Assembly (NCBI GenBank): GCA_027485235.1
Contig: JAIXRJ010000042.1
Coordinates: 1 to 64,000, forward strand
Source of the DNA: Comamonadaceae bacterium
GTDB lineage: Bacteria > Pseudomonadota > Gammaproteobacteria > Burkholderiales > Burkholderiaceae_C
Length of the DNA stretch: 64,000 nucleotides
Direction of reading: 5' to 3'
The notes beneath the pieces were generated by a model. That model saw only the letters and a list, made by a program, of their open reading frames with translations, was not told the origin of the DNA and searched no databases. A program made the translations under genes and the position numbers. Below are positions 1 through 64,000 of the stretch, in pieces (the first letter of the stretch is position 1; each line of letters opens with the position of its first letter).

Positions 1-2
1 CC

Positions 3-44
3 CCGCGTGAATGGGTTGCGCAAATGCCCAAGAAAGCCGCCTGA
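3..44 (+). CDS. glyQ: Glycyl-tRNA synthetase alpha subunit, C-terminal end only
   Basis: The frame open from the left edge reads ...REWVAQMPKKAA and then stops at 42-44. It ends ten bases before the glyS start. The alpha subunit gene normally sits directly upstream of glyS, and the residues look like a GlyQ tail. Only 13 codons are visible, so the call rests on position and a plausible C-terminus. The rest of the gene lies outside the window. Confidence 0.7.
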   Translation, partial: PREWVAQMPKKAA

Positions 45-54
45 GGATCACGAC

Positions 55-2196
55 ATGACGACACAAAATTTGCTGGTGGAACTGTTTGTGGAAGAGCTGC
101 CGCCCAAGGCGCTCAACAAGTTGGGTGCTGCTTTTTCGGGCGTGCTGGCCGAACAACTCAAGGCCCAGGGCCTGGTGTCCAACGCAGGGGCCGACGCGGT
201 GGTGACGGCTTTTGCTTCGCCGCGCCGCTTGGCTGCCCATGTGACCGGCGTGCTGGCGCAAGGGGCCGACAAGGCCGTGCAACAAAAACTGATGCCCGTG
301 GCTGTGGGCCTGGATGCGGCGGGCAACGCCACCCCCGCGCTGCTCAAAAAACTGCAAGCCTTGGGCGCGGATGTGAGCGAGCCGGCCGCTGCGGTGGCCG
401 CGCTCAAGCGCGCGCCCGATGGCAAATCAGAAGCCCTGTTTTACGACAGCATCGTCAAAGGTGCTTCGCTGCAAGGGGGCTTGCAAAAAGCGCTGGAAGA
501 AGCGCTGGCCAAGTTGCCGATTCCCAAAGTCATGCAGTACCAACTGGAAACCGACTGTGAGTTGCCAGGATGGAGCAGCGTGAATTTTGTGCGCCCGGCG
601 CACAGCCTGATCGCTTTGCATGGCAGCACCGTGGTGCCGGTCAAAGCGCTGGGCCTGACCGCAGGCAACAGCACCCAAGGCCACCGCTTTGAAGCCAAGC
701 TTTCAACCGTGGTGTTGCCGCATGCTGACCAGTACGACGAAGTGCTCAAGCGCGATGGGTCGGTCATCGCCAGCTTCGCTGAGCGCCGCGCCGAGATCGT
801 GCGCCAGCTGAACGCTGCTGCTGCCAAGGTGGGCAACGGTGCCCGTCCGATCGATGACGACGCCTTGCTGGACGAAGTGACCGCTCTGGTTGAACGCCCC
901 AATGTGCTGACCTGCCAGTTTGAGACCGAATTCCTGGGTGTGCCGCAAGAGTGCCTGATCCTCACGATGAAGGCCAACCAGAAATACTTCCCTTTGACCG
1001 ATGCCTCGGGCAAGTTGACGAACCGGTTTTTGGTGGTGAGCAACATCACCCCCGACGATGCCTCCTTGGTGATCGGTGGCAACGAGCGCGTGGTGCGCCC
1101 GCGCTTGGCCGATGCCAAATTCTTCTTTGACCAGGACCGCAAAAAGACCCTCGAATCGCGCGTTGAAGGCCTGTCCAAAGTGGTCTATCACAACAAGCTG
1201 GGCACGCAAGGCGAGCGCATGGCGCGTGTTTGCGCCATCGCCAAAGCCATTGGCCAGCAAGTGGGCGGCGATTTTCTGGCCAAGCAAGCCGAGCAGGCCG
1301 CACGCTTGGCCAAGACCGATTTGCTGACCGACATGGTCGGCGAGTTCCCCGAGCTGCAAGGCATCATGGGCGGCTACTACGCCCGCCACGATGGCTTGAG
1401 CAGCGAGGTGGCCGAGGCGATTGAAGACCATTACAAACCCCGCTTTGCCGGTGACGCGTTGCCGCGCAACAACGTCGGCCTGGTGGTGGCGCTGGCCGAC
1501 AAGCTTGAAACCCTGGTCGGCATGTTTGGCATTGGCAACGTGCCCACGGGCGACAAAGACCCGTTTGCGTTGCGCCGCCACGCTTTGGGCGTGATCCGCA
1601 TGTTGATCGAAAAAGACGTCGCTCTGGGCTTGCCCGAGTTGCTGGCGCTGTCTGCGCCTGTGTTTGGCGACAAGATCACGGGCGGTGCAGACGCCTTGAT
1701 TGACTTCATCTACGACCGCTTGTCCGGCAGCCTGCGCGAGCAAGGCTTCAGCGCGCAAGAGGTTGACGCCGTCATGGCTCTGCGTCCCCCCCGTCTGGGT
1801 CAGGTCAACCAGTTTCTGTCGGCCGTGCGTGCCTTTGCCGCCTTGCCCGAGAGTCCCGCCTTGGCCGCCGCCAACAAACGCATCGGCAACATCCTCAAAA
1901 AAGCGGGCGAGGTGGATGCCCATGTCAACCCCGCGCTGCTGCAAGAAGACGCCGAGATAAACCTGCACGCCGTCATGCTGCGCCTTTTGCCCGAGTCCGA
2001 AGCGCAGTTCAAGGCTGGCGACTACACCGCCAGCCTGCAAACACTGGCTGCGCTGCGCACCGCGGTCGATGCCTTCTTTGACGACGTGATGGTCAATGCC
2101 GAAGAAATGGACTTGCGCCTGAACCGCCAGGGTCTGCTCAAGTTGCTGCATGTGGCCATGAACCGCGTGGCCGACTTGTCGCGTCTGGTGGTTTGA
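55..2196 (+). CDS. glyS: Glycyl-tRNA synthetase beta subunit
   Basis: This is the beta chain of the bacterial alpha2-beta2 glycyl-tRNA synthetase, which charges tRNA-Gly. The product is 713 residues, close to the usual size (about 690-720). The N-terminus MTTQNLLVELFVEELPPKAL is the family signature. It is followed by the core with GVPQECLILTMKANQKYFPL, an HD-like central region (EDHYKPRFAGD, then NNVGLVVALADKLETLVGMF with GDKDPFALRRHALG), and a C-terminal anticodon-binding part (NRLNRQ-like LRLNRQGLLKLL). The ATG at 55 was preferred over an in-frame ATG at 11-16 codons upstream because it matches the family N-terminus and clears the glyQ stop. It is followed closely by gmhB and plsC, probably as one operon. 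Confidence 0.97.
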   Translation: MTTQNLLVELFVEELPPKALNKLGAAFSGVLAEQLKAQGLVSNAGADAVVTAFASPRRLAAHVTGVLAQGADKAVQQKLMPVAVGLDAAGNATPALLKKLQALGADVSEPAAAVAALKRAPDGKSEALFYDSIVKGASLQGGLQKALEEALAKLPIPKVMQYQLETDCELPGWSSVNFVRPAHSLIALHGSTVVPVKALGLTAGNSTQGHRFEAKLSTVVLPHADQYDEVLKRDGSVIASFAERRAEIVRQLNAAAAKVGNGARPIDDDALLDEVTALVERPNVLTCQFETEFLGVPQECLILTMKANQKYFPLTDASGKLTNRFLVVSNITPDDASLVIGGNERVVRPRLADAKFFFDQDRKKTLESRVEGLSKVVYHNKLGTQGERMARVCAIAKAIGQQVGGDFLAKQAEQAARLAKTDLLTDMVGEFPELQGIMGGYYARHDGLSSEVAEAIEDHYKPRFAGDALPRNNVGLVVALADKLETLVGMFGIGNVPTGDKDPFALRRHALGVIRMLIEKDVALGLPELLALSAPVFGDKITGGADALIDFIYDRLSGSLREQGFSAQEVDAVMALRPPRLGQVNQFLSAVRAFAALPESPALAAANKRIGNILKKAGEVDAHVNPALLQEDAEINLHAVMLRLLPESEAQFKAGDYTASLQTLAALRTAVDAFFDDVMVNAEEMDLRLNRQGLLKLLHVAMNRVADLSRLVV

Positions 2197-2221
2197 AGCA
2201 TATGCCGACATGAATGCCAAC

Positions 2222-2785
2222 ATGAAACTCGTTATTTTGGACCGCGATGGCACCATCAACCGGGCCAGCGACGAGTTCGTCAAATCACCCGAAGAATGGC
2301 TGCCGTTGCCGGGTTCATTGGCGGCGATCAGTCGCTTGAACCATGCCGGTTTCCACGTGGTGCTGGCCACCAACCAGTCGGGACTGGGGCGTGGCCTGTT
2401 TGACATGGCAGCGCTGAACGCGGTGCACGCCCAGATGCTCAAGAACTTGGCGACGGTGGGTGGGCGCGTTGAGGCGATTTTTTACTGTCCGCACGCGCCC
2501 AATGAGGGCTGTAACTGCCGCAAGCCGGCGCCGGGTTTGTTGGTTCAAATTCAGGAGCGTTACGGCATACACCTCCAAGGGGTGCCTTATGTGGGTGACA
2601 GTTTGCGCGATATGCAGGCGGCTCAGGCCGCTGGATGTGCGCCAAATCTGGTCTTGACGGGACGTTGTGCTGACTTGCTGGGGCAGGTGTTGCCATCCAA
2701 CTTTCCGGCAGACACGCGGGTGCACGCAGATTTGTCGGCTTTCGTTGACCACCACTTGGGTGAAGCCGCTCGCTTCCCGCACTGA
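2222..2785 (+). CDS. gmhB: D-glycero-beta-D-manno-heptose 1,7-bisphosphate 7-phosphatase
   Basis: A HAD-superfamily phosphatase of 187 residues, predicted to remove the 7-phosphate during ADP-heptose synthesis for the lipopolysaccharide inner core. Motif I is DRDGTIN near the N-terminus, with the catalytic aspartates. A zinc-binding loop follows (CPHAPNEGCNCRKPAPG), the hallmark that separates GmhB from histidinol phosphatase, then YVGDSLRDMQAA for the last HAD motif. The ATG at 2222 (MKLVILDRDG) fits the family better than an ATG four codons upstream. It lies between glyS and plsC, a conserved betaproteobacterial order. Confidence 0.92.
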   Translation: MKLVILDRDGTINRASDEFVKSPEEWLPLPGSLAAISRLNHAGFHVVLATNQSGLGRGLFDMAALNAVHAQMLKNLATVGGRVEAIFYCPHAPNEGCNCRKPAPGLLVQIQERYGIHLQGVPYVGDSLRDMQAAQAAGCAPNLVLTGRCADLLGQVLPSNFPADTRVHADLSAFVDHHLGEAARFPH

Positions 2786-2795
2786 GACCGTTGTC

Positions 2796-3539
2796 ATGAA
2801 CTTTCTGCGTGCACTTGTTCACATGCTCTGGATGGCCATCACCGTCATTCCGTGGGCCTTGTTTGTGGTCTTGGTGTCTTACTTTGTGAGCAGCACGCGC
2901 CTGTACTGGATTTGCGTGGGTTGGCTGCGCTTGGCGGTGAACAGCGGTACCTGGATCCTGGGCATCGAAAACCGCATCCAGGGCATGGAAAACCTCCCCA
3001 TCGGCACCAAGGACCCGGCGGTATTGTTGGTCAAGCACCAGTCGACCTGGGAGACTTTTGTGATGCCCGCGATCATGCCGCATCCTTTGGCCTATGTGTT
3101 CAAAAAGGAACTGCTCAACGTGCCATTTTTCGGTTGGGCCATGGGTCGTCTGGACATGATCCACATTGACCGCAAGCAGCGTTCACGTGCATTTGCGAAG
3201 GTGGTTCAACAAGGTCGCCGCCTGATGCAGGACGGCGTGTGGGTCATCATGTTTCCAGAAGGCACACGCATTGCGCGTGGTCAAAAGGGCGAGTACAAAA
3301 CAGGCGGCGCACGTTTGGCCATCGCAGCCGGTGTGCCCGTTATCCCGATTGCGGTGACTTCGGCACGGTGCTGGCCCACCAAGGCCTTCATCAAGAAACC
3401 GGGAGTGGTGGACATCTCCATCGGCCAAGCCATTTCCAGCGCGGGGCGCGATGCCGATGCGCTGATGCACGAAGTCGAAAACTGGATCGAGTCGGAAATG
3501 CACCGCCTCGATCCTGAGGCCTACCCGGCCAAGCCTTGA
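2796..3539 (+). CDS. plsC: 1-acyl-sn-glycerol-3-phosphate acyltransferase (PlsC/LPLAT family)
   Basis: A 247-residue lysophosphatidic acid acyltransferase expected at the inner membrane, making phosphatidic acid. An N-terminal hydrophobic stretch (MLWMAITVIPWALFVVLVSY) anchors it. The acyltransferase block has KHQSTWET, in which the usual H(X)4D aspartate is replaced by glutamate, a variant I recall as common in betaproteobacteria. FPEGTR and the VPVIPIAV strand follow. The start at 2796 comes ten bases after the gmhB stop. A longer upstream extension in this frame overlaps gmhB and was rejected. Confidence 0.92.
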   Translation: MNFLRALVHMLWMAITVIPWALFVVLVSYFVSSTRLYWICVGWLRLAVNSGTWILGIENRIQGMENLPIGTKDPAVLLVKHQSTWETFVMPAIMPHPLAYVFKKELLNVPFFGWAMGRLDMIHIDRKQRSRAFAKVVQQGRRLMQDGVWVIMFPEGTRIARGQKGEYKTGGARLAIAAGVPVIPIAVTSARCWPTKAFIKKPGVVDISIGQAISSAGRDADALMHEVENWIESEMHRLDPEAYPAKP

Positions 3540-3557
3540 GCCGGAGCCTGGCCGAGC

Positions 3558-4472
3558 ATGCGCGCGCCTTTGCAGTTTGTGCTGGATTTTTTCACCGGGG
3601 GTGACCCGGCCATGCCTGCTGCGCCATCCAGGGTCCCGGCTGCGATGCCCATGGCGCAGCCTTCTGAGTCAAATCAAGCAGGGACGCCCACCAACAGGCC
3701 CCCGCTGGGGGGTTTGCCAATGCCTGAGTCCACAGGCTTTACCCACCCTGCAGCCAATCGACACGCGCTGCTGCACGGCATGACCGTGTCTTTTTTATTC
3801 GAACGTGCGCGTCGCCGAAGCATCGGTTTTCTGGTGGGCGCCGAGGGGCTGGTGGTGCGGGCGCCCAGCTGGGTGACCTTGCGCGAGGTGGATGCTGCCG
3901 TACAGGAGAAGGGTGCGTGGATTGTGGCCAAGCTGCAGCAGTTCAAACAACGCCAGACCGAGCAATTTCAGCAAGCCATTGTGTGGACCCATGGCGCTGA
4001 GGTGCCGTTTTTGGGTGGGACTGTGCAGCTGTGTGTCCTGCAGCACGGCATGCCCTTGCAAGAGGTCTCCCCCGATGTGCAACGCTTGCCCGTCAGTGTG
4101 CCGCCCGGCGCAAGCACCACACAGGTGCGTGAGGTGGCCGAAGCCTGGCTCAAAAAACAGGCACGACAATTGTTCGAGCAACGGCTTGAACATTTCGCGC
4201 CCTTGCTGGGTGTGCGCTGGAGCAAACTCAGTTTGTCCAGTGCCAACACCCGCTGGGGCAGTGCGCGCAACGATGGACACATCCGGCTGAACTGGCGGCT
4301 GATCCATTTGCCGGTCAGCCAGATCGACTATGTGGTGGTGCACGAGTTGGCACACCTGCGCGAGATGAACCACAGCCCCCGCTTTTGGGAGACCGTCGGC
4401 GAAGTCATGCCCGATTACGCGCAGCGCCGCAAAGCCCTCAAGCAAGCGCCCATGGGTTTGGCTCAGGACTGA
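3558..4472 (+). CDS. YgjP-like (DUF45) metallopeptidase-domain protein
   Basis: A 304-residue protein. After a low-complexity, proline-rich N-terminal 60 residues comes the YgjP/DUF45 fold. The signature is the zinc motif HELAHLREMNHSPRFWETV, with the HExxH-type helix plus a downstream histidine, followed by MPDYAQRRKALK. SSANTRWGSARNDGHIRLNWRLIHLP just before it is the conserved substrate-side strand region of this family. The cellular substrate is not known. It follows plsC by 18 bases, so it may be last in the glyQS-gmhB-plsC operon. Its 3' end overlaps the convergent MBL hydrolase gene by 10 bases. Confidence 0.85.
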   Translation: MRAPLQFVLDFFTGGDPAMPAAPSRVPAAMPMAQPSESNQAGTPTNRPPLGGLPMPESTGFTHPAANRHALLHGMTVSFLFERARRRSIGFLVGAEGLVVRAPSWVTLREVDAAVQEKGAWIVAKLQQFKQRQTEQFQQAIVWTHGAEVPFLGGTVQLCVLQHGMPLQEVSPDVQRLPVSVPPGASTTQVREVAEAWLKKQARQLFEQRLEHFAPLLGVRWSKLSLSSANTRWGSARNDGHIRLNWRLIHLPVSQIDYVVVHELAHLREMNHSPRFWETVGEVMPDYAQRRKALKQAPMGLAQD

Positions 4473-5551
4473 GCGGAGCTGAAGCGGTAGACCCCGCCAG
4501 CATCCTGTGTTCGCTGCAATTGACCGCTGAGCCACAGCAGGTGAAGGTGGGCCACCGACTCGCCCATGGCGAACGTCATCTGGTGCACATTCAAAGGTCG
4601 TTTGAACAGCACCGGCAATGCGTCATGAGCGGACAGAGCTTGTTCGCTGCAGGCCTGCAACAATTCACGCAGGCGTTCATCGTGGTGGGCGCGCAGCTGC
4701 GCAATGCGCCGCTGCGCGCCTTTGAAGGGTCGTCCATGGGAGGGCAGCACCAGGGTGCTGTCAGGCAGGTCTTGCATTGGGGTGAGGGAGTCCAGAAACA
4801 ACTGCAATGCATTGCCTTGCGGTTCCTGCGCATAGACGCTCACATTGGTCGAGATCGAGGGCAGCAGCATGTCGCCGCTGATCAGGATCTGGCTTTGCGC
4901 GTTGTACAAGGCGATGTGCTCGGGCGAGTGACCATAGCCACTGATGCAGCGCCAATCCCGGCTGCCTATGCGCACCGCGTCATCGGCCATCAGGCGCACA
5001 TAGGCCTTTGGGACTTGCGGCACCATGCTGGTGTAGTAGCCTACTCGGGCCTGGATTTGTAACAGGTCTTCTGTCTTGTTCCAGCCGTGCGCCTGATAAA
5101 ACTGCACCGTGGGCTTGCCGCCGAAATTGGAGACGCCCGACTGGGCCATGGCCGCCGACTGGTATTCGCTGGTGCTCATCCACAAAGGGGCTTGCCAGCG
5201 TTCGCACAACCAATGCGCCAAGCCCATGTGGTCCGGGTGCATGTGCGTCACCAGCACACGCAAGATGGGCAGGCCCTGCAAATGCTCCTTCTCGATCTGC
5301 AACCAGGCTTGACGGGTGGCCTCGTTGTCGATGCCGCAGTCCACCGCCGTCCAGCCTTCTTGCAGGACACCTCTTTGGGTGGGATGGGGCAGGTGGTCGC
5401 GCAGCAACCACAAGTTGATGTGGTCCAGCGCAAAAGGCAGGCCCATGCGCAACCAAAGCACGCCCGGGGCGACTGCCAACACCTTGCCCATCTCGGGGAG
5501 TTGATCGCCAAATGGGTAGTCCAGGGGAAGCGCTTGGGTGGGATGGGACAT
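4463..5551 (-). CDS. MBL-fold metallo-hydrolase
   Basis: A 362-residue metallo-beta-lactamase-fold hydrolase. The dinuclear metal motif is THMHPDHMG near residue 115. Further ligands are supplied by GYGHSPEHIALY, ISGDMLLP and LPSHGRPFKG. A glyoxalase-II-like or thioester hydrolase function is plausible, but no substrate can be read from the sequence. The gene is transcribed away from liuR and shares its upstream region with a LiuR-type palindrome at 5584-5604, so co-regulation with leucine catabolism is inferred. The ATG at 5551 was chosen because a longer form starting at 5575 would nearly touch the operator. Confidence 0.85.
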   Translation of the reverse strand: MSHPTQALPLDYPFGDQLPEMGKVLAVAPGVLWLRMGLPFALDHINLWLLRDHLPHPTQRGVLQEGWTAVDCGIDNEATRQAWLQIEKEHLQGLPILRVLVTHMHPDHMGLAHWLCERWQAPLWMSTSEYQSAAMAQSGVSNFGGKPTVQFYQAHGWNKTEDLLQIQARVGYYTSMVPQVPKAYVRLMADDAVRIGSRDWRCISGYGHSPEHIALYNAQSQILISGDMLLPSISTNVSVYAQEPQGNALQLFLDSLTPMQDLPDSTLVLPSHGRPFKGAQRRIAQLRAHHDERLRELLQACSEQALSAHDALPVLFKRPLNVHQMTFAMGESVAHLHLLWLSGQLQRTQDAGGVYRFSSAQS

Positions 5552-5583
5552 TCGGACCGTGGTTTGGGTTAGCATTCTCTCAG

Positions 5584-5604
5584 TTGACGTTACGTTAACG
5601 TCAA
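5584..5604. promoter_or_regulatory. LiuR-type operator between the MBL hydrolase and liuR
   Basis: A perfect inverted repeat with arms TTGACGTTA and TAACGTCAA around a 3-base spacer. It resembles the palindrome bound by the MerR-family regulator LiuR in branched-chain amino acid utilisation. It sits between divergent genes, 70 bases before the liuR start, which fits autoregulation and control of the MBL gene. Confidence 0.8.
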
Positions 5605-5673
5605 GCCAGCAAAGCATTCTAGGAGGAGGCCTCGGCAAAGACCTGTCCCCTGTGCGCAAAGACGGAGTACCTC

Positions 5674-6078
5674 ATGCCCAGCAGCTACACGATCAGCGAC
5701 CTCGCTCAGGAATTCGACCTGACCACCCGCGCTATCCGTTTTTACGAAGACATGGGCCTGCTCGAGCCCGAACGCCTTGGACCCGGCGGGCGCAACCGGC
5801 TGTATTCGGCCCGTGACCGCACCCGCCTGAAGCTGACCTTGCGCGCCAAGCGTTTGGGTCTGTCGCTGACCGAGGCCAAGGACCTGATCGACATGTACGA
5901 CAGCCCGCGCGACACCGTTCCGCAGTTGAAAAAGTTCCTGGTGGTGCTGGCCGAGCACCGCCAGCAGTTGGAGTCGCAGCTGGCCGATCTCGAGGCCACG
6001 CTGGACGAGGTCAAAACCCACGAGAAAGAAACCCGCACCCTGTTGACCAAGGCTGCCAAAGCCGTTGCAGTCGGGTAA
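5674..6078 (+). CDS. liuR: MerR-family transcriptional regulator of leucine/isovalerate use (LiuR)
   Basis: A 134-residue MerR regulator. The N-terminal winged helix (YTISDLAQEFDLTTRAIRFY) is followed by the wing (GGRNRLYSARDRTRLKLTLR) and a long C-terminal dimerisation coiled coil (residues about 75-125). It lacks the cysteines of metal-sensing MerR proteins, as expected for LiuR, which is known to respond to branched-chain acyl-CoA intermediates. A GGAG ribosome-binding site lies at 5664-5667. The gene is bracketed by two palindromes of the same design and sits at the head of a leucine degradation cluster, which supports the LiuR name. Confidence 0.88.
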   Translation: MPSSYTISDLAQEFDLTTRAIRFYEDMGLLEPERLGPGGRNRLYSARDRTRLKLTLRAKRLGLSLTEAKDLIDMYDSPRDTVPQLKKFLVVLAEHRQQLESQLADLEATLDEVKTHEKETRTLLTKAAKAVAVG

Positions 6079-6085
6079 ATCGATG

Positions 6086-6109
6086 ATTGACGTTTACGTA
6101 AACGTCAAT
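6086..6109. promoter_or_regulatory. LiuR-type operator upstream of the thioesterase/liuA operon
   Basis: A 24-base perfect palindrome centred on ACGT, with half-site ATTGACGTTTAC. It begins 8 bases after the liuR stop and ends before the thioesterase start. It is the strongest operator in the window and shares the TTGACGTT half-site with the site at 5584-5604. Control of the downstream operon by LiuR is inferred. Confidence 0.88.
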
Positions 6110-6113
6110 TAAA

Positions 6114-6581
6114 GTGTTGGCTTCTTCTCGCTTGCTGAAATCCGACGTGACCACCCCCAATCCAGCCCATGAACGTGTTGCCCGCAGCTTGGCCCGCCAA
6201 GGCATGATGCAGCATTTGGGCGTGCGTTTGCTGTCCGTGAGCGAAGGCCAGGTGGAGCTGTCCATCCCCTACAGCGACAAGACCACGCAGCAGCAAGGCG
6301 GCTTTCACGGCGGTGCCATCGGTGCTTTAGCCGACATCGCAGGCGGCTATGCCGCCCTGACCATGGTGCCCGAAGGCATGGAAGTCGTCACGGTCGAATA
6401 CAAGATCAATTTCCTCAGCAGCTACCAGGGTGGCGAGATCCGAGCCACCGGCAAGGTGCTCAAGGCCGGTCGCCGTGTGCTGGTGACCACGGCCGAGGTG
6501 GTCCACATCGACGCCAAGGGAAAAAGTTCGCCCTGCGCGGTCATGCAACAAACCTTGGCCCCTGTGCCTCAAACTTATTGA
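6114..6581 (+). CDS. PaaI-family hotdog thioesterase
   Basis: A 155-residue single hotdog-fold protein, expected to hydrolyse acyl-CoA thioesters in the cytoplasm. The family pattern is visible in [22 protein letters not shown] (helix with catalytic HGG and aspartate), then [32 protein letters not shown]. The start is uncertain: GTG at 6114 is only five bases from the operator and has no clear ribosome-binding site, and GTG at 6147 (144 residues) is an alternative. It is first behind the LiuR operator and precedes liuA, suggesting a role in releasing stalled CoA esters during leucine breakdown. Confidence 0.85.
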
Positions 6582-6622
6582 TGTGCCCTGCGCACGCTGA
6601 CCCACACCCCTCGGAGACCTCC

Positions 6623-7804
6623 ATGAACAACCTGCCTGGCCTGAACTTCCAACTTGGTGAAGACATCGACGCCCTGCGCGACGCGGTGCGCGACTTTGCC
6701 CAAGCCGAAATCGCCCCCCGCGCGGCCGACATCGACCGCAACGACCAGTTCCCCATGGACCTGTGGCACAAGATGGGTGACCTCGGGGTGCTCGGCATCA
6801 CCGTGGGCGAAGAGTACGGCGGCGCGAACATGGGCTATCTGGCGCACATGATCGCGATGGAAGAAATTTCCCGTGCCAGCGCTTCGGTGGGTCTGAGCTA
6901 TGGCGCGCACTCCAACCTGTGCGTCAACCAGATCAAGCGCAACGGCACACCCGAGCAGCGCGCCAAATACCTGCCCAAGCTCATCACTGGCGAGCACGTT
7001 GGTGCCCTGGCCATGTCCGAGCCCGGTGCGGGCTCAGACGTGCTGAGCATGAAACTCAAGGCCGAGGACAAAGGCGGTTATTACTTGCTGAACGGCTCCA
7101 AAATGTGGATCACCAATGGGCCGGATGCCGACACCTTGGTGGTGTATGCCAAGAGCGAGCCCGAGCTCGGCGCACGCGGTGTCACAGCCTTTTTGATCGA
7201 GAAGGGCATGAAGGGTTTTTCGATTGCGCAAAAGCTCGACAAGCTGGGCATGCGCGGCAGCCACACGGGCGAGTTGGTGTTCAACAACGTCGAAGTGCCC
7301 GCCGAGAACATTCTGGGTGGCCTGAACAACGGTGCCAAGGTGCTGATGAGCGGCCTGGACTACGAGCGTGCTGTGCTCACCGGTGGCCCGCTGGGCATCA
7401 TGCAAGCCGTCATGGACAACGTGATCCCCTACATTCACGACCGCAAGCAGTTTGGCCAAAGCATTGGCGAGTTCCAGCTGATCCAGGGCAAAGTGGCCGA
7501 CATGTACACCGTGTTGCAAGCCGGTCGCAGCTTTGCCTACACCGTGGCCAAAAATCTGGACTTGCTGGGGGCCGAACACGTGCGCCAGGTGCGAAAGGAC
7601 TGCGCCAGCGTCATCTTGTGGACCGCCGAAAAAGCCACTTGGATGGCGGGTGAGGGCGTGCAGATTTTTGGCGGCAACGGCTACATCAACGAATACCCCT
7701 TGGGCCGTCTCTGGCGCGATGCCAAGCTGTACGAGATCGGCGCAGGCACGAGCGAGATTCGCCGCATGCTGATCGGGCGCGAGTTGTTTGCCGAAACCTG
7801 CTGA
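6623..7804 (+). CDS. liuA: Isovaleryl-CoA dehydrogenase
   Basis: A 393-residue acyl-CoA dehydrogenase that oxidises isovaleryl-CoA to 3-methylcrotonyl-CoA with FAD. Visible family motifs are [13 protein letters not shown] (FAD/substrate strand), [15 protein letters not shown], and the C-terminal [52 protein letters not shown] carries the region of the catalytic glutamate typical of isovaleryl-CoA dehydrogenases. A GGAGA ribosome-binding site at 6613-6617 supports ATG 6623. The LiuR operator just upstream and the carboxylase genes at 19-25 kb support the assignment over other branched-chain acyl-CoA dehydrogenases. Confidence 0.92.
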
Positions 7805-7850
7805 AGCCGTCAGGTATTCAGCGGCAGGCCCCTCCAGCGACAATCCCAGC

Positions 7851-8507
7851 ATGACCTCTTCACTGCAACACCTTCTGGACAACAACCGCCAATGGTCAGA
7901 GCGCATGGTGCGCGATGACCCGGCCTTTTTTTCGCGCTTGGCCAACCAGCAAAATCCCAAATATTTGTGGATCGGCTGTTCGGACAGCCGCGTGCCCGCC
8001 AACCAAATCACCGGCCTGGACCCGGGCGAGGTGTTCGTGCACCGCAACGTGGCCAACGTGGTGGTGCACTCGGACCTGAATGCGCTGTCGGTCATCCAGT
8101 ACGCGGTGGATGCGCTCAAGGTCGAGCACATCATGGTGGTGGGGCATTACGGCTGTGGCGGCGTGTTGGCCACGCTGCGGGGCCTGCGTGTGGGACTGGC
8201 CGACAACTGGCTGCGCCATGTGCACGATGTCAAGGTGCGCCACCGCCGTCGCCTCGATCACCTCACGGTGCCCGAGCAAGAAGACGCCCTGTGCGAGATG
8301 AATGTGATCGAGCAGGTGGGCAACGTGGCCCTGACCAATGTGGTGCAAGACGCCTGGACACGTGGGCAAAAGCTCAGCGTGCACGGCTGGTGCTATGGCC
8401 TGAAGGATGGTCTGGCCAAAGATTTGGGCGTCAGCATGAGCGGCGGCCACGAGGTGGTGGACGTGTTCCGCAGCGCCTTCAAACGTTACCCGCGCGGCGG
8501 TCTGTGA
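7851..8507 (+). CDS. can: Beta-class carbonic anhydrase
   Basis: A 218-residue cytoplasmic zinc enzyme interconverting CO2 and bicarbonate. Zinc ligands are visible as the cysteine of IGCSDSRVPANQI and the histidine and cysteine of VVGHYGCGGV. ASP/ARG dyad residues sit in CSDSRV. The ATG at 7851 (MTSSLQHLLDNN) matches the family N-terminus. It lies inside the leucine cluster, where supplying bicarbonate to the biotin-dependent methylcrotonyl-CoA carboxylase is a plausible role, although this is only inferred. Confidence 0.93.
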   Translation: MTSSLQHLLDNNRQWSERMVRDDPAFFSRLANQQNPKYLWIGCSDSRVPANQITGLDPGEVFVHRNVANVVVHSDLNALSVIQYAVDALKVEHIMVVGHYGCGGVLATLRGLRVGLADNWLRHVHDVKVRHRRRLDHLTVPEQEDALCEMNVIEQVGNVALTNVVQDAWTRGQKLSVHGWCYGLKDGLAKDLGVSMSGGHEVVDVFRSAFKRYPRGGL

Positions 8508-8608
8508 TGTCCGGTATGGACAGGCACCTTGTAGATCCTCAGGCTTGATTTTCTCGTTGAGTCTGAGCCCCAAAGATTGCCTTCTTTTTGAATTTTCTGG
8601 AGAAAACC

Positions 8609-9790
8609 ATGTCCGATCCCATCGTCATCGTCAGCGCAGCGCGCACCCCCATGGGCAGCTTTCAGGGCGACTTCAGCCCATTGGCCGCCCACGACTTGGG
8701 CGGTGCTGCCATCCGCGCTGCCGTTGAACGCGCAGCTATCAGCCCTGAGCTGGTCACCGAAGTGCTGTTTGGCAACTGCCTGATGGCAGGCCAGGGCCAG
8801 GCCCCAGCGCGTCAAGCGGGCTTCAAGGGCGGTTTGCCCAAAAGCGCGGGCGCGGTGACCCTGTCCAAAATGTGTGGTTCGGGCATGCGCGCAGCCATGT
8901 TCGCGCACGACATGCTGGTCGCGGGCACGCACGACGTGCTGGTGGCCGGGGGCATGGAGAGCATGACCAACGCGCCTTACCTCATGCTCAAAGGCCGTGG
9001 TGGCTACCGCATGGGCCACGACAAAATTTACGACCACATGATGCTCGACGGCCTGGAAGACGCCTACGAAGCCGGTCGCAGCATGGGCACCTTTGGCGAA
9101 GACTGCGCCGCCAAGTACAGCTTCACCCGTGCCGAGCAAGACCACTTTGCCACCACCAGCGTGCAGCGCGCCAAGGCCGCCACCGAGTCGGGTGCATTTG
9201 CGGCCGAGATCACGCCCGTCATGGTGAAAGACCGCAGCGGTGAACGCATCGTGTCCATCGACGAAGGCCCAGGGAAAGTCAAGCTCGACAAGATCAGCAC
9301 CCTCAAGCCCGCCTTCAAGAAAGACGGCACCATCACCGCCGCCAGCAGCTCGTCCATCAACGACGGCGCGGCCGCCATGGTGCTGATGCGCGAGAGCACC
9401 GCCGCTAAGCTGGGCTGCAAGCCATTGGCCCGCATCGTCAGCCATGCCACCCACGCGCAAGAGCCCGAGTGGTTTGCCACCGCCCCGGTGGGCGCGACCC
9501 AAAAAGCCTTGGCCAAAGCGGGCTGGACCGTGCAAGACGTCGACCTGTGGGAAGTCAACGAAGCCTTTGCCGTGGTGCCCATGGCCCTCATGAAAGAGCT
9601 GAATGTGCCGCACGACAAGGTCAACGTGAACGGCGGCGCTTGCGCGCTGGGCCACCCCATCGGCGCTTCTGGTGCGCGCATCATGGTCACTTTGATCCAT
9701 GCGCTCAAAGCCCGCGGGCTCAAAAAGGGTCTGGCCACGCTGTGCATCGGTGGCGGCGAAGGCACGGCCGTGGCGCTGGAATTGGTCTGA
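8609..9790 (+). CDS. Acetyl-CoA C-acyltransferase (thiolase)
   Basis: A 393-residue type II thiolase. The nucleophilic cysteine is in SKMCGSGMRAAM, the active-site histidine in GGACALGHPIGASGARI, and the second cysteine in LCIGGGEGTAV. The NEAFA block is also present (VNEAFAVVPMAL). It probably cleaves acetoacetyl-CoA to two acetyl-CoA, closing the leucine route after HMG-CoA lyase, but beta-ketothiolases of other pathways look the same. CTGGAGA at 8597-8603 is a good ribosome-binding site for ATG 8609. The SDR gene follows after 3 bases. Confidence 0.9.
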   Translation: MSDPIVIVSAARTPMGSFQGDFSPLAAHDLGGAAIRAAVERAAISPELVTEVLFGNCLMAGQGQAPARQAGFKGGLPKSAGAVTLSKMCGSGMRAAMFAHDMLVAGTHDVLVAGGMESMTNAPYLMLKGRGGYRMGHDKIYDHMMLDGLEDAYEAGRSMGTFGEDCAAKYSFTRAEQDHFATTSVQRAKAATESGAFAAEITPVMVKDRSGERIVSIDEGPGKVKLDKISTLKPAFKKDGTITAASSSSINDGAAAMVLMRESTAAKLGCKPLARIVSHATHAQEPEWFATAPVGATQKALAKAGWTVQDVDLWEVNEAFAVVPMALMKELNVPHDKVNVNGGACALGHPIGASGARIMVTLIHALKARGLKKGLATLCIGGGEGTAVALELV

Positions 9791-9793
9791 CGA

Positions 9794-10471
9794 ATGCCCA
9801 CGGTCCTGCTCATCGGCGCATCGCGCGGCATCGGTTTTGAACTGGCCTGCCAGTACATCGCAGACGGCTGGCGTGTGATCGCGACAGCCCGCAGCGATGA
9901 GGGACTTGAACGCCTGAAGGCTATGGGCGCGCAAACCCTGCGCTTGGACGTGGCCAACCCGGCCAGCAACTCGGGGATGTCTTGGCAGCTTGACGGCGAA
10001 AAAATCGACTTGGCCATTTATGTGGCGGGCGCGATGGACCGCAACAGTGCCAGCACCCCGCCGACTCGGGAAAGTTTCGATGCCGTCATGCACACCAACG
10101 TGATGGGCGCGATGCAGGTCATCCCGCAAATCGCGCCCATGGTGCAAGAAACACAGGGCGTGATCGCCTGCGTCAGCTCCATCATGGGCAGCCAGCAAGA
10201 AACCACCAGCGGCAACGCCGCCCTGTACCGCGTGAGCAAGGCCGCCCTCAACATGGTGGTGCGCTGCACGCAAGCCGAGCAGCCGGACATCACCGTGCTG
10301 GCCGTTCACCCCGGCTGGGTGCAGACCGACATGGGCGGCGCGGCCGCAACCCTCACGCCCGAACACAGCGCGAGCAGCTTGCGCCAAACGCTGAACCACA
10401 TCCTTGAACAACGTGACCCGAAATTCAAGGGCGCATTTTTGAACCACGACGGCCAGACGCTGCCCTGGTGA
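9794..10471 (+). CDS. SDR-family NAD(P)-dependent oxidoreductase
   Basis: A 225-residue short-chain dehydrogenase. The cofactor motif is LLIGASRGIGFELA at the N-terminus. The NAG motif is changed to YVAGA, and the active-site serine and YxxxK are seen in VSSIMGSQ and YRVSKAALNMV. The C-terminal part HPGWVQTDMGG is typical of sniffer/C-factor-type SDRs. The substrate is unknown. It is tightly coupled to the thiolase upstream (3 bases) and the acyl-CoA dehydrogenase downstream (20 bases). Confidence 0.87.
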   Translation: MPTVLLIGASRGIGFELACQYIADGWRVIATARSDEGLERLKAMGAQTLRLDVANPASNSGMSWQLDGEKIDLAIYVAGAMDRNSASTPPTRESFDAVMHTNVMGAMQVIPQIAPMVQETQGVIACVSSIMGSQQETTSGNAALYRVSKAALNMVVRCTQAEQPDITVLAVHPGWVQTDMGGAAATLTPEHSASSLRQTLNHILEQRDPKFKGAFLNHDGQTLPW

Positions 10472-10491
10472 CCCGATAAAGAAAGAGCCCC

Positions 10492-11619
10492 ATGTTGCTG
10501 ACCCCCGACCAGGAAATGATCCGCGAAGCCGTGCGCGATTTTGCCCAACGCGAGCTGTGGCCCCACGCCGCCGAGTGGGACAAGAAACACCATTTCCCCA
10601 AAGAGGCGCACAAGGGCTTGGCCGCGCTGGGTGCGTATGGTATTTGTGTGCCCGAAGAGCTCGGCGGCGCGGGCTTGAACTACGTGACGATGGCGCTGGT
10701 GCTCGAAGAAATCGCGGCCGGTGACGGCGGCACCAGCACGGTGATCAGCGTGACCAACTGCCCCGTCAACGCGATTCTGATGATGTACGGCAACGCCGCG
10801 CAAAAAGCGCAGTGGCTCACGCCCTTGGCCCAGGGCAAGATGCTCGGCGCGTTTTGCCTGACCGAGCCGCATGTGGGCTCGGATGCCTCGGCCTTGCGCA
10901 CCACCGCCGTGAAAGACGGCGATGGCTACGTCATCAACGGCGTCAAGCAGTTCATCACCAGCGGCCAAAACGGCGACGTGGCCATCGTGATCGCCGTGAC
11001 CGACAAGGGCGCGGGCAAAAAAGGTCTGAGCGCCTTCATCGTGCCCACCCGCACGCCCGGTTACAACGTGGCGCGCCTGGAAGACAAGTTGGGTCAGCAC
11101 AGCAGCGACACGGCGCAGATCAACTTTGACAACTGCCGTATTCCCGCCGAAAACCTGATCGGCCAGGAAGGCGAGGGTTACAAGATTGCCCTGTCGTCTT
11201 TGGAGGGCGGGCGCATCGGCATCGCCGCGCAAAGCCTGGGCATGGCGCGCAGCGCGCTCGATGTGGCCATCGAGTACGCCAAGCAACGCGAGAGCTTTGG
11301 CACCGCCATCTTCAACCACCAGGCGGTGGGTTTCCGCTTGGCCGATTGCGCCACGCAACTCGAAGCTGCCCGCCAGCTCATCTGGCATGCGGCCAGCCTG
11401 CGCGATGCGGGTCGGCCGTGTTTGAAAGAAGCCGCCATGGCCAAGCTGTTTGCCAGCGAGGCGGCAGAGATGGTGTGCTCGGCTGCCATCCAGACCTTGG
11501 GCGGTTACGGCTATGTGAGCGACTTCCCTGTGGAGCGTATTTACCGCGATGTGCGGGTGTGCCAAATCTACGAAGGCACGAGCGACGTGCAGAAAATCAT
11601 CATCCAGCGCGCGCTGTGA
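10492..11619 (+). CDS. Acyl-CoA dehydrogenase
   Basis: A 375-residue acyl-CoA dehydrogenase, paralogous to the liuA product. Motifs are [33 protein letters not shown], a substrate/FAD loop ([22 protein letters not shown]) and the C-terminal [31 protein letters not shown]. Length and motifs fit short- or short-branched-chain acyl-CoA dehydrogenases such as those in isoleucine or valine degradation, but the exact substrate cannot be decided. Its TGA overlaps the next ATG by one base. Confidence 0.9.
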
Positions 11620-12005
11620 TGACTTTGTGCCCCTGTGGCCGAAACACGGCCAAAGGCCAAGCGCTGAATCTGGACGCTTGCTGTGGTCCCTTTCTCGCAG
11701 GCCTTGCGGCAACCGATGCCGAATGCCTGATGCGCTCGCGTTACAGCGCCTTTGTGCTGGGCCATGTGCCCTATTTGCTGGCCACTTGGCACAGCAGCCA
11801 CAGGCCTGCCGAGCTGACGCTTGATGCCGGTGCCAAATGGCTGGGTCTGGCAATCCAGCAACACCGCAGCACAGGCGAGCACACCGCTGAAGTCGAATTC
11901 GTCGCGCGTTTTCGCGTGGGTGGCAAAGCCGTGCGCCAACACGAGCGCAGCCGCTTCGTGCGCGAGGATGGGCTCTGGCTGTATGTCGACGGCGATGTGC
12001 TGTGA
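11619..12005 (+). CDS. YchJ family protein (SEC-C-type zinc motif)
   Basis: A 128-residue protein with the N-terminal cysteine set CPCG...DACCGPFL, a SEC-C-like zinc site, followed by the YchJ/UPF0225 NTF2-like domain ([49 protein letters not shown]). The function of the family is not established. The ATG at 11619 overlaps the preceding stop codon by one base, so it is translationally coupled to the acyl-CoA dehydrogenase. Confidence 0.87.
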
Positions 12006-12026
12006 GGCCACGAAGAGACAGGCCGT

Positions 12027-12686
12027 ATGATCCCTCGCATGAACTTTCAAGCCATTTTGTTTGACTGCGACGGCGTGCTCGTCGACAGCGAGTCCATCAC
12101 CTGTGGCGTACTGCGTGACATGTTTGAAGCGCAAGGCTGGCACATGACCCTGGACGAGTGCATGCAGCGTTTTGTAGGCCACACGGTCAAAAGCCAGCGC
12201 GTGACGATCGAGGCCCATACTGGCCAGCCGCTCACCGATGAATGGCTGCAAGAGTTTTTTGCACGTCGTAATGTGCGCTTGCAAGAAAGCATCACCGCCA
12301 TTGACGGCGTGCACGAAGCCGTGGCGCATCTTCATGATCACTGTCAGGGGCGCATCGCGGTGGCCTCGGGGGCAGACCGGTTCAAGGTCGAGATGATGCT
12401 CAAGCAAGTCGGTCTGATGGACTTTTTTGAAGGCCGCATTTTCAGCGGCCACGAGATGCCTCGCAGCAAGCCGCACCCCGATGTGTACTTGGCCGCTGCT
12501 GCGCATTTGCAGATCGACCCTGCGCGCTGCTTGGTGTTGGAAGACACCACCGTGGGCATCACGGCAGGCGTGGCCGCTGGTGCCACGGTGTGGGCTTATG
12601 CCGCGCCCCCTGCGGCGCATGAGCCGCTGCTCCAGGCAGGTGCGGCGCGGGTGTTCACGGCGATGCACACCTTGCGCTTGAGCTGA
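12027..12686 (+). CDS. HAD-superfamily hydrolase, subfamily IA
   Basis: A 219-residue HAD phosphatase. It has motif I FDCDGVLVDSE, motif II in VASGADRFKVE, the KPHPDVYLAAA lysine, and the acidic motif LVLEDTTVGITAGVAAG. It resembles beta-phosphoglucomutase-like or sugar-phosphatase proteins (YfbT/GS1-like). The substrate is unresolved. A start at ATG 12039 (MNFQAILFDCDG) is equally possible. It is the last forward gene before the reverse-strand photolyase block. Confidence 0.85.
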   Translation: MIPRMNFQAILFDCDGVLVDSESITCGVLRDMFEAQGWHMTLDECMQRFVGHTVKSQRVTIEAHTGQPLTDEWLQEFFARRNVRLQESITAIDGVHEAVAHLHDHCQGRIAVASGADRFKVEMMLKQVGLMDFFEGRIFSGHEMPRSKPHPDVYLAAAAHLQIDPARCLVLEDTTVGITAGVAAGATVWAYAAPPAAHEPLLQAGAARVFTAMHTLRLS

Positions 12687-12702
12687 CGAGCACCCCAGCG
12701 GT

Positions 12703-14277
12703 TCAGCCGTTGGCCTTGTGTGCTTGGGCCGCCTCATGGATTTTTAATTGTTGCTCGTCCGAGAGCCTGGCCAGGTTTTTGAGTTGCATGCCCATGCGTG
12801 GATTCTTCGCCAGCATCGGCTGATGACGTTGCAAAAAATCCCAGTACAGCGTGGTGTAGGGGCAAGCCTTCGGCCCCGTCGATTGCGCCGGATCAAACTT
12901 GCAGCCCTGGCAGTGGTTGCTCATGCGCTGGATGTACTTGCCTGTCGCCACATAAGGTTTGCTGGCCATCAGGCCGCCATCGCCAAACTGTGACATGCCC
13001 AGCGTATTGGGCAGTTCCACCCATTCCACGGCGTCCACATACACGCTCAAAAACCATTCGTGCATCTGCTGTGGCTGTACGCCGCGCAGCAGGCCATACA
13101 GGCCCAGCACCATCAGCCGCTGGATGTGGTGCGCGTAGCCGTGCCGCAGCGTTTGCTGCAGGGCGTCGCGCAGGCAGGCCATGTCGGTTTCGCCGGTCCA
13201 GAAAAATGCGGGCAAGGCTTCTTGCGCGTCCAGTGCATTGAGTTCGACGTAGCCCGGCATTTGGGTCCAGTACATGCCGCGCACGTATTCGCGCCAACCC
13301 AAAATTTGTCGCACAAAGCCTTCCACGGCCGGCAGCGGTGCATGGCCTGCTTGCCACGCGTCCTGCGCCGCTTGCACCACTTCTTGTGCAGACAGCAGTT
13401 TCAGGTTCAGGCACACCGACAGCATCGAGTGGTAGAGCCAGGGCTCGCCCGCCCACATGGCGTCTTCGAATTGTCCGAACAAAGGCAAACGGTGTGCCAT
13501 GAAGTCCTGCAGGGCCTCCAGTGCCTGCGCCCGCGTGACGGGCCATCCAAAGTCGGTCAGTTCACCGGGGTGCTTGACGAACACTTTGTGAACCAGCGCG
13601 ATGACTTGTTCCGTGACTTCGTCTGGCGCAAAGCGCTTGGGTGCAGGCAGGTTTTGCGGGCCTTTTTTGCCAAACGATTCGCGGTTGTCGGCATCGAAAT
13701 TCCATTGGCTCCCAACGGGTTGTTTGCCCTCCATCAGAATGCCAAAGCGCTGGCGTTGTTCGCGGTACCAATACTCCATGCGCAGCTGTTTGCGGCCCTG
13801 GATGTGCGCCGAAAAATCGCGCACGGTGGTGAAAAAACTGGTGTCGTCGCGCACGCTCAGCACCCCTTGGTGGGCCTTGGTGGTGGCCTGCAGCGCTTGC
13901 AACACGCGCCAGTCTCCGGGCGCGGTCATCACCAGTTGGGTGGGTTGCCATGTGGCGATGGCGCGGGCCAGCTCGCCTTGCAGCGTTCCGGTGTGGCCTT
14001 CTTGGTCCAGCTCGGTGTAGTCCACCCGCCAGCCCTTGCCCTGCAGGGTGAGCGCAAAGTGGCGCATGGCGCTCAGGAACACCGCAATGCGCTGCTTGGC
14101 CGAGGGCACATGCGTCGACTCCTGCATGGCCTCGGCCATCCAGACCACATCTTGGGCGGGATCGAAATCGGTCAGCGCGCTGGCGTCTTCGGCCAGTTGA
14201 TCGCCCAGGACGATGACCAAGTGGCGTATCGGTGCGCTCGGTGCAGTGGGTGTTGTGGGTGCTTTGGGTGGTGTCAT
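12703..14277 (-). CDS. FeS-type cryptochrome/photolyase family protein (FeS-BCP/CryPro-like)
   Basis: A 524-residue protein of the deoxyribodipyrimidine photolyase-related family. The N-terminal alpha/beta domain (HLVIVLGDQLAEDASAL) lacks the usual WFRxDLR motif. The C-terminal FAD domain contains GWREYVRGMYW, PHAMEWV-like VEWVELPNTLGMSQFGDGGLMASKPY, and the iron-sulfur cysteines in MSNHCQGCKFDP and KACPYTTLYW. Known members repair (6-4) photoproducts or act as photoreceptors. The start at 14277 is one base after the preceding photolyase stop, so the two genes are probably cotranscribed. Confidence 0.88.
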   Translation of the reverse strand: MTPPKAPTTPTAPSAPIRHLVIVLGDQLAEDASALTDFDPAQDVVWMAEAMQESTHVPSAKQRIAVFLSAMRHFALTLQGKGWRVDYTELDQEGHTGTLQGELARAIATWQPTQLVMTAPGDWRVLQALQATTKAHQGVLSVRDDTSFFTTVRDFSAHIQGRKQLRMEYWYREQRQRFGILMEGKQPVGSQWNFDADNRESFGKKGPQNLPAPKRFAPDEVTEQVIALVHKVFVKHPGELTDFGWPVTRAQALEALQDFMAHRLPLFGQFEDAMWAGEPWLYHSMLSVCLNLKLLSAQEVVQAAQDAWQAGHAPLPAVEGFVRQILGWREYVRGMYWTQMPGYVELNALDAQEALPAFFWTGETDMACLRDALQQTLRHGYAHHIQRLMVLGLYGLLRGVQPQQMHEWFLSVYVDAVEWVELPNTLGMSQFGDGGLMASKPYVATGKYIQRMSNHCQGCKFDPAQSTGPKACPYTTLYWDFLQRHQPMLAKNPRMGMQLKNLARLSDEQQLKIHEAAQAHKANG

Positions 14278-14278
14278 G

Positions 14279-15832
14279 TCAGAAATCCCATTGGGTTTGC
14301 GGGTCTTCCAAGGCAGGAGGTGAGCGGCGGCGCTTGCTTGGCTGGGAAACCCGCCGTGAGGCGTGTTGTTCAATGATGGCTTGTTTGCCCTCGCGCACTT
14401 GCGGTGTGTTGCGGCGGGCGTGCAGCAGGGCTTTGGCCCTGCGTGTGGCTGCAGGCAGGTCCACCACCGGCTCGGGCCAGTGAGCGTCAAAGGGAGTGCC
14501 CGCGGGGGGGCCGACCACCACGCCGCACTGCGCCTGCACCGAAGGCGGCATCTTCCAGGGTTCAAACAGCCAGGTGTCGGGCACTTGTCGCAGCACCGGC
14601 AGCCAGTGCCGCACAAAGACGCCTTGCGGGTCGTGGTCTTGTGCTTGCTTGATCGGGTTGTACACGCGTGTGGTGTTGATGCCGGTGGTGCCCGACTGCA
14701 TTTGCATCTGGCTCCAGTGGATGCCGGGCTCGTAGTCCACAAACTGCCCAGCCAGCCACTGCCCTACTTCCCGCCAGTGCAGCCACAGGGGGTAGGCCGC
14801 TACCGACACCAGCATGGCGCGCATGCGGAAATTGAGCCAGCCGGTCTGTCGCAGCATGGTCACGCAGGCATCCACCAGCGGCCATCCGGTGGTCGCCGTG
14901 CGCAAGCGTTCAAAGTGCGCGGCGTTCCAGTCGCCTTCGCGCAGGCCGTCGTAGCCCCGGTGCATGTTGCGGTGCTCGATGGCGGGTTCGCTCTCGAGCT
15001 TTTGCATGAAGTGGCAATGCCAGTGCAAGCGGCTGGTGAAGGCCACCAGGCCCTTGCGGGTCCACGGGTCCAGGCCTGGCTGGCTCAAGGTGTGTTCGGT
15101 GGCTTGCACCACTTCACGCATGCTCAAGCAACCCCAACTCAAGTAGGGCGACAAACGCGAGCAGGCGCTGGTGGCGCTCAGGGGCGAAGAAATGCCGCCC
15201 CGGTATTGGCCACTGCGCGTGTTCAAAAAACTCTGCAAGGTGTGGCGCGCCGCTTGCCTGCCACCGGTTTGCCGCTCGGGTGCCGCGTCAGGGGCCAGCC
15301 CCCAAGCGTGCCAGTCGGGCCATTGCTCTGCAGGCCAGGGCCACGGGGCTGGCGTGAGGGTAGGCGTGTTCAACTGGGGCGCTCGCATTCGCTCGGTCCA
15401 CAGCGTGCTCCACTGATTGCGGCTGGGCAGTCGGCGCACCACGCCGGTTTGGCTGTACTCTTGCCACTGCACGCCGTGCGCTGTGCACCAGCGGGCCACG
15501 GCTTTGTCGCGTTCGTAAGTCAAGCCGTTGCCGGTCTCTTCGTGCGCATGCAGGTGGCTGAAGGCTTGTGTCTGGTGCAGCCGTTCGAGCACTTCGGTGA
15601 CCTCGCCGGTGAGCACTTGCAGGCGCACACCGCAGGCCTTGAGTCGCACAAACAAGTCACGCAGACATTCACGCAAAAAATCGAACTGTCTTTGCGAAGC
15701 GTCCGGGCTGCGCCAGTAAGACGGCTCCAGGATGTACACGCACATGACCGGGCCCAGCGCTGCTGCGGTGCTCAGGGCCGCGTTGTCGTGCACCCGCAAA
15801 TCGCGTTTGAACCAGACCAGTTGTGTGCCCAT
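14279..15832 (-). CDS. Cryptochrome/deoxyribodipyrimidine photolyase family protein
   Basis: A 517-residue FAD protein with the photolyase N-terminus MGTQLVWFKRDLRVHDNAAL. The FAD-binding half has SRLSPYLSWGCLSMREV, RLHWHCHFMQKLE, GWPLVDACVTMLRQTGWLNFRMRAMLVS and GTTGINTTRVYNP. Several positions differ from textbook CPD photolyase (NFRMRAM instead of NRLRM; the usual MQW/SNN region reads QMQSGTTGIN). It may therefore be a divergent photolyase or a photoreceptor. A basic, proline-rich tail follows residue 480. It is part of a tightly packed reverse operon. Confidence 0.87.
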   Translation of the reverse strand: MGTQLVWFKRDLRVHDNAALSTAAALGPVMCVYILEPSYWRSPDASQRQFDFLRECLRDLFVRLKACGVRLQVLTGEVTEVLERLHQTQAFSHLHAHEETGNGLTYERDKAVARWCTAHGVQWQEYSQTGVVRRLPSRNQWSTLWTERMRAPQLNTPTLTPAPWPWPAEQWPDWHAWGLAPDAAPERQTGGRQAARHTLQSFLNTRSGQYRGGISSPLSATSACSRLSPYLSWGCLSMREVVQATEHTLSQPGLDPWTRKGLVAFTSRLHWHCHFMQKLESEPAIEHRNMHRGYDGLREGDWNAAHFERLRTATTGWPLVDACVTMLRQTGWLNFRMRAMLVSVAAYPLWLHWREVGQWLAGQFVDYEPGIHWSQMQMQSGTTGINTTRVYNPIKQAQDHDPQGVFVRHWLPVLRQVPDTWLFEPWKMPPSVQAQCGVVVGPPAGTPFDAHWPEPVVDLPAATRRAKALLHARRNTPQVREGKQAIIEQHASRRVSQPSKRRRSPPALEDPQTQWDF

Positions 15833-15833
15833 G

Positions 15834-16370
15834 TCAGCGCATCCTGGTTTGAAGCGCGGGTCCTGACGCAGCTGGTGGCTCAAAGCACGCGAGCAATGCC
15901 GCTGGTGCCAATGGCACTTGCTGTTGCAGGTAGGAACGGATCAGCGGCCCTGGACGCCAGGGATGCGTTTGACCGCTCCACACACCGCGAGGCACCACGT
16001 TCCAATCGTCGCCTTGCAGCTTCATCAGCACCACCGCCGGCAACAATTCGTCAAACTCGGCCTGAATCAGCAGCCATGGGCCTGAACCCCAAGCGGCCAC
16101 GATGCGCGCCGAGTGCGAGGCGGGCGGGCTTTCGGCTTGCAGTGCGCGCAAGGCCCCGGCCAGTCGAGCGTCTTGCGCAGGCCATGTGTCAACGCTGGCG
16201 CAGTCGCGCCGCCAATCGTTGACGACCTCGGCCCAACGGCCTTGCACGTCCACAGGGCGACCGTCCACCTCCAGCAAAAAACCATGGTCGAGTTTTTTCA
16301 CCTGCAAGTGGCTGAGCGTGATACCGATCACCGTGGCCAGCAGCAAGGCGATGGCCAAGCGGGGTTTCAT
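15834..16370 (-). CDS. Hypothetical membrane-anchored protein
   Basis: A 178-residue protein with an N-terminal signal anchor (KPRLAIALLLATVIGITLS) and a soluble remainder. It has no conserved motif that I recognise. The start at 16370 places the positively charged residues directly before the hydrophobic helix. It lies 14 bases after the MerR gene and one base before the photolyase gene, so it belongs to the same transcript. Its role is unknown. Confidence 0.7.
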   Translation of the reverse strand: MKPRLAIALLLATVIGITLSHLQVKKLDHGFLLEVDGRPVDVQGRWAEVVNDWRRDCASVDTWPAQDARLAGALRALQAESPPASHSARIVAAWGSGPWLLIQAEFDELLPAVVLMKLQGDDWNVVPRGVWSGQTHPWRPGPLIRSYLQQQVPLAPAALLACFEPPAASGPALQTRMR

Positions 16371-16384
16371 GCTGTGCGGCGCGC

Positions 16385-17386
16385 TCAGGTTTGCGCGTCG
16401 CGCCATGCGGGTGTGAGCTCCAGCGGGATGTTCTCGTGCTCGGCCACCATCTCCAGCGCTTTTTCAAACAAGGCGCGTGCGGACCCTGAAATCGAGCTGA
16501 GGTAGGCATGCAGGTGGGCATCTTCTGCGTTCTTGTTCAGACAATCTTGGCTGTATTGTTCAAAGCTGGCCAGCTGTGAGATCAGCTCAGCCACATGCTT
16601 TGGGCATTCGCACAACACCTGGCTGCGGATGTTGGCCACTTGGTGCAAAGTCTCGTCGCTGTATTTGCGAGGGGGCACCAAGCCGCCGCGTTGCACATCG
16701 GTGACCTCTTGGGCGTTGCCCATCCACAAAACCGAATTGATCAATTCACCCAATTCGGCATTGGACAAAGGTTCGCGCCGAACCTTGACGCCCGCTAGTT
16801 TAAGGGCAGCCACCACGGGTTCTTGGCCAAAGTTGTAGAGCACGATCGCTTGTTGAAAGCGGTGGGCTTGCACCAAACGCTGGATGTCCGATCCCGCCAA
16901 CACGTTCAAGGAATTCACGCGCACCATGAGCACCTGAGGCTTGGAGCCCATGCTGGCGTGGCCAGCCTCTTCCAAGTCTTGCAAGATCTCGGTGATTTGA
17001 AAAGGGCGGTCGTGCCAACCCATCGCGCCGATGCCCGACTCGATGCGTGCCGCCATGCCGATCCCCACCACCGCCATGGACACGGGGGCTGTGCTGACCG
17101 GCCCCGGCCGGTGCAGTCGATGGGCTGTTTTTTGTTGCTGCAACAAGCCGTTGAGTTGCCCCACTTGCAGCTGCGCAATGGTGCTGATGCTGTGGCCTGA
17201 TTCGGTCAGTTGCTTGATGATCGAGGCGCGCAAGACGTCTTCATCGGAGTAATGGCGGTGCCGGCCTTCGGATTTGGCCGGTGCAAAGGCCGCGTGGCGC
17301 GTCTCCCAGACCCGCAGGGTGGAGACGGGAACGCCGCTCAAAGCCGAGACGGCTCCAATGCGGTGGTTGGCGATGGCTGTGGTCAT
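16385..17386 (-). CDS. MerR-family transcriptional regulator (LitR/CarH-like architecture)
   Basis: A 333-residue regulator. An N-terminal MerR winged helix (HRIGAVSALSGVPVSTLRVWETRH, then EGRHRHYSDEDVLRASIIKQL) is followed by a long C-terminal region with an alternating alpha/beta stretch (VLMVRVNSLN through VRREPLSNAELGELI). This recalls the cobalamin-binding domain of light-responsive LitR/CarH regulators. The B12-ligating E/DxHxxG motif is not seen, so light or B12 sensing is doubtful. It heads the reverse-strand operon with two photolyase-like genes, making those its likely targets. Confidence 0.8.
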   Translation of the reverse strand: MTTAIANHRIGAVSALSGVPVSTLRVWETRHAAFAPAKSEGRHRHYSDEDVLRASIIKQLTESGHSISTIAQLQVGQLNGLLQQQKTAHRLHRPGPVSTAPVSMAVVGIGMAARIESGIGAMGWHDRPFQITEILQDLEEAGHASMGSKPQVLMVRVNSLNVLAGSDIQRLVQAHRFQQAIVLYNFGQEPVVAALKLAGVKVRREPLSNAELGELINSVLWMGNAQEVTDVQRGGLVPPRKYSDETLHQVANIRSQVLCECPKHVAELISQLASFEQYSQDCLNKNAEDAHLHAYLSSISGSARALFEKALEMVAEHENIPLELTPAWRDAQT

Positions 17387-17496
17387 GGTCGTGTTTGAAT
17401 AGATTTTGCATTGAATAACAAGAATATATCAAGTAATGAGTAGATATTTGCTTTGTGGGTGGTAAATTACTTACTCAAATGAAAGATATACACACC

Positions 17497-18021
17497 ATGA
17501 TCAGTAAAAAAGCTACGCATGCCATCAATGCCTTGGTTTTTGTTGCCGCCTTGCCAGCGGGCCAAAGCGTGACCACCGCTGATCTGGCCAGTCAGGTGGG
17601 CCTGTCTGTCTCCTACGTGGAGAGCTTGCTCAAGACCTTGCGCGAGGGGGGCTTCATCCGCTCCACACGTGGCCCCGGTGGCGGCTACGACCTGGCCATG
17701 CCAGCTGAGCGCATCAGTGTGTGGTCGGTGGTGGCTGCTTTCGATCCGCATCCACAGCCTCTGGTGGTCGAAGGGCCTGATCAGATCGATCTGGAGGCCG
17801 CTTTGGGCATGGCGTTTGACACCTACTTCGAATCCGTCCTGTCGGCCACCTTCATCGCCGACCATGTGCATTTGGCTGAAGGACTGCACCGCAATGCCAA
17901 GCCACAAAACTGGAGTTTTGGCATCAAGCCCTTAGCACCCCGCTGGGTGCCCGATGCCCCGAACTCGGTGTTCCAGTTGTCCCAATTTGTGGTGCCATCG
18001 TCCGCGTCTTGGCACGCTTGA
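17497..18021 (+). CDS. Rrf2-family transcriptional regulator
   Basis: A 174-residue winged-helix regulator of the Rrf2 family: SKKATHAINALVFVAA, DLASQVGLSVSYVESLLKTLREGGFIRSTRGPGGGYDLA. The three cysteines that hold the FeS cluster in IscR/NsrR are absent, so it is not an obvious FeS sensor. An upstream ATG at 17479 in the same frame is an alternative start. It is divergent from the MerR regulator, and a DUF2256 gene follows after 6 bases. Confidence 0.85.
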   Translation: MISKKATHAINALVFVAALPAGQSVTTADLASQVGLSVSYVESLLKTLREGGFIRSTRGPGGGYDLAMPAERISVWSVVAAFDPHPQPLVVEGPDQIDLEAALGMAFDTYFESVLSATFIADHVHLAEGLHRNAKPQNWSFGIKPLAPRWVPDAPNSVFQLSQFVVPSSASWHA

Positions 18022-18027
18022 CCCCTT

Positions 18028-18195
18028 ATGCCCAAAGTTTTCAAAGGCAACAAGTCCTTCTTGCCCGTCAAAAGTTGTGAACGTTGCCAGCGTGAAATGA
18101 CTTGGCGCAAAGCCTGGGCCAAGAACTGGGAGCATGTCAAGTACTGTTCTCAAGCGTGTCGTTCTGCTGGCACTGCGGGTCCAAACCGCCGCTGA
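18028..18195 (+). CDS. DUF2256 domain-containing protein
   Basis: A 55-residue protein: basic N-terminus, then the pattern CERCQREMTWRKAWAKNW, then VKYCSQACR. The CxxC...CxxxC zinc-ribbon-like arrangement with the central MTWRK is diagnostic of DUF2256. Members are often found beside or fused to cryptochrome/photolyase genes, and this one lies close to two of them. It is 6 bases behind the Rrf2 stop, so they are probably cotranscribed. Molecular function is unknown. Confidence 0.88.
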   Translation: MPKVFKGNKSFLPVKSCERCQREMTWRKAWAKNWEHVKYCSQACRSAGTAGPNRR

Positions 18196-18239
18196 AGGGC
18201 TCGGCGGCAATCCGCACAAGCAACTTGTGCTGATGGGGT

Positions 18240-19292
18240 TCAGATGGCGCTGGTTCCGTCATCCATGCTTGGATGCCCTTGGCCGATACGGAACGCATCG
18301 GCCGTGACCCCTGTCCACCCTTTGAAGGCTCGCATGAAGCTCTTCTCGTTGTGGAACCCCACCTCGGCCGCGATCTGTTTGATGGGGCGCTTTGAGCGCA
18401 GCAGCAAGTCGCTGGCCAGGTCACGCCGCACGCTGTCCTTGAGTTGCTGCAAGCTCGCGCCTTCTTCTTTGAGTTGCCGGTGCAGGGTGCGGGTAGACAG
18501 GTTGAGCCAGGCGGCCAGGTCGTCGGCGTTGCGGCTGTGTTCGGGGTGCTCGGCCAAGGTTTGGCGCACTTTTTCGACCAAGAGGCGGTCGCGCCGGTAA
18601 GGCCGCACCGTGAGCAGCAGGGCGCGTTGCAGCATGCGTTGCAGGGCGGCTTCGTCGCGGCGCACCGGCAGCTGCAGGTAGCCGGCGTCAAAACTCAGCT
18701 GGCTGTGCGCAGTGTTGAATTGGCTGGGGCCGTCAAACAGCACGCGGTAGCTGTTGATGTGGGGTGGTGGCGCAAAGTGCAATTGCGTCGCAGCCAGTGG
18801 GATGCGCGAATCGGTCAGCCAGCAGGCCACACCCAGTGCGTTGCGCAGCACCGACACGGTGCAGAACTCGCGCAGGGCTTGCAGGTCGTGGGTTTCGTGC
18901 AGTTCGATGTGGGCCAGCCCGTTCGAGGTGCTCAAGTTCAGCCGGATGTCGTCGGTCAGCAGGTTGTGGTGTCGACACCAGCGGGCCAGCGCCACGCCCA
19001 GGCTGGGGGCGGTCAGCGAGGCGCGCACCAGCATGCCGTAGCTGCCCCAAGGCAGGCGACGGCGAAACCAGCCCAGCGCCTCGTCGTCCAGCTCGCGCAT
19101 AGCGGCCTCGCTCATCCATTCCATCTGCAAGGCGGTCACGCGGGCTTGTGCTTGCTTGAGCAAGCTTGGCGCAATTTGTGCCTTTTGCAAGGCTTGATGC
19201 GGGTCCATGCCGCGTTTTTCGTAAGCACCGACCATGGCTTGAATGAAAGCCATGGGCGTCTCTGCGCGTGAGGGCGGTGTGGAGGTGGACAT
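18240..19292 (-). CDS. AraC-family transcriptional regulator
   Basis: A 350-residue regulator with an N-terminal arabinose-binding-like domain of the OruR/ArgR type ([41 protein letters not shown]). The C-terminal double helix-turn-helix is clear: [23 protein letters not shown] and [26 protein letters not shown]. It is divergent from liuB with 98 bases between starts, so it likely regulates the liuB-liuD operon. No LiuR-type palindrome was found in that gap. Confidence 0.88.
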
Positions 19293-19390
19293 GTTTGGGT
19301 ATTTTGGCAGGATTTGCAACCCCTATGGCCTGTGCGCGGCCAGGGCTGCGCTTTATGCTGGCGGCTGTACGCGATCCCATTGGAAGCACC

Positions 19391-20998
19391 ATGACCGTTT
19401 TGCACTCTCAACTCAACCCCCGCTCGGCCGAATTTGCGGCCAACGCCGCCGCCATGCAGGCCGTGGTGGATGACTTGCGCGCCCATCTGGAGCGTGTGGC
19501 CCAAGGCGGCGGCGAAGCCGCCCGCGCCAAGCACACCGCCCGGGGCAAGTTGCTGCCGCGTGACCGTGTGCAAATGCTGCTCGACCCCGGCACGCCTTTC
19601 CTCGAAGTCGCGCCGCTGGCCGCCCTCAACATGTACAACAACGACGCGCCCAGCTCGGGCGTGATCGTAGGCATTGGCCGCGTGAGCGGGGTGGACTGCA
19701 TGATTGTGTGCAACGACGCCACGGTGAAGGGCGGCACCTACTACCCCCTCACGGTGAAAAAGCACTTGCGCGCCCAAGAGATCGCGCAGCAAAACCGCTT
19801 GCCTTGCATTTATTTGGTGGACTCGGGCGGTGCCAACCTGCCCAACCAGGACGAGGTCTTTCCGGACCGCGACCACTTCGGCCGCATCTTCTTCAACCAG
19901 GCCAATATGAGCGCGCAAGGCATCGCGCAGATCGCCGTGGTCATGGGCAGCTGCACCGCAGGCGGCGCCTATGTGCCCGCCATGAGCGACGAAACCATCA
20001 TCGTGAAAAACCAGGGCACCATCTTTTTGGGCGGCCCGCCTTTGGTCAAAGCCGCCACCGGCGAGGTGGTGAGCGCCGAAGATCTGGGCGGTGGCGATGT
20101 GCACACGCGCCTCTCGGGCGTGGCCGACCACTTGGCGCAAAACGATGTGCATGCTTTGTCTTTGGCGCGTCAGGCCGTCAAGAACCTGAACGCGAAAAAG
20201 GCCCCCAACATCGCCACACACACGCCCGTGCCGCCCAAGTACGAGGCCAAAGAACTGTACGGCGTGATCCCGACCGACACGCGCCAACCGTTTGACGTGC
20301 GCGAAATCATCGCCCGCATCGTGGACGGCTCGGAGTTCGACGAGTTCAAATCGCGCTTTGGCACCACCTTGATCTGCGGCTTTGCCCGCATCGAGGGCAT
20401 GCCGGTGGGCATCATCGCCAACAACGGCATTTTGTTCAGCGAATCGGCCTTGAAGGGCGCGCATTTCATCGAGCTGTGCTGCCAGCGCAAGATCCCGTTG
20501 GTGTTTTTGCAAAACATCACCGGCTTCATGGTCGGGCGCAAATACGAAAACGAAGGCATCGCCCGCAACGGCGCGAAGATGGTCACAGCCGTGGCAACCG
20601 CCGCAGTGCCCAAGTTCACCATCATCATCGGCGGCAGCTTTGGCGCGGGCAACTACGGCATGTGCGGCCGCGCTTACAGCCCCCGCTTTTTGTGGATGTG
20701 GCCCAACGCCCGCATCAGCGTCATGGGCGGCGAGCAGGCGGCCAGCGTCTTGGCCACCGTCAAGCGCGACGGCATCGAGGGCAAGGGCGGCCAGTGGAGC
20801 GCCGACGAAGAAGCCGCGTTCAAAGCCCCCATCAAAGAGCAGTACGAGGTGCAGGGTCACCCTTATTACGCGACCGCACGCCTGTGGGACGACGGCATCA
20901 TCGACCCGGCCGACACCCGCCGCGTGCTGGCGCTGGGCCTGAGCGCATCGCTCAATGCGCCGATCCCTGACACGAAATTTGGACTTTTCCGAATGTGA
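19391..20998 (+). CDS. liuB: Methylcrotonoyl-CoA carboxylase, carboxyltransferase (beta) subunit
   Basis: A 535-residue carboxyltransferase that moves the carboxyl group from biotin to 3-methylcrotonyl-CoA. Crotonase-like N and C halves are visible: the N half with [29 protein letters not shown] and [18 protein letters not shown], the C half with [53 protein letters not shown]. The GGANLP and the C-terminal motif match methylcrotonyl- rather than propionyl-CoA carboxylase. The start at 19391 begins [12 protein letters not shown], as in homologues. The biotin subunit is encoded four genes downstream. Confidence 0.95.
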
Positions 20999-21042
20999 TG
21001 TGCATGACCTTTCAAATTCACACGACTTGAAGGACTGGACAC

Positions 21043-21576
21043 ATGGCCACAATGAACACATCCCCTTTGCACACCCACTTCAGCGGTCTGGCGCGTTACC
21101 ACGTCTGGGCCACACACCGCTTGCTCGAAGCGGTCTCGCGCGTGTCAGCCGAAGACTACCAACGCGACTTGGGTCTTTTTTTCAAAAGCATCCACGGCAC
21201 GCTGAACCTCATGCTGGTGGCCGAGCACCTGCTGTGGTATCCACGATTTGCCAAAGGCGCGTCGCCCGTGCTGGCGCTGGACGCCGAGGTGGAACCCCAC
21301 CGTGAACGCTTGGCGCAAGCCCTGAACGGTGGCGCGGCGAACTGGTCGCACCTGCTGGCCAGCTTGCCCCGAGAGCCCTTTGACAGCCACCTGGACTACC
21401 AGACCAGCAAGGGCGAGCCCAGATCGCTGCCGTTTGCGGCCACGCTGGCGCATGTGTTCAACCACGCCACCCACCACCGGGGTCAGATCACCGCCGCATT
21501 GACGGCCTTGGGCCAGCCTTGCCCGGAGCTGGACATGGTGTGTTTCCTCCAAACTGAACAGGCCTCCAAAGCATGA
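21043..21576 (+). CDS. DinB family protein
   Basis: A 177-residue four-helix-bundle protein of the DinB/YfiT type. Metal-binding histidines are visible as the histidine of FKSIHGTLNLMLVAEHLLW and the motif FNHATHHRGQITAAL near the C-terminus. Some family members act as thiol-dependent S-transferases, but no reaction can be assigned here. It lies between liuB and liuC, and its stop overlaps the liuC start (ATGA), so it is part of the leucine operon. Why it is there is not obvious. Confidence 0.88.
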   Translation: MATMNTSPLHTHFSGLARYHVWATHRLLEAVSRVSAEDYQRDLGLFFKSIHGTLNLMLVAEHLLWYPRFAKGASPVLALDAEVEPHRERLAQALNGGAANWSHLLASLPREPFDSHLDYQTSKGEPRSLPFAATLAHVFNHATHHRGQITAALTALGQPCPELDMVCFLQTEQASKA

Positions 21577-22355
21577 GCCAAGCCCTGAACATGTCCACTC
21601 AAAAGAGTGTGCACACCATCACGTTGTCGCGCCCCGATGTGCGCAACGCCTTCAATGATGAGGTCATCGCCGAGTTGAAAAATGCATTTCTGGCGGTGGC
21701 ACAAGATGCATCGGTCCGTTGTGTGGTGCTGGCCGCCGAGGGCCCCGCCTTTTGTGCCGGTGCTGACCTCAACTGGATGCGCCGCATGGCCGATTACACC
21801 CGCGACGAAAACCTGGCCGATGCAGGCGATCTGGCGGCGATGTTGCGCGCCATTTACGAATGTCCGCAGCCCACCATCGCCCGCGTGCAGGGCGACGTGT
21901 ACGCCGGTGGCATGGGTCTGGTGGCGGCGTGTGACATGGCCGTCAGCGTGGACACCGCCCATTACTGCCTGAGTGAAGTCAAGCTGGGGCTGATCCCGGC
22001 GACCATCAGCCCCTATGTGGTCCGCGCCATGGGCGCGCGTGCGGCACACCGTTATTTTTTGACGGCCGAGCGTTTTGCTGCGGTCGAGGCGCACCGCATC
22101 GGCCTGGTGCACGAGGTGGTGGCCGCCGATGCGCTGGACGCCAAAATAGCCGAACTGACGCAAGCGCTGGTCAATGCCAGCCCCCGGGCCCTTCGAGCTT
22201 GTAAAAAGCTGGTCCAAGAGGTGGCCGAGCGAGACATCAACGATGCTTTGGTGCGCATGACGGTGGAAGGCATTGCCGACATCCGTGCCAGCATCGAGGG
22301 CAAAGAGGGTGTGCAGTCCTTTTTGCAAAAGCGCAAACCGAATTGGCTGATATGA
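21573..22355 (+). CDS. liuC: Methylglutaconyl-CoA hydratase (enoyl-CoA hydratase family)
   Basis: A 260-residue crotonase-fold enzyme that hydrates 3-methylglutaconyl-CoA to HMG-CoA. Oxyanion-hole motifs are AAEGPAFCAGADLNWMRRMA and QGDVYAGGMGLVAACDMAVSV. The catalytic region SEVKLGLIPATISPYVVRAMG is also clear. The NWMRRM segment is typical of the methylglutaconyl-CoA branch. Position between liuB and liuD supports the name over a generic enoyl-CoA hydratase. It overlaps both neighbours by four bases (ATGA). Confidence 0.92.
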   Translation: MSQALNMSTQKSVHTITLSRPDVRNAFNDEVIAELKNAFLAVAQDASVRCVVLAAEGPAFCAGADLNWMRRMADYTRDENLADAGDLAAMLRAIYECPQPTIARVQGDVYAGGMGLVAACDMAVSVDTAHYCLSEVKLGLIPATISPYVVRAMGARAAHRYFLTAERFAAVEAHRIGLVHEVVAADALDAKIAELTQALVNASPRALRACKKLVQEVAERDINDALVRMTVEGIADIRASIEGKEGVQSFLQKRKPNWLI

Positions 22356-23524
22356 CTGCTTATCAACGGATCCTGACCGCATTTCTGGTCCTGATATTTT
22401 CAGGTGGGGTGGCCGTAACCGCCCAAACCCTCGAAGAGCCAGCCTTGGCGAAAGACCTGCACGAAGAGATTCACCGCATCGAAGTCACGGTGAAGGATCT
22501 GTACAACCGATCCGAATCCAAAAAAATTCCATTGACGGTGTTCAAACCCAACGGTGAGGGACCCTTCCCTCTTGTGATCTTGAACCATGGCCGAGCGGGC
22601 AGTCCCGATAGACGCATGCAACCCTTGCGCTTTCGTTATGAGCCGCAAGCCCGTTATTTCGTAGGCAAAGGTTTTGTGGTCATCGTACCCACTCGGGTTG
22701 GATACGGAGAGTCTTTTGGAGACTTTGATCCTGAAACCAACGGCGGCGGCTGTTCCACACCACAAATTGAGCCGATGAGCATCGCGGCTTCAGAGCAGGT
22801 CTTGGCCGCGCACAGCTTCGCCAAAAGTTTGAAATTTGTTGACACATCCCGCTGGTGGGTCATGGGTCAGTCGGTGGGCGGGTTGACCGCAGTGGCGACA
22901 GTGTGGCGCAACCCCGCGGGTTTACAAGGCGGAATCAATTTTGCAGGCGGCACGGGCGGCGACCCGGTGGCACGTCCGGGGCAATCTTGTGGCGTGACTC
23001 AAATTGCACGCCTGTTGAAAAACAAAGCCACAGCAGCCCAAGCCGACATGTTGTGGCTGTATTGGGAAAACGACTTGTTTTGGGGTCAGCAGGCTCCTCG
23101 CGAATGGCATCAAGCTTGGACTGAAGGCGGCGGCCGTGCGCAATTTCACCAATTGCCCGCCTTTGGCAAAGATGGGCATTCTGGATTCAGCAGTGACATG
23201 GACCACTGGGTGCCTTTGGTCGATGCCTATTTGGCCAAAGCCGGCATCACCCAGTCCGCATTACCACCGGTGCCCGAAGCCACTGGCTTTGCTGACGTGG
23301 CGGACCTGAGCAAAGTCCCGATCAGTGCCGATCACATTCAAAAACTGTACACACGATTTTTGAGCAGTCCCGTGCCACGCGCCTTTGCCATCGGGCCGAA
23401 TGGCGCTGTGGCTTTTGCCCATGGTGATTGGGCGATCGGGCGAGCTTTGGGTTTTTGCCAGTCAAGACGCGGTGCCCCATGCAGCTTGTATGCAGTTGAC
23501 CAAAAAGTGGTCTGGAGAAATTGA
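22352..23524 (+). CDS. Alpha/beta hydrolase with signal peptide
   Basis: A 390-residue protein starting with a likely Sec signal (ILTAFLVLIFSGGVAVTAQ). The body is an alpha/beta hydrolase of the dienelactone-hydrolase/S9 type: FPLVILNHGRAGSPD, the nucleophile elbow GQSVGG, and GHSGF for a possible catalytic histidine. A C-terminal section of about 90 residues has no recognised domain. It is translationally coupled to liuC upstream (ATGA) and liuD downstream (TGATG). An exported hydrolase inside a cytoplasmic CoA pathway is unexpected. Confidence 0.82.
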   Translation: MTAYQRILTAFLVLIFSGGVAVTAQTLEEPALAKDLHEEIHRIEVTVKDLYNRSESKKIPLTVFKPNGEGPFPLVILNHGRAGSPDRRMQPLRFRYEPQARYFVGKGFVVIVPTRVGYGESFGDFDPETNGGGCSTPQIEPMSIAASEQVLAAHSFAKSLKFVDTSRWWVMGQSVGGLTAVATVWRNPAGLQGGINFAGGTGGDPVARPGQSCGVTQIARLLKNKATAAQADMLWLYWENDLFWGQQAPREWHQAWTEGGGRAQFHQLPAFGKDGHSGFSSDMDHWVPLVDAYLAKAGITQSALPPVPEATGFADVADLSKVPISADHIQKLYTRFLSSPVPRAFAIGPNGAVAFAHGDWAIGRALGFCQSRRGAPCSLYAVDQKVVWRN

Positions 23525-25533
23525 TGTTTAAAAAAATCCTGATCGCCAACCGTGGCGAAATCGCTTGCCGCGTTGCGGCCACCGCCCGTCGTATCGGCAT
23601 CCAGACCGTAGCGGTTTATTCAGACGCTGACGCCGGCGCCAAGCATGTCCTGGCCTGCGATGAAGCCGTGCATGTGGGCGGCTCTGCGCCCAAAGACAGC
23701 TACCTGCGCTGGGAGCGCATCTTGCAAGCGGCCAAAGACACGGGCGCCGAGGCGGTGCACCCCGGTTATGGCTTCTTGAGCGAGAACGAGGACTTTGCCA
23801 AGGCTTGTGCGGCCGCCGGTCTGGTGTTCATCGGCCCGCCTGCATCGGCGATTTTGGCGATGGGCCTCAAGGCTGAATCCAAGCGCCTGATGGAAGCGGC
23901 CGGTGTGCCGCTGGTGCCCGGTTACCATGGGGCTGACCAGGACCCGGCGCTGCTGCAAGCCGAGGCGGACCGCATCGGTTACCCCGCCCTCATCAAAGCC
24001 AGCGCAGGCGGCGGTGGCAAAGGCATGCGCGTGGTCGACAAGTCCGAAGACTTTGCTGCGGCTCTCGCCAGCTGCAAGCGTGAAGCCATGAACAGCTTTG
24101 GCAGCGACGCGGTGTTGATTGAAAAATACGTGCAACGCCCGCGCCACATCGAGATCCAGGTGTTTGGCGACATGCAGGGCAACTGCGTGTACCTGTTCGA
24201 GCGCGATTGCTCGGTGCAGCGTCGTCACCAAAAAGTGTTGGAAGAAGCGCCAGCCCCCGGCATGACCGAAGCTTTGCGAGCGCAAATGGGTGCCGCCGCC
24301 GTGGCAGCGGCCAAGGCTGTGAACTACGTGGGCGCGGGCACGGTGGAATTCATCGTGGCGCAAACCGCCTATGACCAACCCGAATCCATGACATTTTTCT
24401 TCATGGAAATGAACACCCGTTTGCAGGTCGAGCACCCGGTCACCGAGGCCATCACCGGCCTCGATTTGGTGGAGTGGCAACTGCGTGTGGCCAGCGGCGA
24501 GCCGCTGCCACTGCGCCAGGACCAGTTGCGCATACAGGGCCATGCCATTGAGGCGCGGATCTGTGCCGAAAACCCCGACAACAACTTTTTGCCCGCCACC
24601 GGCACCTTGCAGGTCTACCGCAAGCCGCAAGCAAGCAGTTTTGAGCGGAACACCGTGCGCGTGGACGACGGCGTGCGCGAGGGCGACACCATCAGCCCGT
24701 TTTACGACTCGATGGTGGCCAAGCTGATTGTGCACGGCGACACCCGCGAACAAGCCCTGGCCCGCTTGGACACCGCGCTGGCCCAGATCCACATCGTGGG
24801 CCTGAACACCAATGTGCAGTTTTTGCGCCATGTGGTGCGTTCGCCCGCTTTTGCCCAGGCGCAGCTTGACACTGCGCTGATCCAGCGTGAAGCGGCGGTG
24901 TTGTTCAATCAGGAAACCGTGGGTTTGTCTGCAGCCGTGGCCGCTGTGGTGGCCCACACCTTGCAGGCCGAAAAAGCCTTGCAGGGCCATGACCCCTTCA
25001 GCCGTCGCGATGGCTGGCAGTCGCACGGGGTGGCGCAGCGCCGCTTCGAGTTTGTCTGGCAAGACCAGCCGCGCTCGGCCCGCCTGAGTTATTTGCACGA
25101 TGGCGCAGTCAGCTTGTCGCTTGAAGACCATGAACCCGTGTCGGGCACGCTCAACTTTGCGCCCGATGGCCAAGGCCTTGGGGTGCAGTGGGGCGGTGCA
25201 CGCTGTTTCAGCCAGATCGACTGGCAGGGCGAAACCGCGCACATCTTCACGCCCCAGGGGGCGACCCGCATCACCGTGCTCGACCCGCTGGCCCACGCGG
25301 GCGAGGTTGCGCAAGAAGGCGGGCGTCTGACGGCCCCCATGCCCGGCAAGGTGGTGTCGTTTGCGGTCAAGGCGGGTGACAAGGTCCAAGCCGGACAAGC
25401 GCTGGCCGTGATGGAAGCCATGAAGATGGAACACACCATCCGTGCGCCCCAAGACGGCACCGTGCACGAGTTGCTTTATGCGCCGGGTGACCAAGTGGCC
25501 GATGGCGCTGAGCTGCTCAAGTTGACTTCCTAG
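23524..25533 (+). CDS. liuD: Methylcrotonoyl-CoA carboxylase, biotin-containing (alpha) subunit
   Basis: A 669-residue subunit with biotin carboxylase at the N-terminus (FKKILIANRGEIACRV, the glycine-rich ATP grasp GGGGKGMRVV, ERDCSVQRRHQKVLEEAPAP, EMNTRLQVEHPVTE). A linker follows, and then a C-terminal biotinyl domain with VMEAMKMEHTI, where the second lysine carries biotin. With LiuB it carboxylates 3-methylcrotonyl-CoA to 3-methylglutaconyl-CoA. ATG 23524 shares one base with the preceding stop. A TTG one codon upstream is less likely. Confidence 0.95.
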   Translation: MFKKILIANRGEIACRVAATARRIGIQTVAVYSDADAGAKHVLACDEAVHVGGSAPKDSYLRWERILQAAKDTGAEAVHPGYGFLSENEDFAKACAAAGLVFIGPPASAILAMGLKAESKRLMEAAGVPLVPGYHGADQDPALLQAEADRIGYPALIKASAGGGGKGMRVVDKSEDFAAALASCKREAMNSFGSDAVLIEKYVQRPRHIEIQVFGDMQGNCVYLFERDCSVQRRHQKVLEEAPAPGMTEALRAQMGAAAVAAAKAVNYVGAGTVEFIVAQTAYDQPESMTFFFMEMNTRLQVEHPVTEAITGLDLVEWQLRVASGEPLPLRQDQLRIQGHAIEARICAENPDNNFLPATGTLQVYRKPQASSFERNTVRVDDGVREGDTISPFYDSMVAKLIVHGDTREQALARLDTALAQIHIVGLNTNVQFLRHVVRSPAFAQAQLDTALIQREAAVLFNQETVGLSAAVAAVVAHTLQAEKALQGHDPFSRRDGWQSHGVAQRRFEFVWQDQPRSARLSYLHDGAVSLSLEDHEPVSGTLNFAPDGQGLGVQWGGARCFSQIDWQGETAHIFTPQGATRITVLDPLAHAGEVAQEGGRLTAPMPGKVVSFAVKAGDKVQAGQALAVMEAMKMEHTIRAPQDGTVHELLYAPGDQVADGAELLKLTS

Positions 25534-25544
25534 CACCGGCTTCA

Positions 25545-25643
25545 TGCGGGAGCGGTGCCCCGTTCTAGAGGGTGGGCGCTGCATCCTTCGTTTAACTGTG
25601 TGAGCAGCAACCTGCGCTTGACTGTGGGAGCAGCACCCCGTGC
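25545..25643. repeat. Short direct/palindromic repeats downstream of liuD
   Basis: The 210 bases between liuD and ghrA hold two near-identical copies beginning ACTGTGTGAGCAGC (25595) and ACTGTGGGAGCAGC (25621). A third partial copy (GCGGGAGCGGTGCCCCG) lies at about 25547, and inverted GCACCG/CGGTGC at 25533-25558. It looks like REP-type intergenic repetitive sequence. No gene is visible there. Confidence 0.55.
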
Positions 25644-25743
25644 GCGATCTGCCTGCATGCCCCAACCGCGCCATCGGTTCTCATGAAGCAGTGGGCTAAC
25701 CCACGCGACAGAGGGGCGATGCGCTTGCTGACAAAATCCAGCC

Positions 25744-26664
25744 ATGAACATCACCATCTGCTTTGAAAAGCTCGACCCGACACCTTGGGTGCAGGGCTTG
25801 CAGCGCGCTTTTCCGCAGGCCACCGTTTCTGCCTGGGTGCCCGGCGCACCCCAGGCCGATCACGCCATCGTCTGGGCCCCGCCTCAACAATTCATCGACG
25901 AGCAAGCTGGCTTACAGACCTTGTTCAACATCGGTGCAGGCGTTGACGCCCTGCTGCAGCTGCGCTTGCCGGTCAGCCTCAAGGTGGTGCGGCTGGACGA
26001 TGCGGGCATGTCGGTGCAGATGGCCGAGTACGTGTGCCATGCGGTGATCCGCCATTTCCGCGAGTTCGACGTTTACGACACCGACACCCAATCGGGCAAA
26101 TGGTCTTACCGCAAGCCACGCAGCCGCGCCGACTTTACCGTCGGTGTCATGGGCCTGGGCGTGCTGGGCGAGCGCGTGGCCAAAGCGCTGCAGGTGTTCG
26201 AATTTCCCGTGAACGGCTACAGTCGAAGCGCCAAAAACCTGCCCGGCATCCGCAGCTTCAGCGGGGCGCAAGGCTTGCCCGAGTTTTTGGCCACCACACG
26301 CGTGCTGGTCAACCTGATGCCGCTCACGCCCGAGACCGAGAACATCCTGAACCAGACCACCTTGTCGCAGCTGCCCCAAGGCGCTTACCTCATCAATGTG
26401 GCGCGGGGCAAGCATCTGGTCGAAGAAGACCTGATCACCCTGATCGACGGCGGGCATCTGGCGGGTGCGACACTGGACGTGTTCCGCACCGAGCCGCTGC
26501 CTGCCGATCACCCGTTTTGGCAGCACCCCCAAATCACCGTCACGCCCCACACCTCGGCCCGCACTCTGCGCGAAGAAAGCATCGCGCAAATCGTGGGCAA
26601 AATCCAGGCCTTGCAGCATGGGGAGGCGATCAACGGTGTGGTCGATCCCCAGCGCGGTTATTGA
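25744..26664 (+). CDS. ghrA: Glyoxylate/hydroxypyruvate reductase A
   Basis: A 306-residue NAD(P)-dependent 2-hydroxyacid dehydrogenase. The Rossmann motif is VGVMGLGVLGERVAKAL. Substrate and catalytic regions are FNIGAGVDALL, LINVARGKHLVEEDL, and the C-terminal histidine in TVTPHTSART. The short N-terminal domain and the FNIGAGVD motif match GhrA. It reduces glyoxylate or hydroxypyruvate. The next gene starts 8 bases after its stop, so it may be cotranscribed with the HMG-CoA lyase gene. Confidence 0.92.
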   Translation: MNITICFEKLDPTPWVQGLQRAFPQATVSAWVPGAPQADHAIVWAPPQQFIDEQAGLQTLFNIGAGVDALLQLRLPVSLKVVRLDDAGMSVQMAEYVCHAVIRHFREFDVYDTDTQSGKWSYRKPRSRADFTVGVMGLGVLGERVAKALQVFEFPVNGYSRSAKNLPGIRSFSGAQGLPEFLATTRVLVNLMPLTPETENILNQTTLSQLPQGAYLINVARGKHLVEEDLITLIDGGHLAGATLDVFRTEPLPADHPFWQHPQITVTPHTSARTLREESIAQIVGKIQALQHGEAINGVVDPQRGY

Positions 26665-26672
26665 AAGTACTT

Positions 26673-27581
26673 ATGCCATTGCCCTCACGCGTTCAAATCA
26701 TCGACGTCGGCCCCCGTGACGGCCTGCAAAACGAAAAGCTGCCCGTGCCGGCGGCCATCAAGATCGAGCTGGTACACCGCTTGCAAGCCGCAGGTCTGAC
26801 CGAAATCGAAGTCACCAGTTTTGTCAGCCCCAAGTGGGTGCCCCAAATGGCCGATGCCGCCGCTGTGATGGCCGGTATTCAGCGCCAAGCGGGCGTGCGT
26901 TACTCGGTGCTCACACCCAACCAAATCGGGTTTGAGGCGGCGGTCCATTCCAAACCCGACGAAATCGTGGTGTTTGGCGCAGCCAGCGAAGCCTTCAGCC
27001 GTAAAAACATCAATTGCTCCATTGCCGAGAGCATCGAGCGCTTTGCCCCGGTGGTGCAAGCCGCGCTGGCGGCCGGCATGGCGGTGCGCGGCGCCATGAG
27101 TTGCGCGGTGGGCTGTCCTTACGAAGGCGATGTGTCGCCCAGCAGCGTGTCTTACTTGGCCGGCCTGATGAAGCAAATTGGCGTACAGCGGGTGGACATG
27201 GCCGACACCATTGGCACGGGCACACCGCTGAAAGTACAAAAGGCGATCGAAGCCACGCTTGAACATTTCGACGCCGACCACGTCTGCGGCCATTTTCACG
27301 ACACCTACGGTCAGGCCCTGGCCAACACCTTGGCGGCATTGCAAATGGGCGTCTGGAACTTCCAGTCTTCGGTGGCGGGTCTGGGCGGCTGCCCCTACGC
27401 CAAAGGCGCCACCGGCAATGTGGCCACCGAAGACGTGGTGTACATGCTGCACGGCATGGGCATCTCCACCGGCATCGATCTGGACCAACTGGTGGATGCG
27501 GGCGCTTTCATCAGCGAGTTTTTGGGCCGACAACCGAACTCGAATGTGGCCAAGGCCATCCTCAACAAGCGGGCAGGTTGA
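26673..27581 (+). CDS. liuE: Hydroxymethylglutaryl-CoA lyase
   Basis: A 302-residue TIM-barrel enzyme that cleaves HMG-CoA to acetoacetate and acetyl-CoA, the last LiuR-pathway step. Metal and catalytic residues are seen in IDVGPRDGLQNE, EVTSFVSPKWVPQMAD, CGHFHDTYGQALAN, and the signature loop VAGLGGCPYAKGATGNVATEDVVYML with the catalytic cysteine. Together with liuA-D it completes leucine degradation in this window. Confidence 0.95.
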   Translation: MPLPSRVQIIDVGPRDGLQNEKLPVPAAIKIELVHRLQAAGLTEIEVTSFVSPKWVPQMADAAAVMAGIQRQAGVRYSVLTPNQIGFEAAVHSKPDEIVVFGAASEAFSRKNINCSIAESIERFAPVVQAALAAGMAVRGAMSCAVGCPYEGDVSPSSVSYLAGLMKQIGVQRVDMADTIGTGTPLKVQKAIEATLEHFDADHVCGHFHDTYGQALANTLAALQMGVWNFQSSVAGLGGCPYAKGATGNVATEDVVYMLHGMGISTGIDLDQLVDAGAFISEFLGRQPNSNVAKAILNKRAG

Positions 27582-27615
27582 GGCGCTGGACTTCAAACGC
27601 CGATGGGGTACAAAA

Positions 27616-27882
27616 ATGAACGATTACTACTGGGACAAACTGGAGGAGCGTGCCCAAGCGTATTTGGCCAAGCCCACGCCCCCTGCGCCGAACTCGGTGC
27701 CATCCCCTTGCATGTCGCTGTGCTTGATGCACACTGACGCTGCTTGGTGTGAGGGGTGTTTGCGCACCCTGCCAGAAATAGGCGGTTGGAGCCGCGCCAC
27801 TGCCGATGAGCAGCACCAGGTGTGGGTGCAGATTCCAGAGCGTTTGAGAAATCGCCGCGCGCTTGAAAAATCCAAACGCTGA
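27616..27882 (+). CDS. DUF1289 family protein
   Basis: An 88-residue protein with the DUF1289 cysteine pattern CMSLCLMHTDAAWCEGCLRTLPEIGGW. The four cysteines (CxxxC...CxxC) suggest a metal or FeS site. It starts 34 bases after the HMG-CoA lyase stop and precedes the isomerase gene. Biochemical role unknown. Confidence 0.85.
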   Translation: MNDYYWDKLEERAQAYLAKPTPPAPNSVPSPCMSLCLMHTDAAWCEGCLRTLPEIGGWSRATADEQHQVWVQIPERLRNRRALEKSKR

Positions 27883-27900
27883 ACCCCGGGCACTTGCGCC

Positions 27901-28539
27901 ATGAAAACCATTCACTTCTACCTCGACTTCATTTCGCCTTATGCCTGGCTGGCCTTTGATGCTTTGCCCCAAGCCTTGCAAGGCATCAGCCACCGGGTGG
28001 TGCACAAACCGGTGGTTTTTGGTGCGATGCTCAAGCACCATGGGCAGCTCGGACCGGCAGAAATCCCGGCCAAGCGCGACTGGACCTACCGTCAGGTGCT
28101 GTGGCAGGCGCGGCAGCAGGGCACGCCTTTGCAGTTGCCGACCCTGCACCCCTTCAACCCGCTGGCCTTGTTGCGCCTGGCCACCGCGTGCGATGCCGAT
28201 GGCCAGCCCAACCGCTATGTTTGCGAGCAGGTGTTTCGGCATGTCTGGTGTGCGGGCGAGGACGCGGCCGACCCGCAGCGCCTGGCGCAGTTGACAGCCC
28301 AGCTTGGGCCCGCCAGAGATGCGGCCAGCGCCGAAGTCAAGCAGGCCTTGCAGGCACACACCGACGAAGCGCTGGCGCTGGGCGTGTTTGGCGTGCCCAG
28401 CTTCCGGGTGGATGACAAATTGTTTTGGGGGCAAGACGCCTTGCCCATGTTGCGCGCTCACTTGCAGGGCGATACCTGGTTTGACGGACCCGATTGGCAG
28501 GCCCCGGCGCGCTGCGGGGTGGGTGTCAGGCGCGCATGA
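27901..28539 (+). CDS. 2-hydroxychromene-2-carboxylate isomerase family (DsbA-like fold)
   Basis: A 212-residue kappa-class GST/HCCA isomerase-type protein: FYLDFISPYAWLAFDALP at the N-terminus (SPYAW carries the active-site serine), RDWTYRQVLW, and the C-terminal GVFGVPSFRVDDKLFWGQDALPML. Members isomerise 2-hydroxychromene-2-carboxylate in naphthalene degradation, but many are of unknown substrate, and no other aromatic pathway genes are present here. It ends 20 bases before a bidirectional terminator. Confidence 0.87.
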   Translation: MKTIHFYLDFISPYAWLAFDALPQALQGISHRVVHKPVVFGAMLKHHGQLGPAEIPAKRDWTYRQVLWQARQQGTPLQLPTLHPFNPLALLRLATACDADGQPNRYVCEQVFRHVWCAGEDAADPQRLAQLTAQLGPARDAASAEVKQALQAHTDEALALGVFGVPSFRVDDKLFWGQDALPMLRAHLQGDTWFDGPDWQAPARCGVGVRRA

Positions 28540-28559
28540 ACTAACCCGCCGCGCCCATG

Positions 28560-28596
28560 AAAAAAACCCGATCGCATGACACGATCGGGTTTTTTG
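28560..28596. terminator. Bidirectional intrinsic terminator
   Basis: A perfect 8-bp stem CCCGATCG/CGATCGGG with a 7-base loop, flanked by an A-run on the left and a T-run on the right. It serves the HCCA isomerase on the plus strand and the symporter on the minus strand. Confidence 0.93.
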
Positions 28597-28602
28597 TGGG
28601 AA

Positions 28603-28641
28603 GGTCGTAAGTTGGCAAGTCCGGGCTTGCCAACATCGACC
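28603..28641. terminator. Second hairpin after the symporter gene
   Basis: A long stem with 9-bp core GTTGGCAAG/CTTGCCAAC and outer GGTCG/CGACC. It lies between the symporter stop and the first terminator. It may stabilise the 3' end of the symporter mRNA or aid termination. Confidence 0.6.
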
Positions 28642-28643
28642 TT

Positions 28644-30758
28644 TTAGTGAGCAGCAGACCCTTGTGAGGTGGTGCCGTCAAAGCTGGGGAAACGGACGTT
28701 CTCGACCATGTCCTGAACTTCTTGGTCGGGTTCTTTGGTCAGCAGCGACACGATGATGATCACCGCAAAGCCTACTGGCACACCAAAGATACCGGCCGAG
28801 ATGGGGGCAATGTCCCACCAGGTGTTGGCCTTCAAGATTTCAGGCGTCAGCGAACCCTCATGGAACAAGCCGTACATCCAGGGATGGGTCTTGACCATGT
28901 AGTAGAAGGAGATGCCCAAACCAGCCACCATGCCCAGCGAGGCGCCCCATTTGTTGGCACGCTTCCAGAAGATGCCCAGGGTCAACGCAGGGAAGAAGGC
29001 CGCTGCTGCGAACGAGAAGGCTGCAGACACGAGGAACAAAATGTCGGCCATGCGCAGCGATGCGACATAAGCCGCAGCCAAGGCCACGAACACCAAGATC
29101 ACTTTGGAGATCGCTACACGGCGGTTTGCTGAGGCGTTGGGGTCAACAATCTTGTAGTACACGTCGTGCGACAAGGCGTTGGCAATGGTCAGCAGCAAGC
29201 CGTCGGCTGTGGACAAGGCCGCAGCCAAACCACCCGCCGCCACCAAACCAGAAATCACGAAGGGCAAGCCGCCGATTTCAGGTGTGGCCAAGACCACAAT
29301 GTCACCGCCCAAACGGATCTCTGCCAACTGCAAAAGGCCATCTTTGTTGATGTCAGCCACCGCCATCAGCGTGGGGTCCACCACGTTCCAGCGTGCAATC
29401 CAATCCGGTAATTGATTGAACGGTGTACCGACCAGCAGCGTGTAGATGTCGAACTTGACCAACACCGCCAAAGCAGGCGCTGTGAAGTACAGCAAAGAGA
29501 TGAAGAACAGCGACCAAGCCACCGACTCACGCGCTTCGCGCACCGAGGGCACGGTGTAGAAACGCATCAGGATGTGCGGCAAGGCAGCGGTACCGATCAT
29601 CAAACAGAAGACCAGCGCCAAGAAGTTCTTGCGGGCAACATCTCGGGCAGCGTCGTCTTTGCCAGGGAAAGGCTCAGCATGACGCAGGGGTGGTGCTGCG
29701 CGTGCCGTGTTGGTGGTGCGGGCTGCGGTGTAAGCCGTTTTGGCAGCTGCTTCATCCTTTGGCAAAGCGGCGACGGCAGCCTCAGCAGTTTTGATGTCTG
29801 CTGCGGGCGCGTTGGCGGCCTTCAGCTCTTCCAGCTTTTTGGTAGCGGCTTCTTTGTCGGCAGCCATGGCTGCTGGCACATCTTTCAGCTTTTCAGCGGC
29901 CGCATCAGCACGTGCTTTGAAGATACCGCGAACTTCGAGCTCTTTGGGGTCTTTCAGCAGTTGCTCTTCTTTGGCGCTGACTTTCTCGAGCAAGTAGCCA
30001 TAAGCCACTTGAGGCACAGGGTTGCTGGTGTGTTTCACCGACAACCAAACCACAGGGATCATGTACGCTACGATCAAGATCAGGTATTGCGCCACCTGGG
30101 TCCAGGTCACAGCGCGCATGCCGCCCAAGAACGAGCAGACCAAGATACCGGCCAAACCCACATAAACACCCACATCAAAGGACAGACCTGTCATGCGGGC
30201 GGTGATCAAGCCCACGCCGAAGATCTGCGCCACCACGTAAACGAAGGACACCAAGATGGCGGCAAACACGCCAATCAGGCGAGCCATGTTGCCGCCGTAG
30301 CGAGCGCCCAGGAAGTCAGGGATGGTGAACTGGCCAAACTTACGCAGGTAAGGCGCCAAAAACAAGGCCACCAAACAGTAACCGCCCGTCCAGCCCAAGA
30401 TGAAGGCCAAACCGCCGTAACCGGTCAGGTAAAGCGTACCGGCCATGCCGATGAAGGAGGCTGCCGACATCCAGTCAGAGCCGGTGGCCATGCCGTTGTA
30501 CATGGCAGGCACACGGCGGCCGGCCACATAGTATTCGGCCGCATCGTTGGTCCGACTCATCACACCAATGCCTGCGTATAAGAGCACCGTGGCTGCCAGG
30601 AAGGCGTAGCCAATGTAATCTTTATGCATCCCCATTTGCTCAAGGATGGCGAGCACGATGACGAAAGCCGCAAAGCCAACGCCGTAGAAAAGGAAAACTT
30701 TGTTCAGAGACTTCTGAAACTGGCCTTGGGTTTGGCCTTCCCCTCCAAAAACGCTCAT
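28644..30758 (-). CDS. Sodium:solute symporter, VC_2705/ActP-like subfamily
   Basis: A 704-residue inner-membrane symporter of the SSS family, related to acetate permease. About 13 hydrophobic segments are visible, and AEYYVAGRRVPAMYNGMATGSDWMSAASFIGMAGTLYL is the characteristic N-terminal block. Between about residues 245 and 370 there is an insertion rich in Ala, Lys and Glu (VSAKEEQLLKDPKELEV onward), predicted coiled and outside the membrane. The start overlaps the DUF4212 gene stop by four bases. Likely substrates are short-chain organic acids, but the sequence does not decide this. Confidence 0.9.
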   Translation of the reverse strand: MSVFGGEGQTQGQFQKSLNKVFLFYGVGFAAFVIVLAILEQMGMHKDYIGYAFLAATVLLYAGIGVMSRTNDAAEYYVAGRRVPAMYNGMATGSDWMSAASFIGMAGTLYLTGYGGLAFILGWTGGYCLVALFLAPYLRKFGQFTIPDFLGARYGGNMARLIGVFAAILVSFVYVVAQIFGVGLITARMTGLSFDVGVYVGLAGILVCSFLGGMRAVTWTQVAQYLILIVAYMIPVVWLSVKHTSNPVPQVAYGYLLEKVSAKEEQLLKDPKELEVRGIFKARADAAAEKLKDVPAAMAADKEAATKKLEELKAANAPAADIKTAEAAVAALPKDEAAAKTAYTAARTTNTARAAPPLRHAEPFPGKDDAARDVARKNFLALVFCLMIGTAALPHILMRFYTVPSVREARESVAWSLFFISLLYFTAPALAVLVKFDIYTLLVGTPFNQLPDWIARWNVVDPTLMAVADINKDGLLQLAEIRLGGDIVVLATPEIGGLPFVISGLVAAGGLAAALSTADGLLLTIANALSHDVYYKIVDPNASANRRVAISKVILVFVALAAAYVASLRMADILFLVSAAFSFAAAAFFPALTLGIFWKRANKWGASLGMVAGLGISFYYMVKTHPWMYGLFHEGSLTPEILKANTWWDIAPISAGIFGVPVGFAVIIIVSLLTKEPDQEVQDMVENVRFPSFDGTTSQGSAAH

Positions 30759-31018
30759 GCTTCTTCTCCTTCTGCCACGCCATATTCCTTGTCAAGGTTG
30801 TTCATGTAACGTGCGTAGAACCAAATGATCAAGCAGTACACGATCAATGCGCCTTGGGCTGCGACCCAAAACGAGAACGGCCAGCCAAAAAAGTTGAACG
30901 TCAAATCACGCGCGAAGAACAAAACTACAAAAGTGACAAAGAACCACAGGGCCAGCAACAGCCCCGTGATGCTTAAGTTTTTGCCCCAGTATTCTCGGTG
31001 CCTTGCAGTGAGCTGCAT
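30755..31018 (-). CDS. DUF4212 protein, small subunit of Na+/solute symporter
   Basis: An 87-residue protein with two transmembrane helices (GLLLALWFFVTFVVLFFA and FWVAAQGALIVYCLIIWFYA) separated by RDLTFNFFGWPFSF. It is the usual partner encoded before VC_2705-type symporters. AAGGAG six bases upstream selects ATG 31018 over the ATG two codons earlier. It is coupled to the symporter by ATGA. Confidence 0.93.
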   Translation of the reverse strand: MQLTARHREYWGKNLSITGLLLALWFFVTFVVLFFARDLTFNFFGWPFSFWVAAQGALIVYCLIIWFYARYMNNLDKEYGVAEGEEA

Positions 31019-31098
31019 CGTCATCTCCTTCTTGTTAAAAAAATAAACTACCGACTGTCACATTTAAATTTCTCAACCAACACCTGCGGTTGTTGTAT

Positions 31099-31716
31099 TC
31101 ACAAAGGCCTGTTTAATTTCAGCCCTGTGTCCCGCTCGAGTTGGGCGGCTACCTTGGGCTCAAAGCCATTTAAATGACGCATGACCTCCAGCGCTTTTTC
31201 GGGCTCACGCATCTCCACGTGAACCCGGGCCATTTGGTACCAGGCGTAAGGGCTCATGGATTGCAATTCGGTGTTGCGCTTGAAGGCCACCAAAGATTCT
31301 TCAAATCGCCGTTGACGCACCAGCACCAAGCCGAGGCCATACCAAGCGCGGTCCATTTTTTCGTCAATTTGGAGGGCGGCGCTGAAAGCGTGTTCTGCTT
31401 CTTGGCTGCGTCCCAACTCCTCGGATACGAAGCCCACGTTGAAGTGCGCATTGGCGTTGGTTGGGGTGAGCGCCAAGGCGCGCTCAAAAAAACCCAGGGC
31501 CTGCACCAAGTGGCGCTTGCTCAGTTCGTTGTAACCGAGGCTGTTGAGCGCTAAGACATCCTGTGGGTTGATGTCGAGGATGTCTTGGAAAACTGCATGG
31601 GCTTGCGTGCGCAGGCCAAACACCAAAAGAACCTTGGCCTTGAACCGCAACCACAGGCACTTGCTGCGCAGGGAGGAGTCAAGCTTGGCGGGGGCCACAT
31701 GGATGTTCACTGGCAT
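31099..31716 (-). CDS. Tetratricopeptide-repeat protein
   Basis: A 205-residue protein with about four TPR units between residues 35 and 175 (for example ALNSLGYNELSKRHLVQALGFFERALALTP, then AHFNVGFVSEELGRSQEAEHAFSAALQID). TPRs mediate protein-protein contacts. No enzyme domain or signal peptide is seen. Its start lies inside the last codons of the upstream small membrane protein gene (10-base overlap), implying translational coupling. The partner is unknown. Confidence 0.85.
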   Translation of the reverse strand: MPVNIHVAPAKLDSSLRSKCLWLRFKAKVLLVFGLRTQAHAVFQDILDINPQDVLALNSLGYNELSKRHLVQALGFFERALALTPTNANAHFNVGFVSEELGRSQEAEHAFSAALQIDEKMDRAWYGLGLVLVRQRRFEESLVAFKRNTELQSMSPYAWYQMARVHVEMREPEKALEVMRHLNGFEPKVAAQLERDTGLKLNRPL

Positions 31717-32003
31717 GCGGCCACTCCCAGCTCAAGGCAAGTCTCGATTTTCAACTGCACCACCACCACCCACGCAATGAGCAACCAGCTGCTGGTGGCC
31801 AGTGGGATGTGTTGGTCGAGGATGAGTTTAGGGCTGATTTTCCGTGTGATCCAAAGCGCAGGTTTGGACGCCACATCCAGCAATTGCCAAAAGACATTGT
31901 TGTCACGGTTGGACCCCGCCAGCAGTCCCAGCAGGAAACGCCCAACGATGAACATCAGAGAAAGTTCAATCAGACTTTTGGCGATGACAATGGCAAGCAA
32001 CAT
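31707..32003 (-). CDS. Small membrane protein of unknown function
   Basis: A 98-residue protein with hydrophobic stretches at residues 1-30 (MLLAIVIAKSLIELSLMFIVGRFLLGLL) and 70-86 (SSWLLIAWVVVVQL), with a cationic loop between (KPALWITRKISPKLILDQ). I do not recognise the family. It overlaps the TPR gene and is preceded by an FNR-like box. Confidence 0.7.
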   Translation of the reverse strand: MLLAIVIAKSLIELSLMFIVGRFLLGLLAGSNRDNNVFWQLLDVASKPALWITRKISPKLILDQHIPLATSSWLLIAWVVVVQLKIETCLELGVAACQ

Positions 32004-32012
32004 GGTGAGTTA

Positions 32013-32026
32013 TTGACGTAGATCAA
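32013..32026. promoter_or_regulatory. FNR/Anr-like box
   Basis: TTGAC-GTAG-ATCAA matches the FNR consensus TTGAT-N4-ATCAA at nine of ten positions. It lies just upstream of the reverse-strand small membrane protein/TPR pair. Oxygen-responsive control is inferred. Confidence 0.5.
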
Positions 32027-32494
32027 GAAACTTTTGAAATTCTATGAATTGGCTTGTTGTCCACCTAATCGCACTTAATCCCTTTTTAAAAATGAGTAAT
32101 TAAACTTTTTGAGGGATTCTACGGCCGCTTCACTCGGAGAAGCGGATTTTTCTGACTGCTGACTTACATTTTAGGGGGGTCTGCGGCTTTTGGCGTGGTC
32201 TCGATTCAAGGGAAAACACCGATGAAAAAAATGAAGCCATTTCCTGCGGTTGACACAGGATCAAGACGTGCAGGTGGCCGTAATGAAACATGCTCAGTCT
32301 GTTGGTTCATGCAGACAGACCGAGCATTGTTGTCGACATGGGTCTGAGCGACGGCACACCCTTAAGACGGTTTTTCGCGCCGAACCAATCGCATTGACCG
32401 TCACCAATGGGTCAAGTTGGAAAGAGCAGTTGTGTTGTCTGCTGGTGTGCCGTAGTACCGATGCTGTGCTCCCGTACACGCCAGCGGCAGGGGA
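32027..32494. other. Gene-free stretch between the small membrane protein and the second DUF4212 gene
   Basis: No coding frame with family resemblance is visible on either strand. It contains AT-rich sequence to about 32115, an intrinsic-type terminator at 32125-32151, and an unexplained GC-richer part from 32220 to 32494. Either it holds a small RNA or it is decayed sequence left by a lost symporter gene. Confidence 0.45.
32125..32151 (+). terminator. Plus-strand intrinsic terminator with no obvious gene before it
   Basis: Stem CCGCTTC/GAAGCGG with a 7-base loop ACTCGGA, followed by ATTTTTC. No forward gene precedes it, so it may end an unannotated small RNA. Confidence 0.65.
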
Positions 32495-32743
32495 TCAATC
32501 TTTGGGTACAGGCCTGCCTGAAGCGGCCTCTAGGGCTTCCCAGCGGTTCATGAGGAAGGCAAAAACGACGATGATGAACAAAAACACGAGGATGGAACCT
32601 TGTGCGGCCATCCAAAAATACAAAGGCCAACCCCAAACAATCACAGACAAATCACGCGCAAAAAAGCTGGGGCCAAAACTGATCAGCAGCCAGAACAGCA
32701 AAAGGACGGTGGTCAAAATGCGTTTCTTGTGAATGAAAGCCAT
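32495..32743 (-). CDS. DUF4212-like two-helix membrane protein, second copy without a large subunit
   Basis: An 82-residue protein with the same plan as the DUF4212 gene at 30755: basic N-terminus (FIHKKRILTT), helix 1 (VLLLFWLLISFGPSFFA), RDLSVIVWGWPLYFW, then helix 2 (MAAQGSILVFLFIIVVFAFLM). The shared FARDL...WGWP..FWMAAQG pattern shows it is a paralogue. No symporter gene follows it on the reverse strand, so its large subunit is missing here. Confidence 0.8.
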   Translation of the reverse strand: MAFIHKKRILTTVLLLFWLLISFGPSFFARDLSVIVWGWPLYFWMAAQGSILVFLFIIVVFAFLMNRWEALEAASGRPVPKD

Positions 32744-33213
32744 GACATCAGTTCGCGTTAATTGATGACGCCATCTTCATCAGACCACTGAACCGACGAT
32801 GCAGCCGTGCCTCACACCCGCGTTCAGGGTGTGCCAACGCTGACGCTTATTTTCAATGCGCCATTCACACCCAGTGGCACTGCCCAAGATGGTGACGTCA
32901 AAGCTGTTCTTGTCCATGCCGGTGTTCTTCTGGTTAATTCAGATTTCAAGGCGAATGTGCTCGAACGACCGACTTTACTGGATGAAGAGTGGGGTTTGAG
33001 AGCGGATTTGGTAATAAACCGGATCCTGAGGGAACCATCAGTACAGGGTATTTACCCTTGGAATCAGAAGTTTTATTGCAATGTGGAAAAAATACCAAGG
33101 GTAAATACTGGGTATGTAAGCCCATGTTGGTTGCTAGTCAGACAGGGGAAAGTGCAACCAACAAGAATCAGAACAAGTCTCCGTGTCGGAGACTCTTTTT
33201 TGGAGACAGCTTT
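32744..33213. promoter_or_regulatory. Long divergent intergenic region and structured leader of the MFS gene
   Basis: A 470-base region between the divergent DUF4212 and MFS genes. The right half contains two strong inverted repeats and a terminator. GTATTTACCCTTGG at 33048-33061 pairs with 33095-33108. TGTTGGTTGC at 33125-33134 pairs with 33154-33163. Finally there is an intrinsic terminator at 33176-33201 directly before the ribosome-binding site. This looks like a regulated RNA leader. I do not recognise it as a known riboswitch class. Nothing convincing is coded in it. Confidence 0.6.
33176..33201 (+). terminator. Leader terminator directly before the MFS ribosome-binding site
   Basis: Perfect 8-bp stem AGTCTCCG/CGGAGACT with loop TGT, followed by CTTTTTT. 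The ribosome-binding sequence GGAGAC at 33202-33207 repeats the 3' arm, so the 5' arm could alternatively pair with the ribosome-binding site. Confidence 0.85.
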
Positions 33214-34974
33214 ATGGCAACAACAGCAGCCCGCCCGATGTCGGCGGAAGAGAAGAAGGTCATTTTTGCCTCTTCTCTGGGTACCGTTTTTGAATGGTAT
33301 GACTTTTATTTGTACGGTTCATTGGCCGCCATCATCGCCAAGCAATTCTTCAGCGGCTTGGATGAAGGTTCTGCCTTCATTTTTGCCCTGCTGGCCTTTG
33401 CTGCCGGCTTCATCGTGCGTCCTTTCGGTGCGATTTTCTTCGGCCGCCTGGGCGACATGATCGGTCGCAAGTACACCTTCCTGGTGACCATCCTGATCAT
33501 GGGTGTGGCCACCTTCATCGTGGGCATCTTGCCCAACTACGCCAGCATCGGCGTGGCCGCTCCCGTCATCCTGATCGGCCTGCGTTTGCTGCAAGGCTTG
33601 GCTTTGGGAGGTGAATACGGTGGTGCTGCCACTTATGTGGCCGAGCATGCCCCCATGGGCAAGCGCGGTGCCTACACCGCCTGGATCCAGACCACCGCCA
33701 CTTTGGGCTTGTTCCTGTCGCTGATGGTGATTTTGGCCACACGGACCATCGTCGGTGAAGAAGCTTTCGCCGACTGGGGCTGGCGCGTGCCGTTCCTGGT
33801 TTCGATCTTGCTGTTGGCGATCTCGGTCTACATCCGTTTGAGCATGAACGAATCGCCTGCTTTCGTGAAAATGAAATCCGAAGGCAAGACTTCCAAGAAC
33901 CCCTTGTCCGAATCTTTCGGCCAGTGGAAAAACCTGAAGATCGTGATCTTGGCCTTGTTCGGCTTGGTCATGGGTCAAGCGGTGGTTTGGTATTCCGGTC
34001 AGTTCTATGCCTTGTTCTTCTTGACACAAGCGTTGAAGGTCGATGGCGCCACCGCCAACATCATGGTCGCGATCTCCTTGATCATCGGCACACCGTTCTT
34101 CGTGATCTTCGGCACTTTGTCTGACAAGATTGGCCGAAAGCCAATCATCTTGGCCGGTTGCTTGTTGGCCGTGGTCACTTACTTCCCGGTTTTCGAAGCG
34201 TTGACCAAAGCGGCCAACCCTGACCTGTACGCTGCTCAGCAGTCGGCCAAGGTGACCGTGACGGCCGACCCGGCCGAGTGCTCGTTCCAGTTCAACCCCA
34301 CAGGCACCAAGAAGTTCACTTCTTCTTGTGACATTGCCAAACAGCGTTTGGCTGGTGCTTCCGTGTCCTACGAAAACATTGCAGCGCCTGCGGGCACCCC
34401 TGCTGTGATCAAAGTGGGCGAAACCGTGGTGAACGTCAAGTACTCCGCTGAAGACATTGCAGCAGCCAAGGCCAAGGCCGAGGAAAAGCTGGCCGCTCTG
34501 AATGCGGTAGAACCCAAAGACGCCAAGGCCATCGAAGCTGCGACCAAGTCTGTCAAAGACCTGAGCAACGAGAAGACTGCGGGTGCAACCATGTTGGCTT
34601 CCAACTTGGGCGCTGCCTTGAAGGCCGCTGGCTACCCTGCCAAAGCCGACATGGCCAAGTTCGACAAAGTGACTGTGGTCATCATCCTCTCCTACTTGGT
34701 GTTGTTGGTGACCATGGTGTACGGTCCTATCGCCGCCATGCTGGTGGAGATGTTCCCCACCCGCATCCGTTACACATCGATGTCCTTGCCCTACCACATT
34801 GGTAACGGCTGGTTCGGTGGTTTGATGCCCACAACCGCGTTTGCGATCGTGGCCCAGACCGGCAACATGTACAACGGCTTGTGGTACCCGATCATCATCG
34901 CCGGTGCCACGGTGGTCATTGGTGGCTTGTTCATCAAGGAAACCAAAGACGTGGACATCTACGCAAACGACTGA
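33214..34974 (+). CDS. MFS transporter, metabolite:H+ symporter family
   Basis: A 586-residue major facilitator of the MHS type (ProP/KgtP/ShiA relatives). Helix 1 carries GTVFEWYDFYLYGSLA. The loop motif GRLGDMIGRKYTF, the RLLQGLALGGEYGGAATYVAEHAP block and the second-half motif SDKIGRKP are present. Between about residues 340 and 482 there is an extra hydrophilic domain with two cysteines (AECSFQFNPTGTKKFTSSCD) and an Ala/Lys/Glu-rich helix. Residue 483 onward resumes the last helices. ATG 33214 follows a GGAGA site. Longer forms reaching back into the leader lack family resemblance. Confidence 0.9.
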   Translation: MATTAARPMSAEEKKVIFASSLGTVFEWYDFYLYGSLAAIIAKQFFSGLDEGSAFIFALLAFAAGFIVRPFGAIFFGRLGDMIGRKYTFLVTILIMGVATFIVGILPNYASIGVAAPVILIGLRLLQGLALGGEYGGAATYVAEHAPMGKRGAYTAWIQTTATLGLFLSLMVILATRTIVGEEAFADWGWRVPFLVSILLLAISVYIRLSMNESPAFVKMKSEGKTSKNPLSESFGQWKNLKIVILALFGLVMGQAVVWYSGQFYALFFLTQALKVDGATANIMVAISLIIGTPFFVIFGTLSDKIGRKPIILAGCLLAVVTYFPVFEALTKAANPDLYAAQQSAKVTVTADPAECSFQFNPTGTKKFTSSCDIAKQRLAGASVSYENIAAPAGTPAVIKVGETVVNVKYSAEDIAAAKAKAEEKLAALNAVEPKDAKAIEAATKSVKDLSNEKTAGATMLASNLGAALKAAGYPAKADMAKFDKVTVVIILSYLVLLVTMVYGPIAAMLVEMFPTRIRYTSMSLPYHIGNGWFGGLMPTTAFAIVAQTGNMYNGLWYPIIIAGATVVIGGLFIKETKDVDIYAND

Positions 34975-35016
34975 TCTGTTTTGTAAGCATCCCGGGGTGA
35001 CTCGGGTGCTAAATTC

Positions 35017-35045
35017 AAGGCCTTCCCTCAGTGGAGGGCCTTTTT
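35017..35045 (+). terminator. Intrinsic terminator after the MFS gene
   Basis: AAGGCC/GGCCTT arms enclosing a CCTC/GAGG inner stem, followed by T5, 43 bases after the MFS stop. Confidence 0.85.
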
Positions 35046-35063
35046 CATTATTGGAGATGAATC

Positions 35064-35276
35064 ATGTGGAAAATTTTTGTGGGATTTGTGATTTTTGCTG
35101 CCTTGGCCTTGTACGTGATCAACAAAGGTGGTGACAGCTTGGACATGAGCGGAGAAAAACACGGCGCTGACGCCGTGCATGTGGAACCCGCCAAGGCCGA
35201 TGCACCTGCCGCAGCCCCCGCCTCCGCAGCCCCTGCTGCTGCACCACTACCAGCACCAGCACCAGCCGCCAAGTAA
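35064..35276 (+). CDS. Small membrane-anchored Ala/Pro-rich protein
   Basis: A 70-residue protein. One N-terminal transmembrane helix (KIFVGFVIFAALALYVI) is followed by a short polar part and a tail made almost only of Ala and Pro (residues 43-70). TTGGAGATGA provides a ribosome-binding site. It lies between two terminators, so it forms its own transcript. Function unknown. Confidence 0.7.
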   Translation: MWKIFVGFVIFAALALYVINKGGDSLDMSGEKHGADAVHVEPAKADAPAAAPASAAPAAAPLPAPAPAAK

Positions 35277-35319
35277 GCGCCACGGCTGTCCAAGGGTTTC
35301 TGCCCTTGAGCGCACTCCG

Positions 35320-35347
35320 AAGCCACGCTGTTGCGTGGCTTTTCTTT
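35320..35347 (+). terminator. Intrinsic terminator before uvrA
   Basis: Stem AAGCCACGC/GCGTGGCTT with loop TGTT and a TTTCTTTT tract. It ends the small membrane protein transcript. Confidence 0.9.
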
Positions 35348-35411
35348 TGCCCGCCAGTGTTGTCATGCTCTGCGCCCTAGAATGTTTGGCCTCCACCCCC
35401 AAAAGCCCAGC

Positions 35412-38400
35412 ATGTCCCAAGGTCTCATCCGCATCCGTGGTGCCCGTCAGCACAACCTCAAAAACATCGACCTCGACATCCGTACCGGTGAATTGACGGT
35501 GGTCACCGGGCCCAGTGGTTCGGGCAAATCCAGCCTGGTCTTTGACACCTTGTACGCCGAGGGCCAGCGCCGCTATGTCGAGACCTTCAGCGCCTACTCG
35601 CGTCAGTTTTTGGACCGCATGGACAAACCGGCGGTCGACAAGGTCGAAGGCGTGCCCCCGGCGATTGCGATCGACCAGACCAACCCGGTGCGCAGCTCGC
35701 GCTCCACGGTGGGCACCATGACCGAGTTGAACGACCACCTGAAGTTGTTGTTCGCCCGCTTGGGCCAGCTGTTCGACAAAGACACTGCGCAGAGCGTGCG
35801 CCACGACAACCCCGACACGATTTACGCCGAGCTGGCCCAGCGTGCTGCCCAAGCGAGCGACCCGCGCCTGTACCTGACTTTCCCGGTCGAGTTGCCCGCC
35901 AACACCAGTGCCGAGCAGGTGGAGCAGTGGTTGTCGGCCAGTGGCTTCACCAAGGTGCAGGCCGAGCGCGAAGTGGCCACTCCCACCGGCCCCCGCAAAG
36001 TGCTGGACGTGATCGCTGACCGCTTTCGCATCGGCACTGCCGAAAAAGCCCGCGTGGTCGAAGCCATCGAAGTGGCCCTGAAGCGCGGCGGCCGTTTGAA
36101 TGTCTATGTGGAGAAATTGGGGTCAGATCCCAATTCTTTGGCCTCTGGGGCCGAGGCGGTTTTTGACATCTGGCGGTTTTCAACCGGCCTGCATTGCCCC
36201 GACAGCGACCAGCGCTACACCGACCCGATCCCGTCGATGTTCTCCTTCAACTCGGCCGTGGGCGCGTGCGAAACCTGCCGTGGCTTTGGTCGGGTGATCG
36301 GCGTCGACTACGGCCTGGTCATACCCAACCCCAAGCTCACGCTGCGGGCCGGGGCCATCAAGACGCTGCAAACACCCGCTTGGCAAGAAAACCAGGACGA
36401 CCTGATGCGCCACGCCGAGGCGGCAGGCATTCCGCGTGACACGGCCTGGGACAAGCTGACGCAGGCCCAGCAAGATTGGGTGATTCACGGCTCACCCGAG
36501 TGGAAGGGACGCTGGAACCACCAGTGGTACGGCGTGAAACGCTTTTTTGAGTACCTGGAGAGCAAGGCCTACAAGATGCACATCCGTGTGCTCTTGTCCA
36601 AGTACCGCAGTTACACCCAGTGCCCGACCTGCCATGGGGCGCGCTTGAAGACGGAAAGTTTGCTCTGGCGCATGGGCAACCAATCGGATGCCGATGGGGT
36701 GTTGCCAGTGGAGAAGCGTTTCATGCCCGCCGGTGTGAAGTGGTCGCGGGCGCAGTTGGAGGCGCTGCCGGGTTTGAGTCTGCACGACATGATGATCATG
36801 CCGATCGACCAGCTGCGTTTGTTCTTTGACCGCATGAGTGCCACCGCTGTGGCGCTGGCCTCGGCAGACGCCGAAGCGCAAGCGCTCAAACTGCTGCTGG
36901 AAGAAATCACCACCCGCCTCAAATACCTGTGCGACGTCGGCATTGGTTACCTCACCCTCGACCGCCAAAGCCGCACGCTCAGCGGCGGTGAAGTCCAGCG
37001 CATCAACCTCACCACCGCCCTGGGCACCAGCCTGGTCAACACCCTGTTTGTGCTGGACGAGCCCAGCATCGGCCTGCACCCGCGCGACATGCACCGCATC
37101 ACCTTGGCCATGCACCGCCTGCGGGACGCGGGCAACACGCTCGTCGTGGTCGAGCACGACCCGGCCGTGATGATGGCCGCTGACCGCATGATCGACATGG
37201 GGCCTGGCCCTGGTGAGCGCGGCGGGCAAATTGTGTTTGACGGCACGACTGCCGATCTGCGCAATGCCGACACCTTGACGGGCGCTTATTTGGGTGGCCG
37301 CAAGCAAGTTGGCTTGGGCTTCAAGCGCATGGTGAGCGACAGCACGCCGCGCTTGATTTTGGAAGGCGCACGCGAGCACAACCTGCAAAACATCAGCGTG
37401 GACTTTCCGCTGCAGCGCTTGGTCACCATCACGGGCGTCAGCGGCTCGGGCAAGTCGAGTTTGATTCAAGACGTGTTGGCCCCAGCGCTCATGCGCCACT
37501 TTGGCAAAGCCACCGAAACACCCGGCGCGCACGACCGCCTGTTGGGCGCTGACCACCTGAGCGATGTGGTGTTTGTGGACCAGTCGCCCATCGGCAAAAC
37601 CGCCCGCTCCAACCCGGTGAGTTATGTGGGCGCATGGGACGCGATCCGCGAAATTTTTGCCACCGCGCCACTGTCGCGCCAGCGCGGTTACACCGCCAGC
37701 AAGTTCAGCTTCAACGGTGGCGATGGCCGCTGCCCCACTTGCGGCGGCTCGGGCTTTGAGCACGTCGAAATGCAGTTTTTGAGCGACGTGTATTTGCGTT
37801 GCCCCGATTGCGACGGCCAGCGTTACCGCCCCGAGATTTTGGAAATCACCATCGAGCGCCAGGCCATTGGCGGCGCGGTGCGTCACTTCAATGTGGCCGA
37901 CATTCTGCAGCTCACCGTGAGCGAAGCGGCCGCTTTGTTTGCCCAAGACCGCGAAGTCATCCGCGCCCTGCAGCCGATTGTGGATGTGGGCCTGGAATAC
38001 GTGCGTCTGGGCCAGCCCGTGCCCACCTTGTCGGGTGGTGAGGCGCAGCGCCTCAAGTTGGCCGGCTTTCTGGCCGAAGCGGCCAAGAGTGCATCCAAGA
38101 GTCGTCAGAGTCTGGCGCGCAAAGGCACGCTGTTTTTGTTTGACGAGCCGACGACTGGCCTGCACTTTGACGACATCGCCAAGCTCATGCGCGCTTTGCG
38201 CAAGCTGCTCGAAGCGGGGCATTCGCTGATCGTGATCGAGCACAACCTGGATGTGATCCGGGCCAGCGATTGGTTGATTGATTTGGGGCCAGAGGGCGGT
38301 TATGCCGGGGGCTTGATCGTGGCGGAGGGCACGCCGGAAGACGTGCGGCAACACGCGACATCGCACACGGGGCTGGCGCTGCGCGATTACGCCGAGTCCA

Positions 38401-41400
38401 TGGGGGAGGTGTTTGGTGTGGCTGAGCGTTTGAATGTTTATGGGGGCGAGGCTGCGGTGTCAGCGGGTTCCTCATACGGCGGGGGTACGCCAAAATCGTC
38501 ACCCTCTGACACCGCAGCCTCGCTGGCGAAGGTTCGAGGCGGGGTTGGTGCAAGTTCAATTGCTCCAGCCGCACGTCGCGCGCCTGTTTTGAACAACAAC
38601 ATCCAGATCGTCAACGCCAAAGAGCACAACCTCAAAAACCTGAGCGTGGACATTCCACGCGGCAAGTTCAACGTGGTCACGGGTGTCAGTGGTTCGGGCA
38701 AGTCCACGCTGGCGTTTGACATCTTGTTCAACGAAGGCCAGCGCCGTTATTTGGAAAGCCTGAACGCCTATGCCCGCGCCATCGTGCAGCCCGCAGGCCG
38801 ACCCGAAGTCGATGCGGTGTACGGCATTCCGCCCACCGTGGCGATTGAGCAGCGGCTGTCACGCGGTGGACGCAAATCCACCGTGGGCACGACCACCGAG
38901 GTCTGGCACTTTTTGCGTTTGCTGTACGTCAAGCTGGGCATCCAGCATTGCGTGCACGACAACACACCCGTGCAACCGCAAACCCCCGACAGCATCATTG
39001 CCCAGCTGATGACGCAGTTCAAGGGCCAGCACATTGGCCTGCTGGCGCCGCTGGTCGTCAACCGCAAGGGCGTTTACACCGAGCTGGCCGACTGGGCGCG
39101 TCCGCGTGGCTACACGCACTTGCGCGTCGATGGGGACTTTTTGCCGACGCAAGGCTTTCCGCGCATCGACCGCTTCAAAGAGCACAACATCGAATTGCCC
39201 GTGGCCAGTCTGGATGTGCTGCCCGCCAGCGAAACTGCGCTGCGCCAAGCCCTGAGCAAAACGCTGGAACACGGCAAAGGCGTGGTGCATGTGTTGAGCG
39301 ATCTGGACGGTCTGCGCGAAGCCATGTTCAGTGGCGAGTCCACCGCCCGCATCGGCCAGCACCGGGTGTTTTCAACCTTGCGCGCTTGCCCCGCTTGCGA
39401 CACCTCGTATGCCGAACTCGACCCGCGACTGTTCTCTTACAACAGAAAACACGGCTGGTGCCCCGATTGCGTGGGCACGGGTGTCAAGCTCAGCAAAGAC
39501 GAGCGCCAAGTGTTCGACGACTCGGTGCAAGACGAGAAAAACAAGGGCCGCGAGCAAACCTTTGCCGAGCCCGAGATCGAAGACCTGGCCAACGTGGCTT
39601 GTCCCCGTTGCGAAGGCACCCGCCTGAACGCCACGGCGCGTGCGGTGCGCCTGGGCGCAGCGCCGGGCCAAGGCTGGCGCATCACCGACATCGCCAGCTT
39701 GTCCGTCACCGATGTGCGTCACTGGGTGGACAAGTTGCAGCTCACCGGCCGTGACGCCGACATCGCCCGTGATCTGGTCCCCGAGATCCAAAGCCGACTG
39801 GAGTTTCTGGAAGAAGTGGGCTTGGGTTACCTCACGCTGGATCGGGGTGCGCCCACCTTGTCGGGCGGCGAGGCGCAGCGCATCCGCTTGGCTGCGCAAC
39901 TGGGCAGCAACCTGCAAGGCGTGTGCTACGTGCTGGACGAACCGACCATTGGTCTGCACGCCCGCGACAACCAGATTTTGCTCAACGCTTTGCAAAGCCT
40001 GAGCGACAAGGGCAACACGCTGGTGGTGGTGGAGCACGACGAAGACACGATTCGCCGCGCCGACCACATCATTGACATTGGCCCGAGCGCGGGCAAACGC
40101 GGCGGCCGCTTGGTGGCGGAGGGCTCGGTGGCCGACATCACGGCGTCTGCGGATTCGCAAACCGGGCGTTATTTGTTGCATGCGATGAAACACCCCATGC
40201 AGTTGCGCAGGGTGGTGTATGCGAAGAAATTGGGGTCAAAGAAATTGGGGTCGGATCCCGATTTTTTGCAAACCGCCAACGCCAGTGTCGTCGACACCTC
40301 AACTGCATTGGCCAAACTCAAGGGCAAAAAGAAGGTCACCCCGCCAGTCGTGCCGGACGCCACAGACGTGACCGTGACCCAATGGCTCACCCTGACAGGC
40401 GCCCACCTGCACAACCTGCGTCAGGTCGATGTGCAAGTGCCTCTCAAACGTTTGGTGGCCGTGACCGGCGTCAGCGGTTCCGGCAAATCCACACTGGCCC
40501 GTGATGTCTTGCTGACCAACGTGCAGGCGCTGGTCAGCCAGCGCTCGACCTTCGCAGGACGCACGGCGCAAGATGCCGGTCAGCGCGTGGCTTTGACGGC
40601 ATGCAGCGATGTGCAGGGCTTTGAGACGATCGACCGCGTGCTCGAAGTCGACCAAACCCCCATTGGCAAAACACCGCGTTCTTGCCCTGCCACCTACATC
40701 GGGTTTTGGGACACGATCCGCAAGCTGTTTGCCGAGACGCTGGAGGCCAAAGCGCGGGGTTATGCCGCCGGGCGTTTCAGCTTCAACACCGGCGAAGGCC
40801 GTTGCCCCAGCTGTGAAGGCCAAGGCATGCGCACCATCGAGATGAGCTTTTTGCCCGACGTGAAAGTGCATTGCGAGACCTGCCGAGGCGCTCGTTTCAA
40901 TCCCGAGACCTTGGCGGTGACCTGGCGCGGCAAGAGCATTGGTGATGTGCTGCAGATGGAAGTCGATGAAGCGGTGGACTTCTTTGCCACCATGCCCAGC
41001 ATCGCGCACCCTTTGCAGTTGCTCAAGGATGTGGGCCTGGGTTACCTCACGTTGGGCCAGCCCTCACCGACCCTGAGCGGTGGTGAAGCGCAGCGCATCA
41101 AGCTGGTGACCGAGCTCACCAAAGTGCGCGACGAAGTGGGCAAGCGCGGCAACAAGGCGCCGCACACGCTCTACGTGTTGGACGAGCCTACCGTGGGCCT
41201 GCACATGGCCGATGTGGACAAGCTCATCAGCGTGCTGCACCGCTTGGTCAACGCGGGCCACAGCGTGATGGTCATCGAGCACGACCTGGACGTGATCGCT
41301 GAAGCCGACTGGGTGATTGACCTGGGGCCCGAAGGCGGCAACGCCGGTGGCCGCATCGTGGCCGCTACCACGCCAGAAGCTTTGGTGCTCTTGGGTACAC

Positions 41401-41441
41401 ACACCGGCAAAGCTTTGGCGCCCGTGCTGGCGAGGGTTTGA
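35412..41441 (+). CDS. uvrA: Tandem-fused excinuclease ABC subunit UvrA (2009 residues)
   Basis: UvrA-type DNA damage recognition ATPase, about twice the normal length (about 940). Four ABC modules occur. Walker A motifs lie near residues 35, 675, 1091 and 1685 ([36 protein letters not shown]), and signature LSGGE motifs near 523, 873, 1482 and 1889. Each half has zinc-finger cysteines ([16 protein letters not shown] and CPDCDG in the first, [16 protein letters not shown] and CETCRG in the second). The halves are joined by a Gly/Ser-rich linker at about 1010-1060. Three palindromic repeats lie inside the frame (36115, 38447, 40226). ATG 35412 starts [19 protein letters not shown]. Such double UvrA proteins are known in some Burkholderiales. 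Whether a standard uvrA also exists is not visible here. Confidence 0.92.
36115..36135. repeat. REP-like palindrome inside uvrA, copy 1
   Basis: Inverted repeat AATTGGG/CCCAATT around GTCAGAT, near codon 235. It is read as EKLGSDPNS. The core AAATTGGGGTC recurs at 40227-40252. Confidence 0.75.
38447..38522. repeat. 17-bp inverted repeat in the uvrA inter-half linker
   Basis: Arms at 38447-38463 and 38506-38522 (CGAGGCTGCGGTGTCAG and its complement) around a 42-base loop. They encode part of the low-complexity linker between the two UvrA halves. Confidence 0.8.
40226..40266. repeat. REP-like palindrome inside uvrA, copy 2 with tandem duplication
   Basis: GAAATTGGGGTC occurs twice (40226 and 40241), a 15-base direct duplication encoding KKLGS twice. 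It is followed by GGATCCCGATTT, completing the palindrome seen in copy 1. It lies near codon 1605, in the linker between the ABC modules of the second half. Confidence 0.75.
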
Positions 41442-41484
41442 AGGACGCGAACCTGCCTTCATCTGAACCATCACTTTGACTTCG

Positions 41485-41541
41485 CAGGAGCCCAACGGGT
41501 CAGCACCACCAAAGTCCCGTAGGAGCCCAACTGTGTTGGGC
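41485..41541. repeat. Intergenic REP-like repeats
   Basis: Two related units, CAGGAGCCCAACGGGT (41486) and TAGGAGCCCAACTGTGTTGGGC (41520). The second forms a GCCCAAC/GTTGGGC hairpin. They occupy the 200 bases between uvrA and the convergent methyltransferase, where no gene is seen. Confidence 0.6.
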
Positions 41542-41641
41542 GATAGCGTGCGGACGAAGGCACACGAAGAATCGCCGAACGCGGTTCAGCGCCTGCAAAT
41601 CAACAACCGCTGATCCATCAGGTGCGGCGGCGGTGTGTTGA

Positions 41642-42802
41642 TCAGTCGATGGCGCCCAAGCGCCACAGCGAAGTCACCTCCGCTGCCCGTGCCGCATGCA
41701 GCGGGTCTGAAACGTCCTGCGCTTTGCCGTGCTCCGGCTTCACATCCAAACGGCCCAGCACCTGCAGGCCCGCGTCAGCGATCCAGCCCTGCAAGGCTTC
41801 GCGGCTGCGCAAGCCCAAATGCTCGGCCAGGTCCGACAGGATCAGCCAGCCCTCGCCGCCTTCGCTCAGGTGTGCTTTCAGGCCACCCAAAAAACCTTTG
41901 AGCATCTGGCTGCCTTCGTCATAAACCGCTTGCTCCAGCACCGAGGTGGGGCGGGCCGGCAGCCACGGTGGGTTGCACACCACCAGTGCGGCCTGGCCGG
42001 GCGGGAACAAATCGGCTTGCAGCAACTGCACCTGGTTTTGCAGGCCCAGGCGCTGCAGGTTGTCGCGGGCGCAGACCAGCGCACGCTCGGCCATGTCGGT
42101 GGCCACCACCTGTTGGGCACCGCGCCGGGCCAGCAAGACCGACAGCACACCGGTGCCCACACCAATGTCAAAAGCCACCGAGTGTTCTTTCAAGGCCGCC
42201 GGCAGTGGTGCTTTGGCCGCCAAACCCACATATTCCCCACGCACCGGGGAGAATACGCCGTAATGCGGGTGGATGCGCAGGTTCTCCCCCAATGCAGGCA
42301 CTTCGACGCCGTTTTTGCGCCACTCAAAAGCACCGATCACGCCTTGCAAGGCACGCAGCGAAATCACCGAAGACTGCCCATTGGCGGCGCCAAAGGCTTG
42401 TGCGCAAGCTTGCTTGACATCGGGTGCGCGGCGCAGCGTGATGCCGTAGTCGCCGTTCAACTCGATCAGGATCTGGCTCAGCACGCGGGTGCGCTGGGCT
42501 TGCGCCTGACGGTGTGTATGGAACGCTGCACCCGGCAAGGGTGCGGTCGCATCGGCTTTTTTGCGCTTGACCTTTTGCGGTTTGTCGATGCGCCGGGCCA
42601 TCGCTTGCAGCAGCTGGCGGGCGTTGTGAAAGTCGCCGCGCCACAGCAGGCCCGTGCCCTCGCAGGCCAGGCGGTAAGCCGCATCGGCGGTCAGGGTGTC
42701 ATCGGCCAGCACCACTCGGGCGGGCAAGTTTTGGTCCGATCGCCACAGGGCCGAGCGTTCGCAGTCTTTTTCAGACCAGGTCAAAAGGGTGGAGGTGTTC
42801 AT
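41642..42802 (-). CDS. Class I SAM-dependent methyltransferase (NPPW type)
   Basis: A 386-residue protein. After a mostly helical N-terminal half comes a Rossmann methyltransferase domain: SAM motif AFDIGVGTGVLSVLLA, motif II VVATDMAERAL, and the catalytic VVCNPPWLPA. NPPW is typical of enzymes methylating amide or exocyclic nitrogens, such as HemK/PrmC or RsmC relatives. The true substrate is unknown. Its start overlaps the stop of the upstream HAD phosphatase gene (ATGA), indicating an operon. Confidence 0.83.
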   Translation of the reverse strand: MNTSTLLTWSEKDCERSALWRSDQNLPARVVLADDTLTADAAYRLACEGTGLLWRGDFHNARQLLQAMARRIDKPQKVKRKKADATAPLPGAAFHTHRQAQAQRTRVLSQILIELNGDYGITLRRAPDVKQACAQAFGAANGQSSVISLRALQGVIGAFEWRKNGVEVPALGENLRIHPHYGVFSPVRGEYVGLAAKAPLPAALKEHSVAFDIGVGTGVLSVLLARRGAQQVVATDMAERALVCARDNLQRLGLQNQVQLLQADLFPPGQAALVVCNPPWLPARPTSVLEQAVYDEGSQMLKGFLGGLKAHLSEGGEGWLILSDLAEHLGLRSREALQGWIADAGLQVLGRLDVKPEHGKAQDVSDPLHAARAAEVTSLWRLGAID

Positions 42803-43593
42803 GAGTGCGAGAGGCCGTTCAGCAGGTGTTGTGCCAATTCGGCAAAGCCCGCGCCACGTTCACTGGGGGTGATGTAGCAGGGAGGGTGGATCAGCTGGGC
42901 TTCAAAGCGCCGGATATTGGCCACGCCCACGCTGTGCGGGAAGCGCTCAAACATCACTTGGTCGTTGGTGGAGTCTCCCACATAAACCCAGCGCTCGATC
43001 TCGGCGTCCAGATCGCGGCCCCACAGCGCGCGCACGATCCAGCGGGCGCCAGAGAGCTTGTTGTGGTTGCCAAACCAGCCGTTGATGTGGATGCTGCTCA
43101 CGGTGGCGGTCATGCCTTCGCTGCGCATGATCTGCACCACCGCATCGATGCCGCTTTGCGGCAGGTGGCAGAACTCGCTGTGGTCGATGGCGATGTCGGT
43201 TTCGCGGCCCGCATGGTCTTGCGACAACTGTGCGCCGGGCACCTCGCGCAGCACGCGTTGGCCAACAGCCTGCAGGCGTGAGAAATCGCGCTCTCGTGTG
43301 GCGGCGTTTTGCTGGTAAATCTTGCGAAGCCCCTGCGACGGGTCGGGCAACAAAGCCACCGCACCGTTTTCGGCCACGATGGCGTCCAACGGCCAGCGGT
43401 TCACAAAAGGCGCGCTCCAGCCCACCGGGCGACCGGTGATCGGCACCACCTGCAAGCCGGCGGCTTTCAGATCGCTCAGGGCCTGCAGGGCATCGGGCGT
43501 GATGGCGCCTTCGGTGGTCAGGGTGTCGTCGATGTCGGTGAAAACACCCAAGGGACGCAGGCCCCGCAAGGGCATTGAGTTGAGTTTCTGCAT
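42799..43593 (-). CDS. HAD-IIB family sugar-phosphatase-like hydrolase
   Basis: A 264-residue HAD hydrolase. Motif I is FTDIDDTLTTEG, motif II is VPITGRPVGWSAPF, then AENGAVAL and the C2B cap with ETDIAIDHSEF. The final acidic motif is YVGDSTNDQVMFERF followed by SVGVANI. This resembles sugar- or mannosyl-glycerate phosphatases of the Cof type. The substrate is unassigned. The start at 43593 excludes a 26-codon upstream extension. It is coupled to the methyltransferase by a 4-base overlap. Confidence 0.85.
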   Translation of the reverse strand: MQKLNSMPLRGLRPLGVFTDIDDTLTTEGAITPDALQALSDLKAAGLQVVPITGRPVGWSAPFVNRWPLDAIVAENGAVALLPDPSQGLRKIYQQNAATRERDFSRLQAVGQRVLREVPGAQLSQDHAGRETDIAIDHSEFCHLPQSGIDAVVQIMRSEGMTATVSSIHINGWFGNHNKLSGARWIVRALWGRDLDAEIERWVYVGDSTNDQVMFERFPHSVGVANIRRFEAQLIHPPCYITPSERGAGFAELAQHLLNGLSHS

Positions 43594-43686
43594 GGACAGG
43601 GCTTCAGTTCTGGTCCCAGCAGTTGGCTTGACCTGTGACAAATGGCCATCGCCAAGGGAGCGCCAAACCATTTTGCCCGACAGGGC

Positions 43687-44796
43687 TCAGGGGGCTGAGG
43701 CCACCAGTGGCTTGAGCTTGTCGGTGCTTCGGGTGCGCGTCTTGGCACGCCACTCGAGGCGCGACACATAGGTTTTGGCCCGTTCTTCGGACCTGAAAGG
43801 ACCGGTCACCACGCTGTATTGCCATTCGTCCGCGTTGGGCGATGGCCGGACAGCGATGATGCGTGCCGTGCTCAGTTCTTTGTGTTTGTTTTTGAGTTTT
43901 TGGGCGGCGTCCAGGTTGTTGAACGAGCCGTGCTCGACCACCAGCGTCTCGGCGGGCAAGGCCTTGAGCCAGCGGGCACCCGTGCGGGCCTCTTCTGGCA
44001 AAGGTTTGGTGCTGGTTTTGCCTGGGGTTTCGGCAGGGGCCGCCTGCGCGTTCGTTGTCGAAGCCGCCTCAACCGGTGCTGGACCTGAAGGTGCCGCTGG
44101 GGTTGAAGGTGCTGGTTCCGATGCCGTACCCACTGCGGCTGGCTGCGTGGGGGGTGCTGGAATCATCCATGCCAGTCCCGCCAACAAGGCCAGACCCAGT
44201 CCGACAGCACCGATTTTGACCTGTCGGCTCAGGTTCGCCGCCGGCCATTTCAGTGCATTGTCAGGTGAAGAATCGGTCGATCTCTCTCCGACCAGGAGGG
44301 CCTCGTTGGGCGCTGCGTTCAGCGGAGGGGCATCCGGTTGCATGGGGCCCGTATCGACCGCGTCCAGGTCTAAAAAGATGCATTCGGTTTTGGCATGGTT
44401 TTTCCAGGTTTCTAAGGGCTGGTTGCTCAGCCAGATCACACGAAACGGCAGACCGGGAAACAGTTCAATGAGCCTGAAGATGATCGATTGCTGCTCTGTC
44501 GACAGCAAATGTGCTTGGTCTATCACCCAGATGTGCAGGTGCTTGCTGTCCGTGAAAGGCAATTCTGGCTGCAACAAATACGGCGCGACCTCGTGGTTGA
44601 GTCGACTGATCAAATTCAAGAACTGATGGCCCCTGAACTCTTCGATTTTCACGGCATGGTCAATGGAGCGGAGGCAGATCAACAAGCGCTTGGTGAAACT
44701 CTTCAAGGGCGCATCTTGGTGGCTGACCAAACCCAAGCTTCGGACATCGCCGACGAGCGACAGCGCCAGGCTGGCGTGAGAATAGGGGGTCGTCAT
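43687..44796 (-). CDS. SPOR-domain membrane protein with AAA-like N-terminal part (DamX-like)
   Basis: A 369-residue protein. Residues 1-150 resemble the degenerate AAA/ExeA-like part of DamX (HLHIWVIDQAHLLSTEQQSII). A transmembrane helix (KIGAVGLGLALLAGLAWMI) lies near residue 200, then a long Pro/Ala/Thr linker. A C-terminal SPOR domain (LVVEHGSFNNLDAAQKLKN... WQYSVVTGPFRSEERAKTYVSRL) should bind denuded septal peptidoglycan, so a cell-division role at the septum is inferred. GGAGAG seven bases upstream supports ATG 44796 over an ATG at 44838. Confidence 0.82.
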   Translation of the reverse strand: MTTPYSHASLALSLVGDVRSLGLVSHQDAPLKSFTKRLLICLRSIDHAVKIEEFRGHQFLNLISRLNHEVAPYLLQPELPFTDSKHLHIWVIDQAHLLSTEQQSIIFRLIELFPGLPFRVIWLSNQPLETWKNHAKTECIFLDLDAVDTGPMQPDAPPLNAAPNEALLVGERSTDSSPDNALKWPAANLSRQVKIGAVGLGLALLAGLAWMIPAPPTQPAAVGTASEPAPSTPAAPSGPAPVEAASTTNAQAAPAETPGKTSTKPLPEEARTGARWLKALPAETLVVEHGSFNNLDAAQKLKNKHKELSTARIIAVRPSPNADEWQYSVVTGPFRSEERAKTYVSRLEWRAKTRTRSTDKLKPLVASAP

Positions 44797-44847
44797 GCCG
44801 GTGCTCTCCAAGACATGAGAAGGCGTTAAAAGATGCATGGGCAACCA

Positions 44848-44862
44848 TTGTAGAGTCTACAA
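44848..44862. promoter_or_regulatory. Perfect palindrome between divergent SPOR and Bug genes
   Basis: TTGTAGA-G-TCTACAA, 52 bases before the SPOR gene start. The TTGTA/TACAA half-sites resemble GntR-type operators. No GntR gene is nearby, so the regulator is unknown. Confidence 0.4.
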
Positions 44863-44995
44863 AAGAGTGCTTTGGGTCCGATGGGGCGTGCCCGGGCATG
44901 CTCGCAATCCCTGACAAAGCCCTGATCTCTGGCGACAGATTGACCACGCTGGGCATGGCATCATGGCTGGGTTGATTCAATTTTTGGAGAACCCC

Positions 44996-45997
44996 ATGAC
45001 CGCTTTCCCCCGTCGCCCTTTGCTGCGCATTGCCACGGCCGTGGCTCTGACGCTGACCGGCATGTTCGCTTCGGCCCAAACCAGTTGGCCCACCAAGCCC
45101 GTCAAAATTGTGGTGCCCTTTGCCCCCGGCGGCACCACAGACATCCTGGCCCGCGCCATCGCGCCCGATTTGTCCAAGGCCTTTGGTCAACAGTTCGTCA
45201 TTGAAAACAAAGGCGGCGCAGGCGGCAACCTGGGCGCCGAAATCGTGGCCAAGTCGGCAGGCGACGGTTACACCCTGCTCATGGGCACTGTGGGCACGCA
45301 CGGCATCAACCGCGCCTTGTATGCCAAGCTGCCCTACGACCCCTTCAAAGACTTCTCCCCCATCACCTTGGTGGCTGGAGTGCCCAATGTGATGGTGGTC
45401 AACGCAGAAAAAGCAGCCGCCAACAAGATCAACAACGTCAACGACTTCATCAAATACGCCAAGGCCAATCCGGGCAAGCTCAACATGGCCTCCAGCGGCA
45501 ATGGCACTTCCATCCACTTGGCGGGTGAACTGTTCAAAAGCCAAACCGGCATCTTCATGGCCCACATTCCGTACCGGGGCTCGGGTCCCGCCCTGCTGGA
45601 CTTGTCGGGTGGCAACATGGACGTGATGTTTGACAACCTGCCCTCCGCCATCCCGCTGATCAAAGGCGGCAAACTCAAGGCCCTGGCCGTGACCAGCGGC
45701 CAACGCTCTGCGGCCATGCCCGACCTGCCCACCATCGAAGAAGCGGCTGGTCTCAAAGGTTTTGAAGCCAGCAGCTGGTTCGGCCTGTTGGCACCCGCCG
45801 GCACCCCGCCCGATGTGGTCTCCCGCATCCAGCAAGAAGTGGCCAAGTCCTTGGCCAGCCCCGCCTTGAAAGAGCGCTTGGCCACCTTGGGTGCCATTCC
45901 CAGCGGCAACACGCCTGCTCAATTTGCGGCGCTCATCGAGAGTGAGCACAAGAAGTGGGCCGAGGTGGTCAAAGTCTCTGGCGCCAAGGTGGACTGA
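44996..45997 (+). CDS. Bug-family periplasmic substrate-binding protein (tripartite tricarboxylate transporter type)
   Basis: A 333-residue exported binding protein with a signal peptide ([20 protein letters not shown], cleavage after AQ or ASA). The mature part begins [23 protein letters not shown], the TctC/Bug signature. [28 protein letters not shown] and [13 protein letters not shown] follow. Bug proteins bind carboxylates. Membrane components TctA/TctB are absent here, as is common for this expanded family. A TTGGAGA site precedes ATG 44996. Its stop shares a base with the next start, so it is coupled to the hydrolase. Confidence 0.92.
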
Positions 45998-46968
45998 TGC
46001 ACTGGTTTGCCGGATTTGAACGCAAGACCCTGATGGTGCAGGGCTTGCCAGTCACTTTCCGTCAATCGGCGGATTGGACCGCGCAGTCGCAACGGCCCGT
46101 CCTGGTCTTGCTGCATGGCTTTCCGCAAACCCACGTCATGTGGCAGCGGGTAGCCCAGCAACTGCGCACAAGTTACCGCTTGGTGATGCCCGACCTGCGT
46201 GGCTACGGCGACTCCTCTCACGCTTGCGGTCCGGCAGATCATGCCCACTACAGCAAACGCGCCATGGCCCAAGAGGTGGTGGCTTTGCTCGATGCGCTGG
46301 GCGTCACCGACTTTTATCTTTGTGGCCATGACCGCGGCGGCCGTGTGGCGCACCGGCTGGCGCTGGACCACGCCAGCCGTGTCAAAAAACTCTGCGTCAT
46401 CGACATCGCGCCCACGCTGGACATGTACAGCGGCCATTGGGGCAAAACGCCCACGGTGTCCGGTCCGGTGGACGACCCTTACTTTGCATTTGCGCAGGCT
46501 TATTACCACTGGTTCCACCTGACCCAGCCTGCGCCCTTGCCCGAATTCATGATCGCCGGCAACGCCCAGGCCTATTTGCACGCCAAGCTCGGCGGTTGGG
46601 GCAGCCAAGGTTTGGGCTACATCGAAACCGAAGCCCTCGCCGAGTACGAGCGCTGTTTTTGCAAGCCGGAACTCAATGCCCAAGGCCTGTCTGCTGCCAT
46701 CCACAGCGCCTGCGAGGACTACCGCGCCAGCGCGGGCATCGACTTGCTGCATGACCGCGACAGCCGGGCACAAGGCCAGCGCATCGCCTGCGAGACCCGT
46801 GTGTTGTGGGGCGAGCGCGGCGTGGTCAATCGGATGTTCAAGCCCATTGAGCTCTGGCAAGCCCAGTGCGATGGCCCTGTCTCTGGCTGCGTCATGCCCG
46901 CTGGGCATTTCATCCCCGAAGAGTTGTCCGAAGCCACCAGCATGCAACTGCGGGAATTCTTCTGCTGA
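45997..46968 (+). CDS. Alpha/beta hydrolase, haloacetate dehalogenase-like
   Basis: A 323-residue alpha/beta hydrolase that closely follows fluoroacetate/haloacetate dehalogenases: LLHGFPQTHVMWQRV, DLRGYGDSS, the nucleophile segment LCGHDRGGRVAHRLALDH with aspartate instead of serine, AYYHWFHLTQPAPLPE with the conserved His-Trp pair, HSACEDYRA, and the final histidine in PAGHFIPEE. The aspartate nucleophile and arginines match the carbon-halogen hydrolysing family, but epoxide hydrolases share the aspartate. It is coupled to the Bug protein by TGATG, suggesting uptake and hydrolysis of a carboxylate. Confidence 0.85.
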   Translation: MHWFAGFERKTLMVQGLPVTFRQSADWTAQSQRPVLVLLHGFPQTHVMWQRVAQQLRTSYRLVMPDLRGYGDSSHACGPADHAHYSKRAMAQEVVALLDALGVTDFYLCGHDRGGRVAHRLALDHASRVKKLCVIDIAPTLDMYSGHWGKTPTVSGPVDDPYFAFAQAYYHWFHLTQPAPLPEFMIAGNAQAYLHAKLGGWGSQGLGYIETEALAEYERCFCKPELNAQGLSAAIHSACEDYRASAGIDLLHDRDSRAQGQRIACETRVLWGERGVVNRMFKPIELWQAQCDGPVSGCVMPAGHFIPEELSEATSMQLREFFC

Positions 46969-47017
46969 GCCCGGCGTGGGCGCCATGCCTGCGTGCCTCC
47001 CAGATCCGCGCCTGTCA

Positions 47018-47036
47018 CCCCGGGCTTGACCCGGGG
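47018..47036. repeat. REP-like GC-rich hairpin
   Basis: CCCCGGG-CTTGA-CCCGGGG, the core of a widespread intergenic repeat, with a second hairpin (CCCGCA/TGCGGG) about 50 bases further on. It lies between two convergent genes where nothing is coded. Confidence 0.6.
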
Positions 47037-47121
47037 CCATGCCTCAGCGAGCTCACTCTGCGAGGCTCCCGCATCGGGTGCGGGTTGACAGAGGGTGTCC
47101 TTGTGTTGGGTTGGGTCGGAC

Positions 47122-47895
47122 TCAGGCGCCACAACACTTTTTGTACTTTTTCCCGCTGCCGCACGCGCAAGAGTCGTTTCGGCCAGGTGTTGCGACTTTG
47201 ATGACCTGCTCCACGCGGGGGCCGATGTTGCGCCAGATCTCGCGCAGGTCGTAGACGGCCCACAGGGCTTCGCCGTAGGTGTTGAGGCGGTTTTCACTGA
47301 CGCTGGGGGGGCCGTCTTCGGACAGGGCGGACAGGGTGGGGGTGTCGGCGTCGTCTTCGGTCAGGGCCACAATGGCTTGCAGCGACAGGTCGTGCCACTT
47401 GGCGGCATCTTTGTCCTTGGGGGAGGTCCATTCATCGGGCCAGTTTTCGACCGCGAACATGAAGCCCAGAGCCCAGACCTGCGCGAAAGCGGGGATCTCG
47501 TTGTCGTCGATTTCTGCGCGTTCTTCTTCGGGCAGCGTGGCGATCGCGCCGCGCACGTCCATCACTTCGGGGGCGTAGGCTTTGTCGTCGTCCAGCGCTT
47601 CCACGGGGGTGTCCAGGGCCTGCTTGATCTCTTCAAATCGGCGCTGCCACAGGGCCAAAAACTGCTGGCGCTGGGCGTCGTCGGCAAAGCTGCCACCGTC
47701 GTCACCTTCCTCCACGCCCAGCAGCATGGGCAGCCATTCGGCTTCGGGAATGGCACGGCGGCTGCAGACCAGGGCGGCCATGAAGCCTTCGCAGAACTCC
47801 CATTGCGGGGTCTCTTCAAATCGCTCGCGCAGGTCGTCGAGGAGGCTGTCCAGGGTGTCAAAGTCTTCGGCTTGCAAGCCAGCGGTCGTGTTCAT
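47122..47895 (-). CDS. YecA/UPF0149-family protein with C-terminal SEC-C zinc motif
   Basis: A 257-residue protein. The N-terminal UPF0149 helical domain includes ETPQWEFCEGFMAALVCSRRAIPEAEWLPMLLG, and the middle is acidic. The C-terminus is a textbook SEC-C zinc motif (GRNDSCACGSGKKYKKCCG), as in SecA and YecA tails that contact ribosomes. A ribosome- or SecA-linked role is only inferred. Confidence 0.88.
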   Translation of the reverse strand: MNTTAGLQAEDFDTLDSLLDDLRERFEETPQWEFCEGFMAALVCSRRAIPEAEWLPMLLGVEEGDDGGSFADDAQRQQFLALWQRRFEEIKQALDTPVEALDDDKAYAPEVMDVRGAIATLPEEERAEIDDNEIPAFAQVWALGFMFAVENWPDEWTSPKDKDAAKWHDLSLQAIVALTEDDADTPTLSALSEDGPPSVSENRLNTYGEALWAVYDLREIWRNIGPRVEQVIKVATPGRNDSCACGSGKKYKKCCGA

Positions 47896-47958
47896 GGGGG
47901 TTCCTGTGCTCAGGCGTCGATTGTAGGAGGCCCTCTCACCGGTCTGCGCCGCGCAGGT

Positions 47959-48444
47959 TCAGCGCAGCACAGGCCAGGTGGTGGTGAATTTGGCGCGCTT
48001 GGTCGCAAAAAAAGCTTTGACATTGCGCACATTGGCGTCTTGCGTGAACAGGACTTGGCTGATATTCAGGTAGTGCGGCATGTCGCGGGCCTGCACCACC
48101 AGCATGAAGTCGGGGCCAGGCGAGACGCGCCAGCATTGCTGCACCGCGTCGTGCGACACGGCGCGGGCTTCAAACGCGTCCAGTTGTTCGCTGCCCTGGC
48201 GGTCTAGAGAGACTTCGACCAATGCGCTCAAGCCGTGGCCCAAGCTGGCGGCCAGTTTGTCGCTGCTCAGCACCGCCACCTGGCGCTCGATCCAGCCGCC
48301 CTCGGTCAGCCGCTTGACCCGGCGAAGGCAAGTGGGGGGCGAGACGTTCATCCGCTCGGCCAGTGCCACATTGCTGATGCGGGCATCGCGCTGCAGGGCG
48401 TCCAGCAGTTGCAGGTCGATGGTGTCCAGTTCATTTGATTCCAT
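47959..48444 (-). CDS. Lrp/AsnC-family transcriptional regulator
   Basis: A 161-residue regulator with an N-terminal helix-turn-helix (LDALQRDARISNVALAERMNVSPPTCLRRVKRLTEGGWIERQ) and a C-terminal RAM ligand domain (ALVEVSLDR... CWRVSPGPDFMLVVQARDMPHY). The start at 48444 gives the usual length. AT-rich palindromes at 48458-48474 and 48524-48533 lie just upstream, suggesting autoregulation. It is divergent from glmS. Confidence 0.9.
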   Translation of the reverse strand: MESNELDTIDLQLLDALQRDARISNVALAERMNVSPPTCLRRVKRLTEGGWIERQVAVLSSDKLAASLGHGLSALVEVSLDRQGSEQLDAFEARAVSHDAVQQCWRVSPGPDFMLVVQARDMPHYLNISQVLFTQDANVRNVKAFFATKRAKFTTTWPVLR

Positions 48445-48457
48445 GCATCGTATTTTA

Positions 48458-48533
48458 TTGAAATTAAATTTCAATATTCAAATAAAAAGAAATTTTTAAA
48501 GCATATGTGCATTAATTTTGATCTGAAATTTCA
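48458..48533. promoter_or_regulatory. AT-rich palindromes between asnC-type gene and glmS
   Basis: TTGAAATT-A-AATTTCAA (48458-48474) and TGAAATTTCA (48524-48533) share the core TGAAATTTCA-like half-sites. The spacing and location fit Lrp/AsnC operators. Binding is inferred. Confidence 0.5.
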
Positions 48534-48592
48534 AGTCAGCAAGCCTAACATCTCACCCATCTTGTGAAAACACCCCATTCAGGAGCTTCAAC

Positions 48593-50482
48593 ATGTGTGG
48601 CATCGTCGGCGCCGTCTCTTCCCGCAACATCGTTCCCATCCTCGTGCAGGGCCTGCAGCGCCTGGAGTACCGGGGTTATGACTCGTGCGGCGTGGCGGTG
48701 CACGCGGCCAGCTTGAGCGGTGGTACGGGCGGTCTGCAACGCGCCCGCAGCACCTCGCGCGTGGCCGAACTCATGGACCAGGTCACGGCCGACCACATCG
48801 AAGGCGGCACCGGCATCGCCCACACACGCTGGGCCACACACGGCGCGCCTGCCGTGCACAACGCGCACCCGCACTTCAGCCACGGCACGGCAGACGCCAA
48901 GCCCGGAAAGACTTTGGGAAGCGCCCCGGACAGGCCTGGGCGCGTGGCGCTGGTGCACAACGGCATCATCGAAAACCACGAAGAACTGCGCGCCGCCCTG
49001 CAAGCCAAGGGCTATGTGTTCCTCAGCCAGACCGACACCGAAGTCATCGCCCATCTGGTCGACAGCGTGTACGACGGCGACATTTTTGAAGCCGTCAAAA
49101 CCGCCATCCGCCAGCTGCACGGCGCGTACGCGATTGCCGTGTTCCACAAAGACGAGCCCCAACGCGTGATCGGTGCGCGCGCAGGCTCGCCGCTCATCTT
49201 GGGTGTCGGCCAGGGCGAAACCTTTTTGGCCAGCGACGCGATGGCATTGGCCGGTGTGACCGACCAGATCGTTTATCTGGAAGAAGGCGACGTGGTCGAC
49301 ATCCAGCTGGGCAAATACTGGGTGGTGGACCGCGATCACAAAGCCGCAACCCGCGCTGTGAAAACCGTGCACGCGCACAGCGGCGCGGCCGAGTTGGGCC
49401 CGTATCGCCACTACATGCAAAAAGAAATCTTCGAGCAGCCCCGCGCCATTGCCGACACGCTCGAAGGCGTGGAGGGCATCACGCCCGAGTTGTTTGGCGA
49501 CGGCGCGTATTCCACCTTCAAGGCCATCGACAACGTGTTGATCTTGGCCTGCGGCACCAGCTACTACAGCGGCTGCGTGGCCAAGTACTGGATCGAAGCG
49601 ATTGCCAAAGTGCCTTGCCAAGTCGAGATCGCCAGTGAATACCGCTACCGCGAATCGGTGCCCAACCCCCACACGCTGATCGTCACCATCACCCAAAGCG
49701 GCGAGACCGCCGACACCCTGGCCGCGCTGCGCCACGCACAAAGCCTGGGCATGACGCACACGCTGACGATTTGCAATGTGTCCACCAGCGCCATGGTGCG
49801 CGAGTGCAAACACGCTTATGTGACCCGCGCCGGGGCCGAGATCGGCGTGGCCTCCACCAAAGCCTTCACCACGCAGCTGGCAGGCTTGTTCTTGCTGACG
49901 CTGGCGCTGGCCCAGACCAAAGGGCGCCTGAGCGACGAAGAGGAAGCCGCGCACATCAAAGCCATGCGCCACCTGCCCGCCGCCCTGCAAGCCGTGCTGG
50001 CGCTCGAGCCACAAATCATTGCCTGGTCACAAGAATTTGCCAGCAAAGAAAACGCCCTCTTCTTGGGCCGGGGTACGCACTACCCGATCGCGCTGGAAGG
50101 CGCTTTGAAACTCAAAGAGATCACCTACATCCACGCCGAGGCCTATGCCGCGGGCGAACTCAAACACGGCCCGCTGGCCCTGGTGACGAGCGCCATGCCC
50201 GTGGTGACGGTGGCCCCCAATGACCAACTGCTGGAAAAGCTCAAGAGCAATATGCAAGAAGTCCGCGCCCGTGGCGGCGTGCTTTATGTGCTGGCCGATG
50301 GCGACACGAAGATCGAGAGCAGTGAAGGCGTGAATGTCATCCGCATGCCTGAGCACTATGGCGTGCTGTCACCCATCTTGCACGTGGTGCCGCTGCAGCT
50401 GCTGAGTTACCACACGGCTTGTGCGCGGGGCACAGATGTGGACAAGCCACGCAACCTGGCCAAGAGCGTCACCGTGGAGTGA
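48593..50482 (+). CDS. glmS: Glutamine-fructose-6-phosphate aminotransferase (isomerizing)
   Basis: A 629-residue enzyme making glucosamine-6-phosphate for peptidoglycan and LPS. Cys2 of [12 protein letters not shown] is the glutaminase nucleophile. RWATHG and [13 protein letters not shown] follow, then two SIS domains ([64 protein letters not shown]). The C-terminus [13 protein letters not shown] is typical. It is about 20 residues longer than the E. coli enzyme because of an insertion near residues 97-116 before VHNGIIEN. Confidence 0.97.
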
Positions 50483-50549
50483 GCCTGTTGGGACCTGCTC
50501 CGCAGAGTTCCCTCAGAGAACCCGCAAAGGTGCTCATTGTCAGCAGCGG
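50473..50549 (-). repeat. Diverged inverted-repeat segment, left copy
   Basis: Read on the minus strand it matches 57824-57900 (plus) over about 77 bases with small gaps. Shared blocks include CCGCTGCT, GGTTCT, CGGAGCA and ACAGGCTCA. It overlaps the last codons of glmS. Confidence 0.4.
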
Positions 50550-50988
50550 TATCGCTCCTTGTATCAGCACTCGCTCCAGCGCATTGTGGCGCACGCAAAG
50601 GTCTGCTTCATGGTGCTGATTTTGTACCGTGACACGCGGGCCAAACTGCTTGCGGCAGATACCAAACTGTCGCCCGAGAGGGCGCTGGACCACGGGCCTG
50701 TCGACAATCACCCCAAGGAACGCGCCCTATTGGCCAGGCTGGACAACCAAAGACCCTCCCTCGACCCCCAAATGAGCCTGTTGTGGAGGAGCGTTTGCAG
50801 CGCACCTGTGCCTGTCAATGACTGATGTCGTGCACGGTCGAACTCTGGCGGACCAAGCCTTGGATGGCCTGAGCGGAGTTGAAAGCGTCCCAGCCCTTAA
50901 ACCGCTTGAACAAAAATCGATCACAGACCAAGGTCCGATCAAAAGGGGCTCTCTTATCGTGTTTAATCCCACTATTTAGGAGCGGTTG
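50483..50988. other. Gene-free stretch between glmS and the methyltransferase, possible remnant sequence
   Basis: Several short open frames exist on both strands, but none resembles a family that I recognise. The first 70 bases, read on the minus strand, resemble 57824-57900. An AGGAG site at 50978-50982 belongs to the next gene. It is probably decayed mobile or gene sequence. Confidence 0.4.
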
Positions 50989-52533
50989 ATGGACTGGACT
51001 GCAGGCTACGCATCGGATATCGAATACACCGCAGGCTTTTATGGAGAACAAAGCCCCTCCCATCTCAACTTTGTCTGCTCGCTGAATGGTTATGAGTCCA
51101 TCGCGCTGGACAGGCCTTACACCTACTGTGAGCTCGGCTGTGGTCGTGCGTTAACGTCAATCATCTTGGCTGCGACCAACCCCATGGGCACGTTTTATGC
51201 GGCTGACTTTAATCCGGCTCACATTGTTGGCGCGCGCGACATTGCCAGCACAAGCCAAATACCCAATCTGCATTTGATTGAAAACAGTTTTGAAGAGATG
51301 GCGGCGGGTCTTGTGCCAGATTTGCCCCAGTTTGATTTCATCACCCTTCATGGTATTTATTCGTGGGTCACGGCCGAAAATCGACAGTTCATTGTCCAGT
51401 TCATGGCTCGCTACCTGAAGCCGGGTGGGGTGGTTTATGTCAGTTACAACGCCATGCCCGGCTGGTCAACGGCATTGCCCTTGCAACGGCTGCTGCTTGA
51501 ACATGCAGGCCGTTCGCATGGGCGAAGTGATGCCCTGATGAAATCAGCGGCCGTCTTCTTACAACAACTCGAAGGCGCAAAGGCTGGCTACTTCAAAGCC
51601 AACCCTGGACTCAAACCTCGCATGCAGAAGCTTGCGAATGGCAATGTGAACTATCTGGTGCACGAGTACCTGAACCAGGCTTGGCAGCCCTTGTATTTTG
51701 CCGATGTGGCGAAGGACTTTGCGCAAGCCAAACTCGACTTTGTGGGCTCTGCCGAGCTGGCGCTTGCATACCCATCTATTTTTTTCACCCCCGATAAATT
51801 GGACCTCATCAACGGGGGTGGGGATCCTGTGTATCGTGAAACGATCAAAGATTATTTTCTGAACACTTCTTTTCGCAAAGATGTCTTTGTTCGGGGTGCT
51901 CGGTCAATGCCTGCACTGCGACAAAAAGAGACGCTTCAGGAACTGCAACTGGTGACTGTGGTGCCGCGCCATGCTTTCAATCTCAAATTGAAGTTTGGTC
52001 ATGCTGAGATTGACGCGCGAGCGGAAGTTTATGTCCCTTTTTTAGATGCACTGAGCCTGGGGCCAAAAAGTATTCTTGAGCTGTCCCGTCTCCCAGCCCT
52101 GCAGGCTTTGTCACCCCACACCATCTGGCAGGTGGCTGCCTTGCTGGTGGCCAGTGGACAGGTTGCCATTTCCATTGCCCCGCAGTTAGGCACCTTGGGC
52201 GTGACAGCGCAAAGGCTCAATCGCGTGATCGCCAATGAGGCGCGTTACAGCGATGACTATCAGGTACTCGCTGCACCCCTTTGTGGCGGTGGGGTGGGCG
52301 CCCATCACACCGAGCGCTTGATGCTCTCTGCCCTGATGGACCATGGCGAGCACTTGGGTGCACAGCAGTTGGCTCAGCATGTCTGGGACAGCATACAAAA
52401 AAGCGGGCGACGCATGGCCAATTCTGCCCAACCCATGCAGGACAACGCCGAGAACCTGACGGCATTGCGCGCAATGGTTGAATCGACGATCACGCACAAG
52501 TTACCGCTGTGGAAAACCTTGGGAATACTCTGA
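50989..52533 (+). CDS. SAM-dependent methyltransferase with methyltransferase regulatory domain
   Basis: A 514-residue protein. The N-terminal class I methyltransferase domain shows YTYCELGCGRALTSIILAATNPMGTFYAADFNPAHI (motif I and acidic loop) and LHGIYSWVTAENRQFIVQFMARYLKPGGVVYVSYNAMPGW. The middle (about residues 215-300) matches the regulatory domain of the PF10119 type, and a C-terminal helical part ends at 514. Relatives occur in surface polysaccharide or protein-modification loci, but the substrate is unknown. AGGAG seven bases upstream sets ATG 50989. It is the first gene of the accessory region. Confidence 0.85.
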   Translation: MDWTAGYASDIEYTAGFYGEQSPSHLNFVCSLNGYESIALDRPYTYCELGCGRALTSIILAATNPMGTFYAADFNPAHIVGARDIASTSQIPNLHLIENSFEEMAAGLVPDLPQFDFITLHGIYSWVTAENRQFIVQFMARYLKPGGVVYVSYNAMPGWSTALPLQRLLLEHAGRSHGRSDALMKSAAVFLQQLEGAKAGYFKANPGLKPRMQKLANGNVNYLVHEYLNQAWQPLYFADVAKDFAQAKLDFVGSAELALAYPSIFFTPDKLDLINGGGDPVYRETIKDYFLNTSFRKDVFVRGARSMPALRQKETLQELQLVTVVPRHAFNLKLKFGHAEIDARAEVYVPFLDALSLGPKSILELSRLPALQALSPHTIWQVAALLVASGQVAISIAPQLGTLGVTAQRLNRVIANEARYSDDYQVLAAPLCGGGVGAHHTERLMLSALMDHGEHLGAQQLAQHVWDSIQKSGRRMANSAQPMQDNAENLTALRAMVESTITHKLPLWKTLGIL

Positions 52534-53075
52534 TTTGACCAAATTGCCCAAGGGGCCAGCAATATGGTCAAGTCAAGTCTTGATCCGATACGGGACCGCT
52601 CCAGGCATGAAACCTGTTGGTCTGCTCGATAGGGTTGATGGGCTGTTTGGTGCTGAAAGTTTGATGTCAAGATGGCCAAAAAGCATGGAAAATTTTTGCA
52701 ATGAATTGGCGAGTTAAAGTTTATGCCACGAAAATATTGAATCATTTAATTTTTCAATTGATAATCGAGATGTTCTGAGCATGGAGAAATTATTTTCATT
52801 CAATATTTGTAGGTTGATATTGTTTAATAAAACCAGACGAAAAATCTGAAAGAAAAAATAAGTTGATTGAAGAATGGCGGCAGTGGGTAAAAATCAGCCA
52901 ATAAATGGAGGCCATTTGCAACTTCAGCCCATGAGGATTCATGACATCGTGTTGGCCAAGCAAAACGCCTGCAACCCGCATGAATGCCGTGGATGGGGTG
53001 TGAATCCGGACGATCAGAACTCTGACATGGATATTCAATGGAAGCTGTTTTCTGAGAGTTTTAGAAAGCAGCACC
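52534..53075. other. AT-rich gene-free stretch before the transposase remnant
   Basis: Composition shifts to AT-rich at about 52690. Short frames on both strands show no recognisable domain. A reading at 52874-53086 (+) is open for 70 codons but has no family resemblance. It looks like degraded sequence at an insertion junction. Confidence 0.4.
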
Positions 53076-53228
53076 ATGACAAATGATTTTTTCCGCCATT
53101 GCCTCGATGATCTGATGATCGATTTGACCCATCCAGGGGCGCTCCTGGCCAAGCGCATGCCTTGGCCAGACATCGAAGCAAGGCTCGTTCAGCGATGGGC
53201 GCGCCAAGTCAAGGCCAGAATGGCCTGA
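53076..53228 (+). pseudogene. IS5-family transposase remnant (N-terminal fragment)
   Basis: A 50-residue frame beginning MTNDFFRHCLDDLMIDLTHP and containing LAKRMPWPDIEARL. This is the characteristic N-terminus of IS5-group transposases (DFFR.RLD.MIDL.HPLA.LA.RMPW..IE). The frame stops after 50 codons, and no DDE catalytic domain follows, so the copy is dead. It is a trace of past transposition inside the accessory region. Confidence 0.75.
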
Positions 53229-53376
53229 CTGCCAGATCGCTCAGCGCTTCAATCAGACCGCTGACTTGACGCAGCCAGTTAGCCGCTTGTTTAGTAGGAT
53301 ATCTAAGAAAATATTTAATTTAATGTCCTATTTTTAATCAGTTAGAATCTTTTTTTAAAACTTCAAAATGATTGTT

Positions 53377-54285
53377 ATGTCCGAAAGGCTATTGCTTTGT
53401 CGCCCACAAGGGGGGTTCAATGACATGCTGTGTCAAATAGAAAGGTGTTGCCAGTATGCCGAGGTGACTTCGCGCACCGTGATCGTTGACACTGCATACG
53501 CACATTCCGACTACTTCAAAGACAACTTCAGCCGTTACTTCACTTCCAAACAAAAGCGCCTTGTTCTTTCTCTCGAAGGTCAAGCCACCGATTTGGATGC
53601 CATGCAGGTCTACCCGACATTCCTCCAGGGGCGCGTTACTTCCTACAAAGTCCACCACGACAGCAAGATCGATGCCTTTTGCGACTCCACATCGGGTCTA
53701 GCGCTCACTTTTGACTTTACACGTGACCATGCATCCCCCTTGCTTGTGCACCAACAAGCCGGTGGTGGCTCCCTGTCGCAATGGACTTTGCTCAGGTTGT
53801 CTCTGGATCGCTCTCTGGTGGATCAGCTGCTTGCGAGAATCCACACCATGGGCGGGCCATGGATTGGGGTGCATGTGCGGAACACAGACTACTCAACTGA
53901 CTATGAATCGCTCTTGCAAGATCTCAAAAAGGGCTCCGCAAAACGCATTTTTCTGGCCACCGACAGTTTGCAGGTCAAAGAGCGCTTCCAGTCAGAATTC
54001 AAGAACACAACCGTCTTTTCCTTCTCCAGGCGGCTCAGCGCCGACGCCAAGCCCTTACACGAAATGCGCGACATGGACGACGCTGACGTCTTGGCAAGCA
54101 ACTCAGATGCCATTCTCGACCTGCTTATGCTGGCACTGTCAGCAAGGCTGTTCATTCAGAAAGTCGCGCCCAATCCGTTTGGGGTAACCCACTCCGGCTT
54201 CTCCAAATTGGCACGCACTCTTTGGAGGAGCAAGATCTTGCTGCGGCACCTCGTTCCGGATCCCCGTGTTAAATTTGGTCTGTGA
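53377..54285 (+). CDS. Fucosyltransferase-like protein (O-FucT/NodZ-type fold)
   Basis: A 302-residue protein. The C-terminal half has the fucosyltransferase pattern: GPWIGVHVRNTDY (GDP-sugar-binding HxRxxD-like motif), then RIFLATDSLQVKERFQ and a final loop VLASNSDAILDLLMLALSARLF. The N-terminus LLLCRPQGGFNDMLCQIERC is the donor-side G-x-N-D-x-L motif seen in alpha-1,2 and O-fucosyltransferases. Acceptor and donor are unproven. An ATG at 53368 three codons upstream is an alternative start. The location beside sulfotransferases suggests glycan decoration. Confidence 0.72.
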   Translation: MSERLLLCRPQGGFNDMLCQIERCCQYAEVTSRTVIVDTAYAHSDYFKDNFSRYFTSKQKRLVLSLEGQATDLDAMQVYPTFLQGRVTSYKVHHDSKIDAFCDSTSGLALTFDFTRDHASPLLVHQQAGGGSLSQWTLLRLSLDRSLVDQLLARIHTMGGPWIGVHVRNTDYSTDYESLLQDLKKGSAKRIFLATDSLQVKERFQSEFKNTTVFSFSRRLSADAKPLHEMRDMDDADVLASNSDAILDLLMLALSARLFIQKVAPNPFGVTHSGFSKLARTLWRSKILLRHLVPDPRVKFGL

Positions 54286-54477
54286 TGCGGCTGGATTGTG
54301 TCAACCCTGAACGTGGTCAGCGGTTTGCGCAGGGGGGCAAGCGGAGCTCCGTCCAATCGGGTCATTCCCCCGTGACAGCAGAGACTGGCTGGTTTTTGCT
54401 CCAGGTCGTGGAATCAGTTGATTGAACCAGTGATGAAGTGCAGTCATTTAAAAAATATGCGATATTAGATTTAATGT

Positions 54478-55296
54478 ATGAAAGAGTGCGCTAAGACATT
54501 TATTTTGGGCTTAGGCCATCAAAAATGCGGTACATCATGGGTATACAACTATCTTTCCGAATCTCCGAATTTTTGCAAAGGAACAATCAAAGAATTCCAT
54601 ATATGGGATGCGATAGACATCCCTCTGCTGAAACAAAATTCGGCACATAAGGTGGGTTTTAATTCTAACCCTGTTCAATTTATTCGTCATGCCATGCAAA
54701 ATAACCATGGCGTTTATTTAGATTATTTCGCAAGTTTGTATTCGAGTCAATATTCTATTGCCGCAGATATCACACCATCTTACTGTGGCCTTGAGGCGAG
54801 CAGGCTTGATGCAATTAAAAAGGAATTTCAGAAAAGAGGCATTCAAGTCAAGGCACTCATTTTAATTCGCGACCCTTTGAGCAGAATTAAAAGTGCTGTT
54901 CGTTTTAATTTGGACAGAAAAAATTACAATGAAGGCATTGGCAGTGGAGATCAGGAGTATAGCAAGGCGCTTGAAAAATATTACAAAAATGAACACTGCA
55001 CTTTACGGACCAATTATGAGGCAATCATCAGCCAGTCGAAACAAGTGGTTGCCAAGGAAGAGTTGCATATTGGCATTTATGAAAATATGTTCACACACAG
55101 TGAGGTTCTAAGATTGTCGACTTTTTTAGGTGTGGAGTTAAATGCGCAATATGCCAGTGTGAAAGTAAATAAAACAATTGGAATTGCTGAGGAATCAACC
55201 ATTGACGCTCAAATCAAAGCGCATTGTGCGGATATTTACGACTTTTGTTTTGGAGCTTACCCCATCACTCAAAAATTATGGGGGGGTTCTTCATGA
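54478..55296 (+). CDS. Sulfotransferase domain protein
   Basis: A 272-residue cytoplasmic-type sulfotransferase. The PAPS 5'-phosphosulfate loop is ILGLGHQKCGTSWVYNYLSE near the N-terminus. The 3'-phosphate site is VKALILIRDPLSRIKSAVRF around residue 125-145, with the conserved arginine and serine. KEFHIWD shortly after the loop resembles the substrate-side KE motif of carbohydrate sulfotransferases. Codon use is AT-rich compared with genes outside the region, suggesting transfer. A sugar acceptor is inferred from the neighbours only. Confidence 0.85.
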   Translation: MKECAKTFILGLGHQKCGTSWVYNYLSESPNFCKGTIKEFHIWDAIDIPLLKQNSAHKVGFNSNPVQFIRHAMQNNHGVYLDYFASLYSSQYSIAADITPSYCGLEASRLDAIKKEFQKRGIQVKALILIRDPLSRIKSAVRFNLDRKNYNEGIGSGDQEYSKALEKYYKNEHCTLRTNYEAIISQSKQVVAKEELHIGIYENMFTHSEVLRLSTFLGVELNAQYASVKVNKTIGIAEESTIDAQIKAHCADIYDFCFGAYPITQKLWGGSS

Positions 55297-55395
55297 AGAT
55301 TCATTTGAAGTCTGGAGTTATCAACTGCCAAGACCGTACAATATGAATATTGGTACTGTAATTTTGAAAAAGTAGATTTCAAAAAGAGTGTTCAC

Positions 55396-56025
55396 ATGCC
55401 CATAATTCGTTTTAATAAAAAAATTGTTTATTATTCACACATTCCGAAATGTGGAGGGACCTCTGTTGAGGACTTTTTAAAAGTCATGACAGGTGCCAGC
55501 ATATCATTTTTGGACCATCATTTTTATGAAAATAAAAATGTCCGCTGGAGCATCAGTTCGCCACAGCACATCACAGGAGAAGACGTCAGTAAATTATTCC
55601 CAGTCACATTTTTCGATGATTTTTTCACGGTCACTCGCAACCCTTTTGATCGATTTTGCAGCGCATTTGCCTACCAAAAATATGGACTCAAAAGAATAGA
55701 TCCTTTTATTGATATTAACAAATTTATTGGAAATTTAGAGGGCCACAATGCCTTGGCCCTCGGTCAGTTTGACCATCATTTTTTACCACAGATCAAATTC
55801 TTGTACCCCGGGGCCGCCAACAAAGTGTTTAAGTTGGAAAACGGATTGGATGGGGTCAGAAGATATATAGGCTCCGTTTTTGACACGGATGTCAGTGGTA
55901 TTCGCATGCCGCATTCATTAAAAAAACCAAGCCAAATTGGCGTGTCTTCTGAAAACCTCGATAAGCATTCTAAAAAAATAATCATGGAGATTTACAAATT
56001 AGATTTCGAGAAATTCAATTACTAG
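55396..56025 (+). CDS. Sulfotransferase family 2-type protein
   Basis: A 209-residue protein with the PAPS-binding start YYSHIPKCGGTSVEDFL, the signature of the family containing heparan-sulfate 2-O- and chondroitin sulfotransferases. It also has FFTVTRNPFDRFCSAFAYQKYG as the 3'-phosphate site. It differs from the sulfotransferase upstream in both motifs, so it is not a tandem duplicate. AT-rich. The gap of 99 bases to the previous gene has no terminator, so they may share a transcript. Confidence 0.87.
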   Translation: MPIIRFNKKIVYYSHIPKCGGTSVEDFLKVMTGASISFLDHHFYENKNVRWSISSPQHITGEDVSKLFPVTFFDDFFTVTRNPFDRFCSAFAYQKYGLKRIDPFIDINKFIGNLEGHNALALGQFDHHFLPQIKFLYPGAANKVFKLENGLDGVRRYIGSVFDTDVSGIRMPHSLKKPSQIGVSSENLDKHSKKIIMEIYKLDFEKFNY

Positions 56026-56395
56026 TCAGCAGCCGCATGAATCATTTTTCTTGTGAGTTGGCTCCTTGACACACGGTCCCATGGTCATCGTCCCTTAGAG
56101 CCAAAGGGCTGAGCAAAAGAATTTTCCCCAACGGCATCAACTCAACGAAAGCCAAGACCGGGCGATTTGCCAAGCCATTGGGGCACAACCGGTGACCGCG
56201 CCGCTGACACACCCACAGAGCAGCGGGATGGCGGCCCCAAGGCTTCGATGGCTACAATGCTGACCAAGCTTACAAAGCGTTGGCTTGTCTGTCAGCTAAG
56301 CGGTTCAGCGAAAAACCAGCGAAAAAATGAACAGACCGCCGAAATCGGGTTACGGGTCAAGACCCGTTGCCAGCAGAATTTTTTAAGGACCAAGA
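56026..56395. other. Intergenic stretch with possible coding debris
   Basis: GC content rises again between about 56070 and 56300. Broken frames in this part (for example a reading with GFDGYNADQAYKALACLSAK) suggest a decayed gene, but I cannot name it. No intact gene is visible. Confidence 0.35.
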
Positions 56396-56908
56396 ATGAC
56401 AAGATCTTTGGATTTAGGATGTGGGTTGAAACCCAAAAATCCATTCAATGCCGATGAGTTGTACGGTGTTGACATCAGAGAAAGCAATGAAACAGTCAAG
56501 GTCGCAGATCTCGCTGTCGATCCGATCCCTTTTCAGGCCAATTTTTTTGATTACTGTACTGCGTTCGATTTTTTAGAACATATTCCAAGAGTCATCTATG
56601 CTCCTCAAAGGAAGTTTTGTTTCGTTGATCTCATGTCGGAGATTTACAGGGTATTGAAACCCGGCGGTAAATTCTTATCTTTCACCCCAGCATTTCCTGC
56701 GCCAGAAGCATGGCAAGATCCCACCCATGTCAACATCATTACGGTGAAAACTTTCCCCAAATATTTTGATACAAAAGAATGTTTAGCCAAAATGTATGGA
56801 TTTAAGGGTGGATTCATTGTTGAAAAACAGTATTTGCACACCAATAAAATTCATTTAATAACTGAATTGAAAAAACCTGAAATCATGATTTCAACCGAGG
56901 GGAGTTGA
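56396..56908 (+). CDS. Small class I SAM-dependent methyltransferase
   Basis: A 170-residue methyltransferase-fold protein: SLDLGCGLKPKNPFNADELYGVDIRE (motif I and acidic loop), YCTAFDFLEHIPRV, and LMSEIYRVLKPGGKFLSFTPAFP. This compact form with DLGCGxKPKNPF is common in glycan-biosynthesis loci of aquatic bacteria. The acceptor is unknown. Its start follows a TTAAGGACC site. AT-rich like its neighbours. Confidence 0.82.
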   Translation: MTRSLDLGCGLKPKNPFNADELYGVDIRESNETVKVADLAVDPIPFQANFFDYCTAFDFLEHIPRVIYAPQRKFCFVDLMSEIYRVLKPGGKFLSFTPAFPAPEAWQDPTHVNIITVKTFPKYFDTKECLAKMYGFKGGFIVEKQYLHTNKIHLITELKKPEIMISTEGS

Positions 56909-56963
56909 TGTCATTTTTAAATATATGGAAAAGTTGATATTTTTGAAAAAATAACCATTAAGG

Positions 56964-57593
56964 TCATGATAATTTTTTGACGCCAAATTGTTTTAAAATT
57001 TCAATTTTTCGCTTGGAGTATAATTCAATATCTTCGGGATTTATTACTTTGTTGAGGCGGTATTCTACTTCAAGCACCAATGCATCTGGAGAGTATGAGA
57101 ATTGGTTGGTCAATCTCGCAATCAAAGTCAACTCATTGTCTGCCCTGTGGGAGTGGTATTCCTTGAAAAAGACATTTCCATAACCGTAAAATTTTTCGGA
57201 AAATCTCATCCTGACTGCACCGAATTGCGCTAATTTGCCATGGTACTGACCGTCATTAAAAGCAAACAATGACTTGTTATTTTCGGTCAGATGATTCATG
57301 GCAATTTTTAACCATCCATCGCCAGCTAAAGAGTCTTGTGCGACATAAACAACGAATTCCGCATTGACTTTTTGCGCAACAGAGTTCAAGGTTTTGATAA
57401 AACCACCTCTGACTGTGTCCAGTGCAATGATCATCCGAAAAGGATATTGTGCAAATGCTATCATTCTCCGAGCGGCTTCGATGGCTTGGCTGATATTTGT
57501 CGCCGGCATGATTACCGCTACGCCTTGACCATTCATTGAAGTGACTTTTTCTCGAACTCCATCTGAAAACATTTCGAAAATTTCTATGATCAT
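56964..57593 (-). CDS. Glycosyltransferase-like protein (GT-A type, short)
   Basis: A 209-residue protein resembling the nucleotide-sugar half of family 2-like glycosyltransferases: VAVIMPATNISQAIEAARRMIAF, RMIIALDTVRGGFIKTLNSVAQKVNAEFVVYVAQDSLAGDGWL (the aspartate of AQDS replacing DxD), then FAFNDGQYHGKLAQFGAVRM. It is shorter than full enzymes and may be truncated at the N-terminus. ATG 57536 (MNGQGVAV) is an alternative start. It is the only reverse gene in the AT-rich region. Confidence 0.6.
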   Translation of the reverse strand: MIIEIFEMFSDGVREKVTSMNGQGVAVIMPATNISQAIEAARRMIAFAQYPFRMIIALDTVRGGFIKTLNSVAQKVNAEFVVYVAQDSLAGDGWLKIAMNHLTENNKSLFAFNDGQYHGKLAQFGAVRMRFSEKFYGYGNVFFKEYHSHRADNELTLIARLTNQFSYSPDALVLEVEYRLNKVINPEDIELYSKRKIEILKQFGVKKLS

Positions 57594-58375
57594 TTGCGAT
57601 TAAATTTTTTAAAAAATTACACATCTGCTTAAAGAATTCTACAACATCAATAAAAAATCGCTTTAAGGTCACGGCATGCATTCCCGTGTCGTCAGGCAAT
57701 CAGCTTGATAGTCTTGCTCGGCCATGTAAGGGAAGTACCCCTCCGTGTGAACGCATCGACAGGATCGCGGCAATCAGTTGCTGCGGGCAGTCGCTGACCG
57801 ATCGACGGTTGAGGCTGACAGGTCCGCTGCTCACGATGATTCCCTTGGCAGGTTCTTGGGTGGGAAGCGGAGCAACAGGACCCCACAGGCTCATTCCAAG
57901 GCGACGGGATCAACACGGTCGTCGTCCTCTGTGAGATCACCACCGGTGTCTTTGTTCTTCTCTTCAAAGGTGACTCCAGTGAACTCCTCAAAGTGCTGCG
58001 TGATGGGCTGCGGACATCTGGCCAGTTGCATGTCTTTTGCGACCACTTCCGTGGACGCCAGGGCATGGGGTGATCAGGACCGATGCCTTCTCTCAATTGC
58101 TACCAGCGGTTCTACGGTGACAACAGCAGGAGCAACTTGTCCATGTCTTCAACGATCTCATCTGTCTCGGCGATGTTGACGGATTGCATGCTCCAAGGTC
58201 CTGATTGTTCTCCCGACTTGCCTTTCGCTTGTTTTGAATGGTTTGAAAGAAAGCGGCATTGTTGATGGGCGGCAACACCACAGCATTGCCCGTGGCCAAT
58301 CTCGGCGGGCTTGTAGGCGAAGTGTCATCAAACCGTGTCAGAATGAACAACGTTCAACCAACCAGGAGATAAAAC
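57594..58375. other. Gene-free stretch before the HU gene
   Basis: A 780-base region with only broken frames. It contains the right copy of the diverged inverted segment (57824-57900) and probably the HU promoter in the last 100 bases. GC content returns to the genome-typical level from about 57690. It is probably decayed sequence marking the island edge. Confidence 0.4.
57824..57900 (+). repeat. Diverged inverted-repeat segment, right copy
   Basis: Matches the minus strand of 50473-50549. See the left copy for shared blocks. Confidence 0.4.
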
Positions 58376-58657
58376 GTGAACAAAGCAGAATTGATCGAAG
58401 CCTTGGCCATCGAGACTGAAATGTCCAAAGCTGCCGCCGGCCGCGCCGTGGCCGCCTTGGTGGACATCATCACCAAAACCGTTGCCAAAAAGCAGGACGT
58501 CCAGCTGATCGGTTTCGGCACCTTCAAAGCCGCCAAGCGCGCTGCACGCAAGGGCAAAAACCCACGCACAGGCGAACCCTTGAAAATCGCTGCGGCCACC
58601 GTGCCCAAGTTCAGTGCCGGCGCCGCTTTCAAAGCCGCCGTGAACAAAAAGAAGTGA
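58376..58657 (+). CDS. hup: HU-family DNA-binding protein
   Basis: A 93-residue nucleoid protein: MNKAELIEALAIETEMSKAAAGRAVAALVDIITKTVAKKQDVQLIGFGTF, then KNPRTGEPLKIAAATVPKFSAGAAFKAAVN. The DNA-binding arm carries RKGKNPRTGEPLKI, with the intercalating proline conserved. Start is GTG at 58376 behind AGGAGA at 58363. The C-terminus ends NKKK, and the protein has many lysines. A terminator follows, then a SET-domain methyltransferase gene. Confidence 0.95.
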   Translation: MNKAELIEALAIETEMSKAAAGRAVAALVDIITKTVAKKQDVQLIGFGTFKAAKRAARKGKNPRTGEPLKIAAATVPKFSAGAAFKAAVNKKK

Positions 58658-58673
58658 TTGTTTCTGGTGCATG

Positions 58674-58701
58674 AAAAAACGGCCCCGATGGGCCGTTTTT
58701 T
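58674..58701. terminator. Intrinsic terminator after HU
   Basis: Stem ACGGCCC/GGGCCGT with loop CGAT, flanked by A-run and T-run, so it works on both strands. Confidence 0.93.
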
Positions 58702-58731
58702 ATTCCCCCAAGGCGGGACAAGTGAGCCGTG

Positions 58732-59178
58732 ATGCACAAGTGTGAATCCCCGATCGAGGTGCTGTCCTCCCGAGTGCACGGCAAGGGCGTGTTCGCCACG
58801 CGCCACATGGCTGCGGGCGAGACGGTGATCGAGTATGTGGGCGAGATCATCTCGATGGCCGAGGCCTTGGCCCGACACCCGCACGATGCCCGGGAGCCGA
58901 ACCACACGTTTTATTTTCAGCTGGCCGATGGCCGTGTCATCGACGCTTTGCACGGCGGCAACGATTCGCGTTGGATCAACCACTCATGCCGGCCCAATTG
59001 CGTGCCCGATGAGTCCAAGGGCCGGATTTTCATCAAAACTCGCAGGCCGGTGTTTCGGGGCGAGGAATTGAGTTTTGATTACGACTTGGTCAGCGATGAG
59101 CCCCTCAGCGATGCGCTTCGGGCGCGTTACGCCTGCCGCTGTGGCAGTTCAAAATGCCGGGGCACCATGCTGGCCTGA
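58732..59178 (+). CDS. SET-domain protein-lysine N-methyltransferase
   Basis: A 148-residue stand-alone SET domain: VLSSRVHGKGVFATRHMAAGETVIEYVGEII (SET-N with GxG), GGNDSRWINHSCRPNCVPDE (the NHSCxPN cofactor motif), RRPVFRGEELSFDYDL (catalytic tyrosine region) and a post-SET zinc tail YACRCGSSKCRGTML. All catalytic elements are present, so it should be active. The eukaryote-like post-SET cysteines with NHSCRPN point to protein lysine methylation. It starts 30 bases after the HU terminator. HU is an attractive but unproven substrate. Confidence 0.92.
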   Translation: MHKCESPIEVLSSRVHGKGVFATRHMAAGETVIEYVGEIISMAEALARHPHDAREPNHTFYFQLADGRVIDALHGGNDSRWINHSCRPNCVPDESKGRIFIKTRRPVFRGEELSFDYDLVSDEPLSDALRARYACRCGSSKCRGTMLA

Positions 59179-59320
59179 TGTTTCAAACGCGCTCACCCAG
59201 CAGGTGTGCTCTGGCCAACAGACCGCCGTCCTGCCAACTTCTAAGCTGAAAGGGCTTGCCGGACGGGCCCACCCGGGTGCCTGTCTGTGCCAAGCCACAT
59301 TCACCTCAGAATAGGAGTTC

Positions 59321-59551
59321 ATGATGACAAAACAACCCCTCACCATGCGGACCGCCAGCAACACGGCCTTGGCGGTATTGGCCCTGAGCTTGAGCGCTTG
59401 CTCGGGCATGACGCAGCAAGAAAAGAACACCGCGATCGGTGCGGGCGTGGGCGCCATCGGCGGCTCGATTCTGACCGGAGGCAGCGCTGCCGGGGCTGTG
59501 GGCGGCGCGGCCGTGGGCGGTGTGATCGGTCACGAAGTCAACAAGAAATGA
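59321..59551 (+). CDS. Glycine-zipper lipoprotein
   Basis: A 76-residue lipoprotein with a signal peptide ending in the lipobox LSAC (TALAVLALSLSACSG). The mature part is a glycine zipper ([36 protein letters not shown]), like OsmB and related outer-membrane stress lipoproteins. AGGAG at 59313 precedes the start. ATG 59324 is equally possible. An lmo0937-type gene follows closely. Confidence 0.87.
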   Translation: MMTKQPLTMRTASNTALAVLALSLSACSGMTQQEKNTAIGAGVGAIGGSILTGGSAAGAVGGAAVGGVIGHEVNKK

Positions 59552-59560
59552 GCCCTGGCC

Positions 59561-59707
59561 ATGCTTGAAACAATCGCGGTCATTTTGCTGGTGCTCTGGG
59601 TCTTGGGCTTGGTTTCCTCCTACACCATGGGCGGCTTGGTCCACATCTTGCTGGTCATTGCGGTGGTCATCGTGCTGGTGCGCGTGATCCAGGGGCGACG
59701 GCTTTAA
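59561..59707 (+). CDS. lmo0937-family small membrane protein
   Basis: A 48-residue protein made of two hydrophobic helices (LETIAVILLVLWVLGLVSSY and LVHILLVIAVVIVLVRVI) separated by TMGG, ending in a basic tail RRL. The sequence and length match the lmo0937 family. It begins 10 bases after the lipoprotein stop and ends before a terminator, so the two form one short operon. Such genes are often stress-induced. Confidence 0.88.
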   Translation: MLETIAVILLVLWVLGLVSSYTMGGLVHILLVIAVVIVLVRVIQGRRL

Positions 59708-59749
59708 GGGCTGCACATCCTGCAGGCGCACGAAGTGTTGCCCACAAAA

Positions 59750-59783
59750 AAAAGCCTGCACCTCGCAAGAAGTGCAGGCTTTT
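59750..59783. terminator. Bidirectional intrinsic terminator
   Basis: AAAAGCCTGCAC/GTGCAGGCTTTT arms with a 10-base loop, between the lmo0937-type gene and the reverse small gene at 59794. Confidence 0.92.
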
Positions 59784-59793
59784 TATGGGGTGT

Positions 59794-59982
59794 TCAGCGT
59801 TGTTGCTGGGCGCCGGGTGGGCGCTGGGGCGGGGTGGTTGGGGTTGGCGTTTTGGCAGGTGTCTGGGCTGGTGTTTTGAGCCACCGCTGCACCAGGATCA
59901 GCCAAGCCGGGTCTTGCAGGGCATCGGCCAGCAGGGCTCTCGAAATGGCCAGACGCTGCGCTGGCGTCAGGTGAGCACTCAT
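59794..59982 (-). CDS. Small hypothetical protein with proline-rich tail
   Basis: A 62-residue protein: helical N-terminus (LTPAQRLAISRALLADALQDPAWLILVQRWL) and a Pro/Thr/Gln-rich tail. It starts in a 4-base overlap with the stop of the YqjE-like gene and is the last gene of a yqjD-yqjE-like operon, in the place of yqjK, although similarity to YqjK is not obvious. Confidence 0.65.
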   Translation of the reverse strand: MSAHLTPAQRLAISRALLADALQDPAWLILVQRWLKTPAQTPAKTPTPTTPPQRPPGAQQQR

Positions 59983-60362
59983 GGTTTTTGCGAGCTCTGG
60001 ATGGCCAGCAAGTCCAATTGCAGTTGCTCCTGGATGTCTTGCAGCAAAGGCCGTGTGCGCAAGCGCTTGGCAATTGCCCAAAGCAGGCCGCTGGCGGCCA
60101 GCCAAGCCAAGGGCAGTGCCGGCAAGATCCAAGCGGTGCGCGTGTCGATGCTGGGCAAAGCGCTCCACAACAACACCGCGACGCCGCCCAAGACCAAGGC
60201 CAGCCCGGCGCTCAAGACGCTCAAGGCATACAGGAGCCAGCGGTTTTTGAGCGTGCACAGGTGGTCTGCCCAAGTCTGGCTGGCCATGTCTGCGTAGCCT
60301 TGTGCGTGCATCTTGAGCAGTTCAGGCGGCAACACCAAGAGCTTGAGCAGCAGCTTGAACAT
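59979..60362 (-). CDS. YqjE-like/phage-holin-family membrane protein
   Basis: A 127-residue protein with two transmembrane helices (ALSVLSAGLALVLGGVAVLLWSAL and AWILPALPLAWLAASGLLWAI) after a cytoplasmic N-terminal part. This matches the YqjE/holin family that accompanies YqjD. Start 60362 shares one base with the YqjD-like stop (TGATG). Confidence 0.75.
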   Translation of the reverse strand: MFKLLLKLLVLPPELLKMHAQGYADMASQTWADHLCTLKNRWLLYALSVLSAGLALVLGGVAVLLWSALPSIDTRTAWILPALPLAWLAASGLLWAIAKRLRTRPLLQDIQEQLQLDLLAIQSSQKP

Positions 60363-60688
60363 CAGTGCTTGCGTGGCTGAAACAACCAAGCCACGGCCAG
60401 TGCGGCCACTGCCCCGGTGCCTGCAGCGATCAAGACCGACTGCAAAGGTGCATGCTGGATGTAGCTGTCGGCCAAGCGCTTGGCGTGGCGGGCTTCACGC
60501 TCCAGGCGATGCTCCACCTCCAGTGCGGTTTCTTTGCCGTGTTGGGCCAGATCGTGCAGGCTGTCGTTGACGCGGTCGGCCATGCGGCTGAGCATGGGTC
60601 GGGCATCCTGCAGGGCTTCGTTGACCGTGCCGGAGATACCGGCGCCGAGCGCCTGGATTTTTTCGTGGGGGGTTTTTGAATCGGACAT
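60362..60688 (-). CDS. YqjD/ElaB-like DUF883 membrane-anchored protein
   Basis: A 108-residue protein: long amphipathic helices (MLSRMADRVNDSLHDLAQHGKETALEVEHRLEREARHAK) followed by a C-terminal transmembrane anchor (VLIAAGTGAVAALAVAWLF) and a basic end. DUF883 proteins such as YqjD anchor ribosomes to the inner membrane in stationary phase. The start at 60688 excludes an upstream nine-codon extension. It heads the three-gene reverse operon. Confidence 0.85.
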   Translation of the reverse strand: MSDSKTPHEKIQALGAGISGTVNEALQDARPMLSRMADRVNDSLHDLAQHGKETALEVEHRLEREARHAKRLADSYIQHAPLQSVLIAAGTGAVAALAVAWLFQPRKH

Positions 60689-60778
60689 GTGAACCTTTGC
60701 AGTGAATGAAACCAAACGAGGTATTCACTGTAAAAGTCCAAGTCAGCGCTGTCAGTGGTACAGCACACCGTGGACAGC

Positions 60779-61039
60779 TCAGTTGAGGATGCTGCCTTGT
60801 CGCCGTTGCTCGCGCAACATGAAGAGGTAAAGGCTTTCCACTTTGTCCCGCGCCCATGGCGTGCGCCGCAAGAACCTGAGGCTTGAGCCTAAGCTGGGCT
60901 CATGCGTGAAACAACGCACCGGGATCCGTGTGCCCAACTCATGCCAGCCATAGTGGTCGGCCAGTTGGGTGACGATCATCTCCAGCGTCAAGCCGTGCAG
61001 GGGGTTGCGCGCTTGTTCGGGTTTTGCAGGGGTATTCAT
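60779..61039 (-). CDS. VF530 family (DUF2132) DNA-binding protein
   Basis: An 86-residue protein that matches the VF530 family almost throughout: NPLHGLTLEMIVTQLADHYGWHELGTRIPVRCFTHEPSLGSSLRFLRRTPWARDKVESLYL. Members have a small helical DNA-binding fold. Regulatory targets are unknown. Confidence 0.92.
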   Translation of the reverse strand: MNTPAKPEQARNPLHGLTLEMIVTQLADHYGWHELGTRIPVRCFTHEPSLGSSLRFLRRTPWARDKVESLYLFMLREQRRQGSILN

Positions 61040-61225
61040 GGGGGTGATTGTCGGCGCAATGAACGTGGGTGGGTGTGGGCTGTTTGCGTTGCGTCAAAGG
61101 GGCGGCATCAAATTGATGCATCATGGTAGGCGCTCAGGGCTGAGTTTTTTTTCAGTTTCCCCCTGTAACGGCGCGCATGACGGCAAACTCATGAAACATC
61201 TTGACTCTTCCAAGGTCACCCGCCC

Positions 61226-61945
61226 GTGAGCATTTCGAAGCCATGCTCTCCCAACGAACTGCTCTCTTGTTTGCCGGACGATGTGCGGGCGCGTGTGACC
61301 CCTTTTTTGGAAAATGTACACCTGCCTTCAGGGCGGTCTTTGTACGAGTCGGGTGCGTATTTTCGTTACGTGTATTTCCCTTTGAACGGCACGGTGGCCT
61401 TGCACGGCTTGACTGAGAACGGGTCTACTTCGATGTTGTCATTGGTCGGTCGAGAAGGCTTGGTGGGTGTGTCGAGTTTCATGGGCGGCTTGTCCATGAA
61501 CAGCAACGCCACTGTGCTGACAGGTGGCAATTTCTTGCGCATGCCTGCGGCCGATTTGTTGCGCGAGTTTGAGCGATCGCTGCCCCTTTTGCACTTGTTG
61601 CTGCGCTACACGCAAGCGCTGATTGCCCAAATGGCGCAGACCGCGATGTGCAACCGACACCACACCCTGGAAAAAGCTTTCAGCCGTTGTTTGTTGCTGT
61701 GCCTGGACCGCACCACAGGCAACGAGTTGTTGCTGACACATGGGCAAATGGCCCATTTGCTGGGGGTGCGCCGCGAGGGCGTGACCGAAGCGGCGTTTCG
61801 CTTGCAACACCTGGGACTGATCCGCTACGCGCGTGGGCACATCACCATCTTGGATCGGCAAGGGCTGGAGCAAGGCACTTGCGAGTGCTACAGCGCCATC
61901 AAATCAGAATACGACCGTTTGCTGCCCATGCGCATGGCGGCTTGA
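61226..61945 (+). CDS. Crp/Fnr-family transcriptional regulator
   Basis: A 239-residue regulator. The N-terminal cyclic-nucleotide-binding-like domain (LPSGRSLYESGAYFRYVYFPLNGTVAL) is divergent, and FNR's cysteine set is absent. The C-terminal helix-turn-helix is LLLTHGQMAHLLGVRREGVTEAAFRLQHLGLIRYARGHITI. The start is GTG at 61226. Its stop is directly followed by the ATG of the CheB-CheR gene, so it is cotranscribed with it. The signal is unknown. Confidence 0.87.
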   Translation: MSISKPCSPNELLSCLPDDVRARVTPFLENVHLPSGRSLYESGAYFRYVYFPLNGTVALHGLTENGSTSMLSLVGREGLVGVSSFMGGLSMNSNATVLTGGNFLRMPAADLLREFERSLPLLHLLLRYTQALIAQMAQTAMCNRHHTLEKAFSRCLLLCLDRTTGNELLLTHGQMAHLLGVRREGVTEAAFRLQHLGLIRYARGHITILDRQGLEQGTCECYSAIKSEYDRLLPMRMAA

Positions 61946-64000
61946 ATGCCCGACGTGTCTGACTTGCCCAAGGACTTGCCTGAGCGCCATGGCCCCCGCA
62001 TTGTGGGCATCGGGGCATCGGCCGGGGGGCTGGCGGCGCTGAATGCATTCTTTGCGCAAGTGAGTCTCGACTCGAATTGCGCTTATGTGGTGGTGCAGCA
62101 CATGGGGCCCGATTACCCGAGTTTGCTCAGCGGTTTGCTGCAGCAGGTCACGGCCTTGCCGGTGCACGAAGCGCAGGACGGCGCGGTGATGGCCGCCAAC
62201 GCCGTGTACGTGATGCCCAGCGACGGCGAGTTGACCGTGGTGCGGGCTTGCCTGCATTTTCGTGCGGCACACCGAGTGAAGGGGCCGCGCAGCCCGCATT
62301 TTCCGATCGATGCTTTTATGATCTCCTTGGCCAAAGACCAAGCAGATCGGGCGGTGGGGGTGGTCTTGTCCGGCATGGGCAACGACGGCACGCAGGGCCT
62401 GCTGGCCATTCACGCGCAGGGCGGTTTGTGCTTAGCTCAGCAGGCTGACACAGCCGCGTTTTCGTCCATGCCCCAAAGTGCGATCGACGCCGCCTGCGTC
62501 GATGACGTGGCCGCGCCGCAAGACTTGCCATCGCTGATCGTGCAGCGCTTGACCGCTTTGAACTGCGCAGCCCCGCCCGCGCAGTCAACCAGCAGTCTGG
62601 ACTCACCAGCGGACAGTTTGCAGGCCATCGTGCAATGGATGCGCCAGCAGCACAAACACGATTTGTCGCTGTACAAAACGAGTACTTTGCGTCGCCGCGT
62701 GGAGCGGCGCATGCAGGTGCACCAGCTGGCCACCATGGCGCTGTATTACGGGTACTTGCAGTCCCATCCGCAAGAGCTGGATTTGTTGCTTTCCGAAATC
62801 CTGATCGGTGTGACCGCATTTTTCAGAGACCCGCAGGTCTGGCTCGACCTGGCGCAAGAGGCCTTGCCGGCCCTGCTGGCCCAGCCGGGGACGGGTCCGC
62901 TGCGGGCTTGGGTGCTGGGCTGCTCCACCGGAGAAGAGGCCTACACCCTGGCCATGGTCTTGCAAGAGTCGAAAGAGGCTTGGGCCTTGGCCAATCCCTC
63001 GGTTGTGCCGAGACCCGTGCAAATCTTTGCCACCGACTTGAACGCAGCCGCCATCCTGGTGGCACGCAAAGGCTGGTACAACGCCCAGGCCTTGGCCGAG
63101 CTCAGTGACGCGCGACGGGCCCGGTTTTTTGTGCCCCACGAGGGCGGCTATCGGATCCAAGCCGAGATCCGGAGCCAGGTCCTGTTTGCCCGCCATGACG
63201 TGATTCAGGATCCGCCCTTTACCCAACTCGACCTCTTGACCTGCCGCAATGTGTTGATCTATTTCAACGCCACATTGCAGCGGCGTTTGATGCCCTTGTT
63301 TCACTTCAGCTTGCGCCCTGGTGGGGTGATGCTCTTGGGCAGCTCTGAAACTGTGGGGCGATCGCAAAACCTGTTCACCGTACTGAATGCCAAGTCGCGC
63401 CTTTACCGCCGCAACGAAAAGCCTTTGTCGCGCGGCCCGGTCGACTTTCCCACCCACCCGCCATTGAAAGCACGCAGCGCCGTGCAGGAGTCGTCTGTGT
63501 CCCCGCCCTCATCCAACGCCCTTTCGAACTTGCAATCGCTGGCCGATCAGGTCCTGTTGCAGACGTTTTCCCCCGCTGCTGTGCTGGTCAATGCGGCGGG
63601 CGACATTGTCTACATCAGCGGACGAACGGGTCGCTATCTGGAGCCCGCTGCGGGCAAAGCCAATTGGAATGTGCACGTCATGCTGCGCCCGGCTTTGCGA
63701 TCGCCTGTGGCCAAGGCTTTGCAGCAGGCGTTGCAAGGGCGGCAAGCGGTGGTCTTGCACGCATTGCCGCTTGAAGGCGATGGACAAAGCCAACTGCAAG
63801 TGACTGTGCAACCCCTGCAAGACCCCCAGCCCTTGGCAGGCATGGTCATGCTGGTATTCAAGGAAATGGCGACGCCCGCTGCAGCGGGCGCAGACGCTGC
63901 AACCACTTCTTCCCCTTCTTCGCCCACGTCGGCAGATTTGCAAAGCGCTCGGGAAGAAATTTCGGCCTTGCGCCACGAGATGCTGGCGTCTGCCGATGAA
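61946..64000 (+). CDS. CheB-CheR-PAS chemotaxis-type fusion protein, 3' end off the window
   Basis: 685 codons are open to the right edge. Residues about 18-195 form a CheB methylesterase without receiver domain, with catalytic serine in VGIGASAGGLAAL, histidine in VVVQHMGP and aspartate in LSGMGNDGTQG. Residues about 205-470 form a CheR methyltransferase, with LYKTSTLRRRVERRM, ILIGVTAFFRDPQVW, the SAM motif GCSTGEEAYTLAMVL, FATDLNAAAI and LLTCRNVLIYF. A PAS-like segment follows (about 520-640), and a helical stretch begins at the edge. Such fusions often continue into further PAS and histidine kinase domains. It begins immediately after the Crp/Fnr stop. Confidence 0.9.
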   Translation, partial: MPDVSDLPKDLPERHGPRIVGIGASAGGLAALNAFFAQVSLDSNCAYVVVQHMGPDYPSLLSGLLQQVTALPVHEAQDGAVMAANAVYVMPSDGELTVVRACLHFRAAHRVKGPRSPHFPIDAFMISLAKDQADRAVGVVLSGMGNDGTQGLLAIHAQGGLCLAQQADTAAFSSMPQSAIDAACVDDVAAPQDLPSLIVQRLTALNCAAPPAQSTSSLDSPADSLQAIVQWMRQQHKHDLSLYKTSTLRRRVERRMQVHQLATMALYYGYLQSHPQELDLLLSEILIGVTAFFRDPQVWLDLAQEALPALLAQPGTGPLRAWVLGCSTGEEAYTLAMVLQESKEAWALANPSVVPRPVQIFATDLNAAAILVARKGWYNAQALAELSDARRARFFVPHEGGYRIQAEIRSQVLFARHDVIQDPPFTQLDLLTCRNVLIYFNATLQRRLMPLFHFSLRPGGVMLLGSSETVGRSQNLFTVLNAKSRLYRRNEKPLSRGPVDFPTHPPLKARSAVQESSVSPPSSNALSNLQSLADQVLLQTFSPAAVLVNAAGDIVYISGRTGRYLEPAAGKANWNVHVMLRPALRSPVAKALQQALQGRQAVVLHALPLEGDGQSQLQVTVQPLQDPQPLAGMVMLVFKEMATPAAAGADAATTSSPSSPTSADLQSAREEISALRHEMLASADE

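Follow-up and report, generated by a model that had tools for sequence, protein, structure and literature searches.

The window, i.e. the whole stretch of 64,000 nucleotides analysed here, carries on its forward strand a gene (33214..34974) for an MFS transporter of 586 aa resembling metabolite:H+ symporters (TIGR00883, PF00083), and on its reverse strand, at 28644..32003, a cluster encoding a YGGT-like protein, a TPR protein, a DUF4212 protein (TIGR03647) and a VC_2705-type sodium:solute symporter (TIGR03648). The MFS protein matches TIGR00883 with an E value of 1.5e-104 and 350 bits, below the cut-off of 443 bits, and the best stretch of this NCBIfam match stops at residue 345. Ala/Lys-rich inserts of roughly 100 aa, read from the translations, occur both in this transporter and in the one encoded at 28644-30758, and such an insert may explain the score of the MFS protein below the TIGR00883 cut-off. 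A second DUF4212/TIGR03647 small subunit is encoded at 32495-32743 (reverse strand) with no large subunit beside it, in the vicinity of the complete DUF4212/symporter pair at 28644-31024.

The DNA immediately preceding the MFS gene folds strongly as RNA: the 201 nt between 33030 and 33230 reach -63.7 kcal/mol (z = -4.15), a value that none of 200 shuffles attained, so that structure is above chance for this single sequence. On the forward strand, hairpin 1 has arms of 17 nt (33048-33064 / 33092-33108, 94% complementary, with 14 contiguous pairs), and hairpin 2 a perfect stem of 10 bp (33125-33134 / 33154-33163). A third, shorter stem-loop (33176..33194; arms 33176-33183 / 33187-33194, 8 bp, 3-nt loop) precedes a T6 run (33196..33201), retained in most congeneric leaders and mostly missing outside the genus, and the ribosome-binding site GGAGAC (33202..33207) lies immediately 3' of this run. 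The arm AGTCTCC (33176-33182) is complementary to each of the two GGAGAC copies, at 33188-33193 and at 33202-33207. A first-pass annotation of the DNA had read the interval 33041-33213, which ends one base before the ATG of the MFS gene (33214), as a structured leader with a terminator and a ribosome-site switch, belonging to no RNA class that it recognised. The hairpins, the T-run and the GGAGAC repeat that it listed are indeed all present, a scan of 32740-33230 recovers a terminator-like site, and comparison with Rfam likewise yields no family, as a scan of the window against Rfam 15 gave 0 families at the gathering threshold and a permissive scan of 32950-33300 gave 6 matches, every one with E > 1. 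A repeat element or mobile hairpin was dismissed, since the leader matches its own genome fully just once. Is this structure common to homologues, and is it transcribed?

Out of 590 relatives, 80 orthologous loci were kept (best-segment identity 71-96%), mostly titled Comamonadaceae or other Burkholderiales, which gives 81 upstream regions together with that of the window. What is conserved in these 81 regions is a set of DNA words, GTCAG, GTAAG and TTCAG, in 11-bp steps: 101 pairs of words lie at a distance of 11 (200 shuffles average 0.12 such pairs and never have more than 2), although these are not 101 independent events, because orthologues are related. Aligning the regions on the last word pair was possible for 74 of the 81 (L042, L055, L062, L068, L069, L072 and L077 remaining unanchored), and a second signature emerged unprompted, the anchoring having used the repeats only: A at +16 in 97%, A at +18 in 91% and T at +20 in 97% of the anchored regions, columns that correspond to A-11, A-9 and T-7 of a sigma-70 -10 element. 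Two anchored regions (L084, L085) have no -10 at this place, and the 72 others, window included, were retained. Four alignments were used: A1 (58 of the 72 regions), A2 (19 of 36 candidate regions), A3 (28 rows of close homologues, omitting L087, i.e. the window, L104 as a duplicate of L007, L092 for its partial MFS match and L111 for its divergent leader) and A4 (44 of 54). All 28 rows of A3 keep the GGAG of the ribosome-binding site unchanged.

In the window, the array comprises four units on the forward strand: GTAAG (33116..33120), which has its 11-bp phased counterparts in orthologues, a GTTGG variant (33126..33130) that all 28 rows of A3 share, GTCAG (33137..33141), also invariant in A3, and GAAAG (33148..33152), a degenerate unit that is GTCAG or GCAAG in most A3 rows. 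The -10 element AAGAAT (33163..33168, forward strand) begins 15 bp downstream of where the last unit begins, and the scan of 32740-33230 detected no TTGACA-type promoter. A sequence-only model of the array plus the -10 (R1) matches 33115-33170, unit 1 included, with an E value of 1.3e-6 for the whole genome. Two points run contrary to this array, namely the degenerate fourth unit and one 10-bp step, as unit 2 lies 10 bp after unit 1 and 11 bp before unit 3; a three-unit pattern allowing one mismatch has no match in the own genome, the degenerate array of the window included. Between the first and the last unit, the distance at 52 loci is 32/33 bp (33 loci, the window having 32 bp), 54 bp (15), 65 bp (2) or 75 bp (2), i.e. 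arrays of 4 to 8 units, with gain or loss of entire units between loci.

From the conserved -10, transcription is predicted to start at about 33175 on the forward strand, 7 nt past the last base of the element, in a column that is A in 52%. Both long hairpins, claimed as leader RNA, thus lie upstream of the -10 and hence of the predicted start, and a start downstream of the hairpins is what the first-pass annotation had itself named as evidence against its reading, the start found here being a predicted one. Folding across the 72 regions agrees: the mean z is +0.02 (-3.56 in the window) for the 45 nt that precede the predicted start and -1.07 for the first 45 nt that follow it.

Covariation separates the three helices in the same manner. 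In A3, where the shuffle and sliding controls cover the three helices jointly, 62.1% of the cells are paired for helix 1, 46.8% for helix 2 and 93.3% for helix 3, so that, of the structured leader that had been proposed, the third hairpin stands and the first two are poorly conserved. Compensatory changes, the absence of which had been named as a refutation, do occur in helix 3 (two-sided changes in 5 of 8 pairs) and in helix 1 (8 of 16 pairs), but helix 2 is disrupted in most of the 28 close relatives. Many pairs of helix 1 are broken in one third to most of the rows, and its core ACCC/GGGT is nearly invariant in A3. Without an imposed structure, RNAalifold predicts helix 3 as the sole structure, and the long hairpins are absent from the consensus. 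A2 retains helix 3 in 18 distinct rows with two-sided changes in 7 of 8 pairs, and its covariation score of 0.540, compared with 0.310 +/- 0.037 in shuffles and at most 0.301 in slid versions, is to be read knowing that the A2 rows were picked for alignable stem spacing, a selection that favours structure. The letters of helix 3 vary and its pairing stays, which argues for an RNA element, since a palindrome bound by a protein would keep its letters. Judged by covariation, the third hairpin (33176-33194) is a genuine RNA element.

The switch proposed for the AGTCTCC arm, pairing either within the terminator or with the ribosome site, did not survive comparison: over 71 regions, the longest complementary run between the 5' arm and the ribosome site averages 3.72, close to the 3.45 expected by chance, and only 4 of the 71 reach p < 0.05, the window being one of them (7 nt, p 0.015). 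The terminator fared better within the genus, where 21 of the 23 leaders show a T-run of at least 4 no more than 33 nt from the start codon, so that a role in termination or translation at the genus level is possible, but across the 72 regions a T-run of at least 4 directly after the stem is seen in 11 and missing in 61. A riboswitch or attenuator with two aptamer hairpins was rejected because of the covariation pattern and the predicted position of the promoter. More generally, a long, structured leader RNA whose promoter lies farther upstream, with two hairpins binding a ligand or a protein and an arm switching its pairing, would account for the strong fold of the window, the terminator-like site, the T-runs of the genus and the 7-nt complementarity, but it is hardly credible in view of helix 2 being paired in fewer than half of the cells, of helix 1 being retained mainly at ACCC/GGGT, of the lack of folding signal before the predicted start in the 72 regions, of arm pairing near chance, of the lack of any Rfam match, and of a -10 element at the foot of hairpin 2.

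If not leader RNA, what are the long hairpins made of? Hairpin 2 (33125..33163) overlaps units 2-4 of the array and the first base of the -10, and would be a coincidence specific to this lineage. The left arm of hairpin 1 (33048..33064) contains a GGG..CCC-like site, conserved chiefly as ACCC, and the right arm (33092..33108) contains a GGGT element; hairpin 1 exists because two such sites face one another. The strong fold of the window is thus not common to homologues, as facing sites and a chance repeat created its hairpins. The GGGT (33099-33102) belongs to a composite block, CACATNNNGAAA-N10-GGGT, whose logo and spacing are found in 54 of the 81 regions, in which the first unit begins 17 bp after the start of GGGT, a fixed distance that, like that of the -10 after the last unit, follows from the selection of the loci; the block and an ACCC site some 45 bp upstream of it together account for hairpin 1. 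Since the CACATNNNGAAA block, written as a strict regular expression, fits only 9 of the 81 regions, the logo was used instead, and the corresponding model (R2) matches the window at 33072..33120 (forward strand) with E 2.6e-5. Its best 14 matches in 40 genomes (E <= 1.2e-4), one per genome, all adjoin R1 sites of this promoter; weaker matches (E >= 0.0084) are scattered over several unrelated places, and the second-tier pairs L152/L154 and L155/L156 are each one place in two genomes. This block probably binds another factor. As for the palindrome GGGT-N4-ACCC, its 3 matches in the window are equalled by 4 of 100 shuffles, hence uninformative alone, and it is modestly enriched in the upstream regions (21 with at most 1 mismatch, vs 7.1 expected). 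Another motif, AGGGWWWWCCCT, has 7 occurrences in the own genome (L159-L165) and its reversed control 0; 6 of the 7 lie outside the local longest reading frame, they share no common gene, and several stand shortly upstream of genes that by eye resemble regulators (XRE, GntR, TetR). AGGGWWWWCCCT is possibly the site of a wider regulator.

With transcription starting near 33175, the mRNA would open with the 8-bp stem-loop at 33176-33194. In 48 of the 72 regions, compared with 13.7 in composition shuffles, a 5' stem with 6 or more pairs begins no more than 8 nt from the predicted start. In congeneric species, the hairpin and its T-run may be a promoter-proximal terminator or pause site layered on the promoter and releasing RNAs of about 25 nt, an outcome that a translating ribosome, a Nus-type factor or a small molecule could prevent. 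The covarying stem and the T-runs of the genus, which adjoin the stem in A3, fit this proposal, but we regard it as unlikely, given that T-runs follow the stem in far fewer regions than have the stem itself, and that a hairpin starting almost at +1 leaves very little nascent RNA. The ompA mRNA has a stabilising stem-loop at its 5' terminus, and a comparable function can be proposed at the MFS gene, where the stem-loop would shield the 5' end from decay and leave the ribosome site free, as it is pairing and not sequence that is conserved. Stem-loops at the 5' end that hinder RppH and RNase E stabilise mRNAs such as papA, according to an excerpt of PMC3997798. Like those of papA and ompA, the stem described here lies a few nucleotides from the predicted 5' end, is variable in sequence and leaves the ribosome site unpaired; unlike them, it is a covarying stem common to orthologues, with a stem-loop at the corresponding place in 10 of 18 other array-driven transcripts, and its stabilising effect is proposed by analogy.

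These other transcripts came from searches with R1. In the own genome, R1 has one match, and there is no second site at E 10. Across 60 genomes (own included), 26 strong matches (E <= 3.9e-5) were obtained in 25 congeneric genomes, and 26 of 26 precede this MFS gene. When 150 family genomes were searched at E <= 0.02, R1 matched 97 sites in 85 of them and none in the 65 others, under strict filters that possibly missed some. The 97 sites, of which 95 were classified through fetched loci and 2 (G000, G013) from earlier results, precede the MFS gene (74), yjcH (15), a YGGT-like gene (2), acs (1) or other genes (5), the last five being unrelated and having E >= 0.0104. Among the 15 yjcH genes, Pfam confirmed DUF485 in both of the two products examined, tblastn located 6, and the rest were read from their translation. 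The gene after yjcH has the cation/acetate symporter ActP as its best match in 6 of 6 tested loci, with 3 of them exceeding the NF006903 cut-off and most of the others being incomplete in the fetched stretch. The acs product (L253, G120) passes the cut-off of NF001208 for acetate-CoA ligase, and its site is the weakest of these rows (E 0.0188), within the range of the 5 unrelated sites. The YGGT-like gene stands behind an array at L174 (G084), with a VC_2705-type symporter downstream (TIGR03648, 800.6 bits), and at L218 (G102), where the YGGT-like gene only was seen; its name is a loose one, as the Pfam match of the window protein is below cut-off and the L174 protein has no match.

A-11 and T-7 stand at the same offset in 18 of 18 yjcH, YGGT-like and acs sites, but both columns are part of R1, and neither this count nor the MFS matches are independent tests, because R1 was built from MFS promoters selected for A-11 and T-7. 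A stem of at least 6 bp at the 5' end is present at 10 of these 18 sites, against 2.7 expected, only 5 of the 18 being individually at p < 0.05, which suggests that regulated transcripts tend to start with a stem-loop. At L168-L171, arrays for yjcH and for the MFS gene lie back to back in one intergenic region between divergent genes. In the genome of the window itself, DUF485 has no match, the YGGT-like cluster has a single GTAAG/GTCAG pair at 11-bp distance (32167-32152, reverse strand), and none of the 14 R1 matches listed falls at this cluster. In G026 (L158, C9:41648-41688), an array-like site without a fitting -10 precedes an acyl-CoA ligase-like gene and is divergent from a possible Crp/Fnr-like gene, both labels coming from reading the sequence. 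The array promoter being common to yjcH-actP, the YGGT-like gene and one acs gene, the MFS gene most likely belongs to a regulon for the uptake of acetate or a short-chain carboxylate.

Which kind of protein would bind the array? Tandem direct repeats in 11-bp steps that replace the -35 at a fixed distance from the -10 characterize OmpR/PhoB-type promoters, and all of these traits are found here; repeats replacing the -35 at such a distance are the geometry of PhoB promoters, e.g. that of E. coli pstS. An excerpt of PMC3798270 documents multiple direct repeats at 11 bp for ArcA, with 3-5 repeats per site, and mentions them for OmpR and PhoB, and Pho boxes are described as 11-nt direct repeats in an excerpt of PMC4415409. 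As in the OmpR/PhoB-family operators described in these excerpts (ArcA sites, Pho boxes), the units of the array are arranged head to tail, 11 bp from centre to centre, and number more than two, and as in OmpR/PhoB-family promoters there is no recognisable -35 and the distance to the -10 is constant. Unlike ArcA and Pho operators, the unit is GTMAG, the arrays count 4 to 8 units, and the set of targets is another one. By this analogy, the array is probably bound by a response regulator of the OmpR/PhoB type. The array may be thought of as an ordinary Pho box array, and the MFS gene as a PhoB target, given identical unit length, a promoter geometry as in PhoB promoters and operators that may carry several repeats (excerpts of PMC3798270 and PMC4415409); it is, however, very improbable, as the GTCAG/GTAAG units differ from CTGACAT-GTTC-TTGTCAC, a probable Pho box (one example, identified by eye) in the upstream region of the own pstS (L117), and the common targets are acetate-type genes. 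A search for membership in the Pho regulon found neither CTGTCAT-type units, the units being GTMAG, nor phosphate-related targets.

Another candidate is the local version of CrbS/CrbR (MxtR/ErdR), a LuxR-type system that, in this family, would recognise another site. LuxR-type regulators do not usually have sites laid out as tandem 11-bp direct repeats. CrbS/CrbR controls acs and actP in Pseudomonas and Vibrio, and CrbR of Pseudomonas has a published site, ACTU, which forms an imperfect inverted repeat (excerpt of PMC5715377). The regulon proposed here resembles that one, on the basis of the same excerpt, in that its targets include actP (the 15 yjcH sites) and acs (1 site) of 97, and differs from it in its direct repeats, where ACTU is an inverted repeat, and in its extra targets, the MFS gene and the symporter cluster headed by the YGGT-like gene. 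In G140 (L176), two genes stand between the MFS gene and yjcH, one for a large HisKA/HATPase protein (4495-7203, reverse strand), whose N-terminal region looks membrane-spanning by eye, and one for a receiver-only protein (4127-4696, reverse strand); as candidates for the regulator, they are a lead.

The shared acs and actP targets and this gene pair both speak for a local CrbS/CrbR, which we keep as a minor but real possibility, even though the ACTU core is found in 22 of 79 regions, within the chance range of shuffles (mean 13.6, maximum 24), the fuller ACTU form in 0 of 79, the repeat layout is unlike that of LuxR-type regulators, and a partial gene beside the YGGT-like array of L174, used as a query with no positive control, had no match in the own genome. 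The CrbR ACTU site was itself rejected, its fuller form being missing and its core at chance in the 79 regions. Neither CrbR as described nor PhoB is thus favoured, as the fuller ACTU form is missing and the own pstS box differs.

Taken together, we are fairly confident that the interval from about 33045 to 33175 serves the MFS gene as promoter-operator and is not leader RNA, that it depends on an activator within a probable acetate-uptake regulon, and that the predicted start is followed by a 5' stem-loop. In this promoter-operator, units of about 11 bp of the GTMAG type end at a fixed distance from a -10 lacking a recognisable -35, and a regulator would bind them in head-to-tail order and bring in sigma-70 RNA polymerase, with a second factor at CACATNNNGAAA-N10-GGGT just upstream of the array, and transcription would begin near 33175. 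From promoter geometry and target genes we infer the protein class of this regulator and the signal that it would sense, while the array, the -10, the covariation and the common target genes come directly from comparing relatives. With somewhat better than even confidence, we further propose an as yet unrecognised acetate (short-chain carboxylate) uptake regulon of the Comamonadaceae type, with 4-8 GTMAG units and a regulator other than CrbR, in which the length of the array would tune the response. Such a regulon would join the MFS gene to yjcH-actP, to the sodium-symporter cluster headed by the YGGT-like gene and to acs, its arrays would grow and shrink by whole 11-bp steps, and a 5' stem-loop would be coupled to the regulated mRNAs. 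The mechanism would be a further case of a known promoter type, and regulon and cis code appear to be without precedent in open-licence full texts, no description of the array or regulon having been found in the titles and abstract openings of the matches listed for actP in Comamonas or Betaproteobacteria, yjcH-actP, CrbR, repeats with MFS or OmpR-type regulators, and Limnohabitans riboswitches.

A strong fold of a single sequence, even with a z of -4.15, need not be common to homologues, and what was supposed to be an orphan riboswitch becomes here a testable regulon. The arrays of 4 to 8 units form a natural series of operators that could be used for dose response. The regulon also points to acetate, or an acid related to it, as the substrate of the 586-aa MFS transporter. 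This reading matters for freshwater bacteria such as Limnohabitans, which may live on short-chain acids.
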